From NCBI RefSeq assembly GCF_014773395.1, contig NZ_JACXAF010000002.1, positions 1-41,346 of the forward strand: a stretch of 41,346 nucleotides of DNA, given 5' to 3'. How positions within the stretch are numbered: the stretch's first letter is position 1; the number at the start of each line of letters is the position of its first letter. The notes beneath the pieces were generated by a model. The model saw nothing but the letters and a program-made list of their open reading frames with translations. It did not search any database and had not been told where the DNA came from. The position numbers and the translations under genes are program-made. The stretch is from Neiella litorisoli. Lineage in GTDB: Bacteria > Pseudomonadota > Gammaproteobacteria > Enterobacterales > Neiellaceae. Positions 1 through 41,346 of the stretch are shown piece by piece.

Positions 1-294
1 GCCCAAGGTCACTCATTCAGGTTCTTCAATGCCGGAAAAGAATGTTCGGTAGGGAAACAGCTGCGCCTATTGACAGCGGGAATCATATCAACGCTTAGTA
101 GGAATACCGAGTCCGTACTATCCAGATAGGGGGGACTGTATACCTATTTTGATAATGGGGATGTTTTCGGAGAGTGTTCGCCTATGTCCTTTAGGCTTGG
201 CATCAGCAGAATGCACTAACCGATTGATTCCCTTCGTGTGGTTCACTATATCCTGTTGGCCGCTAAAAATCAGTGACAAAACCGACAACAGGCT
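1..294. other. Intergenic or end of unseen neighbour; no gene recognised
   Basis: No reading frame of useful length and no clear terminator, promoter or repeat was recognised in these bases. They lie downstream of the leftward DUF1275 gene and may include the end of a gene outside the window. Confidence 0.4.
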
Positions 295-954
295 CTAACT
301 GTGATGCTTGGCGTAAACACGGTATGTGATGGCCATTAACAGGCAGATGATCGCGGGAACCAGTAGCGCGCTAAACTCGTATTTGGCGTGCAGGATGGCG
401 CCGAATGTTGCGCCTAACACAAACCCGACAATGATAAAGATGAACAGTTTTGCTTTTCGTTGATCAAGTGCTTCACCTCTGAAAATAGCGCCGAGCATGA
501 TGCCAAGATCGGTAAAAATACCGGTGACATGGGTGGTTCGGATAATGGCGCCGCTATATGTAGTCGCCATTGCGTTTTGCAGGCCGCAAGCGGCAGAAGC
601 AAGGAAATGACCAAAGAACGAGCCCGATATGAGTAGCCATGACGAAACCGCCAATAATAAAAATTCAATAAATAGCGCGGTGTCGTAGTGTCTGCCAAGC
701 TTTAAAGTTGAACCGTGGAGCAAAAATCCAGCAATTGAGGCGCCGCCAACAAAAGCAAACAGAATGCCGATGAGGTGCACTATTTTTTGCAATGAGAGGC
801 TGAGTAATTCGGTGCCAAGTAGCGTTGCTGTGCCTGACAAATGAGAGACCGATTGGTGTTCAAAACCGAGTAAACCAATCGCATTGACACACCCTGCGAT
901 TAAAGCGAGAACGAATGCGCCCAGTTCAACCCATTTAGGCAGTTGAGATAGCAA
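295..954 (-). CDS. DUF1275 (YoaK-type) integral membrane protein
   Basis: A 219-residue, very hydrophobic protein with about six membrane segments. The N-terminal stretch with AGCVNAIGLLGF and HQSVSHLSGT matches the start of DUF1275/YoaK proteins, which usually have this length. Its biochemical role is not established; a transport or membrane function is inferred only from topology. The start is a TTG at 954: a stop codon lies two codons upstream and no ATG suits the N terminus, while GGAG sits about 10 bases before the TTG. It is transcribed leftward, like the next gene, and has no evident link to nitrogen fixation. The family call is good; the function is unknown. Confidence 0.82.
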   Translation of the reverse strand: MLSQLPKWVELGAFVLALIAGCVNAIGLLGFEHQSVSHLSGTATLLGTELLSLSLQKIVHLIGILFAFVGGASIAGFLLHGSTLKLGRHYDTALFIEFLLLAVSSWLLISGSFFGHFLASAACGLQNAMATTYSGAIIRTTHVTGIFTDLGIMLGAIFRGEALDQRKAKLFIFIIVGFVLGATFGAILHAKYEFSALLVPAIICLLMAITYRVYAKHHS

Positions 955-1000
955 GAGTTAAACACTCCGCATGGGCTGGGTTGTCTGCTTGAGTGGCACC

Positions 1001-1582
1001 TTATTCATCTTCAAATTCGGCCAAGTGGTCGATTTTCAAATGCTCTGGGATCTCGATCTTGTCGTCTTCTTTCTTCTTGCGCTTTTGTTCTTTTTCCGCG
1101 GCGATTTTCGCCATGGCGTCTTGCAAGGTTACTTCGCTGGCAAAGGCTGTGGCGTCGTACTCCTCGCCCACGGCAATGATCATCAGCTCGCCGTCAATCA
1201 TATTTCCGGCAAACACATAGTTTTCATTAAGTTCGGCAGGCCAGTAACCGTCAGGATCTTTTTTGTCCGACGGGCTGATGCCGCAGTAGCCAGTGAAGCT
1301 GGCATCGACAAACACTGGAACATCGCCGCGAAATGATTCTTGCAAGTTGATGACGGCGCCTTTGACGCCTTCATAGTGATCGGGCAGACGATAGAGCCGA
1401 GTGACTGAACCGACAAAAACATAATCGGACAACGAAATGGCTTTCATCATTGCTTCTTTGCGGGGCAATAGTTCGGCATTGGTTTGGCAAGCAACGACTT
1501 GCGTACTAGCAAGGGTCAGCAATGTGGCACTAAGCAATGCAACAGTACGCAAGGTGAAAAAGGTGCCAAAGATTCTTTTCAT
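1001..1582 (-). CDS. Secreted protein of unknown function
   Basis: 193 residues from the ATG at 1582. The N terminus is a signal peptide: MKR, a hydrophobic run, then a cleavage region near AST-QVVA and a following Cys. The mature part has scattered acidic residues and ends in a very charged tail (EKEQKRKKKEDD, then FEDE). The reading frame stays open upstream to 1747, but that extension lies in repeat DNA (1633-1753) and would bury the signal peptide, so 1582 is preferred. No catalytic motif is visible, so no function is proposed. The gene lies between nifF and the DUF1275 gene and is probably unrelated to nif. Confidence 0.65.
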   Translation of the reverse strand: MKRIFGTFFTLRTVALLSATLLTLASTQVVACQTNAELLPRKEAMMKAISLSDYVFVGSVTRLYRLPDHYEGVKGAVINLQESFRGDVPVFVDASFTGYCGISPSDKKDPDGYWPAELNENYVFAGNMIDGELMIIAVGEEYDATAFASEVTLQDAMAKIAAEKEQKRKKKEDDKIEIPEHLKIDHLAEFEDE

Positions 1583-1632
1583 GGAAATTCGATAACAACG
1601 GCTGCGATGGTTGGTTGGCATATTAACCAGAA

Positions 1633-1680
1633 TTTTTATACCAATCCATGAGTTGAATCCATATGCCGTTGGTATAAAAA
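1633..1680. repeat. Inverted repeat, 12-bp arms
   Basis: TTTTTATACCAA (1633-1644) is matched exactly by TTGGTATAAAAA (1669-1680) with 24 bases between. It lies upstream of the secreted-protein gene and downstream of nifF. It could be a bidirectional terminator or a dispersed repeat; neither role is shown. Confidence 0.5.
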
Positions 1681-1708
1681 CGCTCAACCATAGCCTTGGC
1701 GCCATGGT

Positions 1709-1753
1709 CGAGCGGTAGAAGGTTGAGCGATAGAACGTTGCGCACAAGAACGT
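1709..1753. repeat. Three imperfect 15-bp tandem units
   Basis: The units are CGAGCGGTAGAAGGT, TGAGCGATAGAACGT and TGCGCACAAGAACGT. They are head to tail in the gap between nifF and the secreted-protein gene, with a weaker fourth unit possible to 1768. No function is apparent. Confidence 0.5.
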
Positions 1754-1777
1754 TAAGCAGTAAGGGGGGATGTTGTT

Positions 1778-1799
1778 ATTTGGCGATTAAACGCCAAAT
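1778..1799 (-). terminator. Hairpin at the nifF stop codon (weak terminator candidate)
   Basis: ATTTGGCG pairs perfectly with CGCCAAAT around a six-base loop that includes the nifF stop codon. On the nifF strand it is followed by AACAAC rather than a T-run, so it may protect the transcript end rather than terminate transcription. Confidence 0.35.
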
Positions 1800-2323
1800 G
1801 CTGCTTTAACGTCAGTCAACCAAGCTTCGATGCGTTCGGCGTGTTGGTCGCTCTGGTTGTCATTGTCCAGTACCAAGCCAACAAACTCATCTTCGTCTAG
1901 TGCTTGAGATGAATTAAAGGTGTAACCCTCAGCAGGCCAGCTTCCGACCATTTCGGCGCCGCATTCGGCAACGGCATCGTAAAGTTCGCCAAGACCATCA
2001 ACAAACTCGTCAGGATAATTGACCTGATCGCCTAGGCCGTACAAAGCAACTTTTTTGTCGGCCAAGTCCATCTCATCAAAGTTGGGCATAAATTCTTCCC
2101 AGCTTTCAGCCTGACACTCAGAAGACAGCCCCGGCAGCTGGCCTTCACCCAATGTTGGGGTGCCTAAGATCAGAAAGTCGTAACCCATCAATGTGTCGGC
2201 ATCAACGCGGTTAATGTTCAATGGTTTATCAGCGAGGTCATCACCTAATGCTTTGTGCATCATTTTGGCAATTTTGCGCGTGGTTCCGGTATCGGTTCCG
2301 AAAAATATTCCAATTGCGGCCAT
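1787..2323 (-). CDS. nifF: Flavodoxin, electron donor to nitrogenase
   Basis: 178 residues, typical of long-chain flavodoxins. The FMN phosphate loop is at residues 9-15 (GTDTGTT). The inserted loop of the long-chain class is present, and the protein is strongly acidic, as expected of an electron carrier. In nif systems this protein passes electrons to the NifH iron protein in the cytoplasm. Its own -24/-12 promoter and NifA site lie upstream (2426-2441 and 2524-2539), which supports nifF over a housekeeping flavodoxin. An AAGGAG site precedes the ATG at 2323. It lies just beyond the rnf operon, whose complex supplies low-potential electrons for the same purpose. The family call is certain and the nifF assignment very likely. 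Confidence 0.92.
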   Translation of the reverse strand: MAAIGIFFGTDTGTTRKIAKMMHKALGDDLADKPLNINRVDADTLMGYDFLILGTPTLGEGQLPGLSSECQAESWEEFMPNFDEMDLADKKVALYGLGDQVNYPDEFVDGLGELYDAVAECGAEMVGSWPAEGYTFNSSQALDEDEFVGLVLDNDNQSDQHAERIEAWLTDVKAAFGV

Positions 2324-2348
2324 GGTTGCTACTCCTTGTTTGGGATGA

Positions 2349-2375
2349 TTGACGACGGGGGTGAGGTGTCGTCAA
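2349..2375 (-). other. Hairpin in the nifF 5' untranslated leader
   Basis: TTGACGAC (2349-2356) pairs with GTCGTCAA (2368-2375) around an 11-base loop. It lies between the predicted transcription start (near 2415) and the nifF ribosome site. It could affect message stability or initiation. Confidence 0.45.
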
Positions 2376-2425
2376 TGTCCCTGCTGGTTAGTTCGGTTTC
2401 ATGAAAAGAGAGATACAAGGGAGTT

Positions 2426-2441
2426 TGCAATTGCTTTGCCA
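2426..2441 (-). promoter_or_regulatory. Sigma-54 (-24/-12) promoter of nifF
   Basis: On the minus strand the sequence is TGGCAAAGCAATTGCA. It has the invariant GG and GC exactly 10 bases apart and agrees with the consensus at TGGCA and TTGCA. It is the best match among the five candidates in this window. The predicted leader to nifF is about 90 bases. Confidence 0.8.
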
Positions 2442-2523
2442 CATAAGGTGGTTTTCTAACGTATTGATTTTTATATCTTATGTCAGTTTCGGCTTTGTCG
2501 TTATTACAGTGCTATCACGGCAT

Positions 2524-2539
2524 TGTTGTAAATCCGACA
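2524..2539. promoter_or_regulatory. NifA upstream activator sequence for nifF
   Basis: TGTTGTAAATCCGACA fits TGT-N10-ACA. It lies about 90 bases upstream of the nifF -24 element, a normal distance for NifA acting on sigma-54 polymerase. Confidence 0.7.
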
Positions 2540-2667
2540 ATCACCGTTCCTACCGAGTTAACTTGCTGAACAAAAACAACTAACCACTTAATTCGAACTA
2601 CCGATAACAGCAGAACGACTATAATCGAGCAGGTTGATGATGTTTTTACAATCAAAGGGAGATTGTG

Positions 2668-2826
2668 ATGAGTAAAGTGTTATTGGTGATCTTGGCTATT
2701 TTGTTACCGCCTGTCGCGGTGTTTTTGCAAGATGGCGTGGGCAAACATTTAATAATCAATATTGTGTTGTGTATTCTCGGATTTATCCCAGGAGTGATTC
2801 ACGCCCTTTGGTTGATTCTGAAATAA
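2668..2826 (+). CDS. YqaE/PMP3 family small membrane protein
   Basis: A 52-residue peptide, MSKVLLVILAILLPPVAVFL and onward, with two hydrophobic segments. It carries the PMP3/UPF0057 hallmarks: LLPPVAVFLQDG after the first helix, then ILGFIPGVIHALWLIL. The family is linked to membrane potential and stress in yeast and plants; the bacterial role is unclear. AAGGGAGA lies 6-13 bases before the ATG. The gene points rightward toward the end of rnfH and is separated from it by a hairpin. It sits between the nifF control region and the rnf operon, so a tie to energised membranes is possible but not shown. The length is normal for the family. Confidence 0.85.
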   Translation: MSKVLLVILAILLPPVAVFLQDGVGKHLIINIVLCILGFIPGVIHALWLILK

Positions 2827-2835
2827 TCCGCTGCC

Positions 2836-2868
2836 AGCAATCCGCAGTGCGTTGATCTGTGGATTGCT
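2836..2868. terminator. Hairpin between convergent yqaE-like gene and rnfH
   Basis: AGCAATCCGCAG pairs with CTGTGGATTGCT (12 bp with one G-U) around a nine-base loop. No T-run follows on either strand, so it is only a candidate bidirectional terminator or 3'-end protector. Confidence 0.45.
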
Positions 2869-2883
2869 AGCTAGCGCCTGTGA

Positions 2884-3144
2884 TTAGTCATCGTCATCGT
2901 CGTCGTCATCGGCCACCCAAGTTGTGGGTCGATAGATTTCCACTCGGTCGCCTTCAACTAGAGCGGCGTCAAGCGTGACCAATTTGCCAAACACCCCGAC
3001 TTTCTGTTGTTCAATTTGAATATTGGGGCACAGCTCCAGAATGCCCGACTGATTGATCGCCGTCATCGCGGTGGCGCCATCTGGTACGTCTAACTCCATC
3101 CACAATTGTTGCTCAGGTTCGGCATAGGCAATACTCACGCGCAT
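2884..3144 (-). CDS. rnfH: RnfH, ubiquitin-like rnf operon protein
   Basis: 86 residues of the RnfH family (small beta-grasp fold; role within Rnf undefined). Family features include the opening IAYAEPEQQLWMELDVPDGAT, the central GVFGKLV and RVEIYRP. It overlaps the end of rnfE by 10 bases and has its own AAGGAGAG site, so it is the last gene of the rnfABCDGEH operon. The C terminus is odd: after WVA it ends in eight consecutive aspartates encoded by GAC/GAT codons, where relatives usually have a mixed tail. Such a triplet run can change length by slippage. Confidence 0.9.
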   Translation of the reverse strand: MRVSIAYAEPEQQLWMELDVPDGATAMTAINQSGILELCPNIQIEQQKVGVFGKLVTLDAALVEGDRVEIYRPTTWVADDDDDDDD

Positions 3145-3809
3145 GATTGCTCTCCTTGTATCCGCAGTTGACGGCTTTGTAACCAGGTTTGCAATAAACG
3201 CTGAGCCATCAGCATAAAGCCCAGTACCAAAAATCCGCCCGGCGGTAAGATCATCAACAGTAAGCCGCGGTAGTCCGGAATAATGGTGAGTTCGAGAAAT
3301 TCAAAACTGGAGCCCAGCAGCAAGCTGGCATCGGCGAACAAAGTGCCGCTGCCCAGTACTTCGCGAAAACCGCCTAGTACTACCAGTACCCAAGTAAAAC
3401 CTAGCCCCATCGCCACACCATCGGCAATTGCTGGCACCGGCGCCTGCTTGCTGGCGAACGATTCAACTCGGCCCAGAATGGCACAGTTGGTGACAATCAA
3501 TGGAATGAACAAACCTAGTACTTTATGCAACGAGTGCATCCAAGCATTGAGCAATAAATCAGTTAACGTCACCAAGGTCGCAATCATTAAAATGTTAATC
3601 GGGATGCGAACCGCACGGCTAATTGCTGGCTGAAAGACTGAAGCTAGTAAGTTGGCGCATACCATCACGGCAAGCGTTGCTAAACCAAGCCCCAAGCCAT
3701 TCGTTGCAGAGGAAGTCACTGCGAGCAAAGGGCACAATGCCAAGCATTGGCTAAGCACCACATTGTTGCGCCACAGGCCTTCGGCAAATATTGAGCGATA
3801 GTCGGTCAT
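3135..3809 (-). CDS. rnfE: Rnf complex membrane subunit RnfE
   Basis: 224 residues with about six membrane helices. It is the RnfE/NqrD-type subunit, homologous to RnfA, that forms part of the membrane core of the ion-pumping ferredoxin:NAD oxidoreductase. Diagnostic segments are WRNNVVLSQCLALCPLLAVT near the N terminus and NCAILGRVESFA mid-protein; the Cys residues in the paired helices bind the intramembrane iron-sulfur centre. The start at 3809 has AAGGAG upstream and overlaps the rnfG stop by four bases, which implies translational coupling. The C-terminal cytoplasmic tail is slightly extended and basic. Confidence 0.94.
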   Translation of the reverse strand: MTDYRSIFAEGLWRNNVVLSQCLALCPLLAVTSSATNGLGLGLATLAVMVCANLLASVFQPAISRAVRIPINILMIATLVTLTDLLLNAWMHSLHKVLGLFIPLIVTNCAILGRVESFASKQAPVPAIADGVAMGLGFTWVLVVLGGFREVLGSGTLFADASLLLGSSFEFLELTIIPDYRGLLLMILPPGGFLVLGFMLMAQRLLQTWLQSRQLRIQGEQSCA

Positions 3810-4465
3810 GATGATGCTCCTTGTTCAGCGGCTGATAATTGCTCGGTGGCTTGTTGATTGGCGACTGATTCCATATCGCGCAGGGTTTGGTGCACCTGAC
3901 GAACAACCGCTCGCGGGGTAATGGTGGCGCCACTGAATTGGTCAAATTGGCCGCCGTCTTTTTTTACCTGCCATTTGTCATCGCCAGTGTTGGCTAACGA
4001 CAAGCCATCAAAACTGGTGATCCATTTGTGTTTCGACACCTCAATCTTGTCACCTAAGCCCGGCGTTTCAGCATGACTTAACACTCGTACGCCAATGATT
4101 TGCAAGCGCTCATCCAAGCCAATCATCAATTTGATTGGACCGGCGTAGCCGTCAGCCTCGGTTTCTACTACGTAACCGGCTGATACGCCGTTATCAAATG
4201 CGGTAAAAAGTTGGTAGGTGCGGCCATCCAAACGAAACGACTTCGCGGTGGCGAGAATATTGTTGCTGTAGCGCTCACTTGGCATCACCAATGCCAATGC
4301 CATCTGCTGATCTTCTTGCTGGCGCATGGCAATGGCGGGCGCAGTCAGTTGGCTGACTAACAGCAACAAGCCGGTAGCAATGGCTGTTGCCGCTGCCAAT
4401 GATGATGCCTGATAGCTGGTGTTATCGCGGATCCGGTCGAGTTGTTTTTGAATACAAGGAAGCAT
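3806..4465 (-). CDS. rnfG: Rnf complex FMN-binding subunit RnfG
   Basis: 219 residues: one N-terminal membrane helix (about 25-45) and a periplasmic FMN-binding domain. Near the C terminus the flavinylation motif SGATIT supplies the Thr that carries covalent FMN. Other family marks are GLGDKIE and GGQFDQFSGAT. RnfG passes electrons across the membrane face within Rnf. AGGAG lies ahead of the ATG at 4465, nine bases after rnfD ends; the stop overlaps rnfE. Length is normal. Confidence 0.94.
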   Translation of the reverse strand: MLPCIQKQLDRIRDNTSYQASSLAAATAIATGLLLLVSQLTAPAIAMRQQEDQQMALALVMPSERYSNNILATAKSFRLDGRTYQLFTAFDNGVSAGYVVETEADGYAGPIKLMIGLDERLQIIGVRVLSHAETPGLGDKIEVSKHKWITSFDGLSLANTGDDKWQVKKDGGQFDQFSGATITPRAVVRQVHQTLRDMESVANQQATEQLSAAEQGASS

Positions 4466-4474
4466 ACGAATCTC

Positions 4475-5488
4475 CTACAGCGGAAAGCGTTTGGCTTGAC
4501 CGAAGACCGTCGGCCGCAGGTAGTGGTCAATCACAGGCGTTGTGGCATTCATGATTAACACGGCAAATGCCACCCCTTCGGGGTAACTACCAAAGCTGCG
4601 GATCAGCCAGATCAGCAGACCACAACCGGCGCCAAACAATAATTGGCCTTTGGCACTGGTGGGCGAGGTGACCATATCGGTGGCAATAAAGAATGCTGCC
4701 AGCATGGCACCACCGCTGAGTACATGGCTGGTGGCTGAGCCAAAGCTCTCTGGCGCAATGAGGTGACTGATGGCAGCTGGAATGGCTAAACCAAGCAGTA
4801 AAGCAACCGGTATGCGCCAATGGATGATGCCGCGCCACAGCAGGAACAAGCCGCCAAGTAGAATCAGCAAGGCGCTGGTTTCGCCTAAGCTACCGGCATG
4901 CTGGCCCAAGCTCAGCTCGGTGAAAGACGGCAATGATTGACTGACATCACCCGCCAACTGGCTCAACGGTGTAGCGGCACTGATACCGTCAATGTTGATG
5001 TTTAACCAATGATTGTTCATTGCTAGGCCACCATCGGTCATGGTTGGCGGAGTCGGTTGCTGCCAGTTGGTGAGCTCGACAGGAAAGCAAATTAATAGCA
5101 TCACCCGCCCGAGCATGGCGGGGTTGAATGGGTTTTGACCGAGGCCGCCGAACACTGTCTTACCGACGATAATGGCAAAGAACACGCCGCTTAAGGCAAT
5201 CCACCAAGGTGTTGATGGCGGTAAGCTCAAGCCTAGCAGCAGGCCGGTGAGCAGTGCTGACCCGTCCATCGCGCTGTGGCTAGAGCGGCCAAGCAGTTTT
5301 AAGCCAAGGTACTCAAACACCATGGCGCCGCAGCAACAGGTCAGCAGCACGATGAGGGCATTAATGCCAAACAGATAGACACCAAACAAGCTCGCTGGCA
5401 GCAAGGCGGCGATCACTAAATACATCAGATCGGTGGTCGAGGTGCCACCGTGGGTGTGAGGGCCGGCAACCGGCGTAAACTGAACCAT
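4475..5488 (-). CDS. rnfD: Rnf complex membrane subunit RnfD
   Basis: 337 residues with about nine membrane helices, the RnfD/NqrB-type subunit that also carries covalent FMN. Visible marks are the N-terminal GPHTHGG, the GGLGQNPFNPAMLGRV segment, the SAATPL sequence around the flavinylated Thr, and FFIATDMVTSPTS late in the protein. In Rnf it belongs to the ion-translocating core. A GGAGG site precedes the ATG at 5488. It lies 13 bases after rnfC and 9 before rnfG. Confidence 0.94.
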   Translation of the reverse strand: MVQFTPVAGPHTHGGTSTTDLMYLVIAALLPASLFGVYLFGINALIVLLTCCCGAMVFEYLGLKLLGRSSHSAMDGSALLTGLLLGLSLPPSTPWWIALSGVFFAIIVGKTVFGGLGQNPFNPAMLGRVMLLICFPVELTNWQQPTPPTMTDGGLAMNNHWLNINIDGISAATPLSQLAGDVSQSLPSFTELSLGQHAGSLGETSALLILLGGLFLLWRGIIHWRIPVALLLGLAIPAAISHLIAPESFGSATSHVLSGGAMLAAFFIATDMVTSPTSAKGQLLFGAGCGLLIWLIRSFGSYPEGVAFAVLIMNATTPVIDHYLRPTVFGQAKRFPL

Positions 5489-5501
5489 GATCTGCCTCCG
5501 C

Positions 5502-7010
5502 TTAACTACTAGAAGTGTTGTTACTGGTGTTGCGTTGCGTGCGAGTGCTGGTGCGAGCGGTGCGCTTACGCGGCTTGCGGGCCGCCTTGGCAGCTTTGGC
5601 TGCTTTCTTGGCTTCTGCTTCGCGGTGCAAACGGGCTTGTCGCGCTTCGGTCAATTGGCGCGCCTGCGCCGACTTGCGCTCCATTGTTCTTGCTGCATTG
5701 AGCGAACTGCGGGCATGCTGGAAGTACTGCACCAGTGGAATTCGTGATGGGCAAACATACGAGCACGCACCGCACAGCAAACAGTGGTCAAGACCAAAAT
5801 GGCGGGCGCCATCAAGATCGGAAATGCGACTGTGAGCTGCCATTTGAAATGGCATCAAGCTCATCGGGCAGGCATTAACGCAACGTCCGCAGCGCACACA
5901 ATCGTGGCTTTGCTCGGCGCGGATCTCGTCTTTGCTCAGTGCCAGAATGCCGCCGATGCTTTTATCAATCGGCACAAACGGCGAGGGCAGGACTTGTCCC
6001 ATCATCGGCCCGCCAGCAATGAGTCGGCCGGCTTCCATTTTCAAGCCACCGCATTTGGCAATCACGTCAGATACCAGCGTCCCCATCGCAACATTAATGT
6101 TGGCCGGTTGCTCCAGCGCGCCGCCAGAAACCGTCATAATGCGCCGAATTAATGGTCGCTGATAACGCACCGCTTCATACACAGCCTGAGCGGTGGCAAC
6201 GTTATGAACCAAAATACCGATTTCAGTACTGAGCTGACCTGGAGCCACCGTCTGGTTAGTGACCGCTTTGATCAAGTGGCGCTCGGAGCCCATGGGGTAA
6301 AGGCTTGGCACTACTTGTACTGAAAGCTGAGGCCGATCAGATATCGCTGAGCGCATGGCATCGATACTGGCAGGCTTGTTGTCTTCAATGGCGATAATGC
6401 CTTGGCTGCAGCCAATAGCGCGCACCATCAAGGCGGCGCCAGCGGCAACTTCAGCCGCGCGTTCGCGCATCAGTCGGTCATCACAGGTTAGGTAGGGCTC
6501 ACACTCGCCACCATTGAGTAGCAGGGTATGAACCTGTTTTTGGCGTGCAAATCGCAGTTTCATCCCGCTCGGAAAACCTGCGCCACCAAGGCCTACAATG
6601 CCAGCGTCTAGTACCCGCTGGATGATTTCCTCGGGAGATAATTTGCTGGTGTCACAGGGCACATGGGGGATCCCCCAATTGGGATCGCCGTTACCTCGGA
6701 TCACCAAGGTGTTCACTTTTAGCCCAGATGGATGCGCCGATACATGCGGCCCGATGGCGTCGACCACACCATTGATGGGCGCATGCAGCGGCACGCACAT
6801 ATCGTTGGGGCCGGTCGCTATCAGTTGTCCTTTGACGATGGTATCGCCGACATTGACATGGCTGCGCAACACCACGCCATTGCGTTGTTGCAAGCTGAGA
6901 TAGACTCGCTGTGGTTCATCGCTGTTAATAGTGGCTTCGTTGGCCGTCAGTTCTTTGTGGCCCGTTGGGTGAATGCCACCATGAAACGGCTTACGTTTTA
7001 AAGCAAGCAT
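5502..7010 (-). CDS. rnfC: Rnf complex subunit RnfC (NADH/FMN, two 4Fe-4S clusters)
   Basis: 502 residues from the ATG at 7010, which follows GGGAG by about eight bases and begins the family sequence MLALKRKPFHGGIHP. The frame stays open to 7211, but that extension overlaps rnfB and is unlike RnfC. Domains in order: a biotinyl-lipoyl-like N-terminal part, a Rossmann-like FMN/NADH domain with GGAGFPSGMK and GGECEPY, an SLBB region, then two 4Fe-4S motifs, CVRCGRCVNACP and CLLCGACSYVCP. The C terminus is a Lys/Ala/Arg-rich tail of about 80 residues, shorter than in long enterobacterial RsxC. It is the soluble electron entry or exit module of Rnf. Confidence 0.94.
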   Translation of the reverse strand: MLALKRKPFHGGIHPTGHKELTANEATINSDEPQRVYLSLQQRNGVVLRSHVNVGDTIVKGQLIATGPNDMCVPLHAPINGVVDAIGPHVSAHPSGLKVNTLVIRGNGDPNWGIPHVPCDTSKLSPEEIIQRVLDAGIVGLGGAGFPSGMKLRFARQKQVHTLLLNGGECEPYLTCDDRLMRERAAEVAAGAALMVRAIGCSQGIIAIEDNKPASIDAMRSAISDRPQLSVQVVPSLYPMGSERHLIKAVTNQTVAPGQLSTEIGILVHNVATAQAVYEAVRYQRPLIRRIMTVSGGALEQPANINVAMGTLVSDVIAKCGGLKMEAGRLIAGGPMMGQVLPSPFVPIDKSIGGILALSKDEIRAEQSHDCVRCGRCVNACPMSLMPFQMAAHSRISDLDGARHFGLDHCLLCGACSYVCPSRIPLVQYFQHARSSLNAARTMERKSAQARQLTEARQARLHREAEAKKAAKAAKAARKPRKRTARTSTRTQRNTSNNTSSS

Positions 7011-7095
7011 GATGCAACTCCCGGCTCGATGAGCGAGCCTGTGGAAAATACCAAGCGCAATGGCTTTCGGTGTTGGTTCATTAAGCGACTGTTCA

Positions 7096-7623
7096 TCAGG
7101 CCACCTTTGGTTTTGGCCATTGCCAGGTATGAAGCTCTGGCGCAACTGGGTCCATCGACAAACAGCCTTGAGGGCAGGCTTTTTCGCACAGTCGGCAACC
7201 GGTGCAAACATGACGGATCACCGTGTGCATTTGGCGGTTGGCGCCGACGATGGCGTCGAACGGACAGGCCTTAAAGCAGCGGGTACAACCCGAACACAAT
7301 GACTCGTCGATACGGGCAACCACAGGGATGTCTTCGCCGCCTTCAGTTAATGCCACGCCCAGTAGCGAAGAAATACTCTGAGCCAGCGAACGACCTCCCG
7401 GCGGGCAACAATCAGGCCCTAGTTTGCCTGCGACCATAGCCTCGGCAGCTTGCCGACAGCCTGGCTCACCGCATTGACCACACTGGCCGCCGGGCAGCAT
7501 GCCTTCGAGTTCATCAACGCGAGGATCGCCTTCGACTTTCAGTGCTTTTGACGCCCAACCTAACAAGCCCCCGAGTAAACCGCCGATGGCGGCCAATGCG
7601 ACGATGGAAATTAATGTCATCAT
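7096..7623 (-). CDS. rnfB: Rnf complex ferredoxin-like subunit RnfB
   Basis: 175 residues: one membrane anchor (about 5-24), then the RnfB-specific cluster motif with Cys48, Cys51, Cys56 and Cys72/73 (GGQCGQCGEPGC and DCCPPGG), then two 4Fe-4S motifs at Cys110/113/116/120 and Cys140/143/146/150. It is thought to exchange electrons with ferredoxin or flavodoxin. TAAGGAG precedes the first of two tandem ATGs at 7623. An 85-base gap separates its stop from rnfC. Confidence 0.94.
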   Translation of the reverse strand: MMTLISIVALAAIGGLLGGLLGWASKALKVEGDPRVDELEGMLPGGQCGQCGEPGCRQAAEAMVAGKLGPDCCPPGGRSLAQSISSLLGVALTEGGEDIPVVARIDESLCSGCTRCFKACPFDAIVGANRQMHTVIRHVCTGCRLCEKACPQGCLSMDPVAPELHTWQWPKPKVA

Positions 7624-7637
7624 TTTCGTTGTGCTCC

Positions 7638-8222
7638 TTAGGCTGAGCCGACCATGCCGGCAAAGCCCATGAAGGCCATCGACAGTAAGCCAGCGGTAAT
7701 AAAGGCAATGGGAATTCCGGCCAGTGACTCCGGCACGTTCGCCAGTTTCAATCGTTGTCTTAAGCCAGCAAATAACACGATCACCAAGCTAAAGCCCAGC
7801 GCTGAGCCAAAGGCATAAAAAAGGGTTTGAAACAGTGTCATCTGTTGTTGCACCACCAAAATGGCAACACCGAGCACGGCGCAGTTGGTGGTGATCAACG
7901 GAAGGAAAATCCCCAGTGCTTGGTAAAGTGGCGGGCTGATTTTTTGAATCACCAGCTCAGTAAATTGCACCACTGCTGCAATCACCAGAATAAAGGCCAA
8001 AATGCGCATGATCTGCAGGTCGAGCGGGGCAAGAATGAAGTGCTCGACCATCCACGAGGCAATGGCGGTAAGGCACAACACAAAAGTGGTGGCAAAGCCC
8101 ATTCCGATGGCGCTATCAATCTTGCCAGAGACGCCCATAAACGGGCAAAGGCCGAGGAACTTGGCTAATACGACGTTGTTAACCAGTGCGGTACTGAGCA
8201 GCAAAAGCAAATGTTCAGACAT
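7638..8222 (-). CDS. rnfA: Rnf complex membrane subunit RnfA
   Basis: 194 residues from the ATG at 8222, six membrane helices. It starts [20 protein letters not shown] followed by [12 protein letters not shown], the RnfA signature with the Cys that ligates the intramembrane cluster; a second half-repeat has [10 protein letters not shown]. It is the paralogue of RnfE with inverted topology. An upstream extension to 8285 would run through the sigma-54 promoter, so it is rejected. It is the first gene of the rnf operon; the promoter (8261-8276) leaves a leader of about 30 bases. RnfB begins 14 bases after its stop. Confidence 0.94.
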
Positions 8223-8260
8223 GGTGTGATCCCATACAAAACGATCATGCTGATGCTCAT

Positions 8261-8276
8261 TGCAGGTGCCATACCA
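8261..8276 (-). promoter_or_regulatory. Sigma-54 (-24/-12) promoter of the rnf operon
   Basis: The minus strand reads TGGTATGGCACCTGCA, with GG and GC 10 bases apart and TGCA at -12. It is a moderate match. Its place just ahead of rnfA and the NifA site about 137 bases upstream support it. Confidence 0.58.
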
Positions 8277-8404
8277 GCTCCCCAATTTGAATCAATAAGC
8301 CGATAAATCCCTTTTGTGGTGCGCGTTTAGAGGGATTTGCAAGATGAATGAGAATTGTTCCGCAGGCGCTTTGTGACAATCGGGCCAATTACTTTGTGCT
8401 GGTT

Positions 8405-8420
8405 TGTTACAAATCAAACA
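8405..8420. promoter_or_regulatory. NifA upstream activator sequence between rnfA and nifL
   Basis: TGTTACAAATCAAACA fits TGT-N10-ACA. It is the only such site found in the 360-base divergent region, about 137 bases from the rnfA -24 element and 52 from the nifL one. One NifA dimer site may serve both directions. Confidence 0.65.
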
Positions 8421-8462
8421 ATGACTGCTTTATCAGGCTGCGTGATTACTGGTGATTGAAGT

Positions 8463-8478
8463 GGGAATGGGGTTTGCA
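8463..8478 (+). promoter_or_regulatory. Sigma-54 (-24/-12) promoter of nifLA
   Basis: GGGAATGGGGTTTGCA has GG and GC 10 bases apart and a perfect TTGCA at -12. It closely resembles the nifB promoter at 13375. The predicted leader to nifL is about 95 bases. No convincing NtrC site was found, so autoactivation by NifA is possible. Confidence 0.6.
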
Positions 8479-8582
8479 GAAAGGACAACTAGTCCATTAA
8501 CCGATGTGCATCATTGCCCGAGCAGTTCTGTGCAACTTGCCAGCGCATTGATGCGGTAACTTTTGACTTGCCGAGGACCATC

Positions 8583-10160
8583 ATGACCAAATCTATTCTC
8601 GAGCCACCCACGCTTGGTAGTCAGTTTGAGCTTGGCCAAATTGATTCATCCGCGTCGCTGCAGCAAATGGTGCAAATTGTTGAACAAGCGCCAATGGCGA
8701 TCTCCATTACCGATCTTCAGGCCAAAATCATTTACGTTAACGAAGGCTTTAGCCGCATTACCGGCTATCAAAGTGACGAGATCATTGGTTGCAATCACTC
8801 GGTATTGAGTTACCGCACGACCCCGAGTCAGATTTATCAAGCGTTGTGGCATACCATTACCGAAGGTAATTGCTGGCAAGGGCGATTAATTAATCGCCGC
8901 AAAAGCGGCGAACGCTATTTGGCTGACGTGACCATCTCGCCGATACGCGATGACGCTGGCAACATCACTCACTTTATGGGGATGCACCGCGATGTCACTG
9001 AATCGCACGCTATTTCAACCCGGTTGAACAATCAAAATACCGTGGTTGAAGCGGTGCTGAACGCTGCTCCTGTCGCTATTGCTTTGCTCGATGATGAGAA
9101 CAAAGTGGTGCTCGATAACTTGGCCTACAAAGCCTTGGCGGCCGATTTTGATAACGAACCCGCTTATGAAGTGCTCACTCGCCTCAAGCAACATCTCGGT
9201 ACCGATGCCATTCGCAAATTGATGACGGCCAACTATGCCGAAGGCCACAGCGTCAGCGTTGATATGAAGCGTCAGCAAGATCAGCGTTGGTTTAGCTGTC
9301 GGTTATCGGCCATTGCGGTCAACGATAGCGATGTTGACGATTACTTTCAGCCCAAAGCGAGACAACATCTGATTTTGGCGATTTCCGAATACACCCGCGA
9401 AAAACGCCATATTGAGCAGCAGCGGATCAGCGAACTGCAACGCTCGACCGCCGAGTCGGAAATGCTCCACGCCATGCAAGAGACCTTGCACGCAGCGATT
9501 CATCAGATGCAAGGGCCAATCAATATGATTGAAGCGGCCGTCAACATGATGTGCCAAACCACCAAGCAATGTCCCGGTATCGACGCCATGGAAGAGGCGT
9601 TACGCACTGGTGCCAATTCCGTCGAAGAGTTAAAAAATGCCTTGCCCGAACGACCGCAAGAGGCGTTCCAACCGGTTAACGTTAATCAACTTATCCATGA
9701 TATTTCCGCCATGGCAACGGAGCGCTTACTTGGCCGCTCAATCCCGTTGCAGCTGTCATTAACGGCAACTTTGCCATCCATTAACGGCCAGCCGTCTCGG
9801 TTGCGGGTGGCGCTAAAGCAGCTTTTAGACAATGCCATCGATGCCATTGATTTTGCCAAGTCGGCCGAGCGCCAAATTCTGATTTCGACCTTTGTTGATC
9901 ATGATGAGGTGGTGGTGACCTTTGATGATTCAGGCCCTGGCGTTGATAAATCGCGCAAGCTGCGAATTTTTCAGCCTTTTGTTAGCACCAAACCGGCCAC
10001 ATCTGGCGGTTGCCGTGGCATTGGCTTGAGCATTGTCCAACAGGTGATCAATGAGCACAGCGGTACCGTTGATATTCACTCGGCAGAGTTGGGTGGCTGT
10101 CGAGTGCGAGTCGTTTTGCCCAACCGTCATTCGGAAAGTAGTTTTGGAGGTCGATTATGA
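8583..10160 (+). CDS. nifL: NifL, redox- and nitrogen-sensing anti-activator of NifA
   Basis: 525 residues from the ATG at 8583 (GAGGA five bases upstream); the frame opens earlier at 8514 without a good site. An N-terminal PAS domain (about 28-142) carries the FAD-type core with AKIIYVNEGFSRITGY and LINRRKSGERY. A second PAS-like region follows (about 150-275), then a histidine-kinase-like module: HAAIH at 303-307, N box DNAIDAI at 416-422, DDSGPGV at 448-454 and GIGLSIV at 479-485. NifL binds and inhibits NifA when oxygen or fixed nitrogen is present; it is not known to act as a true kinase. Its stop overlaps the nifA start by four bases (ATGA), the usual coupled arrangement. Confidence 0.94.
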   Translation: MTKSILEPPTLGSQFELGQIDSSASLQQMVQIVEQAPMAISITDLQAKIIYVNEGFSRITGYQSDEIIGCNHSVLSYRTTPSQIYQALWHTITEGNCWQGRLINRRKSGERYLADVTISPIRDDAGNITHFMGMHRDVTESHAISTRLNNQNTVVEAVLNAAPVAIALLDDENKVVLDNLAYKALAADFDNEPAYEVLTRLKQHLGTDAIRKLMTANYAEGHSVSVDMKRQQDQRWFSCRLSAIAVNDSDVDDYFQPKARQHLILAISEYTREKRHIEQQRISELQRSTAESEMLHAMQETLHAAIHQMQGPINMIEAAVNMMCQTTKQCPGIDAMEEALRTGANSVEELKNALPERPQEAFQPVNVNQLIHDISAMATERLLGRSIPLQLSLTATLPSINGQPSRLRVALKQLLDNAIDAIDFAKSAERQILISTFVDHDEVVVTFDDSGPGVDKSRKLRIFQPFVSTKPATSGGCRGIGLSIVQQVINEHSGTVDIHSAELGGCRVRVVLPNRHSESSFGGRL

Positions 10161-11707
10161 GTCCTATGACAGCCTCTCAAAGTTCGCTGGCAGAAGTGCA
10201 TCTTGCGGCACTATATGAAGTCAGCAGTGTGTTGGGCGATAGTCTTGATTATCAGCAAACCATGACGAGCGTGCTCAAAGTGCTGCACGACAAAGCCAAG
10301 CTGCGCCATGCCATGCTGACCTTGCTCGATGATGAAAAAGAGTCATTGGTCATCGACAACCTGCACGCGCCGGGTAACGTCGAATCGTCGCAAACCAACA
10401 ATATTCGTTACCGCAATGGCGAAGGCGTACTTGGCACCGTGATGCGCCACGGCCAACCTGTGGTGTTGAGTAAAGTGTCCAATGATGTTCGATTTGCCGA
10501 CAAACTGGCCTTGTACGAGTTGGATAAACCCTTTATTGCGGTGCCCGTCACCAAGGGCAAATCAGGCGTGTTGGGGGTGTTAGCTGCGCAACCAGAAAGC
10601 TCGGACACTCATCTGTTGGCTGATTTCACCCGCTTTATGGAAATGACAGCCAATCTAGTGGCGCGCAATGTCGAGCTGGCCAAAGGCGTTGAAGCGAAAC
10701 AGGATAATTTGCAGCAAGAGCGCGATCGCTTGCGCCGCAAGGTTCGCAACAATTACAGCTTGGATAATATGGTTGGCCATTCGCAAGCGATGCGGCGGGT
10801 GTTTGAGCAAATTCGCTTGGTGTCGAAATGGGACAGCACGGTATTGGTCCGCGGTGAATCGGGTACCGGGAAAGAGTTGATTGCCAATGCTATTCACTAC
10901 AACTCGCCCCGAGCGACAGGGCCATTCGTTAAACTCAACTGTGCTGCGTTGCCGGACAACTTGCTGGAATCTGAGCTATTTGGCCATGAAAAGGGCGCGT
11001 TTACCGGCGCCATGAAGCAGCGCAAGGGGCGCTTTGAAATGGCCGATGGCGGCACTTTGTTTCTTGATGAGGTGGGTGAGATCTCAGCGGCATTTCAGGC
11101 CAAGTTGTTGCGGGTATTGCAAGAAGGTGAGTTTGAGCGGGTCGGCGGCACTCAAACTTTGACCGTTGATGTTCGAATCATCGCCGCCACTAACCGCAAC
11201 TTGGAAGAAGAAGTGCGGCAGGAGCGTTTTCGAGAGGATTTATATTATCGCCTTAACGTCATGCCGATTTATCCGGCTCCGCTGCGTGAGCGGGTGGAGG
11301 ATGTGCCGGAATTAACCAGCTTTTTGGTGGAAAAAATTGGCAATCAGCAAAAACGTAAACTGACCGTGACTGATGGCGCGATTCGCAAAATGATGAACTA
11401 CGAATGGCCGGGTAATGTGCGTCAGCTAGAGAACATGCTCGAACGTGCGTCGATCATGAGTGAAAGCGGCGAGATTGATCAAGACTTGATATTGCTGGAT
11501 GAATTTGGCGGTGACTTGTTAACCACTCGCGGCGCAACCCCCCAGACCGATCTCGAAGATCCCAATCTCAATGATCGCGAACGGGTGATTGCTGCGTTGG
11601 AGCAAGCCGGTTGGGTGCAGGCGAAAGCGGCGCGATTACTGAACATGACACCAAGGCAAATCGCCTATCGGATCCAAACCATGAACATTCGGATGCGCCA
11701 GTTGTAG
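10157..11707 (+). CDS. nifA: NifA, sigma-54-dependent activator of nif genes
   Basis: 516 residues: N-terminal GAF domain (about 20-170); AAA+ domain with Walker A GESGTGKE at 233-240, the sigma-54 loop GAFTGA at 280-285 and Walker B LFLDEVGE at 301-308; C-terminal helix-turn-helix (about 475-510, with [17 protein letters not shown]-like order). The interdomain Cys pair of oxygen-sensitive NifA is absent, which fits control by NifL. Its expected targets here are the TGT-N10-ACA sites ahead of nifF, rnfA/nifL, nifB and nifH. It is translationally coupled to nifL and followed by a strong terminator. Confidence 0.95.
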
Positions 11708-11743
11708 TTGGCTGAACCACCATGACATCGGAGTGGATGATTC

Positions 11744-11769
11744 AAGCGGCTCATTTGAGCCGCTTTTTT
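11744..11769 (+). terminator. Rho-independent terminator after nifA
   Basis: AAGCGGCTC pairs with GAGCCGCTT around the loop ATTT, and the second arm runs into six T residues. It ends the nifLA operon. Confidence 0.88.
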
Positions 11770-11849
11770 CTGCGCCAATTTTTCGCTAACTCAATGATTA
11801 TCGGAGAGGATTGGTATATCGTATCGGTCGCACAAGGAGGATATTAATC

Positions 11850-12314
11850 GTGGAAAAAGAAGATGAATTCTTGCTCGAGTACTATCGCAATATTAGGGAA
11901 CGATTGACCTCGCAAGGCGATCGCATGTGGGCCAGGTTTAATTATTTTTTGACCATTCAATCGGCCTTGATTGGTGCTTTTTATATTCGTCCTGAGTCGC
12001 TTGATGAAAGCCTGCGGTTATACGCCTTGGGTGGCTTAGGTTTGATTTGGTCGGTATTGTGGTTTCTGATCGCGGCTCAAGATCTTTGGTTTTATGAAGA
12101 TAGATATGAAAAATTAAGAGCTTTTGAGAGTGACCATATTGAAACGCAAATCGGTTTTTCTCACGTTAGAAGTTGGCATGCAACAATGCCGATGTGGAAA
12201 AAATTGATGTGCTTTAAAATTCCCAAAGTGGGCTCCACAACCTTCTCTGCTATTTGTCCGTTCTTGTTTATTGTGGTTTGGATCGTCAGCTTATCGGCCT
12301 TTGTTTGCGTTTAG
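11850..12314 (+). CDS. Small integral membrane protein, unknown function
   Basis: 154 residues from the GTG at 11850, chosen because AAGGAGG lies nine bases upstream; the frame also opens at a TTG at 11811 with poorly spaced signals. A charged N-terminal helix (EKEDEFLLEYYRNIRERL) precedes QGDRMWARFNYFL, a membrane pair (about 30-85, ending WFLIAAQDLWFYEDRYE), a cytoplasmic stretch, and a third membrane helix at the C terminus. No enzyme motif is seen. I recognise the general pattern of a bacterial hypothetical family but cannot name it. It follows the nifA terminator and is not obviously under nif control. Confidence 0.7.
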   Translation: MEKEDEFLLEYYRNIRERLTSQGDRMWARFNYFLTIQSALIGAFYIRPESLDESLRLYALGGLGLIWSVLWFLIAAQDLWFYEDRYEKLRAFESDHIETQIGFSHVRSWHATMPMWKKLMCFKIPKVGSTTFSAICPFLFIVVWIVSLSAFVCV

Positions 12315-12436
12315 AAGGCGAGAGATACTAGGCGATAGTGGCGAATGGTAAGCACTACCCCAGCTTGATTGTCGACTTTGCTTGGTCCAAATAGCAGCTA
12401 TTCTATAGTCACTGCGGCCATATAAAGGACACGCCA

Positions 12437-13270
12437 ATGCCCGACGTTTCTCCCTACACCTCCAAACTCAATGCCGGTAACGCCTATTGGATGGCGCGGC
12501 TGTCGCAAGCGGTTTACCTGAAAGTCTCTGAACAAGACCCTAAGCCCGATGCCGAGGCGATCTTACAGCAGCTGCAACAAGAGGACGATGGCTTTGTCGC
12601 AGTACTTGGCGTCGATCAAAATAGTGCCCAAGCAGCGCTGATTGAACACCGCGATTATTTATGTGTGGCCTGCCGTGGCACCGACGAAAAACGCGATTGG
12701 CTCGACAATATTGATGCCTTTGCGACCGAGCAATTGTTTGGCCGTTTCCACCGAGGCTTTTGGCGTTCGGTGCAAGATGTTTGGCAACCGATTGAGCAAC
12801 GACTTGAGCAGATCCAACAAGCGCGCAAAGCTGCTGGCCAAGCCAAACTGCCGGTGTTTTTGTGCGGCCACAGTTTAGGTGGGGCCATGGCAACCGTGAT
12901 TGCCGCCATGTTTGTTCATCGCGACGAGCCATTCACCAGCCTGTACACCTTTGGTCAACCGCGGGCCATGACCAGAAATACCTCGCGCTTATTTAACATT
13001 GAATGTGGCGCCAGAGTGTTTCGCTTCCATAACAACAATGACATTGTCACTCGCGTTCCCTCCCGCTCGATGGGCTACAGTCATGTCGGCCGTTACTTGT
13101 ATATCTCTGAAGAGAAAGAAATTCATCGTGAGCCCGGCTTTTGGTTCCGGTTCTTGGATGCCTTTGATGGTGCCGTCAATGCAGTCACAGAAAAAGGCAT
13201 CGATGGCGTTGAAGATCATGGCATGGAGCATTATCTAAGCGCAGTCGAAGCTTGGGATTACCACGACTAG
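12437..13270 (+). CDS. Class 3 lipase-family hydrolase
   Basis: 277 residues with the alpha/beta-hydrolase class 3 lipase pattern. The nucleophile elbow GHSLGG is at 144-149 (Ser146), the acid is Asp202 in NNNDIVTRVP, and His216 lies in YSHVGRYLYI. An ACRGTD segment near 78-83 forms the oxyanion side. There is no signal peptide, so a cytoplasmic enzyme is expected; the substrate is unknown. AAAGGA precedes the ATG. It lies between nifLA and nifB, with the nifB activator site only 16 bases after its stop, but nothing in it suggests a nif role. Confidence 0.88.
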   Translation: MPDVSPYTSKLNAGNAYWMARLSQAVYLKVSEQDPKPDAEAILQQLQQEDDGFVAVLGVDQNSAQAALIEHRDYLCVACRGTDEKRDWLDNIDAFATEQLFGRFHRGFWRSVQDVWQPIEQRLEQIQQARKAAGQAKLPVFLCGHSLGGAMATVIAAMFVHRDEPFTSLYTFGQPRAMTRNTSRLFNIECGARVFRFHNNNDIVTRVPSRSMGYSHVGRYLYISEEKEIHREPGFWFRFLDAFDGAVNAVTEKGIDGVEDHGMEHYLSAVEAWDYHD

Positions 13271-13286
13271 AGCCTGACATCAGTTA

Positions 13287-13302
13287 TGTCGGCTTTGTCA
13301 CA
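13287..13302. promoter_or_regulatory. NifA upstream activator sequence for nifB
   Basis: TGTCGGCTTTGTCACA fits TGT-N10-ACA and lies about 73 bases upstream of the nifB -24 element. It overlaps a possible hairpin at the end of the lipase transcript. Confidence 0.68.
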
Positions 13303-13374
13303 AGTTGTTCAACAAAAGCCGGTTTGTAGCCATCTGGTGTTTTTTAACATTTTGATATTTATTACTTTTTAGAT

Positions 13375-13390
13375 TGGAATACGGTTTGCA
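13375..13390 (+). promoter_or_regulatory. Sigma-54 (-24/-12) promoter of nifB-fdxN-nifQ
   Basis: TGGAATACGGTTTGCA has the invariant GG and GC 10 bases apart and a perfect TTGCA. Transcription should start near 13401, leaving a leader of about 54 bases to the preferred nifB ATG. Confidence 0.75.
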
Positions 13391-13454
13391 GTAACACTCC
13401 CAGATGAAGTTGTCTGTTGCCATTGTGTCTGGCAACGACCATGGGAGCGGAATT

Positions 13455-14837
13455 ATGGAGCAAACGCAAACAAGCTGTAAGCCAAGCGGAACAATGCCGA
13501 CCGGCACTGGCTGCAGCAGCCAAGCGAGTGATGACAGCGCGCTGGGATTAAAGCTAGACGATGGCTCATTATCAGCCGAGGTCGTCAACAAGGTCACTAC
13601 TCATCCTTGCTATTCGCCGGAGGGTCACAAGTATGCTCGAATTCACTTGCCCGTTGCCCCTGCGTGCAATATTCAGTGCAACTACTGCAATCGTAAATTT
13701 GATTGCAGCAACGAATCGCGACCGGGTGTGGTGTCGAAATTACTCTCTCCGGCTCAGGGCGCGAAACGTTTCAGCAAAGTAAAAGAGCGCATTCCTCAAA
13801 CCAATGTGGTCGGCATCGCCGGCCCCGGCGATCCGCTTGCTAACCCAGCAGCGACATTGGCAACGCTCAAGGCCGTTGCCCTTGCTGAGCCTGACGTTCA
13901 TCTGTGTGTCTCGACCAATGGCTTGGCGTTGTTGGAGCAGGTCTCGGCATTGAAATCAGCCGGCGTTAGCCATTTGACCATCACCATTAACTGCATTGAT
14001 GCAGCCATTGGTGAGAAGATTTACCCATGGGTGTATTTCAATCATAAGCGGCTCAGGGGGCGGCAAGCAGCGCAAACCTTGATCGACCGCCAGTTAGCAG
14101 GGTTAAAAGCTGCGGTCGCGGCGGGCATGCTGGTCAAGGTCAACACCGTGTTAATCCCAGGCATCAATGACCACCATATCGAAGCATTATCGCAAGAGTT
14201 AAAAAACTACGGTGCGTTGCTGCACAACATCATGCCGCTTATTTCAGACCCCGCTCACGGCACTTATTTTGGCCTGACTGGTCAACGTCAACCGACCGAA
14301 GACGAAGTCAGTACCGCACGACAAGCGGCAGGGACCAATATGGCGCAGATGAGCCACTGTCAGCAATGTCGTGCCGATGCGGTAGGCCACTTGGGTCAAG
14401 ATGTTGACTTGAATGATATGGCATCGAGCGAAAGCGAGGTGGACAGCTCGGTGTTGGTTGCCGTCGCCAGTAAATCAGGCGTGTTGATTGATCAGCACTT
14501 CGGTTATGCCCAGTCCTTTGCCATTTATCGAGTATCGGCCACGGCCATTGAGCGAACTGAACAACGAACAGTTGGTCAGTATTGCGTCGGCGACGATTGT
14601 GACGCGGCTGATAGTCGAATGGACGCCAGCCTGCAGGCCCTATCGGGCGTTAAACACGTGCTGTGTTCGCGGATCGGCATGACCCCATGGCAGGCGCTTG
14701 AGCAACATGGCGTGATGCCATCGACCGAGTATGCACTGTTTGGCATTGATGATGCGCTGGAGCAATTACAAAGCCAGTTGCTGGAAAATGGTCAGCTTCA
14801 AGCGGTGCCATCGACAACCATTAAGGAGGCGATGTAA
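13455..14837 (+). CDS. nifB: NifB, radical SAM FeMo-cofactor precursor (NifB-co) synthase
   Basis: 460 residues from the ATG at 13455 (GGGAGCGG upstream). An earlier in-frame ATG at 13404 would be almost leaderless given the promoter and has no ribosome site. The radical SAM motif is CNIQCNYC (Cys71, 75, 78). Other marks are ACNIQC followed by NRKFDC, GIAGPGDPLA and ISDPAHGTYFG. Two Cys near CQQCRADAVGHLG close the SAM domain. The last about 110 residues form a NifX-like cofactor-binding domain with HFGYAQSF. NifB fuses two 4Fe-4S clusters and inserts carbide to make NifB-co, the precursor for all nitrogenases. Its stop overlaps the ferredoxin start (TAATG). Confidence 0.95.
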   Translation: MEQTQTSCKPSGTMPTGTGCSSQASDDSALGLKLDDGSLSAEVVNKVTTHPCYSPEGHKYARIHLPVAPACNIQCNYCNRKFDCSNESRPGVVSKLLSPAQGAKRFSKVKERIPQTNVVGIAGPGDPLANPAATLATLKAVALAEPDVHLCVSTNGLALLEQVSALKSAGVSHLTITINCIDAAIGEKIYPWVYFNHKRLRGRQAAQTLIDRQLAGLKAAVAAGMLVKVNTVLIPGINDHHIEALSQELKNYGALLHNIMPLISDPAHGTYFGLTGQRQPTEDEVSTARQAAGTNMAQMSHCQQCRADAVGHLGQDVDLNDMASSESEVDSSVLVAVASKSGVLIDQHFGYAQSFAIYRVSATAIERTEQRTVGQYCVGDDCDAADSRMDASLQALSGVKHVLCSRIGMTPWQALEQHGVMPSTEYALFGIDDALEQLQSQLLENGQLQAVPSTTIKEAM

Positions 14838-15166
14838 TGGCTTTTTCCATCACCAATGCCTGTATCGGCTGTAACGCCTGTAAGTTGGTTTGTCCGCAAA
14901 AGGCCATTGTCAGCGGTGCCAATGGCTATGCCATTGCATCCCATCGTTGCAATGAATGTGTCGGTCACCATGCCGATCCACAATGCGCCAGCATTTGTCC
15001 GATTGAGACCGCCATTGTCAATGCCGAGCACCGGGCGTTAAATCCGCCGGGGTCGTTAACTGGCTTGCCAACAGAGCGTAATGTGATTGCAATTTCGTTG
15101 CTTGAACAGCGATTGTCAAACCATACCAATCACCCGCCAAGTCACGGAGAAGGCCATGCTCGTTAG
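14837..15166 (+). CDS. fdxN: nif-specific 2[4Fe-4S] ferredoxin (FdxN-type)
   Basis: 109 residues. Two cluster motifs are visible: CIGCNACKLVCP near residue 9, and CNEC followed eight residues later by CASICP, the spacing typical of FdxN-like ferredoxins beside nifB. The protein likely gives electrons to NifB. AAGGAGG inside the end of nifB serves as the ribosome site, and the start shares one base with the nifB stop. The C-terminal 40 residues are a variable extension; its end overlaps the nifQ start. Confidence 0.9.
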   Translation: MAFSITNACIGCNACKLVCPQKAIVSGANGYAIASHRCNECVGHHADPQCASICPIETAIVNAEHRALNPPGSLTGLPTERNVIAISLLEQRLSNHTNHPPSHGEGHAR

Positions 15167-15782
15167 TGTTTCGACCCGTGCTAAGCACAGCGCACCGAGC
15201 CAGCTAAGCGGCTTCTCTCAAAGCGACCCGATCAGTCAGTGCGATGCCAATCAATTGCTGATCGGTATTATCCATGGGCAACTCGCGGGGCAGGTGAACT
15301 TGCCCCACGGTTTGGGACTGGAGTACGCCGCTTATCATGGTTTGTTGCTGGAACTGGCTGACGAAACGCTACTTGCTGCTGACAAGCATTGGCAGAACAT
15401 GGGCGACAACCACCTGACGATGCGCTCAACAGTGCTGGGTGAGTTGCTCGCCATGCAACTAGCAGAGCGTAATGAGCTGGTCAGTCTGCTGCTCGAATAT
15501 GCTGCTGAGGATGCCCAACATGTCGATTCAGTGGCGGTGATGGTGGCAACTGCTTGCTTATCGCCGGCTCATTTATGGAAGTCACTCGGATTGACATCGC
15601 GGCAACAGCTACGGCAACTACTGACGTTTTTCTTTCCGCAACTGGTGGCATTGAATCAGCAGAATATGCGCTGGAAGCGTTTTTTCTATCGCTGTTTGTG
15701 TGAGCGCTCCGGCGATTATGTCTGCAAAGCGCCCAACTGCGTCGACTGCAGTTCGTATCAAGAGTGCTTCACTGCCGAGTGA
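15156..15782 (+). CDS. nifQ: NifQ, molybdenum donor for FeMo-cofactor synthesis
   Basis: 208 residues from the ATG at 15156 (GGAGAAGG upstream), overlapping fdxN by 11 bases; the frame opens at 15087 without a good site. The C terminus has the NifQ signature C-x4-C-x2-C-x5-C: CKAPNCVDCSSYQEC. NifQ carries a Mo-Fe-S cluster and delivers molybdenum to the NifEN/NifH step. The N-terminal part with GLGLEYAAYHGLLLEL and RWKRFFYRCLCE before the Cys motif is typical. It is the third gene of the nifB operon, as in Azotobacter-like minor nif clusters. Confidence 0.92.
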   Translation: MLVSVSTRAKHSAPSQLSGFSQSDPISQCDANQLLIGIIHGQLAGQVNLPHGLGLEYAAYHGLLLELADETLLAADKHWQNMGDNHLTMRSTVLGELLAMQLAERNELVSLLLEYAAEDAQHVDSVAVMVATACLSPAHLWKSLGLTSRQQLRQLLTFFFPQLVALNQQNMRWKRFFYRCLCERSGDYVCKAPNCVDCSSYQECFTAE

Positions 15783-15854
15783 TTTTGCCAGCCGCCACTG
15801 CCACAACTAAGCTAAATGCATTGAGCTGACAACAAGGCGCGGGCAGAGGTGGCG

Positions 15855-16406
15855 GTGAAAAAACAAAAATTATTGCTGCAGCTGATGTTTTCAACCTTGA
15901 TGCTGCTGGTCATTATCGGTGGCGGGTTCTTGTCAAACTTGCTCGATAAAGTGGAGTCTGTTGACGATCAAATCCGCTTGCAACAACGCCAAGCACCCGT
16001 CCCTTCGTCGCGCGTGGGTATTGCTTCGGAGGGCGCCCATCGCACCATCATCCCACTAGCCGGACGAATTGAATCTCAGGGTGACCATCAGCTTGAATTA
16101 CAGTTGACCTTTGTCAATGCCGATCCTTATCAGACCGTGCTGATTGAATCCATTGAGCTGTTCGATCAAGCCGGCGTATCGGTCGCCTTGTTAGCAACAG
16201 GCCAAAACGCCATCGCGCCGCGGGCTGTGTTCAACAAAACTCTATCGTTGCAATACATGTTGGCATCGAGCGTTGCTTCTTGTGTGATTTCTTGGCGAAT
16301 CAACGATTGGGCGGCACTGCCAATCAGTTATTTGGTGTTGACCGACCGTGGCGCGACAACACCTGTCCGGCAGGTGATCAGCGGTCAACATCGAGCAGTT
16401 TTATAG
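15855..16406 (+). CDS. Membrane-anchored protein, DUF3124-like
   Basis: 183 residues from the GTG at 15855 (GAGG five bases upstream); a GTG at 15849 is also possible. The N terminus is a single membrane anchor (about 6-30, LQLMFSTLMLLVIIGGGFL). The outer part resembles DUF3124: LQLTFVNADPYQTVLIESIE, LFDQAG and a late WRIND, the pattern of a small beta-sandwich. The family call rests on memory of its motifs and is moderate; the function is unknown. It lies 72 bases after nifQ with no terminator recognised between, so it could be carried on the NifA-controlled transcript. Confidence 0.6.
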   Translation: MKKQKLLLQLMFSTLMLLVIIGGGFLSNLLDKVESVDDQIRLQQRQAPVPSSRVGIASEGAHRTIIPLAGRIESQGDHQLELQLTFVNADPYQTVLIESIELFDQAGVSVALLATGQNAIAPRAVFNKTLSLQYMLASSVASCVISWRINDWAALPISYLVLTDRGATTPVRQVISGQHRAVL

Positions 16407-16579
16407 TGTCAGCTCCAAGCTTGCAGCTGGGCTGTGGTCTGGATCAAGGACTGGAGCGATAAAACCAAGCTTGTCTTGCCTCGACTAGGGACTCGATCGA
16501 CAATGGCTATAGCTGCGGTGACAGGCGCCAACTGAGGCGCGGTAACCGTGAGTGATAGCCCGATACGGGAAGTGAACAT
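16407..16579 (+). promoter_or_regulatory. Possible structured leader of the GGDEF gene
   Basis: Three small hairpins lie close together before the ATG: GCGCC/GGCGC (16525-16540, loop AACTGA), CGG/CCG (16540-16548) and CCCG/CGGG (16559-16569). The last covers part of the GGGAAG ribosome site, so it could gate translation. It lacks the conserved bases of the c-di-GMP-I riboswitch, and no known riboswitch was recognised. Confidence 0.35.
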
Positions 16580-18538
16580 ATGTCGCGATTACGCATTGGT
16601 TTTATGACCAATGAAGTTATTGGTAGTTACCAGCGACTATTGTTTCAAGCAATGGTCGAGCAAGCTCAGATTGCAGGTGTTGACCTCATTTCCTATGAGG
16701 GACGCTGCATCGACAGCCCGCTATTCCGCGACAATCAGTATAACCTCATCTTCGACTTTATTGATCATCACAGCCTTGATGGCTTGGTGATTTCATCCGC
16801 TTCTGTCTTTAGCTTTATTGATTCCTTTGAAGTCAATCGATGGCTCGACCAACGCTTCGAGCTGCCTTTGGTCAGCATTGGCTGGCCGCTGCGTATGGCA
16901 TCCAATATTTTATTGGACGAGCAAGCAGGCTTCACCAAGCTGATTGAGCATCTTATCGAGCAGCACCATTGCCGCCATTTTGTCTTTGTTGGTGGTGTGG
17001 AGCAAAACCAAGAAGCTCAAGACCGCAAAATGGTGTTTGGGCAAGTCATGGCTAATCATCAGATTGACCACCAGACCATTTGGCTAACAGGCGATTTTAC
17101 CGCTCAGTCTGGGGTTGAAGCGATGGCTGAAGTCGCGGCGATGATCGCCCAAGGCCAACGTATTGATGCGGTGTCATTTGCCAATGATGAGATGGCGATA
17201 GCCGCGATTGATTATCTCAATCGGATGCATCCGGAGTTAGTTAATCAGCTAGTGATCAGTGGGTTTGATGATTGCCATTATGCCAGCATGATTGCGCCTT
17301 CGTTGACCACGGTCAGACAGCCTTTTGAAGATATTGCTGGACAAGCCATTGGCGACTTAATCGAGCGCATTAGTCAGAGCGGCAAAAAACAGAGCGGCAA
17401 AAACCAGCGCGGCAAACTACAGACATATCATTTTGGCACCGAGCCGATTTTTCGTCGCAGTTGTGGCTGCATCCCGCAGCATAGCGAGCGGCAGGCGCAG
17501 TTGCATCGGTTTGCTGGTTCAAATTACAAAATGCACGAAATGACTCAAAGCTACGATGTCGATGAGTTATTTGCTCAGTTAGCGACCGGTTTGCCGCATT
17601 TTGATGTGGTCAGTTGTTACGTGGCGCTCTATGAAGGCGGGCGCTTCCACCATACCGATAGCGGTCATGAGCGGATACCGCTGCAATCGCGATTGGTTTT
17701 TGCTTATCACCAACATCAGCATTGTCCGCTGCAAAGCGCGATAGTGTTTAATACCCGCGACATTTTGCCAGCGAGCTTTTTGGCGGTTGACCAGCCCTTA
17801 CCCCTGCTGGTTAAGCCGTTGATGTTCGACAACCAACACTTTGGCTTCATTGTGTTTGATGTCAGCGAAGGTTGGCTCGAAGACATGGAAGATATTCGCC
17901 GGCAAGTGGCACGAACACTTAATGCGGCCTTGTTATTTGAGGAAAAGTCAAAAGCGGTGCGGGAGGTCGAGCTGGCCAATGCGCGCTTACTGCAGCTCAA
18001 TACTGAGCTTGAAAAGGTCAATGAGTTATTGTCCAAGCGCTCGGTCACCGATGAATTGACCGGATTATATAACCGCCGGGGGTTCTTTGAATTGGTGCGG
18101 CAGTACGCCGTGACTGACCGGACACTGAAACGTTGTACCTTGTTTTATGCCGACATGAACGATCTGAAAATGGTCAATGACAAACTCGGCCATCATCAGG
18201 GCGACTATGCCATTCAGTTAGTCGCAAAAGCGCTGCAACTGACGTTTCGCAACGAGGACATTATTGGTCGCATTGGTGGCGATGAATTTGTCGTTTGTGC
18301 CAAACGTTGCGGCCCCAATGATATTGAGTCGCTAGTGCAGCGCTTTGAGCAGTCACTGGCACAATGTAACGAGCAATCGTCGCTACCGTGGGATGTGTCG
18401 TCTTGTATGGGATATCAGGTGTTTAATGGTGGCTCGGAACAAGAGTTAGAGCATGCGTTGGAGCAGGCCGATCGCATGCTGTATCGCAATAAAGCAGCTT
18501 ATAAACGGCGCAAAGGCCAGCCGAACGAGCCTAATTAG
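16580..18538 (+). CDS. Diguanylate cyclase with LacI-type ligand-binding sensor domain
   Basis: 652 residues. The N-terminal 290 residues look like a LacI/periplasmic-binding-protein sensor: RIGFMTNEVIGSYQ, DGLVISSAS, SFANDEMAIAAIDYL and VISGFDDCHYASMIAPSLTTV in the usual order. There is no signal peptide or helix-turn-helix, so the sensor is cytoplasmic. RRSCGC closes it, a GAF-like region follows (about 320-450), then a coiled coil and a GGDEF domain with the active motif GGDEF at 566-570 and an inhibitory RxxD site (RNED) five residues ahead. It should make cyclic di-GMP in response to a small ligand, perhaps a sugar. An 18-residue Ser/Lys/Gln/Gly-rich repeat (SGKKQSGKN type) sits near 270-285. 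Confidence 0.88.
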   Translation: MSRLRIGFMTNEVIGSYQRLLFQAMVEQAQIAGVDLISYEGRCIDSPLFRDNQYNLIFDFIDHHSLDGLVISSASVFSFIDSFEVNRWLDQRFELPLVSIGWPLRMASNILLDEQAGFTKLIEHLIEQHHCRHFVFVGGVEQNQEAQDRKMVFGQVMANHQIDHQTIWLTGDFTAQSGVEAMAEVAAMIAQGQRIDAVSFANDEMAIAAIDYLNRMHPELVNQLVISGFDDCHYASMIAPSLTTVRQPFEDIAGQAIGDLIERISQSGKKQSGKNQRGKLQTYHFGTEPIFRRSCGCIPQHSERQAQLHRFAGSNYKMHEMTQSYDVDELFAQLATGLPHFDVVSCYVALYEGGRFHHTDSGHERIPLQSRLVFAYHQHQHCPLQSAIVFNTRDILPASFLAVDQPLPLLVKPLMFDNQHFGFIVFDVSEGWLEDMEDIRRQVARTLNAALLFEEKSKAVREVELANARLLQLNTELEKVNELLSKRSVTDELTGLYNRRGFFELVRQYAVTDRTLKRCTLFYADMNDLKMVNDKLGHHQGDYAIQLVAKALQLTFRNEDIIGRIGGDEFVVCAKRCGPNDIESLVQRFEQSLAQCNEQSSLPWDVSSCMGYQVFNGGSEQELEHALEQADRMLYRNKAAYKRRKGQPNEPN

Positions 18539-18704
18539 CCTAACGTCAACGGACCTATTTCTTTCATTATTGCTTCCTCGGTTCGGTTTTAGCGTTCAAC
18601 CTTAGCTGGTGACTGATCGATTTGCTAGCGGTGACGTTATAGCAATGAGGCTGTGCAAATAATGAACGCATTGCTCGGCTCTAGCCAAATCACAGGAGAA
18701 ACCA

Positions 18705-18953
18705 ATGGACCTGTTTATCGAATCGATCGAAGGCGGCCGTTACTTAGTTGCAACTGGCAGCGCCGAGAATCGCAGCGTTGTTAAAGATCAACGTAACCAC
18801 GCCAAAACCTTTCACTCCATCAGTCAGATCAAAGAGCAATTTGCTGACCAAAGCATTGGCAAAGTGATGCTTAAACAATCAACGCCGTATGATGAAATGT
18901 GTGGCATGGCCAGCATGACGGGGCCTCTGGAGCTGGAAATCAATTGGCGCTGA
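18705..18953 (+). CDS. Small DUF6482-like protein
   Basis: 82 residues. The order SIEGGRYLV, a central SISQIKEQF and YDEMCG near the C terminus fits the DUF6482 group of small gammaproteobacterial proteins (recalled, not searched). Function is unknown; no signal peptide or membrane segment. AGGAG precedes the ATG by seven bases. It stands alone between the GGDEF gene and ygiQ; the 165 bases before it show no other feature. Confidence 0.72.
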   Translation: MDLFIESIEGGRYLVATGSAENRSVVKDQRNHAKTFHSISQIKEQFADQSIGKVMLKQSTPYDEMCGMASMTGPLELEINWR

Positions 18954-19061
18954 GTCGCAACTTGAGGCTAACAAGCTAATAAACCTGAGTAAAATACTAG
19001 GGATTAACCTTGTTGGACGATGCGTGTATAATTCGCGCTCCGAAAGCGAGGCGATTGATAC

Positions 19062-21353
19062 ATGCAGCATAAGATCACTGTTCCACCTATCTTTGAGCAC
19101 CCCAAGTATTGGGCTGAGTGCTACGGCACCGCGCCGTTTCTGCCGACCACAAGAGCAGAAATGGACGAGCTGGGCTGGGATAGCTGCGACATTATCATTG
19201 TCACCGGTGATGCTTATGTTGATCATCCCAGTTTCGGCATGGCGGTGGTTGGTCGTTTGCTCGAAGCGCAAGGGTTTCGAGTTGGTATCATCGATCAGCC
19301 GGATTGGCATAGCAAAGACGCTTTCATGGCGCTTGGCCAACCGAACCTGTTTTTCGGTATTACAGCCGGCAACATGGACTCGATGATCAACCGCTACACC
19401 GCCGATCGCAAGTTACGTCATGACGATGCCTACACCCCCAATAATGAAGGTGGCAAGCGCCCAGATCGCGCCGTGTTGGTTTATTCTCAGCGCTGTCGCG
19501 AAGCGTACAAAGAAACCCCAATTGTCCTTGGCGGCATTGAAGCCAGCTTGCGCCGCGTCGCTCATTATGACTATTGGTCGGATAAAGTTCGTCGTTCGGT
19601 GCTGTTTGACGCCAAAGGCGACATTCTGTTGTTTGGTAACGCTGAGCGGGCATTGGTCGAAGTGGCACACCGAATCGCAGCCGGTGAAGATGTCAAAACC
19701 CTAACCAATATCCGCGGTACGGCGGTGGTATTGCCCGAAGCGCCGGCAAACTACAAATTGATCGATTCAAGCCGGATCGAAAAGCCGGGCAAAGCCTTTG
19801 TCGCGCCGAACCCTTATGAATATCAAACCGACTGCGATAGCAAAACATCTGCGCAGAGTGAGCCGCAGGGAGTTGCGGCCCAGCCGATTGTGGTGCGACC
19901 ATCGCGTCACGATGCCGAGACCACGGCTGTGCGGCTGCCGCCTTTTGAAAAACTGCATAACGACCGCATTTTGTATGCCCATGCCAGTCGCGTGCTTCAT
20001 CTTGAAACCAACCCTTATTCAGGGCGTGCGCTGATCCAGCGTCATGGTGATCGCGAGTTGTGGGTCAATCAGGCACCAATCCCGTTGACGACCGAAGAAA
20101 TGGACCATGTCTTTGGACTGCCATTTGCGCGGGTGCCGCATCCTAAATATGGTAAGGCTAAGATCCCAGCCTACGACATGATTAAAACCTCGATTAACAT
20201 CATGCGTGGCTGTTTTGGCGGTTGCTCTTTTTGCTCCATTACTGAGCATGAAGGGCGCATTATTCAAAATCGCTCGAAAGAGTCGATTTTGAGTGAGATC
20301 GAAGATATTCGCGACAAAGTCCCAGGTTTTACTGGCGTCATTTCTGATTTAGGCGGCCCGACTGCCAACATGTATCGGCTCGGTTGCATGGATGAAAAAG
20401 CGGAAATCAACTGTCGCCGACCCTCCTGTGTGTTCCCTGACATTTGTAAAAAGCTCAATACCGACCACAAGCACACCATTGATTTGTACCGCGAAGCGCG
20501 CAAAGTCAAGGGCGTCAAAAAAGTCATGGTGGCCTCTGGGGTGCGCTATGACTTGGCCATTGAGTCGCCAGAATACGTCAAAGAGCTGGTCACTCATCAT
20601 GTTGGTGGTTATCTCAAAATTGCCCCTGAACACACTGAAAAGTCGCCGCTTGATTTGATGATGAAGCCGGGCATGGGAACTTATGACAAGTTCAAGGCCA
20701 TGTTTGAGAAGTACAGTGCCGAGGCGGGCAAAAAGCAGTATCTGATCCCGTATTTCATTTCTGCTCACCCGGGTACCACTGACGAAGACATGTTGAATCT
20801 GGCGTTATGGCTGAAGCAAAACGATTTCCAGTGCGATCAGGTGCAGAATTTCTATCCGTCGCCAATGTGTAATGCGACTTCCATGTACTATTCGGAAACG
20901 AATCCACTGAAACGGGTTAAGTACAAAAAGCGCGATGAGGTGGTGGTGCCAAAAGGCGACCGCCAACGTCGACTACACAAAGCCTTGTTGCGCTATCACG
21001 ATCCGGCGAACTGGAAGCTGATCCGCGAAGCGTTGGTGGCCATGGGTAAAAAGCGTTTGATTGGTGATAAGCCAAGCTGTTTGGTACCGGCGGACGATCG
21101 TAATGAACAAACACCCGCGCAGCGCCGTAAATCAGGGCGCCATGGTGCGAATCGATTTGCCACTAAACACAGCAGCAATCAGCCTCACCACAAGCAAGGT
21201 CAGCTCGGCCAGCGTTCGGCAAATCAGGGCAGTGACAATGAGAAGGGCAAGCGTAGCAAAGGCGGCAAGGCAGCTGGCGCGGGCGCCACTAAGACTACTC
21301 ATGGAAAATCGAAACGCCGTGGTCAGGGCAAGGGCAGAGCAAGTCCACGATAG
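19062..21353 (+). CDS. ygiQ: YgiQ family radical SAM protein
   Basis: 763 residues, normal for YgiQ/UPF0313. It has the N-terminal YgiQ domain ([28 protein letters not shown]) and a radical SAM core with CFGGCSFC (Cys near 382, 386, 389). Further family marks are [12 protein letters not shown] and LKIAPEHTE. The last about 90 residues are a low-complexity, strongly basic tail rich in Lys, Gly, Arg and Gln, which may bind RNA or be disordered. The reaction is not established. A GAGG lies upstream of the ATG. A terminator follows directly. Confidence 0.93.
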
Positions 21354-21370
21354 TTAAACGAGACTCGATT

Positions 21371-21405
21371 ACAAAGCTGCCAAATTTGGCAGCTTTGTTG
21401 TTTTT
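21371..21405. terminator. Bidirectional terminator between ygiQ and mipA/ompV-like gene
   Basis: ACAAAGCTGCCAAA and TTTGGCAGCTTTGT form a perfect 14-bp palindromic stem, followed on the plus strand by TGTTTTTGG. It serves convergent genes. Confidence 0.8.
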
Positions 21406-21437
21406 GGGGAGGGGGTTGGTTGTTCAACTGACGACGA

Positions 21438-22226
21438 TCACCAAAAGCGGTATGTCACTCCGGTAAAGAACGTTACTTCATTGTCGTCACTGACCATGGG
21501 GCTATCGCGCAGATCCGAATCCAGCATCTGCAATCTGGCGCCGGCGTTGATTTGCCAGTCTTGATTGAGCTGATAGCTGCTAATGAGCTCCACACCATAC
21601 TTGATCGAACTGCCCGGTTGATAAGCCGTGGCGCCGATGGTTCTCGCTTCCTCCTCGCTAACACCATAGTAATAATTGGCATAATCGCTATCCATCATTT
21701 TGACGAAACCGCGCGGCATGATCATCCAGTCATCATTGGCCTGAATCGGGTAACCATAGCTGATGCTAGCGACTGAGCCGTCACTATTATCCGAGACATC
21801 AACTGCGACTTTGGCGTCAATGACACCCCAGCTGCTGGCGTGACGGTAGCGGGTTCCGAGCATGGCGCTCATGTCGCGATCGTCAAAGGCACGTAATTTA
21901 CGGCTTTTCGAGGCATCAAACTCCTCGCCACTAGCGCCGATGAAGACACTCCAGCGTCTTTGTTGATCTTCGAGGAGCTTGTAGCCCAGCTCAAACCCTT
22001 TAAAGTAAATGTGAGCGTTGTTGTACTCAATCATCGGAATGACCGATTGGCGCTCATCGTATCCGAGATAAGCTTTGGCTGAATGGGCGACGCCAACGCC
22101 CACGCTCAATGAGCTTTGTGGTTGGGCGGCTTTGCTGGCTGGATCGGGAACGATCTCAATGCCAGCCAGTGCTGCGGTACTGATAAAAGGAGTGGCCAAA
22201 GCGGCAATGATGAGTTTGCGATGCAT
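21438..22226 (-). CDS. MipA/OmpV family outer membrane protein
   Basis: 262 residues with a signal peptide (cleavage after AALA near residue 21) and alternating beta-strand sequence ending in FFTGVTYRFW, whose aromatic C terminus suits outer-membrane insertion. SLSVGVGVAHSAKAYLGYDE and FELGYKLL fit MipA/OmpV proteins; members are scaffold-like or osmotically regulated porin-like proteins. AGGAAG lies ahead of the ATG at 22226. Two copies of the TetR-type operator shared with the RND pump lie 67 and 118 bases upstream, so it is probably co-regulated with the pump and may act in the outer membrane during efflux or its stress response. That last step is inference. Confidence 0.87.
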   Translation of the reverse strand: MHRKLIIAALATPFISTAALAGIEIVPDPASKAAQPQSSLSVGVGVAHSAKAYLGYDERQSVIPMIEYNNAHIYFKGFELGYKLLEDQQRRWSVFIGASGEEFDASKSRKLRAFDDRDMSAMLGTRYRHASSWGVIDAKVAVDVSDNSDGSVASISYGYPIQANDDWMIMPRGFVKMMDSDYANYYYGVSEEEARTIGATAYQPGSSIKYGVELISSYQLNQDWQINAGARLQMLDSDLRDSPMVSDDNEVTFFTGVTYRFW

Positions 22227-22292
22227 AATACTTCCTAGCTAATTTTTGTTTGAAAAAGGCGGAGCCTATTCAGAGTCAATGATTTAATTGAT

Positions 22293-22310
22293 GTACACTT
22301 TTGAGTTTAC
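22293..22310. promoter_or_regulatory. TetR-type operator, copy 1 (mipA/ompV-like gene)
   Basis: The minus strand reads GTAAACTCAAAAGTGTAC, matching the shared 18-bp near-palindrome GTAAACTTNNAAGTGTAC at all but one defined position. It lies 67 bases upstream of the mipA/ompV-like ATG. Confidence 0.68.
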
Positions 22311-22343
22311 TTTGGTGGTAATCATAGGGTGTTCTGGAATAAA

Positions 22344-22361
22344 GTAAACTTAAAAGTATAC
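22344..22361. promoter_or_regulatory. TetR-type operator, copy 2 (mipA/ompV-like gene)
   Basis: GTAAACTTAAAAGTATAC on the plus strand is the second copy in this 220-base gap, centred 51 bases from the first, close to five helical turns. It differs from the consensus at one position. Confidence 0.68.
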
Positions 22362-22446
22362 TTTTATTGTGTGGTTATACATCAACTGATTGATAAGCCA
22401 GTTATTTTATTTTTCAAAAAGTTGCAGAGAGAAGGGCCAACAACCG

Positions 22447-23652
22447 CTATCGTTTGGCAAAATATTTGGCATAAAGCTCAACGTGGCTAGTAAAAGAGAC
22501 TAAATCCATGCGATTGAGCTGGTGTAACAAATCCATAGAAAAGCCAAAGCTATTAAGCAAGATGAGGGTTTCATGGCCTTTCATGCGACCCGTACCATAA
22601 AGCTGCCGATAGAAAGCGTAGGCCCGCGCTTTTTCGAACAGGTTTGGCTGGCTGTTGCTGCGCTGTTTGTTGCTCTGGGTAATGAACTTCAGCGGATCGA
22701 AGTTAGTAAAACCAATCGCTTGAAACAGCAGTGGTTTGAGTCTCTCCTCTTGCTCAATTAAGTGCCGCAGGCGATCGCCGGGTAAGCTGTAGTGATTGAG
22801 AATTTGGTGACGAAACTCGGTGTTGGATTGGCCATCCAGTGCGTTCTGCTGCTGGTTAATCAGCTCTCTGATCTCAAAGCTGGCTAACGAGATCAGCACC
22901 CCGAGCGGCAAAATGCTAAGCCCTGCCAATAAATAGGTTTTCCACTTATCGATTTCATCATAGCCTTCTTGTAATGCCAGATAGACGATCGTGCCACCGA
23001 CGATGCGACCGTAATAACGCACTTTCGATAAGGTAAATTTAAGCGACGGGTGAATATGCTCATTGATCTGCTCGCCAATCATTTTGGCAATGCACCAGAT
23101 GAACAGCGGATAGCCCATTTCTTCGAGATGTTGTTCAAAACTGGCCGAGGAAGATAATCCCAACAAGGCTTGATGCAGCGGATTGTCGATGAATGCGCGG
23201 ACTTTTCGCGATAGCCATTCAACTTCCGCGACATGATTAATCAGATCGCGATTAAAATCCTTGGCGCAGCCGATGTCTCGGATCACCGGCAAAACATCGA
23301 CCATCTCGGGGCAGACCTGCAGCAAGTCATCCTGTTGTTGCAGCCGTGCGTTAATCCGTGAGGTGAGCATCCAGTCGAGCATTTTGCGATACTGAGGATC
23401 TGGGCACCAAGACTGAAAATTTTGCCGCCGCTCCGACTCACTCACTTCGACATCGAGGCGGACTCGAACCAACTCCTGTTGGTCATTGCCGTTGCTATCG
23501 GTTTCCGATGAGCCAACAAATGAATAAAACAACCGCTCATAATCGCCGCCAATAAGGTACAGGTAGAAGCGCCGCTCTAATTCGCTGAGCACGATCTGCT
23601 CCTGATAGCAGTCAGGAATAGCTGGCGTGGTGCCTGGTTGCGTCGGCTTCAT
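22447..23652 (-). CDS. Protein of unknown function, 401 residues (HDOD-like at most)
   Basis: The ATG at 23652 is chosen; a TTG at 23676 inside a palindrome is the alternative. The protein is helical, with an N-terminal part rich in Glu/Gln (EQIVLSELERRFYLYLIGGDYERLFYSF), a central segment (about 195-260) with IHPSLKFTLSKVRYYGRIVGG and a hydrophobic LLAGLSILPLGVLISLASF that could be buried or membrane-associated, and a C-terminal region with two NSFGF-like turns. The central part faintly recalls HDOD signalling proteins, but the defining residues cannot be confirmed. It sits between mipA and tetR but has its own upstream palindrome rather than the pump operator. Confidence 0.6.
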   Translation of the reverse strand: MKPTQPGTTPAIPDCYQEQIVLSELERRFYLYLIGGDYERLFYSFVGSSETDSNGNDQQELVRVRLDVEVSESERRQNFQSWCPDPQYRKMLDWMLTSRINARLQQQDDLLQVCPEMVDVLPVIRDIGCAKDFNRDLINHVAEVEWLSRKVRAFIDNPLHQALLGLSSSASFEQHLEEMGYPLFIWCIAKMIGEQINEHIHPSLKFTLSKVRYYGRIVGGTIVYLALQEGYDEIDKWKTYLLAGLSILPLGVLISLASFEIRELINQQQNALDGQSNTEFRHQILNHYSLPGDRLRHLIEQEERLKPLLFQAIGFTNFDPLKFITQSNKQRSNSQPNLFEKARAYAFYRQLYGTGRMKGHETLILLNSFGFSMDLLHQLNRMDLVSFTSHVELYAKYFAKR

Positions 23653-23674
23653 CGTCGGCGTTTTGTTCCGTAGC

Positions 23675-23696
23675 AACTAAAAGACGTCTTTTAGTT
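23675..23696. promoter_or_regulatory. Perfect 22-bp palindrome upstream of the 401-residue protein gene
   Basis: The left half AACTAAAAGAC is followed immediately by its exact reverse complement. It lies 23 bases before the ATG, where it would block a promoter or initiation if bound. The regulator is unknown. Confidence 0.55.
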
Positions 23697-23757
23697 ATAA
23701 GTCAGCACGATGATGTCTGCCTGATTTGTCATCCATTTGTTACGTTCGATTGGTTAT

Positions 23758-24366
23758 TTATTGCGTCGACTCACAGTTGCCGTAGCTGTTTAAGAAGGTA
23801 TCGACAACGACTTCGATTTTGCTGCCGAGCTCCGTCGCCGCCATCGGTTGTGCCAGTTGCAGAATTTGCGGCCATAAAAACAAGCCATTGAACAACGCCA
23901 TATAAATTTCTGCCGCATCATTGGCATCCACCGACTTGATGGCGCCAGCGGCAATTGCCTGCTGAAGCCATGGTGTTACCGCATGGGTGTGGTAAAGCCG
24001 TTCGGATAAAGCTTTGGCCATTTGTGGTTGGCGGAAAAATTCCATCACGACCATGCGAGCCAGAGCCATGCCGTGCGGCGCAAGCAACCGCTGCGCTTCT
24101 TGTTGGGTAATTGAGATTAACTGCTGACGCAGGTCAACTTTGGGCTCAAAGCGATAGTCGCGGAGGGCTTCAAGCTGTTGCTGTTCGATTGTCAGCACGG
24201 CTTCAAACAATAATTCTTTGCTTTCAAAGTGGCGATACAAGGTGCGCTTGGACACTTCCGCTTTATCACAAACCGTGTTCATGTTGGAGCCAGCAAAGCC
24301 ATTTTCAATAAATTCTTGTTTGGCAGCGTTCAGAATGGACTGACGCTTTTGTTCTGACCGATTCAT
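23758..24366 (-). CDS. TetR/AcrR family repressor of the RND pump
   Basis: 202 residues. The N-terminal helix-turn-helix is clear: RQSILNAAKQEFIENGFAG, then TVCDKAEVSKRTLYRHFESKE (about 10-52). The C-terminal part is helical and variable, as expected of a ligand pocket. It is divergent from the RND pump operon, with two copies of the shared operator in the gap (24429 and 24478), the standard arrangement for a self-regulated efflux repressor. Further operator copies at 22293, 22344 and 28868 suggest it also controls the mipA/ompV-like gene and a secreted protein. The inducer is unknown. Confidence 0.9.
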   Translation of the reverse strand: MNRSEQKRQSILNAAKQEFIENGFAGSNMNTVCDKAEVSKRTLYRHFESKELLFEAVLTIEQQQLEALRDYRFEPKVDLRQQLISITQQEAQRLLAPHGMALARMVVMEFFRQPQMAKALSERLYHTHAVTPWLQQAIAAGAIKSVDANDAAEIYMALFNGLFLWPQILQLAQPMAATELGSKIEVVVDTFLNSYGNCESTQ

Positions 24367-24428
24367 CTTGGTGTACTAACCTTTTTGCCTCTGTTCTCAC
24401 CCACCAGATTAGCAGCTTACAACTAAAA

Positions 24429-24446
24429 GTACACTTATAAGTTTAC
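24429..24446. promoter_or_regulatory. TetR-type operator, copy 3 (tetR side)
   Basis: The minus strand reads GTAAACTTATAAGTGTAC, a perfect match to the shared consensus. It lies 63 bases upstream of the tetR ATG, likely over its promoter. Confidence 0.75.
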
Positions 24447-24477
24447 TTGTTTCGGAATCGTGCTAACCTTGCTTTAA

Positions 24478-24495
24478 GTAAACTTGAGAGTGTAC
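24478..24495. promoter_or_regulatory. TetR-type operator, copy 4 (RND operon side)
   Basis: GTAAACTTGAGAGTGTAC on the plus strand matches with one change. It is centred 49 bases from copy 3 and 73 bases before the membrane fusion protein start. Confidence 0.75.
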
Positions 24496-24567
24496 TTTTG
24501 GTCTTGTCCTTTTCAACCGCCAGTCACTCATCACAGATTCATCTTTGTTGTGCAGTTGAGGCATATC

Positions 24568-25680
24568 GTGAAAAACAAATTGAGTAGGCATTTCAGTCAG
24601 AGCAGGCACTCCGCCTTAGTGATGGTCGCTGCGGTGTTAGCGTTCGGTTCGTTAGTGGCTTGTAGCCCTGCGCCAGAGCAGCCACAAGCCGCCGTTGTTC
24701 GGCCGGTGTTGACCGAAGTGGTCTCTGCCGCTGCGACCAATGGTCATAGTCTGACGGGCACTGTGCAGGCGGCGCAACGGGCTGATTTATCGTTTCGCAT
24801 TGCAGGTCGTTTAACTGCCATTCTGGTGCAAGAGGGCGATGTGGTCGAAGCAGGGCAATTGCTAGCGACACTTGAATCTAGCGATTTGCAGTTGGCCAAA
24901 AAGGCAGCTGAGCTTGAATATGAAAGCGCGCGAGCGGATCACCAGCGAGCCAGTGTGTTGTTTGAGCAGAATCAGGCCATTTCCAAGAGCGATATGGATC
25001 AGATCACCACGCGTCTGCAGTTGGCTGAAAATCGGCTAAATGAAGCCAATCAGCAACTCGCCCATACCCAATTGCTGGCGCCATTCGCCGGCGTCATTGG
25101 CCAGCGCATGGTTGATAACCATGTGCAGGTGCAAGCCAATGAAGTGATTTTAATGCTGCACGATGTCGACAATCTTGAGGTTGCGATTCAAGTGCCCGAT
25201 CACATCATGATGCTCGATAGCGACAGCGATCAAGCGGTTGCTCAGTTAACTGTGCTGCCTGATGAGCTGTTTCCATTGCGGGTCAAATCTTACACCACAC
25301 AGGCCGATCCAACGAGCCAAACCTATACCGTCACTTTGGCTTTTGAAGACGTCCGTGGTCACAGCATTTTGCCGGGCATGACTGCTCGGGTCTTTGCTCG
25401 CACGGATGCTGATACCGACGACAAGGTGCTCGATGTCGATGGCTTTATTTTCGTGCCGTTGACTGCCGTTCAGCCAGACAATCAAGGCCAGCAATATGTC
25501 TGGATCATCAATCAGGCCAATCGCACCGAGCAACGCTTTGTAGAAACCGGCAATTTGTTCGGCGATCGCATTGCCATTACCGCCAATCTAAAAGCGGGGG
25601 AGCGCATTGCCATTGCCGGTACTGCCAGTTTGCAAGCAGGCGTTGAAGTTCGACCGACCAGTCACCAGTCGCAGAGGTAA
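24568..25680 (+). CDS. RND efflux periplasmic membrane fusion lipoprotein
   Basis: 370 residues from the GTG at 24568 (GAGG seven bases upstream). The frame stays open to 24484, but that would place coding sequence over the operator. A lipoprotein signal ends in LVAC, so the protein is anchored by its Cys. The order is a beta-barrel strand, a lipoyl half (FRIAGRLTAILVQEGDVVEAGQ), an alpha-helical hairpin (about 110-170), the second lipoyl half (TQLLAPFAGVIGQRMVDNHV) and a barrel/MP domain. It links the inner-membrane pump to an outer channel. The RND gene begins four bases after its stop. Confidence 0.92.
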   Translation: MKNKLSRHFSQSRHSALVMVAAVLAFGSLVACSPAPEQPQAAVVRPVLTEVVSAAATNGHSLTGTVQAAQRADLSFRIAGRLTAILVQEGDVVEAGQLLATLESSDLQLAKKAAELEYESARADHQRASVLFEQNQAISKSDMDQITTRLQLAENRLNEANQQLAHTQLLAPFAGVIGQRMVDNHVQVQANEVILMLHDVDNLEVAIQVPDHIMMLDSDSDQAVAQLTVLPDELFPLRVKSYTTQADPTSQTYTVTLAFEDVRGHSILPGMTARVFARTDADTDDKVLDVDGFIFVPLTAVQPDNQGQQYVWIINQANRTEQRFVETGNLFGDRIAITANLKAGERIAIAGTASLQAGVEVRPTSHQSQR

Positions 25681-25683
25681 TCG

Positions 25684-28600
25684 ATGAATATTGCGCAATA
25701 CACCATTACCAAGCGCACCAGCGTTTGGGTGTTGATCACGCTGATCTTGTTGGGTGGCTACCTCAGTTATCAACAATTGGGCCGGTTTGAAGATCCTGAG
25801 TTTGTTATTCGTCAGGCGGTGATTGTCACGCCTTATCAAGGCGCCACTGCACAAGAGGTGGCTGATGAGGTCACCGATCTGATTGAAGGTGCGGTCCAGT
25901 CGATGCAGGAGTTGAAAGAGGTCGAATCGATCTCGCGTCCTGGCATGTCAGAAGTGACGGTTGAAATGGCGATGAAATTTGCCAAGACCGATACCGAGCT
26001 ACAGCAGCTTTGGGACAAGCTTCGGCGCAAGATCCATGATGTCCAGAGTCAGCTTCCGCCGGGCGCAGGGCCATCCATTGTCAATGATGACTTTGGCGAT
26101 GTGTATGCGCAGTTTTATGCCATTACCGGCGAGGGCTTTAGCGACCAACAATTACAGGATTATGTCGATGAGCTGCGTCGCGAGCTCGTGTTGGTGCCTG
26201 GGGTGGCGCGAACGGCCACTTTGGCCGAAAAGCAACAAGCCATTTTTGTTGAGTTTGCCAGCGAGCGCTTGGCGCAGGCTGATATTTCAATGGAGCAAGT
26301 GTTCGCCGTACTCGAACGACAAAACCAAGTGACGGTGGCCGGCAGCGTTGCCACTGACAACATGCGGGTGCCGGTGATCCCTGCCAGTAATTTTCAGTCC
26401 ATCAATGAGCTGAAAAACCTGCATTTGACGCTCGGCTCGGATAACACAGTGATCCGCCTTGGCGATATTGCCTCCGTTTCCCATGGCTACCAAGAGCCGG
26501 TCGATATGATGATGCGCTACAACGGCCAGCGGGCTATTGGCTTGGGCATCTCTAATATCGCCGGTGGCAATGTGGTGGCTATGGGCGATGCGGTCAAAGC
26601 GCGTATTGCCGAGTTACAAGCTCAGCGTCCATTGGGCATTGAGCTGCATGAAATTTCGCTGCAGTCGGATTCGGTGCGCGATTCAGTGGCGGATTTTGTG
26701 CTCAATCTGGCGATGGCCGTTGCTATTGTATTTATTGTGTTGTTGCTTGCCATGGGCGCGCGCTCCGGTGCCATTATCGGTTTTGTGCTGTTGCTGACGG
26801 TCGCGGCAACCTTATGTGTGATGTTGTTTGACGACATCGCCATGCAACGAATTTCACTAGGGGCGCTAATCATCGCATTGGGCATGTTGGTTGATAATGC
26901 CATTGTGATTGCCGATGGCGTGCAGGTGCGTCTTCGTGACAATCCTGAATTAGACCGCAAGCAGGCCATTGCCGAGGTGGTTGATGCCACTAAGTGGCCT
27001 TTACTGGGCGGTACTGTGGTCGGCATTCTGGCATTTAGTGCGATTGGCTTGTCGCCGTCAAATATGGGCGAATATGCTGGCTCATTGTTCTGGGTGATCC
27101 TCTATTCAATGATGCTCAGTTGGGTATTTGCCATCACCATCACGCCGTTGCTTTGCCATGACTTTCTGACGGCATCAAGCAACAAAGCAACACAGCCGAG
27201 CCGCTTCATGACTCGTTATCAAGGGCTGTTGACTTGGGTGTTGCATCACCGCAAAACCACCGTTGTGATGATTCTATCCATTCTCGTGACGGCGATTTAT
27301 GCCTTACGTTTTGTTCCGCCGGGCTTTATGCCAGAGTCGCAGCGGCCCCAGTTTGTGGTTGATGTGTACTTGCCCCAAGGCTCCGATATTAGCCGCACAG
27401 AGCAGATGCTTGCGCAAATTGAACAAGATGTTCGAGCAAAAGAGGGCGTCACCAATACCAGCAGCTTTATTGGCGCTGGCGGTTTACGTTTCATGCTGAC
27501 CTATTCACCCGGAGCGGCAAACCCTAGTTATGGCCAATTGTTGGTCGACGTTGATGATTTCCGGCGGATTGATGGCCTATTGGCTGAGCTGCAAACGCAA
27601 TTGACCGATAGCTATCCAGATGCTGCGGTCATGGTGTGGAAGTTTGTTCTTGGTCCCGGTGGCGGCAAAAAAATTGAAGCTGGCTTTCGCGGCCCCGATA
27701 GCAAGGTGTTGCGGCAATTGGCTGAGCAGGCCAAAGATATTATGAATGCCAATCCGCAACTGATTGCGATACAAGATGATTGGCGCCAGCAGGTTCCGGT
27801 ATTACAGCCGGTCTATGCCGCCGATCAACTGCAGCGCTTTGGTTTAACTTCCTTTGATGTTAATCAGGCCATTGCACAAACGCTGGCCGGGCGACAGGTT
27901 GGCGTCTATCGCCAAGGCAAAGATCTGATTCCGATTATGGTGCGTTCGCCAGAACATGAGCGCAATCAGCAAATGGCGATTGAAAACAGCCAGGTGTTTA
28001 GTGCCAAAAGCAATCGTTTTATTCAAGTCAGCCAATTGCTCGAATCGATTGAGGTGGTGTGGCAAGACGATGTGCTAAAGCGCTTCGATCGGGTGCCAAC
28101 GATTATGGCGCAAGCAGACCCTGCGCCGGGCGTGTTGACCTCAGAGGCCTTTGCCAGCATTCGCACAGAAATCGAAGCGATGGCCTTGCCGCCGGGTTAT
28201 GAATTGCAGTGGTACGGCGAGTACAAAAATGCCAAAGAAGCAGATGAAGCCATTGCTATTTCAGCGCCATACGGTTTTGCGGCCATGGTGTTGGTGGTGA
28301 TCCTGATGTTTAACGGTATTCGCCAAGCCTTGGTCATTTGGCTAACAGTGCCTTTGGCAGTGGTTGGTGTCGCGGTTGGATTAATCGTATTCCAAACGCC
28401 TTTTGAATTTATGGCAACGCTTGGCTTTTTGAGCCTAGTTGGCATGATGATCAAAAATGCGATTGTCCTGGTCGATCAAGCGGATCAGGAAATTAATGCC
28501 GGCGCCAAGCCCTATCAAGCGGTGATCAAAGCGGCGACCAGTCGGGCCAGACCCGTCATGCTTGGCGCTTGTACCACGATTCTTGGTGTGGCGCCGCTAT

Positions 28601-28728
28601 TGATGGATCCGTTTTTCAAGAGCATGTCAGTGACGATTATGTTTGGTTTGTTGTTTGCCACCATTCTCACCTTGGTGGTGATCCCGCTGTTCTACGCCAT
28701 GATTTTTCGGATAAAAAATCCGCTCTAA
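25684..28728 (+). CDS. RND (AcrB-type) multidrug efflux transporter
   Basis: 1014 residues with the 12-helix, two-half RND layout. The N terminus is MNIAQYTITKRTSVWVL; the porter region follows, then helices including LGMLVDNAIVIADG, where the adjacent Asp residues belong to the proton relay, and in the second half GMMIKNAIVLVDQAD. A proton-driven drug or solute exporter is expected. It is of the shorter class with DPEFVIRQAVIVTPYQGA near the start, typical of HAE1-like transporters without a dedicated outer channel gene. No TolC-like gene follows, so an outer-membrane channel encoded elsewhere must be used. Confidence 0.94.
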   Translation: MNIAQYTITKRTSVWVLITLILLGGYLSYQQLGRFEDPEFVIRQAVIVTPYQGATAQEVADEVTDLIEGAVQSMQELKEVESISRPGMSEVTVEMAMKFAKTDTELQQLWDKLRRKIHDVQSQLPPGAGPSIVNDDFGDVYAQFYAITGEGFSDQQLQDYVDELRRELVLVPGVARTATLAEKQQAIFVEFASERLAQADISMEQVFAVLERQNQVTVAGSVATDNMRVPVIPASNFQSINELKNLHLTLGSDNTVIRLGDIASVSHGYQEPVDMMMRYNGQRAIGLGISNIAGGNVVAMGDAVKARIAELQAQRPLGIELHEISLQSDSVRDSVADFVLNLAMAVAIVFIVLLLAMGARSGAIIGFVLLLTVAATLCVMLFDDIAMQRISLGALIIALGMLVDNAIVIADGVQVRLRDNPELDRKQAIAEVVDATKWPLLGGTVVGILAFSAIGLSPSNMGEYAGSLFWVILYSMMLSWVFAITITPLLCHDFLTASSNKATQPSRFMTRYQGLLTWVLHHRKTTVVMILSILVTAIYALRFVPPGFMPESQRPQFVVDVYLPQGSDISRTEQMLAQIEQDVRAKEGVTNTSSFIGAGGLRFMLTYSPGAANPSYGQLLVDVDDFRRIDGLLAELQTQLTDSYPDAAVMVWKFVLGPGGGKKIEAGFRGPDSKVLRQLAEQAKDIMNANPQLIAIQDDWRQQVPVLQPVYAADQLQRFGLTSFDVNQAIAQTLAGRQVGVYRQGKDLIPIMVRSPEHERNQQMAIENSQVFSAKSNRFIQVSQLLESIEVVWQDDVLKRFDRVPTIMAQADPAPGVLTSEAFASIRTEIEAMALPPGYELQWYGEYKNAKEADEAIAISAPYGFAAMVLVVILMFNGIRQALVIWLTVPLAVVGVAVGLIVFQTPFEFMATLGFLSLVGMMIKNAIVLVDQADQEINAGAKPYQAVIKAATSRARPVMLGACTTILGVAPLLMDPFFKSMSVTIMFGLLFATILTLVVIPLFYAMIFRIKNPL

Positions 28729-28867
28729 CCCAAGCCACACTGCTTGCATCGCAGGCAGTGTGTCCTATCTTTTTCACCTCAGGTTTACATGGCTCGGCAT
28801 TCATTTGGGGGCTCCGTTCGATGGATGAATGCTCGGAGCTAATTCAGCTGGCGTTCAGATAACAAAA

Positions 28868-28885
28868 GTAAACTTTCAAGTGTAC
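28868..28885. promoter_or_regulatory. TetR-type operator, copy 5 (117-residue secreted protein)
   Basis: GTAAACTTTCAAGTGTAC is a perfect match to the shared consensus, 51 bases from the consensus start to the downstream ATG. It is embedded in a wider imperfect palindrome running from GATAACA to TGTTATC (about 28857-28897). Confidence 0.75.
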
Positions 28886-28918
28886 ATTTGTGTTATCATC
28901 ACCTAGGAGAGATTGCTC

Positions 28919-29272
28919 ATGACAAGCTTCAAGTTGTTTAGAAATGTTGGATTTGCAGTGGCCTGCGCGAGCTTGTTGTCGATGCCTGCACTGGCTGATG
29001 AGCAGAAAATTCAGGATTGCCGGATTGTTGCCACCTATATTGATCAGCATATTCCTCAGTTCGCTCAGCAAGAAAACAGCGACAGCAAACCCGAGCTGGC
29101 AGCAGGAACTCAGGTCGCCTTTGCTGACAAAGCCAAGAATCAGCGTTTTCAGGAATTAACCCGAGAAGTGATTGCGATGACCGCAACCACAGGTATTGCC
29201 GAATCACATTGGTGGAACGCGGTGTACCAGAAAAAATGTGCTGATGATTTGTTAGTGGTATCCCGAGGCTAA
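28919..29272 (+). CDS. Small secreted protein of unknown function, pump regulon
   Basis: 117 residues from the ATG at 28919 (TAGGAGA upstream; the in-frame TTG at 28913 is unlikely). A signal peptide ends at MPALA-DEQ (near 26), so the mature protein is periplasmic, about 90 residues, with Cys in DCRI and KKCADD that could form a disulfide. No known fold or motif was recognised. It lies downstream of the pump gene behind a perfect copy of the pump operator, so it is likely induced with the pump. Confidence 0.7.
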   Translation: MTSFKLFRNVGFAVACASLLSMPALADEQKIQDCRIVATYIDQHIPQFAQQENSDSKPELAAGTQVAFADKAKNQRFQELTREVIAMTATTGIAESHWWNAVYQKKCADDLLVVSRG

Positions 29273-29300
29273 TTGCTCCAGCGAGGCATCCAAAAGATTT

Positions 29301-30200
29301 TCACTGATTTGTGTTGTTAAACATGTGCCTGAAGCCGCGGTTGTATGCCGCTGGTGTCACGCCGCCATGGGCTTCGCCTTCAATAACGTCAAAACGGTAA
29401 ACAAAGCCGGGGTAATTGCGGGTGGCAAGCACTTCTGCCATTAGCTTACTTTCCATCACATGGGGCACCGTTTCGGCACCGCCCACGGCCATATAAAACC
29501 GGCTATTCAACGCTTGTTTGGTTGATTCGACAAATACGCCGCCGCCATTTCGGTACAGCTTGCTTTCTTCCATTAACAATCGTCGGTCGTTTACATACCA
29601 AGCTGGCGTCGCGGCAATGTGCATTTGGAATAACTCTGGTTTATGAAACAAGCTGTACAGGGCAAATAAGCCGCCATAAGAATTACCGACTAGCCCGCGA
29701 CGCTTGGGGTCGGCGCGAAAATTCTGTTCAATGTAGGGAATCAGCTGTTGTTCGATAAACGACAAAAATGCTTTCGCGCCTGTGTTGGCATCAGCATCTG
29801 CGGCAGGAATAAAATCATTCTGCCGCAGTTGGCCATAATCAGCGTTTGGCCCAGGATAGCCAATGCCCACCGCAATCACATCGGGCATCTTGCCATCGTA
29901 AACTAATCCGCCGATGACGCTGTTGATAAGCGGGGTGTGCCAGTAAGCGTCGAGGTAGTAAACCACTGGGTAACGTTTGTTGGTGTCTTGAGCGTAACCG
30001 GCGGGTAGCCGAATATGCAGCTCGTAATCACCATTACTAGTCAGCTCGGTAGTCATTGTTCGAATGTGAACATTGCCCAATTGGTAAAGTGGATAATCAT
30101 TGTCAGCGAGCGCCTTATTGGCAAATGCGGTTAATAGAGTTAATGCTGAACATATGGTCAATACATGCTTGTAAAACGAAACCTTTGGCTGGCCATTCAT
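29301..30200 (-). CDS. Secreted alpha/beta-hydrolase esterase (Fes/IroE-like, PF00756 type)
   Basis: 299 residues from the ATG at 30200 (AAGGA upstream); the frame opens earlier at 30257. A signal peptide ends near NKALA. The fold is that of putative esterases: LPAGY and RYPVVYYLDA strands, the nucleophile elbow GNSYGG (Ser174), and a late His in EGEAHGG. Members hydrolyse ferric enterobactin-type or acyl esters; the substrate here is unknown. It faces the secreted protein gene tail to tail and lies upstream of the Lrp-type gene on the same strand, separated by 188 bases. Confidence 0.85.
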   Translation of the reverse strand: MNGQPKVSFYKHVLTICSALTLLTAFANKALADNDYPLYQLGNVHIRTMTTELTSNGDYELHIRLPAGYAQDTNKRYPVVYYLDAYWHTPLINSVIGGLVYDGKMPDVIAVGIGYPGPNADYGQLRQNDFIPAADADANTGAKAFLSFIEQQLIPYIEQNFRADPKRRGLVGNSYGGLFALYSLFHKPELFQMHIAATPAWYVNDRRLLMEESKLYRNGGGVFVESTKQALNSRFYMAVGGAETVPHVMESKLMAEVLATRNYPGFVYRFDVIEGEAHGGVTPAAYNRGFRHMFNNTNQ

Positions 30201-30388
30201 GAACGTTCGATCCTTGTGGTTTTTTGTGTGGGTTGTCAGTCCGTGGACTGAGCGCAACTATCATTGAAACTTATCATCGACACGTATCATCGAAAAAATG
30301 CGCTGAACACAAATTGATCGAGTCAGCTTTTTAGTGATCAAAGCATCAGCAATATCAATAAATTATATATTAGTCACATTGACAATAA

Positions 30389-30871
30389 CTAGCTGCCATT
30401 ATATGGCTCAAGTGGCAACTCTGTTTTATCAATTACTTTTCTTAATACAAAACTGGAATGGACGCCGGTGACTCCTTCGATGCGGGTTAAGCGGCCAAGC
30501 AAGAATGCCTGATAGTAATCCATGTCAGGTACCACAACGCGTAACAAGTAGTCGGCGGATTGACCGGTCACAATGTTGCATTCGATGACTTCAGGGAAAT
30601 CGCCAATGATTTTTTCAAAATTGGCAAAGCGCTCAGGGGTATGGCGGTCCATGGAAACCGACAAAATCACCGTGAGTTTCAGCTCGAGTGCTTCTTGGTC
30701 AAGTAGCGTCACGTGTTTTTTGATGATGCCACTTTGTTCTAGCCGTTTTACTCGGCGCGCGCATGGCGTTGGCGACAAGCCAATTTTCTCCGCTAGCTCA
30801 AGGTTGGAGATACGGCCATTTTGTTGCATCTCGGCCAAAATCAGTTTGTCGTAGCGATCAAGCTTGAGCAT
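30389..30871 (-). CDS. Lrp/AsnC family transcriptional regulator
   Basis: 160 residues. The N-terminal helix-turn-helix is complete: LDRYDKLILAEMQQNGRISN, LELAEKIGLSPTPCARRVKRLE (about 3-60). The RAM ligand domain follows, with VTGQSADYLLRVVVPD. Members sense amino acids and act locally or globally. A 17-bp palindrome 57 bases upstream may be its own site. It is divergent from the nifH region, and the gap of about 580 bases also holds a terminator and possible small RNA. Confidence 0.92.
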   Translation of the reverse strand: MLKLDRYDKLILAEMQQNGRISNLELAEKIGLSPTPCARRVKRLEQSGIIKKHVTLLDQEALELKLTVILSVSMDRHTPERFANFEKIIGDFPEVIECNIVTGQSADYLLRVVVPDMDYYQAFLLGRLTRIEGVTGVHSSFVLRKVIDKTELPLEPYNGS

Positions 30872-30927
30872 TGGGCAATACCTTTAATGTTGAACAAAGA
30901 GTGAAATAGATCTCAATTTCTTATTTC

Positions 30928-30944
30928 GTAGTTATACTAACTAC
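30928..30944. promoter_or_regulatory. Palindrome upstream of the Lrp-type gene (possible autoregulatory site)
   Basis: GTAGTTA and TAACTAC flank the central TAC, giving perfect 7-bp arms in an A/T-rich setting. It is 57 bases upstream of the ATG at 30871, as expected for Lrp-family self-control; binding is not shown. Confidence 0.4.
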
Positions 30945-31004
30945 TAATTTATTATTTAGTGGCTAATTAACCTAATTTGTTAGCTAAATAGTGTGATCTT
31001 TAGT

Positions 31005-31262
31005 GCCACTCGCTCAAACTTTCTGCCTACACTAAGTCCACATCAAAAATCTCAGCTAATTGGTTACCCCAAGCGCTGAGAAGCCAAACGGATGATGTGG
31101 TGCAGACGGCTCAAAAGGTTAGTTGAATCCAACTCATCCAATGCTTCAAAAGAGCATTAGGCAAACGTTTCGAAGCATAAGCCGCCACATGGCCTCTGTG
31201 TTCACCGTAGCGCCCCTCTGATTTCAAACCCGCAGCATGGACTGCGGGTTTTTGCTTTTTTG
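31005..31262 (+). ncRNA. Candidate small RNA or orphan leader ending in a terminator before nifH
   Basis: No coding frame lies here, yet a strong terminator stands at 31227-31253: AACCCGCAG pairs with CTGCGGGTT around CATGGA, then TTTTTG and TTTTT. It is oriented rightward, so some transcript should end there. Upstream are further hairpins, AGTTG/CAACT around AATC and AATGCT/AGCATT around TCAAAAG. The 5' end is a guess. It may be a small RNA or the remains of a displaced gene. Confidence 0.4.
31227..31260 (+). terminator. Rho-independent terminator upstream of the nifH promoter
   Basis: Nine-bp GC-rich stem (31227-31235 with 31242-31250), a six-base loop and a T-rich tail on the plus strand only. 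It insulates nifH from leftward transcription. Confidence 0.8.
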
Positions 31263-31274
31263 CTGCAAATTGTT

Positions 31275-31290
31275 TGTGTTGATTACGACA
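31275..31290. promoter_or_regulatory. NifA upstream activator sequence for nifH
   Basis: TGTGTTGATTACGACA fits TGT-N10-ACA and lies about 104 bases upstream of the nifH -24 element. The bases between are A/T-rich, as needed for bending, but no good IHF match was found. Confidence 0.7.
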
Positions 31291-31384
31291 AAAGCCCTCC
31301 ATTTGTTGTGGCTTCGTCGGTCATTGATCTATTTCGAAATTAATAAATCGAATAAAAACAATAGGTTATTTTGTTGTGTGATCT

Positions 31385-31400
31385 TGGTGTGGTTTTCGCA
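31385..31400 (+). promoter_or_regulatory. Sigma-54 (-24/-12) promoter of nifHDKTY
   Basis: TGGTGTGGTTTTCGCA has GG and GC 10 bases apart; the -12 half is TCGCA rather than TTGCA. Transcription should begin near 31411, about 40 bases before the ATG. Confidence 0.68.
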
Positions 31401-31426
31401 CTGTCCTAATCGGGAACCGTTTTTAA

Positions 31427-32329
<903 letters not shown>

Positions 32330-32362
32330 GCGACTGAGCAAGCAAACCTGCCACTAGACAAA

Positions 32363-32376
32363 CTTCTCAGGAGAAG
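32363..32376 (+). other. Hairpin covering the nifD ribosome site
   Basis: CTTCTC and GAGAAG are perfect complements flanking AG. A realistic form has CTTCT/AGAAG with the loop CAGG, so the AGGAG ribosome site lies in the loop and stem just before the ATG at 32380. Confidence 0.4.
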
Positions 32377-32379
32377 ACT

Positions 32380-33846
32380 ATGTCAATGGATAAAGCTGAA
32401 ACTCAGGCGCTCATCAGTGAAGTGCTTGAGGTTTACCCAGACAAGGCGAAAAAAGATCGCCTGAAACATTTAACGGCAAACGATACGGAGCAAGCAGGCA
32501 AGAAGTGTGTCACTGCAAACCGTAAATCTTTGCCTGGTGTAATGACTGCCCGTGGTTGTGCCTACGCCGGTTCTAAAGGTGTGGTATGGGGCCCAATCAA
32601 GGACATGGTGCATATTTCCCATGGTCCAGTTGGCTGTGGTCAGTACTCACGTGCGGGTCGTCGTAACTACTACACCGGTATGACCGGCGTGAATAGCTTC
32701 GGCACCATGAACTTCACCTCTGACTTCCAAGAGCGTGACATCGTATTCGGTGGTGACAAGAAACTGTCGGCCATTGTTGATGAAATCGAAACCCTGTTCC
32801 CGCTGAACAAAGGTATTTCGATTCAGTCGGAGTGTCCGGTTGGTTTGATTGGTGATGACATCGAAGCCGTTGCTAAAGGCAAAGGCGCTGAAATCGGTAA
32901 AACCATCGTGCCGGTACGTTGTGAAGGTTTCCGCGGCGTCAGCCAGTCATTGGGTCACCACATTGCTAACGATACCTTGCGTGACTACGTACTGGATAAG
33001 TCAGAAGACAAAGAGATTGAAACAACCCCGTATGACGTTGCCATTATCGGTGACTACAACATCGGTGGTGACGCTTGGTCTTCTCGTATTCTGCTTGAAG
33101 AAATCGGTCTTCGCGTAGTGGCTCAGTGGTCTGGTGACGGCACCATCGCCGAGCTGGAAAACGGCCCGAAAGTGAAGCTGAACCTAATCCACTGTTACCG
33201 TTCAATGAACTACATCTCACGTCATATGGAAGAAAAATATGGTGTGCCATGGATGGAGTACAACCTGTTCGGCCCAACCAAGTGTGAAGAGTCGCTGCGT
33301 AAGATTGCTGCTTTCTTCGACGAAACCATTCAGGCCAAAGCGGAAGAAGTCATCGCTAAGTACCGCCAGCAATGGGAACCCATCGTTGCCAAGTACAAGC
33401 CACTATTGGAAGGCAAGAAAGTCATGCTGTACGTCGGTGGTTTACGCCCTCGTCACGTGATTGGCGCCTACGAAGATCTGGGTATGGAAATTGTTGGTAC
33501 CGGCTATGAATTTGCCCACAACGATGACTACACCAAGACCATTCCTGAAGTGAAAGATGCCACTTTGATTTACGACGATGTCACCGGCTATGAGCTGGAG
33601 AAATTCGCCGAAAAACTCAAGCCAGATCTAATCGGCGCGGGTGTCAAAGAGAAGTACATCTTCCAGAAAATGGGCGTGCCTTTCCGTCAGATGCACAGCT
33701 GGGATTACTCAGGTCCTTACCACGGCTTTGATGGCTTCGCTATCTTCGCTCGCGATATGGACATGACGTTGAACAACCCTTGCTGGGACAAGCTCACCGC
33801 CCCTTGGAAAAAGTCTGAGGAAGCTGAGCTGGCAGAAGCGGTTTAA
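32380..33846 (+). CDS. nifD: Nitrogenase molybdenum-iron protein alpha chain
   Basis: 488 residues. P-cluster ligands are Cys60 (ARGCAYAG), Cys86 ([10 protein letters not shown]) and Cys152 ([11 protein letters not shown]). FeMo-cofactor is held by Cys272 (IHCYRSMNY) and His439 ([14 protein letters not shown]). It forms the alpha2beta2 enzyme with NifK and contains the site that reduces N2. GGAG precedes the ATG at 32380; a second ATG two codons later is possible. It lies 50 bases after nifH, with a hairpin across its ribosome site. Confidence 0.98.
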
Positions 33847-33947
33847 GCCTCGCTTTGGCAAGTAGAACACTGAATTGAGCGCATTGCGCTTATGTGTATC
33901 ACTCAACCCGTCTGTTCACAGATGAGTGGCGCGGGAGGAGAAAGAAA

Positions 33948-35519
33948 ATGAGTCAATCAGTAGAAGATATCAAACCGGGTTATCCGTTATTCGGCCAGCC
34001 GGAATATCAGGACATGATCGCCCGCAAACGCGAAATGTTCGAAGAAGGTCATGACGCCGAGAAGGTCAAAGAAGTATTCGAATGGACCACGTCCGAAGAA
34101 TACAAAGAGCTTAACTTTGCTCGTAAGAGCCTCACCATCAACCCAGCAAAAGCGTGTCAACCATTGGGCTCTGTGCTTTGTGCCTTGGGTTTTGAAAACA
34201 CCTTACCTTATGTGCATGGCTCGCAAGGTTGTGTGGCTTATTTCCGCACTTACTTTAACCGTCACTTCAAAGAGCCTGTGGCGTGTGTCTCGGACTCAAT
34301 GACCGAAGATGCAGCGGTATTTGGTGGCCAGAAGAACATGTTCGATGGTCTGCAAAACTCGCTCGCACTTTACAAGCCAGAAGTCATCATGGTGTCGACC
34401 ACCTGTATGGCTGAGGTAATTGGTGATGACTTGAACGCCTTTATTGGCAACGCTAAAAAAGAAGGCTACATCCCAGAAGATTTACCAACACCATTTGCTC
34501 ACACGCCAAGCTTTGTTGGCAGCCATGTGACTGGCTGGGACAACATGTTTGAAGGTGCTGCTCGCTACTTCACCTTGAACTACATGGAAGACAAAGAAGT
34601 TGGTAGCAATGGCAAAATCAACTTAGTGCCTGGCTTTGAAACGTATCTGGGTAACTACCGTGTGATGCATCGCATGATGCAAGAAATGGGTGTTGATTAC
34701 AGCTTGCTGTGCGATCCAAGTGAAGTATTGGATACACCAGCAGACGGCGAATATCGCATGTACGCAGGCGGCACGCCAATTGCGGAAATGAAAGATGCGC
34801 CAAACGCCAAAACCACCATTTTGTTGCAACCAGACCAATTGGTGAAAACCAAGAAGTTTATCACTAACACGTGGAAGCATGACGTACCGGCGACCAATAT
34901 CCCAATGGGCTTGGATTGGACCGATGAATTCCTGATGACGATTTCAGAAATCAGCGGCAAAGAGATCCCAGAATCATTGGCCAAAGAGCGTGGTCGTTTG
35001 GTTGACATGATGACCGACTCACACACTTGGTTGCACGGCGTTAGCTTCTCTATCTACGGCGATCCAGATTACCTGTTGGGCTTGACCAAATTCCTGCAAG
35101 AGTTGGGTTGTGAAGTGAAGCATATTCTTGCCAACAACGGTAACAAACGCTGGCGCAAGAAGATGGAAGCATTGATCGCTGAAGCGCCTGGTACGGCTGG
35201 TGCCGAAATCCACATTGGTAAAGACTTGTGGCATTTCCGTTCGCTGGTATTCACCAACAAGCCAGACTTCATGATTGGTAACTCGTACGCCAAGTTTATT
35301 CAGCGCGATACCAAAGCCAAAGGTGAAGAGTTTGAAGTACCTCTGATCCGCTTGGGCTTCCCAATCTTTGATCGTCACCATCTGCATCGCAACACCACAT
35401 TGGGTTATGAAGGCGGCATGTACATGCTGACCACCTTGGTTAATTCAGTGCTTGAGAAGTTGGACGACGATACTCGCAAGATGGGTAAAACCGACTACGG
35501 CTACGACTTGGTGCGTTAA
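33948..35519 (+). CDS. nifK: Nitrogenase molybdenum-iron protein beta chain
   Basis: 523 residues from the ATG at 33948, which follows GGGAGGAG; the frame opens at 33894 without a site. P-cluster ligands Cys70 (KACQPLG), Cys95 (SQGCVAYFR) and Cys153 (TTCMAEVIGDD) have the same numbers as in Azotobacter vinelandii NifK, and the length is the same. It pairs with NifD. The 304-base gap to nifT holds a 13-bp hairpin and a structured repeat. Confidence 0.98.
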   Translation: MSQSVEDIKPGYPLFGQPEYQDMIARKREMFEEGHDAEKVKEVFEWTTSEEYKELNFARKSLTINPAKACQPLGSVLCALGFENTLPYVHGSQGCVAYFRTYFNRHFKEPVACVSDSMTEDAAVFGGQKNMFDGLQNSLALYKPEVIMVSTTCMAEVIGDDLNAFIGNAKKEGYIPEDLPTPFAHTPSFVGSHVTGWDNMFEGAARYFTLNYMEDKEVGSNGKINLVPGFETYLGNYRVMHRMMQEMGVDYSLLCDPSEVLDTPADGEYRMYAGGTPIAEMKDAPNAKTTILLQPDQLVKTKKFITNTWKHDVPATNIPMGLDWTDEFLMTISEISGKEIPESLAKERGRLVDMMTDSHTWLHGVSFSIYGDPDYLLGLTKFLQELGCEVKHILANNGNKRWRKKMEALIAEAPGTAGAEIHIGKDLWHFRSLVFTNKPDFMIGNSYAKFIQRDTKAKGEEFEVPLIRLGFPIFDRHHLHRNTTLGYEGGMYMLTTLVNSVLEKLDDDTRKMGKTDYGYDLVR

Positions 35520-35539
35520 TTAAGTCATACCGAATGGCG

Positions 35540-35578
35540 AGGAAGAGAACAGGAATGATCAGCCCCTGTTCTCTTCCT
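35540..35578 (+). other. Perfect long hairpin just after nifK
   Basis: GGAAGAGAACAGG (35541-35553) pairs base for base with CCTGTTCTCTTCC (35565-35577) around 11 bases; one more A-T pair extends it. No T-run follows, so it more likely protects the nifHDK message from exonucleases than ends transcription. Confidence 0.7.
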
Positions 35579-35685
35579 ACGTTAATTCACTGGATTGCAT
35601 ATTTCTGAGTTGACACAGGGTGAATTCAAGCGTGAACAAAACGCCGAGAAATCATTCCTAAAATGTCAGCAACATACTGACAGAC

Positions 35686-35787
35686 GCGGAATGGAAAGCT
35701 AAGCATCAAGCATCCGCTGCATGGAGGCAGCGGCTGAGTATCCACGGAAGGATTCACTACGTCTTGTTGCTTAGCTTTGCATTTCGC
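35686..35787 (+). repeat. Structured repeat R1 between nifK and nifT
   Basis: Outer arms 35686-35705 and 35768-35787 pair over 20 positions with one mismatch and one G-U. Inside are two hairpins: CCGCTGC/GCAGCGG with the loop ATGGAG, and ATCC/GGAT with the loop ACGGAA. The two GGA loops are 23 bases apart. The same layout with other stem sequences is seen at 36061 and 41094. Loops of type ANGGAN are the kind bound by CsrA/RsmA; that role is inferred. Confidence 0.75.
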
Positions 35788-35823
35788 AGAACGAACAAAG
35801 CGATAAAACAAAAGGAACCCGAC

Positions 35824-36036
35824 ATGCCAAACGTCATGATCCGCAAAGAAGCCGATGGCGCGTTGTCGTGCTACATCGCCAAGAAAGATTTAGAAGAGGC
35901 CATTGTGGCCATTGAATTTGATGAGCCAGAGCGTTGGGGCGGCGAAATCGAACTGGCCGATGGCACCAGTTATTACATTGAGCCGTTGGATGGTGAGCCG
36001 AAATTACCAATGACCATGCGCGCCAGAAGGGCTTAA
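35824..36036 (+). CDS. nifT: NifT/FixU family protein
   Basis: 70 residues from the ATG at 35824 (AAAGGAA upstream), starting MPNVMIRKEADGALSCYIAKKDLEE. RWGGEIELADG and YYIEPLD near the end are the NifT pattern. The small protein has a minor or unknown role in nitrogenase maturation. It is flanked on both sides by copies of the structured repeat, so its segment of the message may be handled separately from nifHDK. Confidence 0.92.
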   Translation: MPNVMIRKEADGALSCYIAKKDLEEAIVAIEFDEPERWGGEIELADGTSYYIEPLDGEPKLPMTMRARRA

Positions 36037-36060
36037 TAACGCAAGGGTTGAGCTTGGTGT

Positions 36061-36166
36061 GAACGGAATCAAATGTGAGCCAGCATGCATCCGCTGCAGG
36101 GAAGCAGCGGCTGAGCCATCAGGGATGATTTCACGGCGTCTTGCTGGATTACATTTGATTCCGCTC
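36061..36166 (+). repeat. Structured repeat R2 between nifT and nifY
   Basis: Outer arms 36061-36085 and 36142-36166 pair over 25 positions with two mismatches and one G-U. Inner hairpins are CCGCTGC/GCAGCGG with the loop AGGGAA and ATC/GAT with the loop AGGGAT; GGA to GGA is 23 bases. The outer arm sequence is unrelated to that of R1, but pairing is kept. Confidence 0.75.
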
Positions 36167-36239
36167 AGTTGCTGGAATCTAACCCAAACCGTTGCGCCAG
36201 CGTCAGTGACTTGTTAGTCGAACAATCAGGAGGTACGTC

Positions 36240-36932
36240 ATGACCACCACGTTATCAAATGCAGCCATATCTGAATCCGTTGCTTTACGGCTGGCACTTG
36301 CTGCTAAGGCTGTGCCGCAATTACAACTGGCGACCTTGGTGACCACCTTAGTCAGTCAATTGGGTGAGGTATTAACTGAGAAAAAGCTGCGTTCAATCTC
36401 CCCCAAGCAATTGCGCACTTGGTTCAGCGAAGATTTACCTGCGCAGATTGAGCCGCCTGATCGGGTGCAACTGGCACAAGTTCATGCAGTCCTGACCGGC
36501 GAAGAAGTTGCCACTATGGAAGCGCCAGAAGTAACGGCCACTGAGCCGCTTGCTGGGCCTAAGGTGAAGGTGGCGGTGACTTCCAATAATCAGCAGCAAA
36601 TCGATGGCCATTTTGGTTCTTGCCTGCGGGTTTTGGTCTATGAAGTCAATGCCGACTCTTGGCAACTAGTCGATGTCCGCCCCGTCACTTGCACCGCCAG
36701 TGGCGATGCTCGAACCAGCTTCATGATTGAGCTGCTGGCCGATTGTCAGATCTTGTCGACCTTATCGATTGGTGGCCCAGCCGCTGCCAGAGTGACGCGC
36801 GCCAATGTTCACCCGCTAAAACAAACAACACCTGCCGATGCCGATTTGATGCTCAGTCGTATTCGCCAAGTGATGCATGAAGGGCCGCCGCCATGGCTGA
36901 AAAAAGCCATTAGTGAAAACCAGTCAAACTGA
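36240..36932 (+). CDS. nifY: NifY/NafY-type FeMo-cofactor carrier
   Basis: 230 residues. The N-terminal 90 residues form the helical apo-NifDK-binding domain (LRSISPKQLRTWFSEDLP). The remainder (about 110-215) is a NifX-like cofactor-binding domain with VAVTSNNQQQIDGHFGSC and ILSTLSIGGPAAARVTR. NifY proteins hold FeMo-cofactor or stabilise apo-nitrogenase until insertion. CAGGAGG precedes the ATG. It lies 203 bases after nifT and 20 before the next gene. Confidence 0.9.
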   Translation: MTTTLSNAAISESVALRLALAAKAVPQLQLATLVTTLVSQLGEVLTEKKLRSISPKQLRTWFSEDLPAQIEPPDRVQLAQVHAVLTGEEVATMEAPEVTATEPLAGPKVKVAVTSNNQQQIDGHFGSCLRVLVYEVNADSWQLVDVRPVTCTASGDARTSFMIELLADCQILSTLSIGGPAAARVTRANVHPLKQTTPADADLMLSRIRQVMHEGPPPWLKKAISENQSN

Positions 36933-36952
36933 GCAACCAGAGGACAATTACC

Positions 36953-37291
36953 ATGCTTGATATGCCTGTTTATGAAGAGTCACCCTTGGTTCAGAAGTTT
37001 TCACCGACGCCAGAGGCCAGCTCAAACCAATTGTCGATGGCATTTCTCAACGAGCTTGCTGACATGCTGATTGCCTACCACCCAAGTTGGCAGACGGTGC
37101 AATGGTTACGTCAGCGTTTTCCGGCCATTCGCTTTTTGCTGTGCAGTGAAGATGATATGGCCGATCGAGAGCCATTTCTCGGCTTTGAGGAATTTGGTTT
37201 CTACCTCATGGCTGGTGGCTGGGGGTGTGCCAGCTTGACCGAAGACATCGACAAATCTGTTGGTGTCGTTATTGCCACGGTTGAATCCTAA
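36953..37291 (+). CDS. DUF6129-like nif cluster protein
   Basis: 112 residues. LIAYHPSWQTVQWLRQRFP, then LLCSEDDMADREPF, FGFYLMAGG and a late VGVVIATVE fit a small family found beside nifY in gammaproteobacterial nif clusters; I recall it as DUF6129 but could not search. Function is unknown. AGAGGA precedes the ATG. It is the last gene of the nifHDKTY operon, with a terminator 43 bases after the stop; in related genomes nifENX often follows here, but not in this window. Confidence 0.75.
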   Translation: MLDMPVYEESPLVQKFSPTPEASSNQLSMAFLNELADMLIAYHPSWQTVQWLRQRFPAIRFLLCSEDDMADREPFLGFEEFGFYLMAGGWGCASLTEDIDKSVGVVIATVES

Positions 37292-37333
37292 ACCTTACTT
37301 CAAACGCGCCAACTTCCTCCAATCGAACAACTG

Positions 37334-37382
37334 AGTCCCTAAGCAACGATGTTTAAATTGTTGCTTGGGGACTATCGTTTTT
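37334..37382 (+). terminator. Terminator of the nifHDKTY operon
   Basis: AGTCCC (37334-37339) and AAGCAAC (37341-37347) pair with GTTGCTT (37360-37366) and GGGACT (37368-37373), joined by a T-G pair, giving 14 bp around a 12-base loop. TTTTTA follows after five bases. Confidence 0.65.
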
Positions 37383-37524
37383 ACCCTTTAAATTGGTATG
37401 TCCAAAAATTGAGTCATTGGTCGTATCTTATCTCGAGCCACAAATAACAAGGCTTTGAGCACTTTTTCATGAGTCTCTTTAATTTATTTTTGTCAATCCA
37501 GTTATTTTAAATTGGTAATGCAAA

Positions 37525-37553
37525 TTGACTTTACCTGTTTGTCTTATTATGGT
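37525..37553 (+). promoter_or_regulatory. Candidate sigma-70 promoter of the SDR gene
   Basis: TTGACT and TATGGT are 17 bases apart, 54 bases before the ATG. No NifA site was found nearby, so the gene seems not to belong to the nif regulon. Confidence 0.45.
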
Positions 37554-37606
37554 TCTCGGGCATCTGGGTGAATAGCCTGATTACCATATTTCAACGGGGA
37601 CAAAAC

Positions 37607-38383
37607 ATGTTTGAAGATCTGAAAGGAAAACGCGTCCTGATCACCGGCTCTACAGCTGGTATGGGACTTGCCACTGCTCGAGAATTTGCTAAGCACGGTG
37701 CCAAAATTGGTATAAACAGTCATATGACCGAAGGTTCTGAAGAAGCAGTTGCTGAACTGCAAGAGCTCGGTGCCCAAGGAGTGGTCTTTATTCAGGCTAA
37801 CCTGATGAAAACCGCAGAGTGCGAGCGCTGCGTCAGTGAATTCGTTGCTGAATTTGGCGGCATGGATGTGTTGATTAACAACGCTGGCGGTCTTGGTGGC
37901 CGTGAAAACTTAGAAAACATCGACGATGAATTCTACGATCGGGTGATGGACTTAAATGGTCGCTCTGTCCTGATGATGACCAAGTACTCGATTCCACACT
38001 TGCGTCAATCCGCCAAAGAGAGCGGCGAAACAGCTGCCGTTGTTGGCACTGGCTCAATCGCCGCTCGTGAAGGTGGTGGCGTTGGCGCAGGCATTTATGC
38101 CGCATCGAAAGCCTGGTTGCATGACATTCACCGCAATTGGGTGAAAGAATTCACCAAAGATAATATCCGCTTCAACATTGTGGCGCCGGGTACCATTGAT
38201 ACCGCATTCCACGATGGCAAAAGCGATGAGTTGAAAGCGCACATTGCCAGCACCATTGCCATGGGCCGTTTCGGTAAAATCGAAGAAGTGGCGCCGACCT
38301 TCTTGTTCTTCTCATCGCACAAATACTCTGGTTACATCACCGGTCAGATTCTTGATGTGAACGGCGGCCAGATGTGCCCATAA
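37607..38383 (+). CDS. Short-chain dehydrogenase/reductase (SDR)
   Basis: 258 residues from the ATG at 37607 (GGGGA upstream). The classical SDR pattern is complete: cofactor motif TGSTAGMG at 13-20, NNAG at 91-94, and catalytic Ser150, Tyr164 and Lys168 (YAASK). The substrate is unknown; the length and VAPGTIDTAFH after the active site fit 3-oxoacyl reductase-like or sugar dehydrogenase-like members. It has its own promoter and a strong terminator and stands alone between the nif operon and the GH3 gene. Confidence 0.93.
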   Translation: MFEDLKGKRVLITGSTAGMGLATAREFAKHGAKIGINSHMTEGSEEAVAELQELGAQGVVFIQANLMKTAECERCVSEFVAEFGGMDVLINNAGGLGGRENLENIDDEFYDRVMDLNGRSVLMMTKYSIPHLRQSAKESGETAAVVGTGSIAAREGGGVGAGIYAASKAWLHDIHRNWVKEFTKDNIRFNIVAPGTIDTAFHDGKSDELKAHIASTIAMGRFGKIEEVAPTFLFFSSHKYSGYITGQILDVNGGQMCP

Positions 38384-38421
38384 TTGATGGGGCAATTAGC
38401 CAGCTTTAATCTGGCGGCGAT

Positions 38422-38453
38422 AAAAAAACGAAGCAAAAGTGCTTCGTTTTTTT
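38422..38453 (+). terminator. Rho-independent terminator after the SDR gene
   Basis: AAAAAACGAAGC pairs with GCTTCGTTTTTT around a six-base loop. The flanking A and T runs let it work in both directions. The next 200 bases (38454-38660) show no gene. Confidence 0.9.
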
Positions 38454-38660
38454 ATGCCTGAATGACTACGTAGTTATGCTCGAATGAACAATAAAGATAG
38501 CGCTTTCTTTATAGAGGGATTGCTGGGATAACGGTTTGTCGTTCTCGCGATTACAGCTACAAGCTTTTAACAATAGTGGTTTTAACAGTGATATGGCTCC
38601 CACTGATTGGCATTAGGTAAGATTGTTGCTGGTATCTAATCGTGTTTTTTGCAAGATTTA

Positions 38661-38674
38661 TGTATGCGCTTACA
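38661..38674. promoter_or_regulatory. LacI-type operator upstream of the GH3 gene
   Basis: TGTATGCGCTTACA has TGTA and TACA flanking the central GCGC, close to the LacI-family site TGTAAGCGCTTACA seen ahead of sugar genes in related bacteria. It is 155 bases before the ATG. A TTGACA at 38720 may be the -35 element; no good -10 was seen. The repressor is not in the window. Confidence 0.6.
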
Positions 38675-38828
38675 TTGGCGTCATGGCTGCATTTTGCAAT
38701 GTTACAGTTTGTTACGTTGTTGACAGTTAACCATGTGATCGCGCGCAAATTTTAACTGCGATATTTGTCGCAGTCTATTGCTCCCTGCTCGATACCCACG
38801 ACGAGCTCATTATTATCCGGAGAAAAGC

Positions 38829-41069
38829 ATGTTCAATGCTGTCAAATTAAAATCACTGTTGGTGTGCTCTGTGGCGGTGTTAACTGCCTGCGCAGCTCAC
38901 GATAAAGCAACAACTGCGGCAGTGCCGACCAACCCCACCATTGAAGCAATCCTTGCCGATTTAACCCTTGAAGAGAAAGCTGGCCAGCTAAATCTGATTA
39001 ACTTTGAAGGCGAGTTAGGCGAAACCCATTACCAAATGATTCGTGACGGTAAGGTGGGTAGCTTGCTGAAATCGAATGGTGCGGCGCAAAACCTCAAGCT
39101 TCAGAAAATTGCTGTGGAGCAATCTCGCGCTGGGGTGCCGATTTTATTTCAAGAAGATGTCATCCACGGTTACAAAACCATTGCGCCAATTCCATTAGCT
39201 GAAGCGGCTAGCTGGGATATTCCTGCCATTCAACAATCCGCTGCGATCGCCGCTCGCGAAGCTTCGGCTGGCGGTATTCAGCTGACTTATGCACCGATGG
39301 TCGACATGAGCCGAGATCCGCGCTGGGGCCGAATTATCGAAGCCGCCGGTGAAGATCCATACTTGGCGAGTCTGGTCGCTGCCGCGCGAGTAAAGGGCTT
39401 TCAGGAGTCAGGTGAGCCGGGCCAAAACATCCTCGCTACGGTCAAACATTTTGCTGGTTATGGCGCATCGCTGGCAGGGCGTGATTACAACATTCAGGAT
39501 CTAAGTGAGCGTGAACTGCGCGAGGTGCATTTGCCACCATTTAAAGCGGCGGTTGATGCCGATGTCGCGGCGGTGATGGTTGCTTACACTGCCCATGATG
39601 GGGTGCCGTTAACGGCAAATCAGTACATGGTGCAAGGCGTTCTGCAAGGTGATTTGGGCTTTAACGGTTTGATCATGACCGACTGGGCCACCATTTATAA
39701 CTTAGAGCGTGCCGGAGTCTCAGCAAATGCTGAAGATGCCACGATTACCGCAATCAATAACAGTATTCACATGGATATGGCGGCGAAGAAGTATGTGGAG
39801 TTACTGCCGCAGTTGGTGCGCGATGGCAAAGTTGATGAACGTGTGGTCGACGATGCCGTGCGTCAGGTGCTGATGCTCAAATACAAAGCTGGGCTACTGC
39901 AAGACCCTTATGGTCGACTGAATGAAGCGACTGAAAAAGCGGAATTGCTATCGGCAGCAAACCTTGCCGCCACCAAAGAGATGGCTCTGAAGAGTATGGT
40001 GTTGCTGAAAAATGATCAGCAGACTTTGCCAATCTCTGACAAGGTTCAGAGAATTGCCGTGATCGGCCCATTTGCCAATGCCCAAAAAGATCTGATGGGT
40101 TGGTGGCCGGGGTTGGGCGAAGCCAAAGATGTGGTGTCCATCATGGCGGGCTTGGAAGCTGAGTTTGGTGATTCGGTTGAGCTGACTTATGCCCAAGGCG
40201 TGACCATTGACCGCTTTAACAAAGCCGGCGCTGAGTTGATCCCAGAGGCGGTGAAAGCGGCAGAGCAGGCCGACATGGTGATCATGGTGTTGGGCGAGAA
40301 GGAATGGATGAGTGGTGAAGGCGGTGGTACAGCGTCACTACACCTACCTGGGCTGCAAGAAGAGCTATTGCAAGCTGTTGCTAAAACCAATAAGCCAATT
40401 GCAACTGTGATTGTCTCTGGCCGTCCGTATGTTTTGACAGATGTGGCGAAGCATTCCGACGCGTTATTACAGGCGTGGATGCCGGGTACAACCGGCGGCA
40501 CTGCGGTTGCGGAAATTTTGTCGGGTAAGTTCAATCCGCAAGCGAAATTGCCAGTGACATTCCCGCAGCATCAGGGGCAAGTTCCGATTTTCTATAGCTA
40601 CAAGAAAACCAGTCATCCGTTTGTTGCTGGGATCACCGAAGATCGCTACACCACTACCTATCGCGATGCGCCCCATGAGCCGCTATATCCATTTGGCTTT
40701 GGCTTGAGTTATACCAACTACAGCTATTCTGACATTGAGCTGAGTAGTGCCACCATGACCATGGATGGCTCAATCACTGCGTCAGTGGATGTGACCAATA
40801 CGGGGGATGTGGCAGGGCGTGAAATCGTCCAGTTGTATCTTCACGACAAAGTGGCATCAGTGGTGCAACCGGTCAAACTGCTGAAAGACTTTACCATTCT
40901 CGATTTGTCTCCGGGTGAGACTAAGCGTGCTGAGTTTGTCATCAGCAAAGACAAGTTGGCGTTTGTTGGTATTGACTATCAGCCCACCATTGAAGCCGGC
41001 GAATTTGAGCTGTTTATCGGAGCGAGCTCTGATGATGTGAAATCGACTGAGTTCACTTTGGTGGAATAA
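38829..41069 (+). CDS. Glycoside hydrolase family 3 beta-glucosidase, lipoprotein
   Basis: 746 residues from the ATG at 38829 (GGAG upstream); the frame opens at 38778 without a site. A lipoprotein signal ends at LTAC-AAH, so the enzyme is anchored in the outer or inner membrane. Domain 1 is the GH3 TIM barrel (VDMSRDPRWGRIIEAAGEDP, TVKHFAGYG) with the nucleophile Asp285 in MTDWATI. Domain 2 is the alpha/beta sandwich (MVLLKND, GEKEWMSGEGGG), which supplies the acid/base, and a fibronectin III-like domain ends the protein (DVTNTGDVAGREIVQLYL). It is expected to cleave beta-linked glucosides from plant or algal glycans. Confidence 0.95.
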   Translation: MFNAVKLKSLLVCSVAVLTACAAHDKATTAAVPTNPTIEAILADLTLEEKAGQLNLINFEGELGETHYQMIRDGKVGSLLKSNGAAQNLKLQKIAVEQSRAGVPILFQEDVIHGYKTIAPIPLAEAASWDIPAIQQSAAIAAREASAGGIQLTYAPMVDMSRDPRWGRIIEAAGEDPYLASLVAAARVKGFQESGEPGQNILATVKHFAGYGASLAGRDYNIQDLSERELREVHLPPFKAAVDADVAAVMVAYTAHDGVPLTANQYMVQGVLQGDLGFNGLIMTDWATIYNLERAGVSANAEDATITAINNSIHMDMAAKKYVELLPQLVRDGKVDERVVDDAVRQVLMLKYKAGLLQDPYGRLNEATEKAELLSAANLAATKEMALKSMVLLKNDQQTLPISDKVQRIAVIGPFANAQKDLMGWWPGLGEAKDVVSIMAGLEAEFGDSVELTYAQGVTIDRFNKAGAELIPEAVKAAEQADMVIMVLGEKEWMSGEGGGTASLHLPGLQEELLQAVAKTNKPIATVIVSGRPYVLTDVAKHSDALLQAWMPGTTGGTAVAEILSGKFNPQAKLPVTFPQHQGQVPIFYSYKKTSHPFVAGITEDRYTTTYRDAPHEPLYPFGFGLSYTNYSYSDIELSSATMTMDGSITASVDVTNTGDVAGREIVQLYLHDKVASVVQPVKLLKDFTILDLSPGETKRAEFVISKDKLAFVGIDYQPTIEAGEFELFIGASSDDVKSTEFTLVE

Positions 41070-41093
41070 CAACTCAGTTGCCGAATGCCCAAA

Positions 41094-41199
41094 GCGATAG
41101 CAAACCTCGCAACTTGCTGCTTCAGGCGGCATGGATGCCGCATGCAGAGCGACACAAGGATGTGCTTGAGCGTCAGCATGGGGTGAGGTTTGCTCTCGC
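41094..41199 (+). repeat. Structured repeat R3 after the GH3 gene
   Basis: Outer arms 41094-41119 and 41174-41199 pair over 26 positions with four mismatches and one G-U, and their sequence is unlike R1 and R2. Inner hairpins are GCGGC/GCCGC with the loop ATGGAT and CAC/GTG with the loop AAGGAT; GGA to GGA is 25 bases. The second hairpin, ACAAGGATGT, matches the core of the known CsrA binding consensus. Confidence 0.7.
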
Positions 41200-41254
41200 A
41201 GTTGTTCGCGAATGCTGTTTGCTTCTGGTGAGAAATCTTCGCCGCTTGCGAGCT

Positions 41255-41323
41255 GTCTCGTCGAGACGCCGTAAATACTTTGCTGGCGGGCTCCTGCCCT
41301 CTGCAAAGCCCCGCTCCGGCGTC
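41255..41323 (-). repeat. Second type of structured element, minus strand
   Basis: On the minus strand, GACGCCG pairs with CGGCGTC as an outer stem, CTTTGC with GCAAAG as a middle stem, and GGGC with GCCC around AGGA as an inner hairpin. A small hairpin GTCTC/GAGAC follows at 41255-41267. The phrase TTTACGGCGTCT resembles TTTCACGGCGTCTT in R2, so it may be a distant relative. The window ends 23 bases later. Confidence 0.5.
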
Positions 41324-41346
41324 CTGCCTGCGCGACAACTTAATAA

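What the first reader, a model, noticed from the sequence alone, without database searches (positions are those of the whole stretch)
35686..36166. Twin structured repeats flank nifT, each presenting two ANGGAN hexaloops
R1 (35686-35787) and R2 (36061-36166) share a layout: an outer stem of 20-25 pairs, then two hairpins with six-base loops. All four loops read ANGGAN. The outer stems differ in sequence yet stay paired, and the two GGA motifs are 23 bases apart in both. Covarying stems around fixed loops point to a selected RNA. CsrA/RsmA dimers bind GGA in such loops and can bridge two sites at about this spacing. In the nif operon these elements could couple nitrogenase message fate to the Gac/Csr system or act as a sponge.
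Basis: partly seen in the sequence, partly recalled or inferred. Interest (0 to 1): 0.8.

Follow-up and report, generated by a model that had tools for sequence, protein, structure and literature searches.

The report
Dispersed twin-GGA-loop RNA hairpin repeats
The two repeats beside nifT belong to a family of about 150 small RNA-like hairpins scattered through this marine bacterium's genome, each showing two loops of the kind that the global regulator CsrA binds; the family is a variant of a catalogued but uncharacterised RNA class, and its role is untested.

Summary
R1 and R2 are as described: a 25-27-pair outer stem and two hairpins with ANGGAN hexaloops, GGA motifs 23 bases apart. They are not special to nif. 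A covariance model finds 118 copies in this Neiella genome (capped search) and 154 in the stretches fetched, many in BIME-like arrays of alternating strand. Related elements occur patchily across Gammaproteobacteria (69 of 369 genomes, own included). In 56 copies from other genomes the structure covaries strongly. In 21 orthologous pairs with N. marina, one-sided stem changes keep G.U 40 times and make A.C 3 times; loop changes hit N2/N6 15 times, G3 twice and A1/G4/A5 never. So one strand is selected, most simply as RNA. Architecture and Rfam scores place it beside TwoAYGGAY (RF01731), in the same Rfam clan as CsrB; a 2014 paper already proposed that TwoAYGGAY binds CsrA, unvalidated there. 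This genome encodes a near-identical CsrA. A nif-specific role is not supported: in N. marina R2 is reduced to an arm beside an antisense element, and single copies show no sense bias. Best reading: dispersed CsrA-binding decoy RNAs that behave like REP repeats. Binding and expression remain untested.

The parts
35686..35787 (+). R1: complete class A element between nifK and nifT
   Evidence: fold; CM R1 match 96.6 bits (R1 is one of the 19 sequences that built the model)
35686..35710 (+). R1 outer stem, 5' arm
   Evidence: pairs with 35763-35787
35711..35736 (+). R1 hairpin 1, loop ATGGAG at 35721-35726
35738..35760 (+). R1 hairpin 2, loop ACGGAA at 35744-35749, 5-nt bulge UUCAC on its 3' side
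35763..35787 (+). R1 outer stem, 3' arm
36061..36166 (+). R2: complete class A element between nifT and the next ORF (36240-36932)
   Evidence: fold; CM match 36063-36164, 96.5 bits (also one of the model's 19 sequences)
36088..36113 (+). R2 hairpin 1, loop AGGGAA at 36098-36103
36115..36137 (+). R2 hairpin 2, loop AGGGAT at 36121-36126
   Evidence: comparative pairing; not in the minimum-energy fold
41095..41198 (+). R3: class B element (104 nt) after ORF 38778-41069 (GH3-like by recall, no family search run); loops ATGGAT and AAGGAT
   Evidence: CM match 53.8 bits, fold, GGA at 41133/41158
41243..41346 (-). R4: 3' part of a further element on the opposite strand, with the loop-2 insert, cut off by the contig end
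   Evidence: read by eye from the reverse complement; no CM match
35824..36036 (+). nifT, the gene between R1 and R2
   Evidence: Pfam NifT 90.6 bits

Best explanation
R1 and R2 are two copies of a dispersed structured RNA element, a gammaproteobacterial variant of the TwoAYGGAY class. When an intergenic copy is transcribed in its sense, the RNA folds into a stem of about 25-30 pairs with free sequence, capped by a three-way junction that holds two ANGGAN hexaloops 23-25 nt apart. Each pair of loops would be bound by one CsrA dimer. The many copies together act as small decoys (or local landing sites) for CsrA; positions are interchangeable, and copies are lost, replaced and multiplied in REP/BIME-like arrays. 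Shown: structure, covariation, copy number, strand-specific selection, loop conservation, CsrA gene present. Inferred: transcription, CsrA binding, decoy function.
For: Covariation: 19 own copies 92.8% of cells paired, score 0.750 against 0.216 shuffled; 56 copies from other genomes 96.9%, 1.007 against 0.200. Strand-specific selection: outer-stem G.U against A.C 68:6 (27 own copies after removing near-duplicates) and 60:10 (64 copies from other genomes); 40:3 for one-sided changes from or to Watson-Crick in 21 orthologous pairs, plus 8 two-sided WC-to-WC changes. Loops: over 131 copies A1, G3, G4, A5 are nearly fixed while N2 and N6 vary; loop 2, not specified in the retrieval pattern, is ANGGAN in 71 of 84 matches. 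Of 53 own matches of 104-105 nt (taken as class B), 53 and 51 keep A.GGA. at the two loops. RF01731 matches a relative's copy at 44.0 bits (cut-off 43) and own copies up to 36.5; CsrB is in the same clan CL00106. CsrA found in 63 of 64 good-quality genomes with the element. Own CsrA is almost identical over residues 1-58 to chain 1y00_A, named carbon storage regulator.
Against: No expression or binding data. CsrA is nearly as common in good-quality genomes without the element (65 of 72; Fisher p 0.07), and one good-quality genome has the element without a detected CsrA (G234). Singles between two genes of the same direction lie sense in 13 and antisense in 19 cases among 76 clusters in other genomes, and about 6 to 5 in this genome, so many are not simple parts of sense mRNAs. 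Conserved features outside the loops (5-nt bulge, junction bases, stem length) are more than generic CsrA binding should need (inference). CsrB matches do not track with the element: 7 of 11 carriers and 17 of 29 non-carriers, and own CsrB-like candidates exist, so a further sponge is not required. Besides G.U and A.C there are other outer-stem mismatches: 78 and 89 cells, 15 one-sided WC-to-mismatch changes.
Confidence: 0.55

Rival explanations
1. A REP/BIME-like mobile DNA hairpin: the structure is recognised as single-stranded DNA by a mobilising enzyme, and the loops are protein-recognition marks for transposition, not for CsrA.
For: About 150 copies, intergenic, alternating-strand arrays; patchy: 0 in one congener, 68 in another; no sense bias; turnover at conserved sites; related copies at separate places: five G106 copies share flanks, two G128 copies share the inner stem, and in G354 the element sits in an identical 217-bp unit with terminal inverted repeats and short direct repeats.
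Against: Resident orthologous copies show purifying and compensatory change, not the decay expected of dead copies. G.U far exceeds A.C, which fits RNA better than DNA, though no DNA control was measured. The single Y1 transposase gene has no element in its fetched locus. Three high-scoring G122 copies share mainly the core (66-92 bp at 80-89%).
Confidence: 0.2
2. A 3'-end or intercistronic RNA processing and stability element: the long stem is cut by RNase III or blocks exonucleases, setting the ratio of nifHDK to downstream messages.
For: R1 lies after nifK and R2 just after nifT; clusters often follow a stop codon closely; stem length is tightly about 25-31 pairs.
Against: Does not explain invariant GGA loops or the element-strand bias in antisense copies (G.U:A.C 21:3 in 18 copies); no sense bias.
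Confidence: 0.13
3. One reading: R1 and R2 couple the nif message specifically to Gac/Csr.
For: Both are sense to the operon; R1 is conserved in N. marina with one change at a free loop position.
Against: The family is genome-wide; R2 is lost in N. marina, where an antisense element sits. The nif region is 97% identical overall, so R1 conservation says little.
Confidence: 0.06

Closest known systems
TwoAYGGAY RNA (Rfam RF01731; Weinberg 2010, PMC2864571)
   Same: Long poorly conserved outer stem, two adjacent hairpins with AYGGAY-type loops, conserved A between them, UUUAC-like stretch 3' of hairpin 2 (alignments); gammaproteobacteria are among its listed taxa (table row seen).
   Different: Own copies score below the curated cut-off (best 36.5 against 43). 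In the Rfam model the UUUAC stretch is paired in a longer hairpin 2; here it is a 5-nt bulge (read). Loops are ANGGAN rather than AYGGAY. Dispersed high-copy arrays are not mentioned in the passages seen; the 2010 paper's additional files were not seen.
CsrB/RsmZ-type CsrA-sequestering sRNAs (RF00018 and kin)
   Same: GGA motifs in hairpin loops; same Rfam clan CL00106.
   Different: CsrB of E. coli K-12 is one RNA of about 360 nt with many GGA motifs and a terminator; these are 102-104-nt modules with two loops and a 25-30-pair outer stem, in about 150 copies.
REP/BIME elements
   Same: Intergenic palindromes, over 100 copies, alternating orientations in arrays (PMC2817692, start of abstract in the search listing; own data).
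   Different: About 100 nt with a three-way junction and free outer-stem sequence; single-strand-specific compensatory evolution at orthologous sites; no linked Y1 transposase found. REP sequences themselves were not analysed.

Membership tests
TwoAYGGAY RNA (RF01731) | covariance-model score at or above the gathering cut-off (43 bits) | tested here: inconclusive
   one relative's copy 44.0 bits (the same locus was not listed under the stricter gathering filters); 24 own-genome matches at E<=10, all below cut-off, best 36.5; window R1 and R2 not matched at E<=5
TwoAYGGAY RNA (RF01731) | two hairpins with AYGGAY hexaloops on one outer stem | tested here: met
   two ANGGAN loops in nearly all of 131 copies; position 2 is often G or A and position 6 often A, so the motif is broader than AYGGAY
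TwoAYGGAY RNA (RF01731) | tandem-GA in a stem (noted in PMC4333381, passage) | tested here: inconclusive
   a GA/GA internal loop is visible by eye in the subgroup with CGAAGAC/GTCTGAG arms, not in R1 or R2; not counted
CsrA-binding RNA | ANGGAN loops presented on hairpins in a genome with CsrA | tested here: met
   CsrA is nearly as common without the element
CsrA-binding RNA | measured binding to CsrA, lost on GGA change | not testable with these tools
   needs gel shift or CLIP
CsrB/RsmZ sponge sRNA | own promoter and terminator, high expression | not tested
   no expression data and no promoter scan run; by eye R1 has no T-run after its stem
REP/BIME | high copy number, intergenic, alternating orientation | tested here: met
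REP/BIME | association with a TnpA-REP (Y1) transposase | tested here: not met
   one PF01797 gene in the genome, no element in its fetched locus; not tested in other genomes

The most novel reading that the evidence does not exclude
A distributed CsrA titration system: instead of one or a few CsrB-like RNAs alone, these bacteria carry on the order of a hundred interchangeable two-site CsrA decoys that multiply and reshuffle like REP elements, so copy number and read-through transcription set the free CsrA level; possibly a selfish RNA repeat that spread by exploiting, or being tolerated through, CsrA.
Probability: 0.3. Interest if true: 0.82.

Novelty: new variant of a known kind. Interest (0 to 1): 0.62.

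Why it matters
It turns an orphan Rfam motif with a published but, in the text seen, unvalidated CsrA hypothesis into a high-copy, widespread and well-covarying element with clear experiments. If the elements bind CsrA, Csr control in many marine and plant-associated Gammaproteobacteria would include a dispersed layer that gene-based annotation misses. If they do not, they are an abundant RNA-level-selected repeat with an unknown partner that recognises ANGGAN loops.

Tried and rejected
Rfam at gathering thresholds on the window gave nothing; the weak Ysr224 match is on the opposite strand. R1 had no match in plasmids and R2 none in phages (one element per collection), and a hairpin-1 pattern had none in viral contigs. 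Intrinsic terminator: rejected by eye only, no T-run after R1. Integron attC and IS200/605 ends were considered and not pursued: no attC test was run, and the only Y1 gene has no element nearby. CsrA presence and CsrB presence were tried as discriminating tests and are not. A REP control for the G.U/A.C ratio was begun with E. coli K-12 and dropped because REPs are not annotated there; so G.T tolerance in single-stranded DNA was not measured. Replication-strand orientation was not tested. The measure 'further pair types' did not exceed shuffles (125 against 131.2; 492 of 500 shuffles as high), unlike the other four measures.

Rows dropped before counts. Model: 19 of the 24 copies (left out: two disrupted, one with a 1-nt shift, two close to others). 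Own copies in scripts: 150 of the 154 matches (four weak or short ones left out); only ungapped 102-nt matches (59 own; 72 of the 101, 8 of them from Neiella congeners), then one per stem family at 80% identity (27 and 64); 82 of the 101 matches (most Neiella ones left out); stem profile over the 66 of 84 matches without a shift; 45 of the 57 N. marina matches; only equal-length pairs with at least 32 of 50 arm letters equal, which favours conserved pairs; 56 of the 101 matches; 80 non-carriers chosen by handle, not all of them; two tiny genomes (G029, G057) were left out. Class B was set by length (104-105 nt). Three pattern hits in other phyla (L137, L177, L179) lack hairpin 2 and are taken as chance.

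Full report
What is there. R1 (35686-35787) and R2 (36061-36166) flank nifT (Pfam NifT) in the order nifK (named from position and sequence, no family search), R1, nifT, R2, then an ORF with Nitro_FeMo-Co and DIMCO_N domains. Both fold far better than shuffles (z -6.5 and -5.9). Extracting the copies without gaps gives one shared layout of 102 positions: an outer stem of 25 modelled pairs; hairpin 1 of nine pairs with one internal mismatch and a hexaloop; one unpaired A; hairpin 2 with three pairs, a 5-nt 3' bulge (mostly UUYAC), three pairs and a hexaloop; two unpaired bases (mostly GU); then back into the outer stem. GGA motifs are 23 bases apart in R1 and R2 and 25 in R3.

How many. A pattern for hairpin 1, with up to 3 mismatches, finds 17 places in the genome and none with the reversed control pattern. 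A covariance model built from 19 of 24 copies gives 118 matches at E<=0.001 in the whole genome, with 150 of 1542 candidates scored, and 154 matches in 41 stretches of 471,620 bases that include the window. They fall into class A (102 nt, including R1 and R2) and class B (104-105 nt, including R3), which differ in sequence but, by eye, keep the geometry, including a 5-nt bulge. Arrays repeat units of roughly 300 bp with members on alternating strands, for example six matches downstream of a prolyl-tRNA-synthetase-like gene (gene named by recall). Of 50 clusters in this genome none was flagged inside an ORF call of at least 100 aa (ORFs made mostly of elements were set aside); in other genomes 11 of 76 clusters were flagged inside an ORF call, which may be spurious ORFs.

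Where else. Own loci align, mostly at 73-98% identity, to contigs of Neiella marina J221, so I take the window to be from a Neiella species. The element is patchy. Counting the own genome each time: 11 of 40 in the relatives draw, with 0 in one congener and 68 in the other; 69 of 369 genomes of the class; 28 of 398 in a phylum draw, all 28 in the same class.

Is it selected, and as what. In 19 own copies 92.8% of pair cells are standard and 32 of 40 pairs show changes on both sides; score 0.750 against 0.216 for shuffles and at most 0.169 for slid partners. In 56 copies from other genomes the figures are 96.9%, 37 of 40, 1.007 against 0.200 and at most 0.176; the count of further pair types does not exceed shuffles there. 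These 56 were found with the model, or are model matches in loci found by pattern, so some bias towards the structure exists. But in 84 matches found by the hairpin-1 pattern alone, loop 2 is ANGGAN in 71 (GGA in 77), and in the 66 without a length shift the outer stem pairs strongly for 25-28 positions before falling to about the random level near position 30 (same fall in model-found copies). Outer pairs that are not Watson-Crick: G.U 68, A.C 6, other 78 in 27 distinct own copies; G.U 60, A.C 10, other 89 in 64 copies from other genomes. Because the strand is set by the core, a strand-neutral DNA palindrome would give equal G.U and A.C (inference). The sharper test uses resident orthologous copies: in 21 one-to-one pairs between the two Neiella species, one-sided changes between Watson-Crick and G.U number 40, between Watson-Crick and A.C 3, and between Watson-Crick and other mismatches 15; eight positions change on both sides from one Watson-Crick pair to another. 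In the class A loops of these pairs N2 changes in 8 of 26, N6 in 7 of 26, G3 in 2 of 26, and A1, G4 and A5 in 0 of 78. This is what a protein reading A-GGA in a hexaloop would leave. Single-stranded DNA cannot be fully excluded, since G.T is also milder than A.C in DNA (recalled; no control was run).

What turns over. At orthologous sites an element often persists but its identity and strand can change. In one pair (L094/L139) each species keeps a different member of what looks, by eye, like an ancestral inverted pair, with arm remnants of the lost one. At the R2 site N. marina keeps only R2's 5' arm and carries an antisense element. Singles between same-direction genes lie sense 13, antisense 19 in other genomes, plus one far case each, and 6 and 5 here, counted by hand with a sixth antisense case (L110) set aside because a further short match lies near it. 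The G.U excess holds in both groups (14:4 in 16 sense copies, 21:3 in 18 antisense copies). So a cis role in the sense message is not general, and a nif-specific role is not supported.

What it is like. Rfam's TwoAYGGAY matches one relative's copy at 44.0 bits (cut-off 43) and own copies, class B best, up to 36.5 bits. CsrB of E. coli K-12 is in the same Rfam clan. Gardner and Eldai (PMC4333381, passages; author names recalled) proposed that TwoAYGGAY binds CsrA, with validation 'a work in progress'; the Weinberg 2010 table marks it probably an RNA and probably not cis-regulatory (PMC2864571, one passage), while Rfam types it cis-reg. Further passages on TwoAYGGAY concern stability or covariation only (PMC11701678, PMC11661157, PMC7657543). 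Passages on Csr sRNAs of Alcanivorax, Alteromonas and Pseudoalteromonas (PMC9788540, PMC5864184, PMC11882849) describe individually named sRNAs; their sequences were not compared. Searches for TwoAYGGAY, RF01731 and combinations of CsrA with repeat terms showed, in titles and abstract starts, no description of it as a dispersed high-copy repeat; the library lacks most subscription papers. The genome has a CsrA almost identical to chain 1y00_A (that this is the E. coli protein is recalled) and weak CsrB-like matches. CsrA occurs in 63 of 64 good-quality carriers and 65 of 72 good-quality non-carriers, which permits the reading without proving it.

Conclusion. The element is best seen as a high-copy gammaproteobacterial variant of TwoAYGGAY RNA, probably CsrA-binding, whose genomic behaviour resembles REP/BIME repeats. 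How it multiplies is open; one genome shows a copy inside an identical 217-bp unit at two places, with inverted ends and direct repeats of 8 bp (exact at one insertion, 7 of 8 at the other, read by eye).

Noticed in passing
L087 8109-8283 and 8576-8750; L109 4306-4480; L145 (N. marina); window 41278-41346: An extra module of about 73 nt sits between GG and A of the hairpin-2 loop in some copies; it contains a palindrome and, by eye, two small hairpins that again show GGA in their loops.
   Followed up: partly
L260 642-858 and L261 633-849 (genome G354): An identical 217-bp unit with ends ACAGGGC...GCCCTGT, carrying one element, occurs twice with apparent 8-bp target duplications (one exact, one 7 of 8): the element seems to ride in a MITE-like unit.
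   Followed up: partly
L087 7876-7974 +, L207 190-284 -, L206 678-786 -, and others: Rfam Ysr224 (Yersinia sRNA 224) matches the strand opposite to the elements, up to 42.9 bits (cut-off 70), so that sRNA family may be an antisense copy of a related repeat.
   Followed up: no
window 35540-35578: A perfect 14-bp inverted repeat with 11 nt between the arms lies just after nifK, upstream of R1.
   Followed up: no
window 30647-35680: The nifHDK stretch is 97% identical to N. marina while many other compared loci are 73-91% (several, such as parts of L088, L101, L106 and L116, also reach 95-98%), suggesting recent exchange or strong conservation.
   Followed up: no
G000 C5:136, C23:259, C26:197, C27:158, C21:63369, C25:35960, window end: Several elements lie within a few hundred bases of contig ends, so these repeats may break the assembly and be undercounted.
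   Followed up: no
G000 C9:59461-60177: Two neighbouring weak CsrB matches (34.1 and 31.7 bits, cut-off 71) that may be the genome's classical Csr sRNAs.
   Followed up: no
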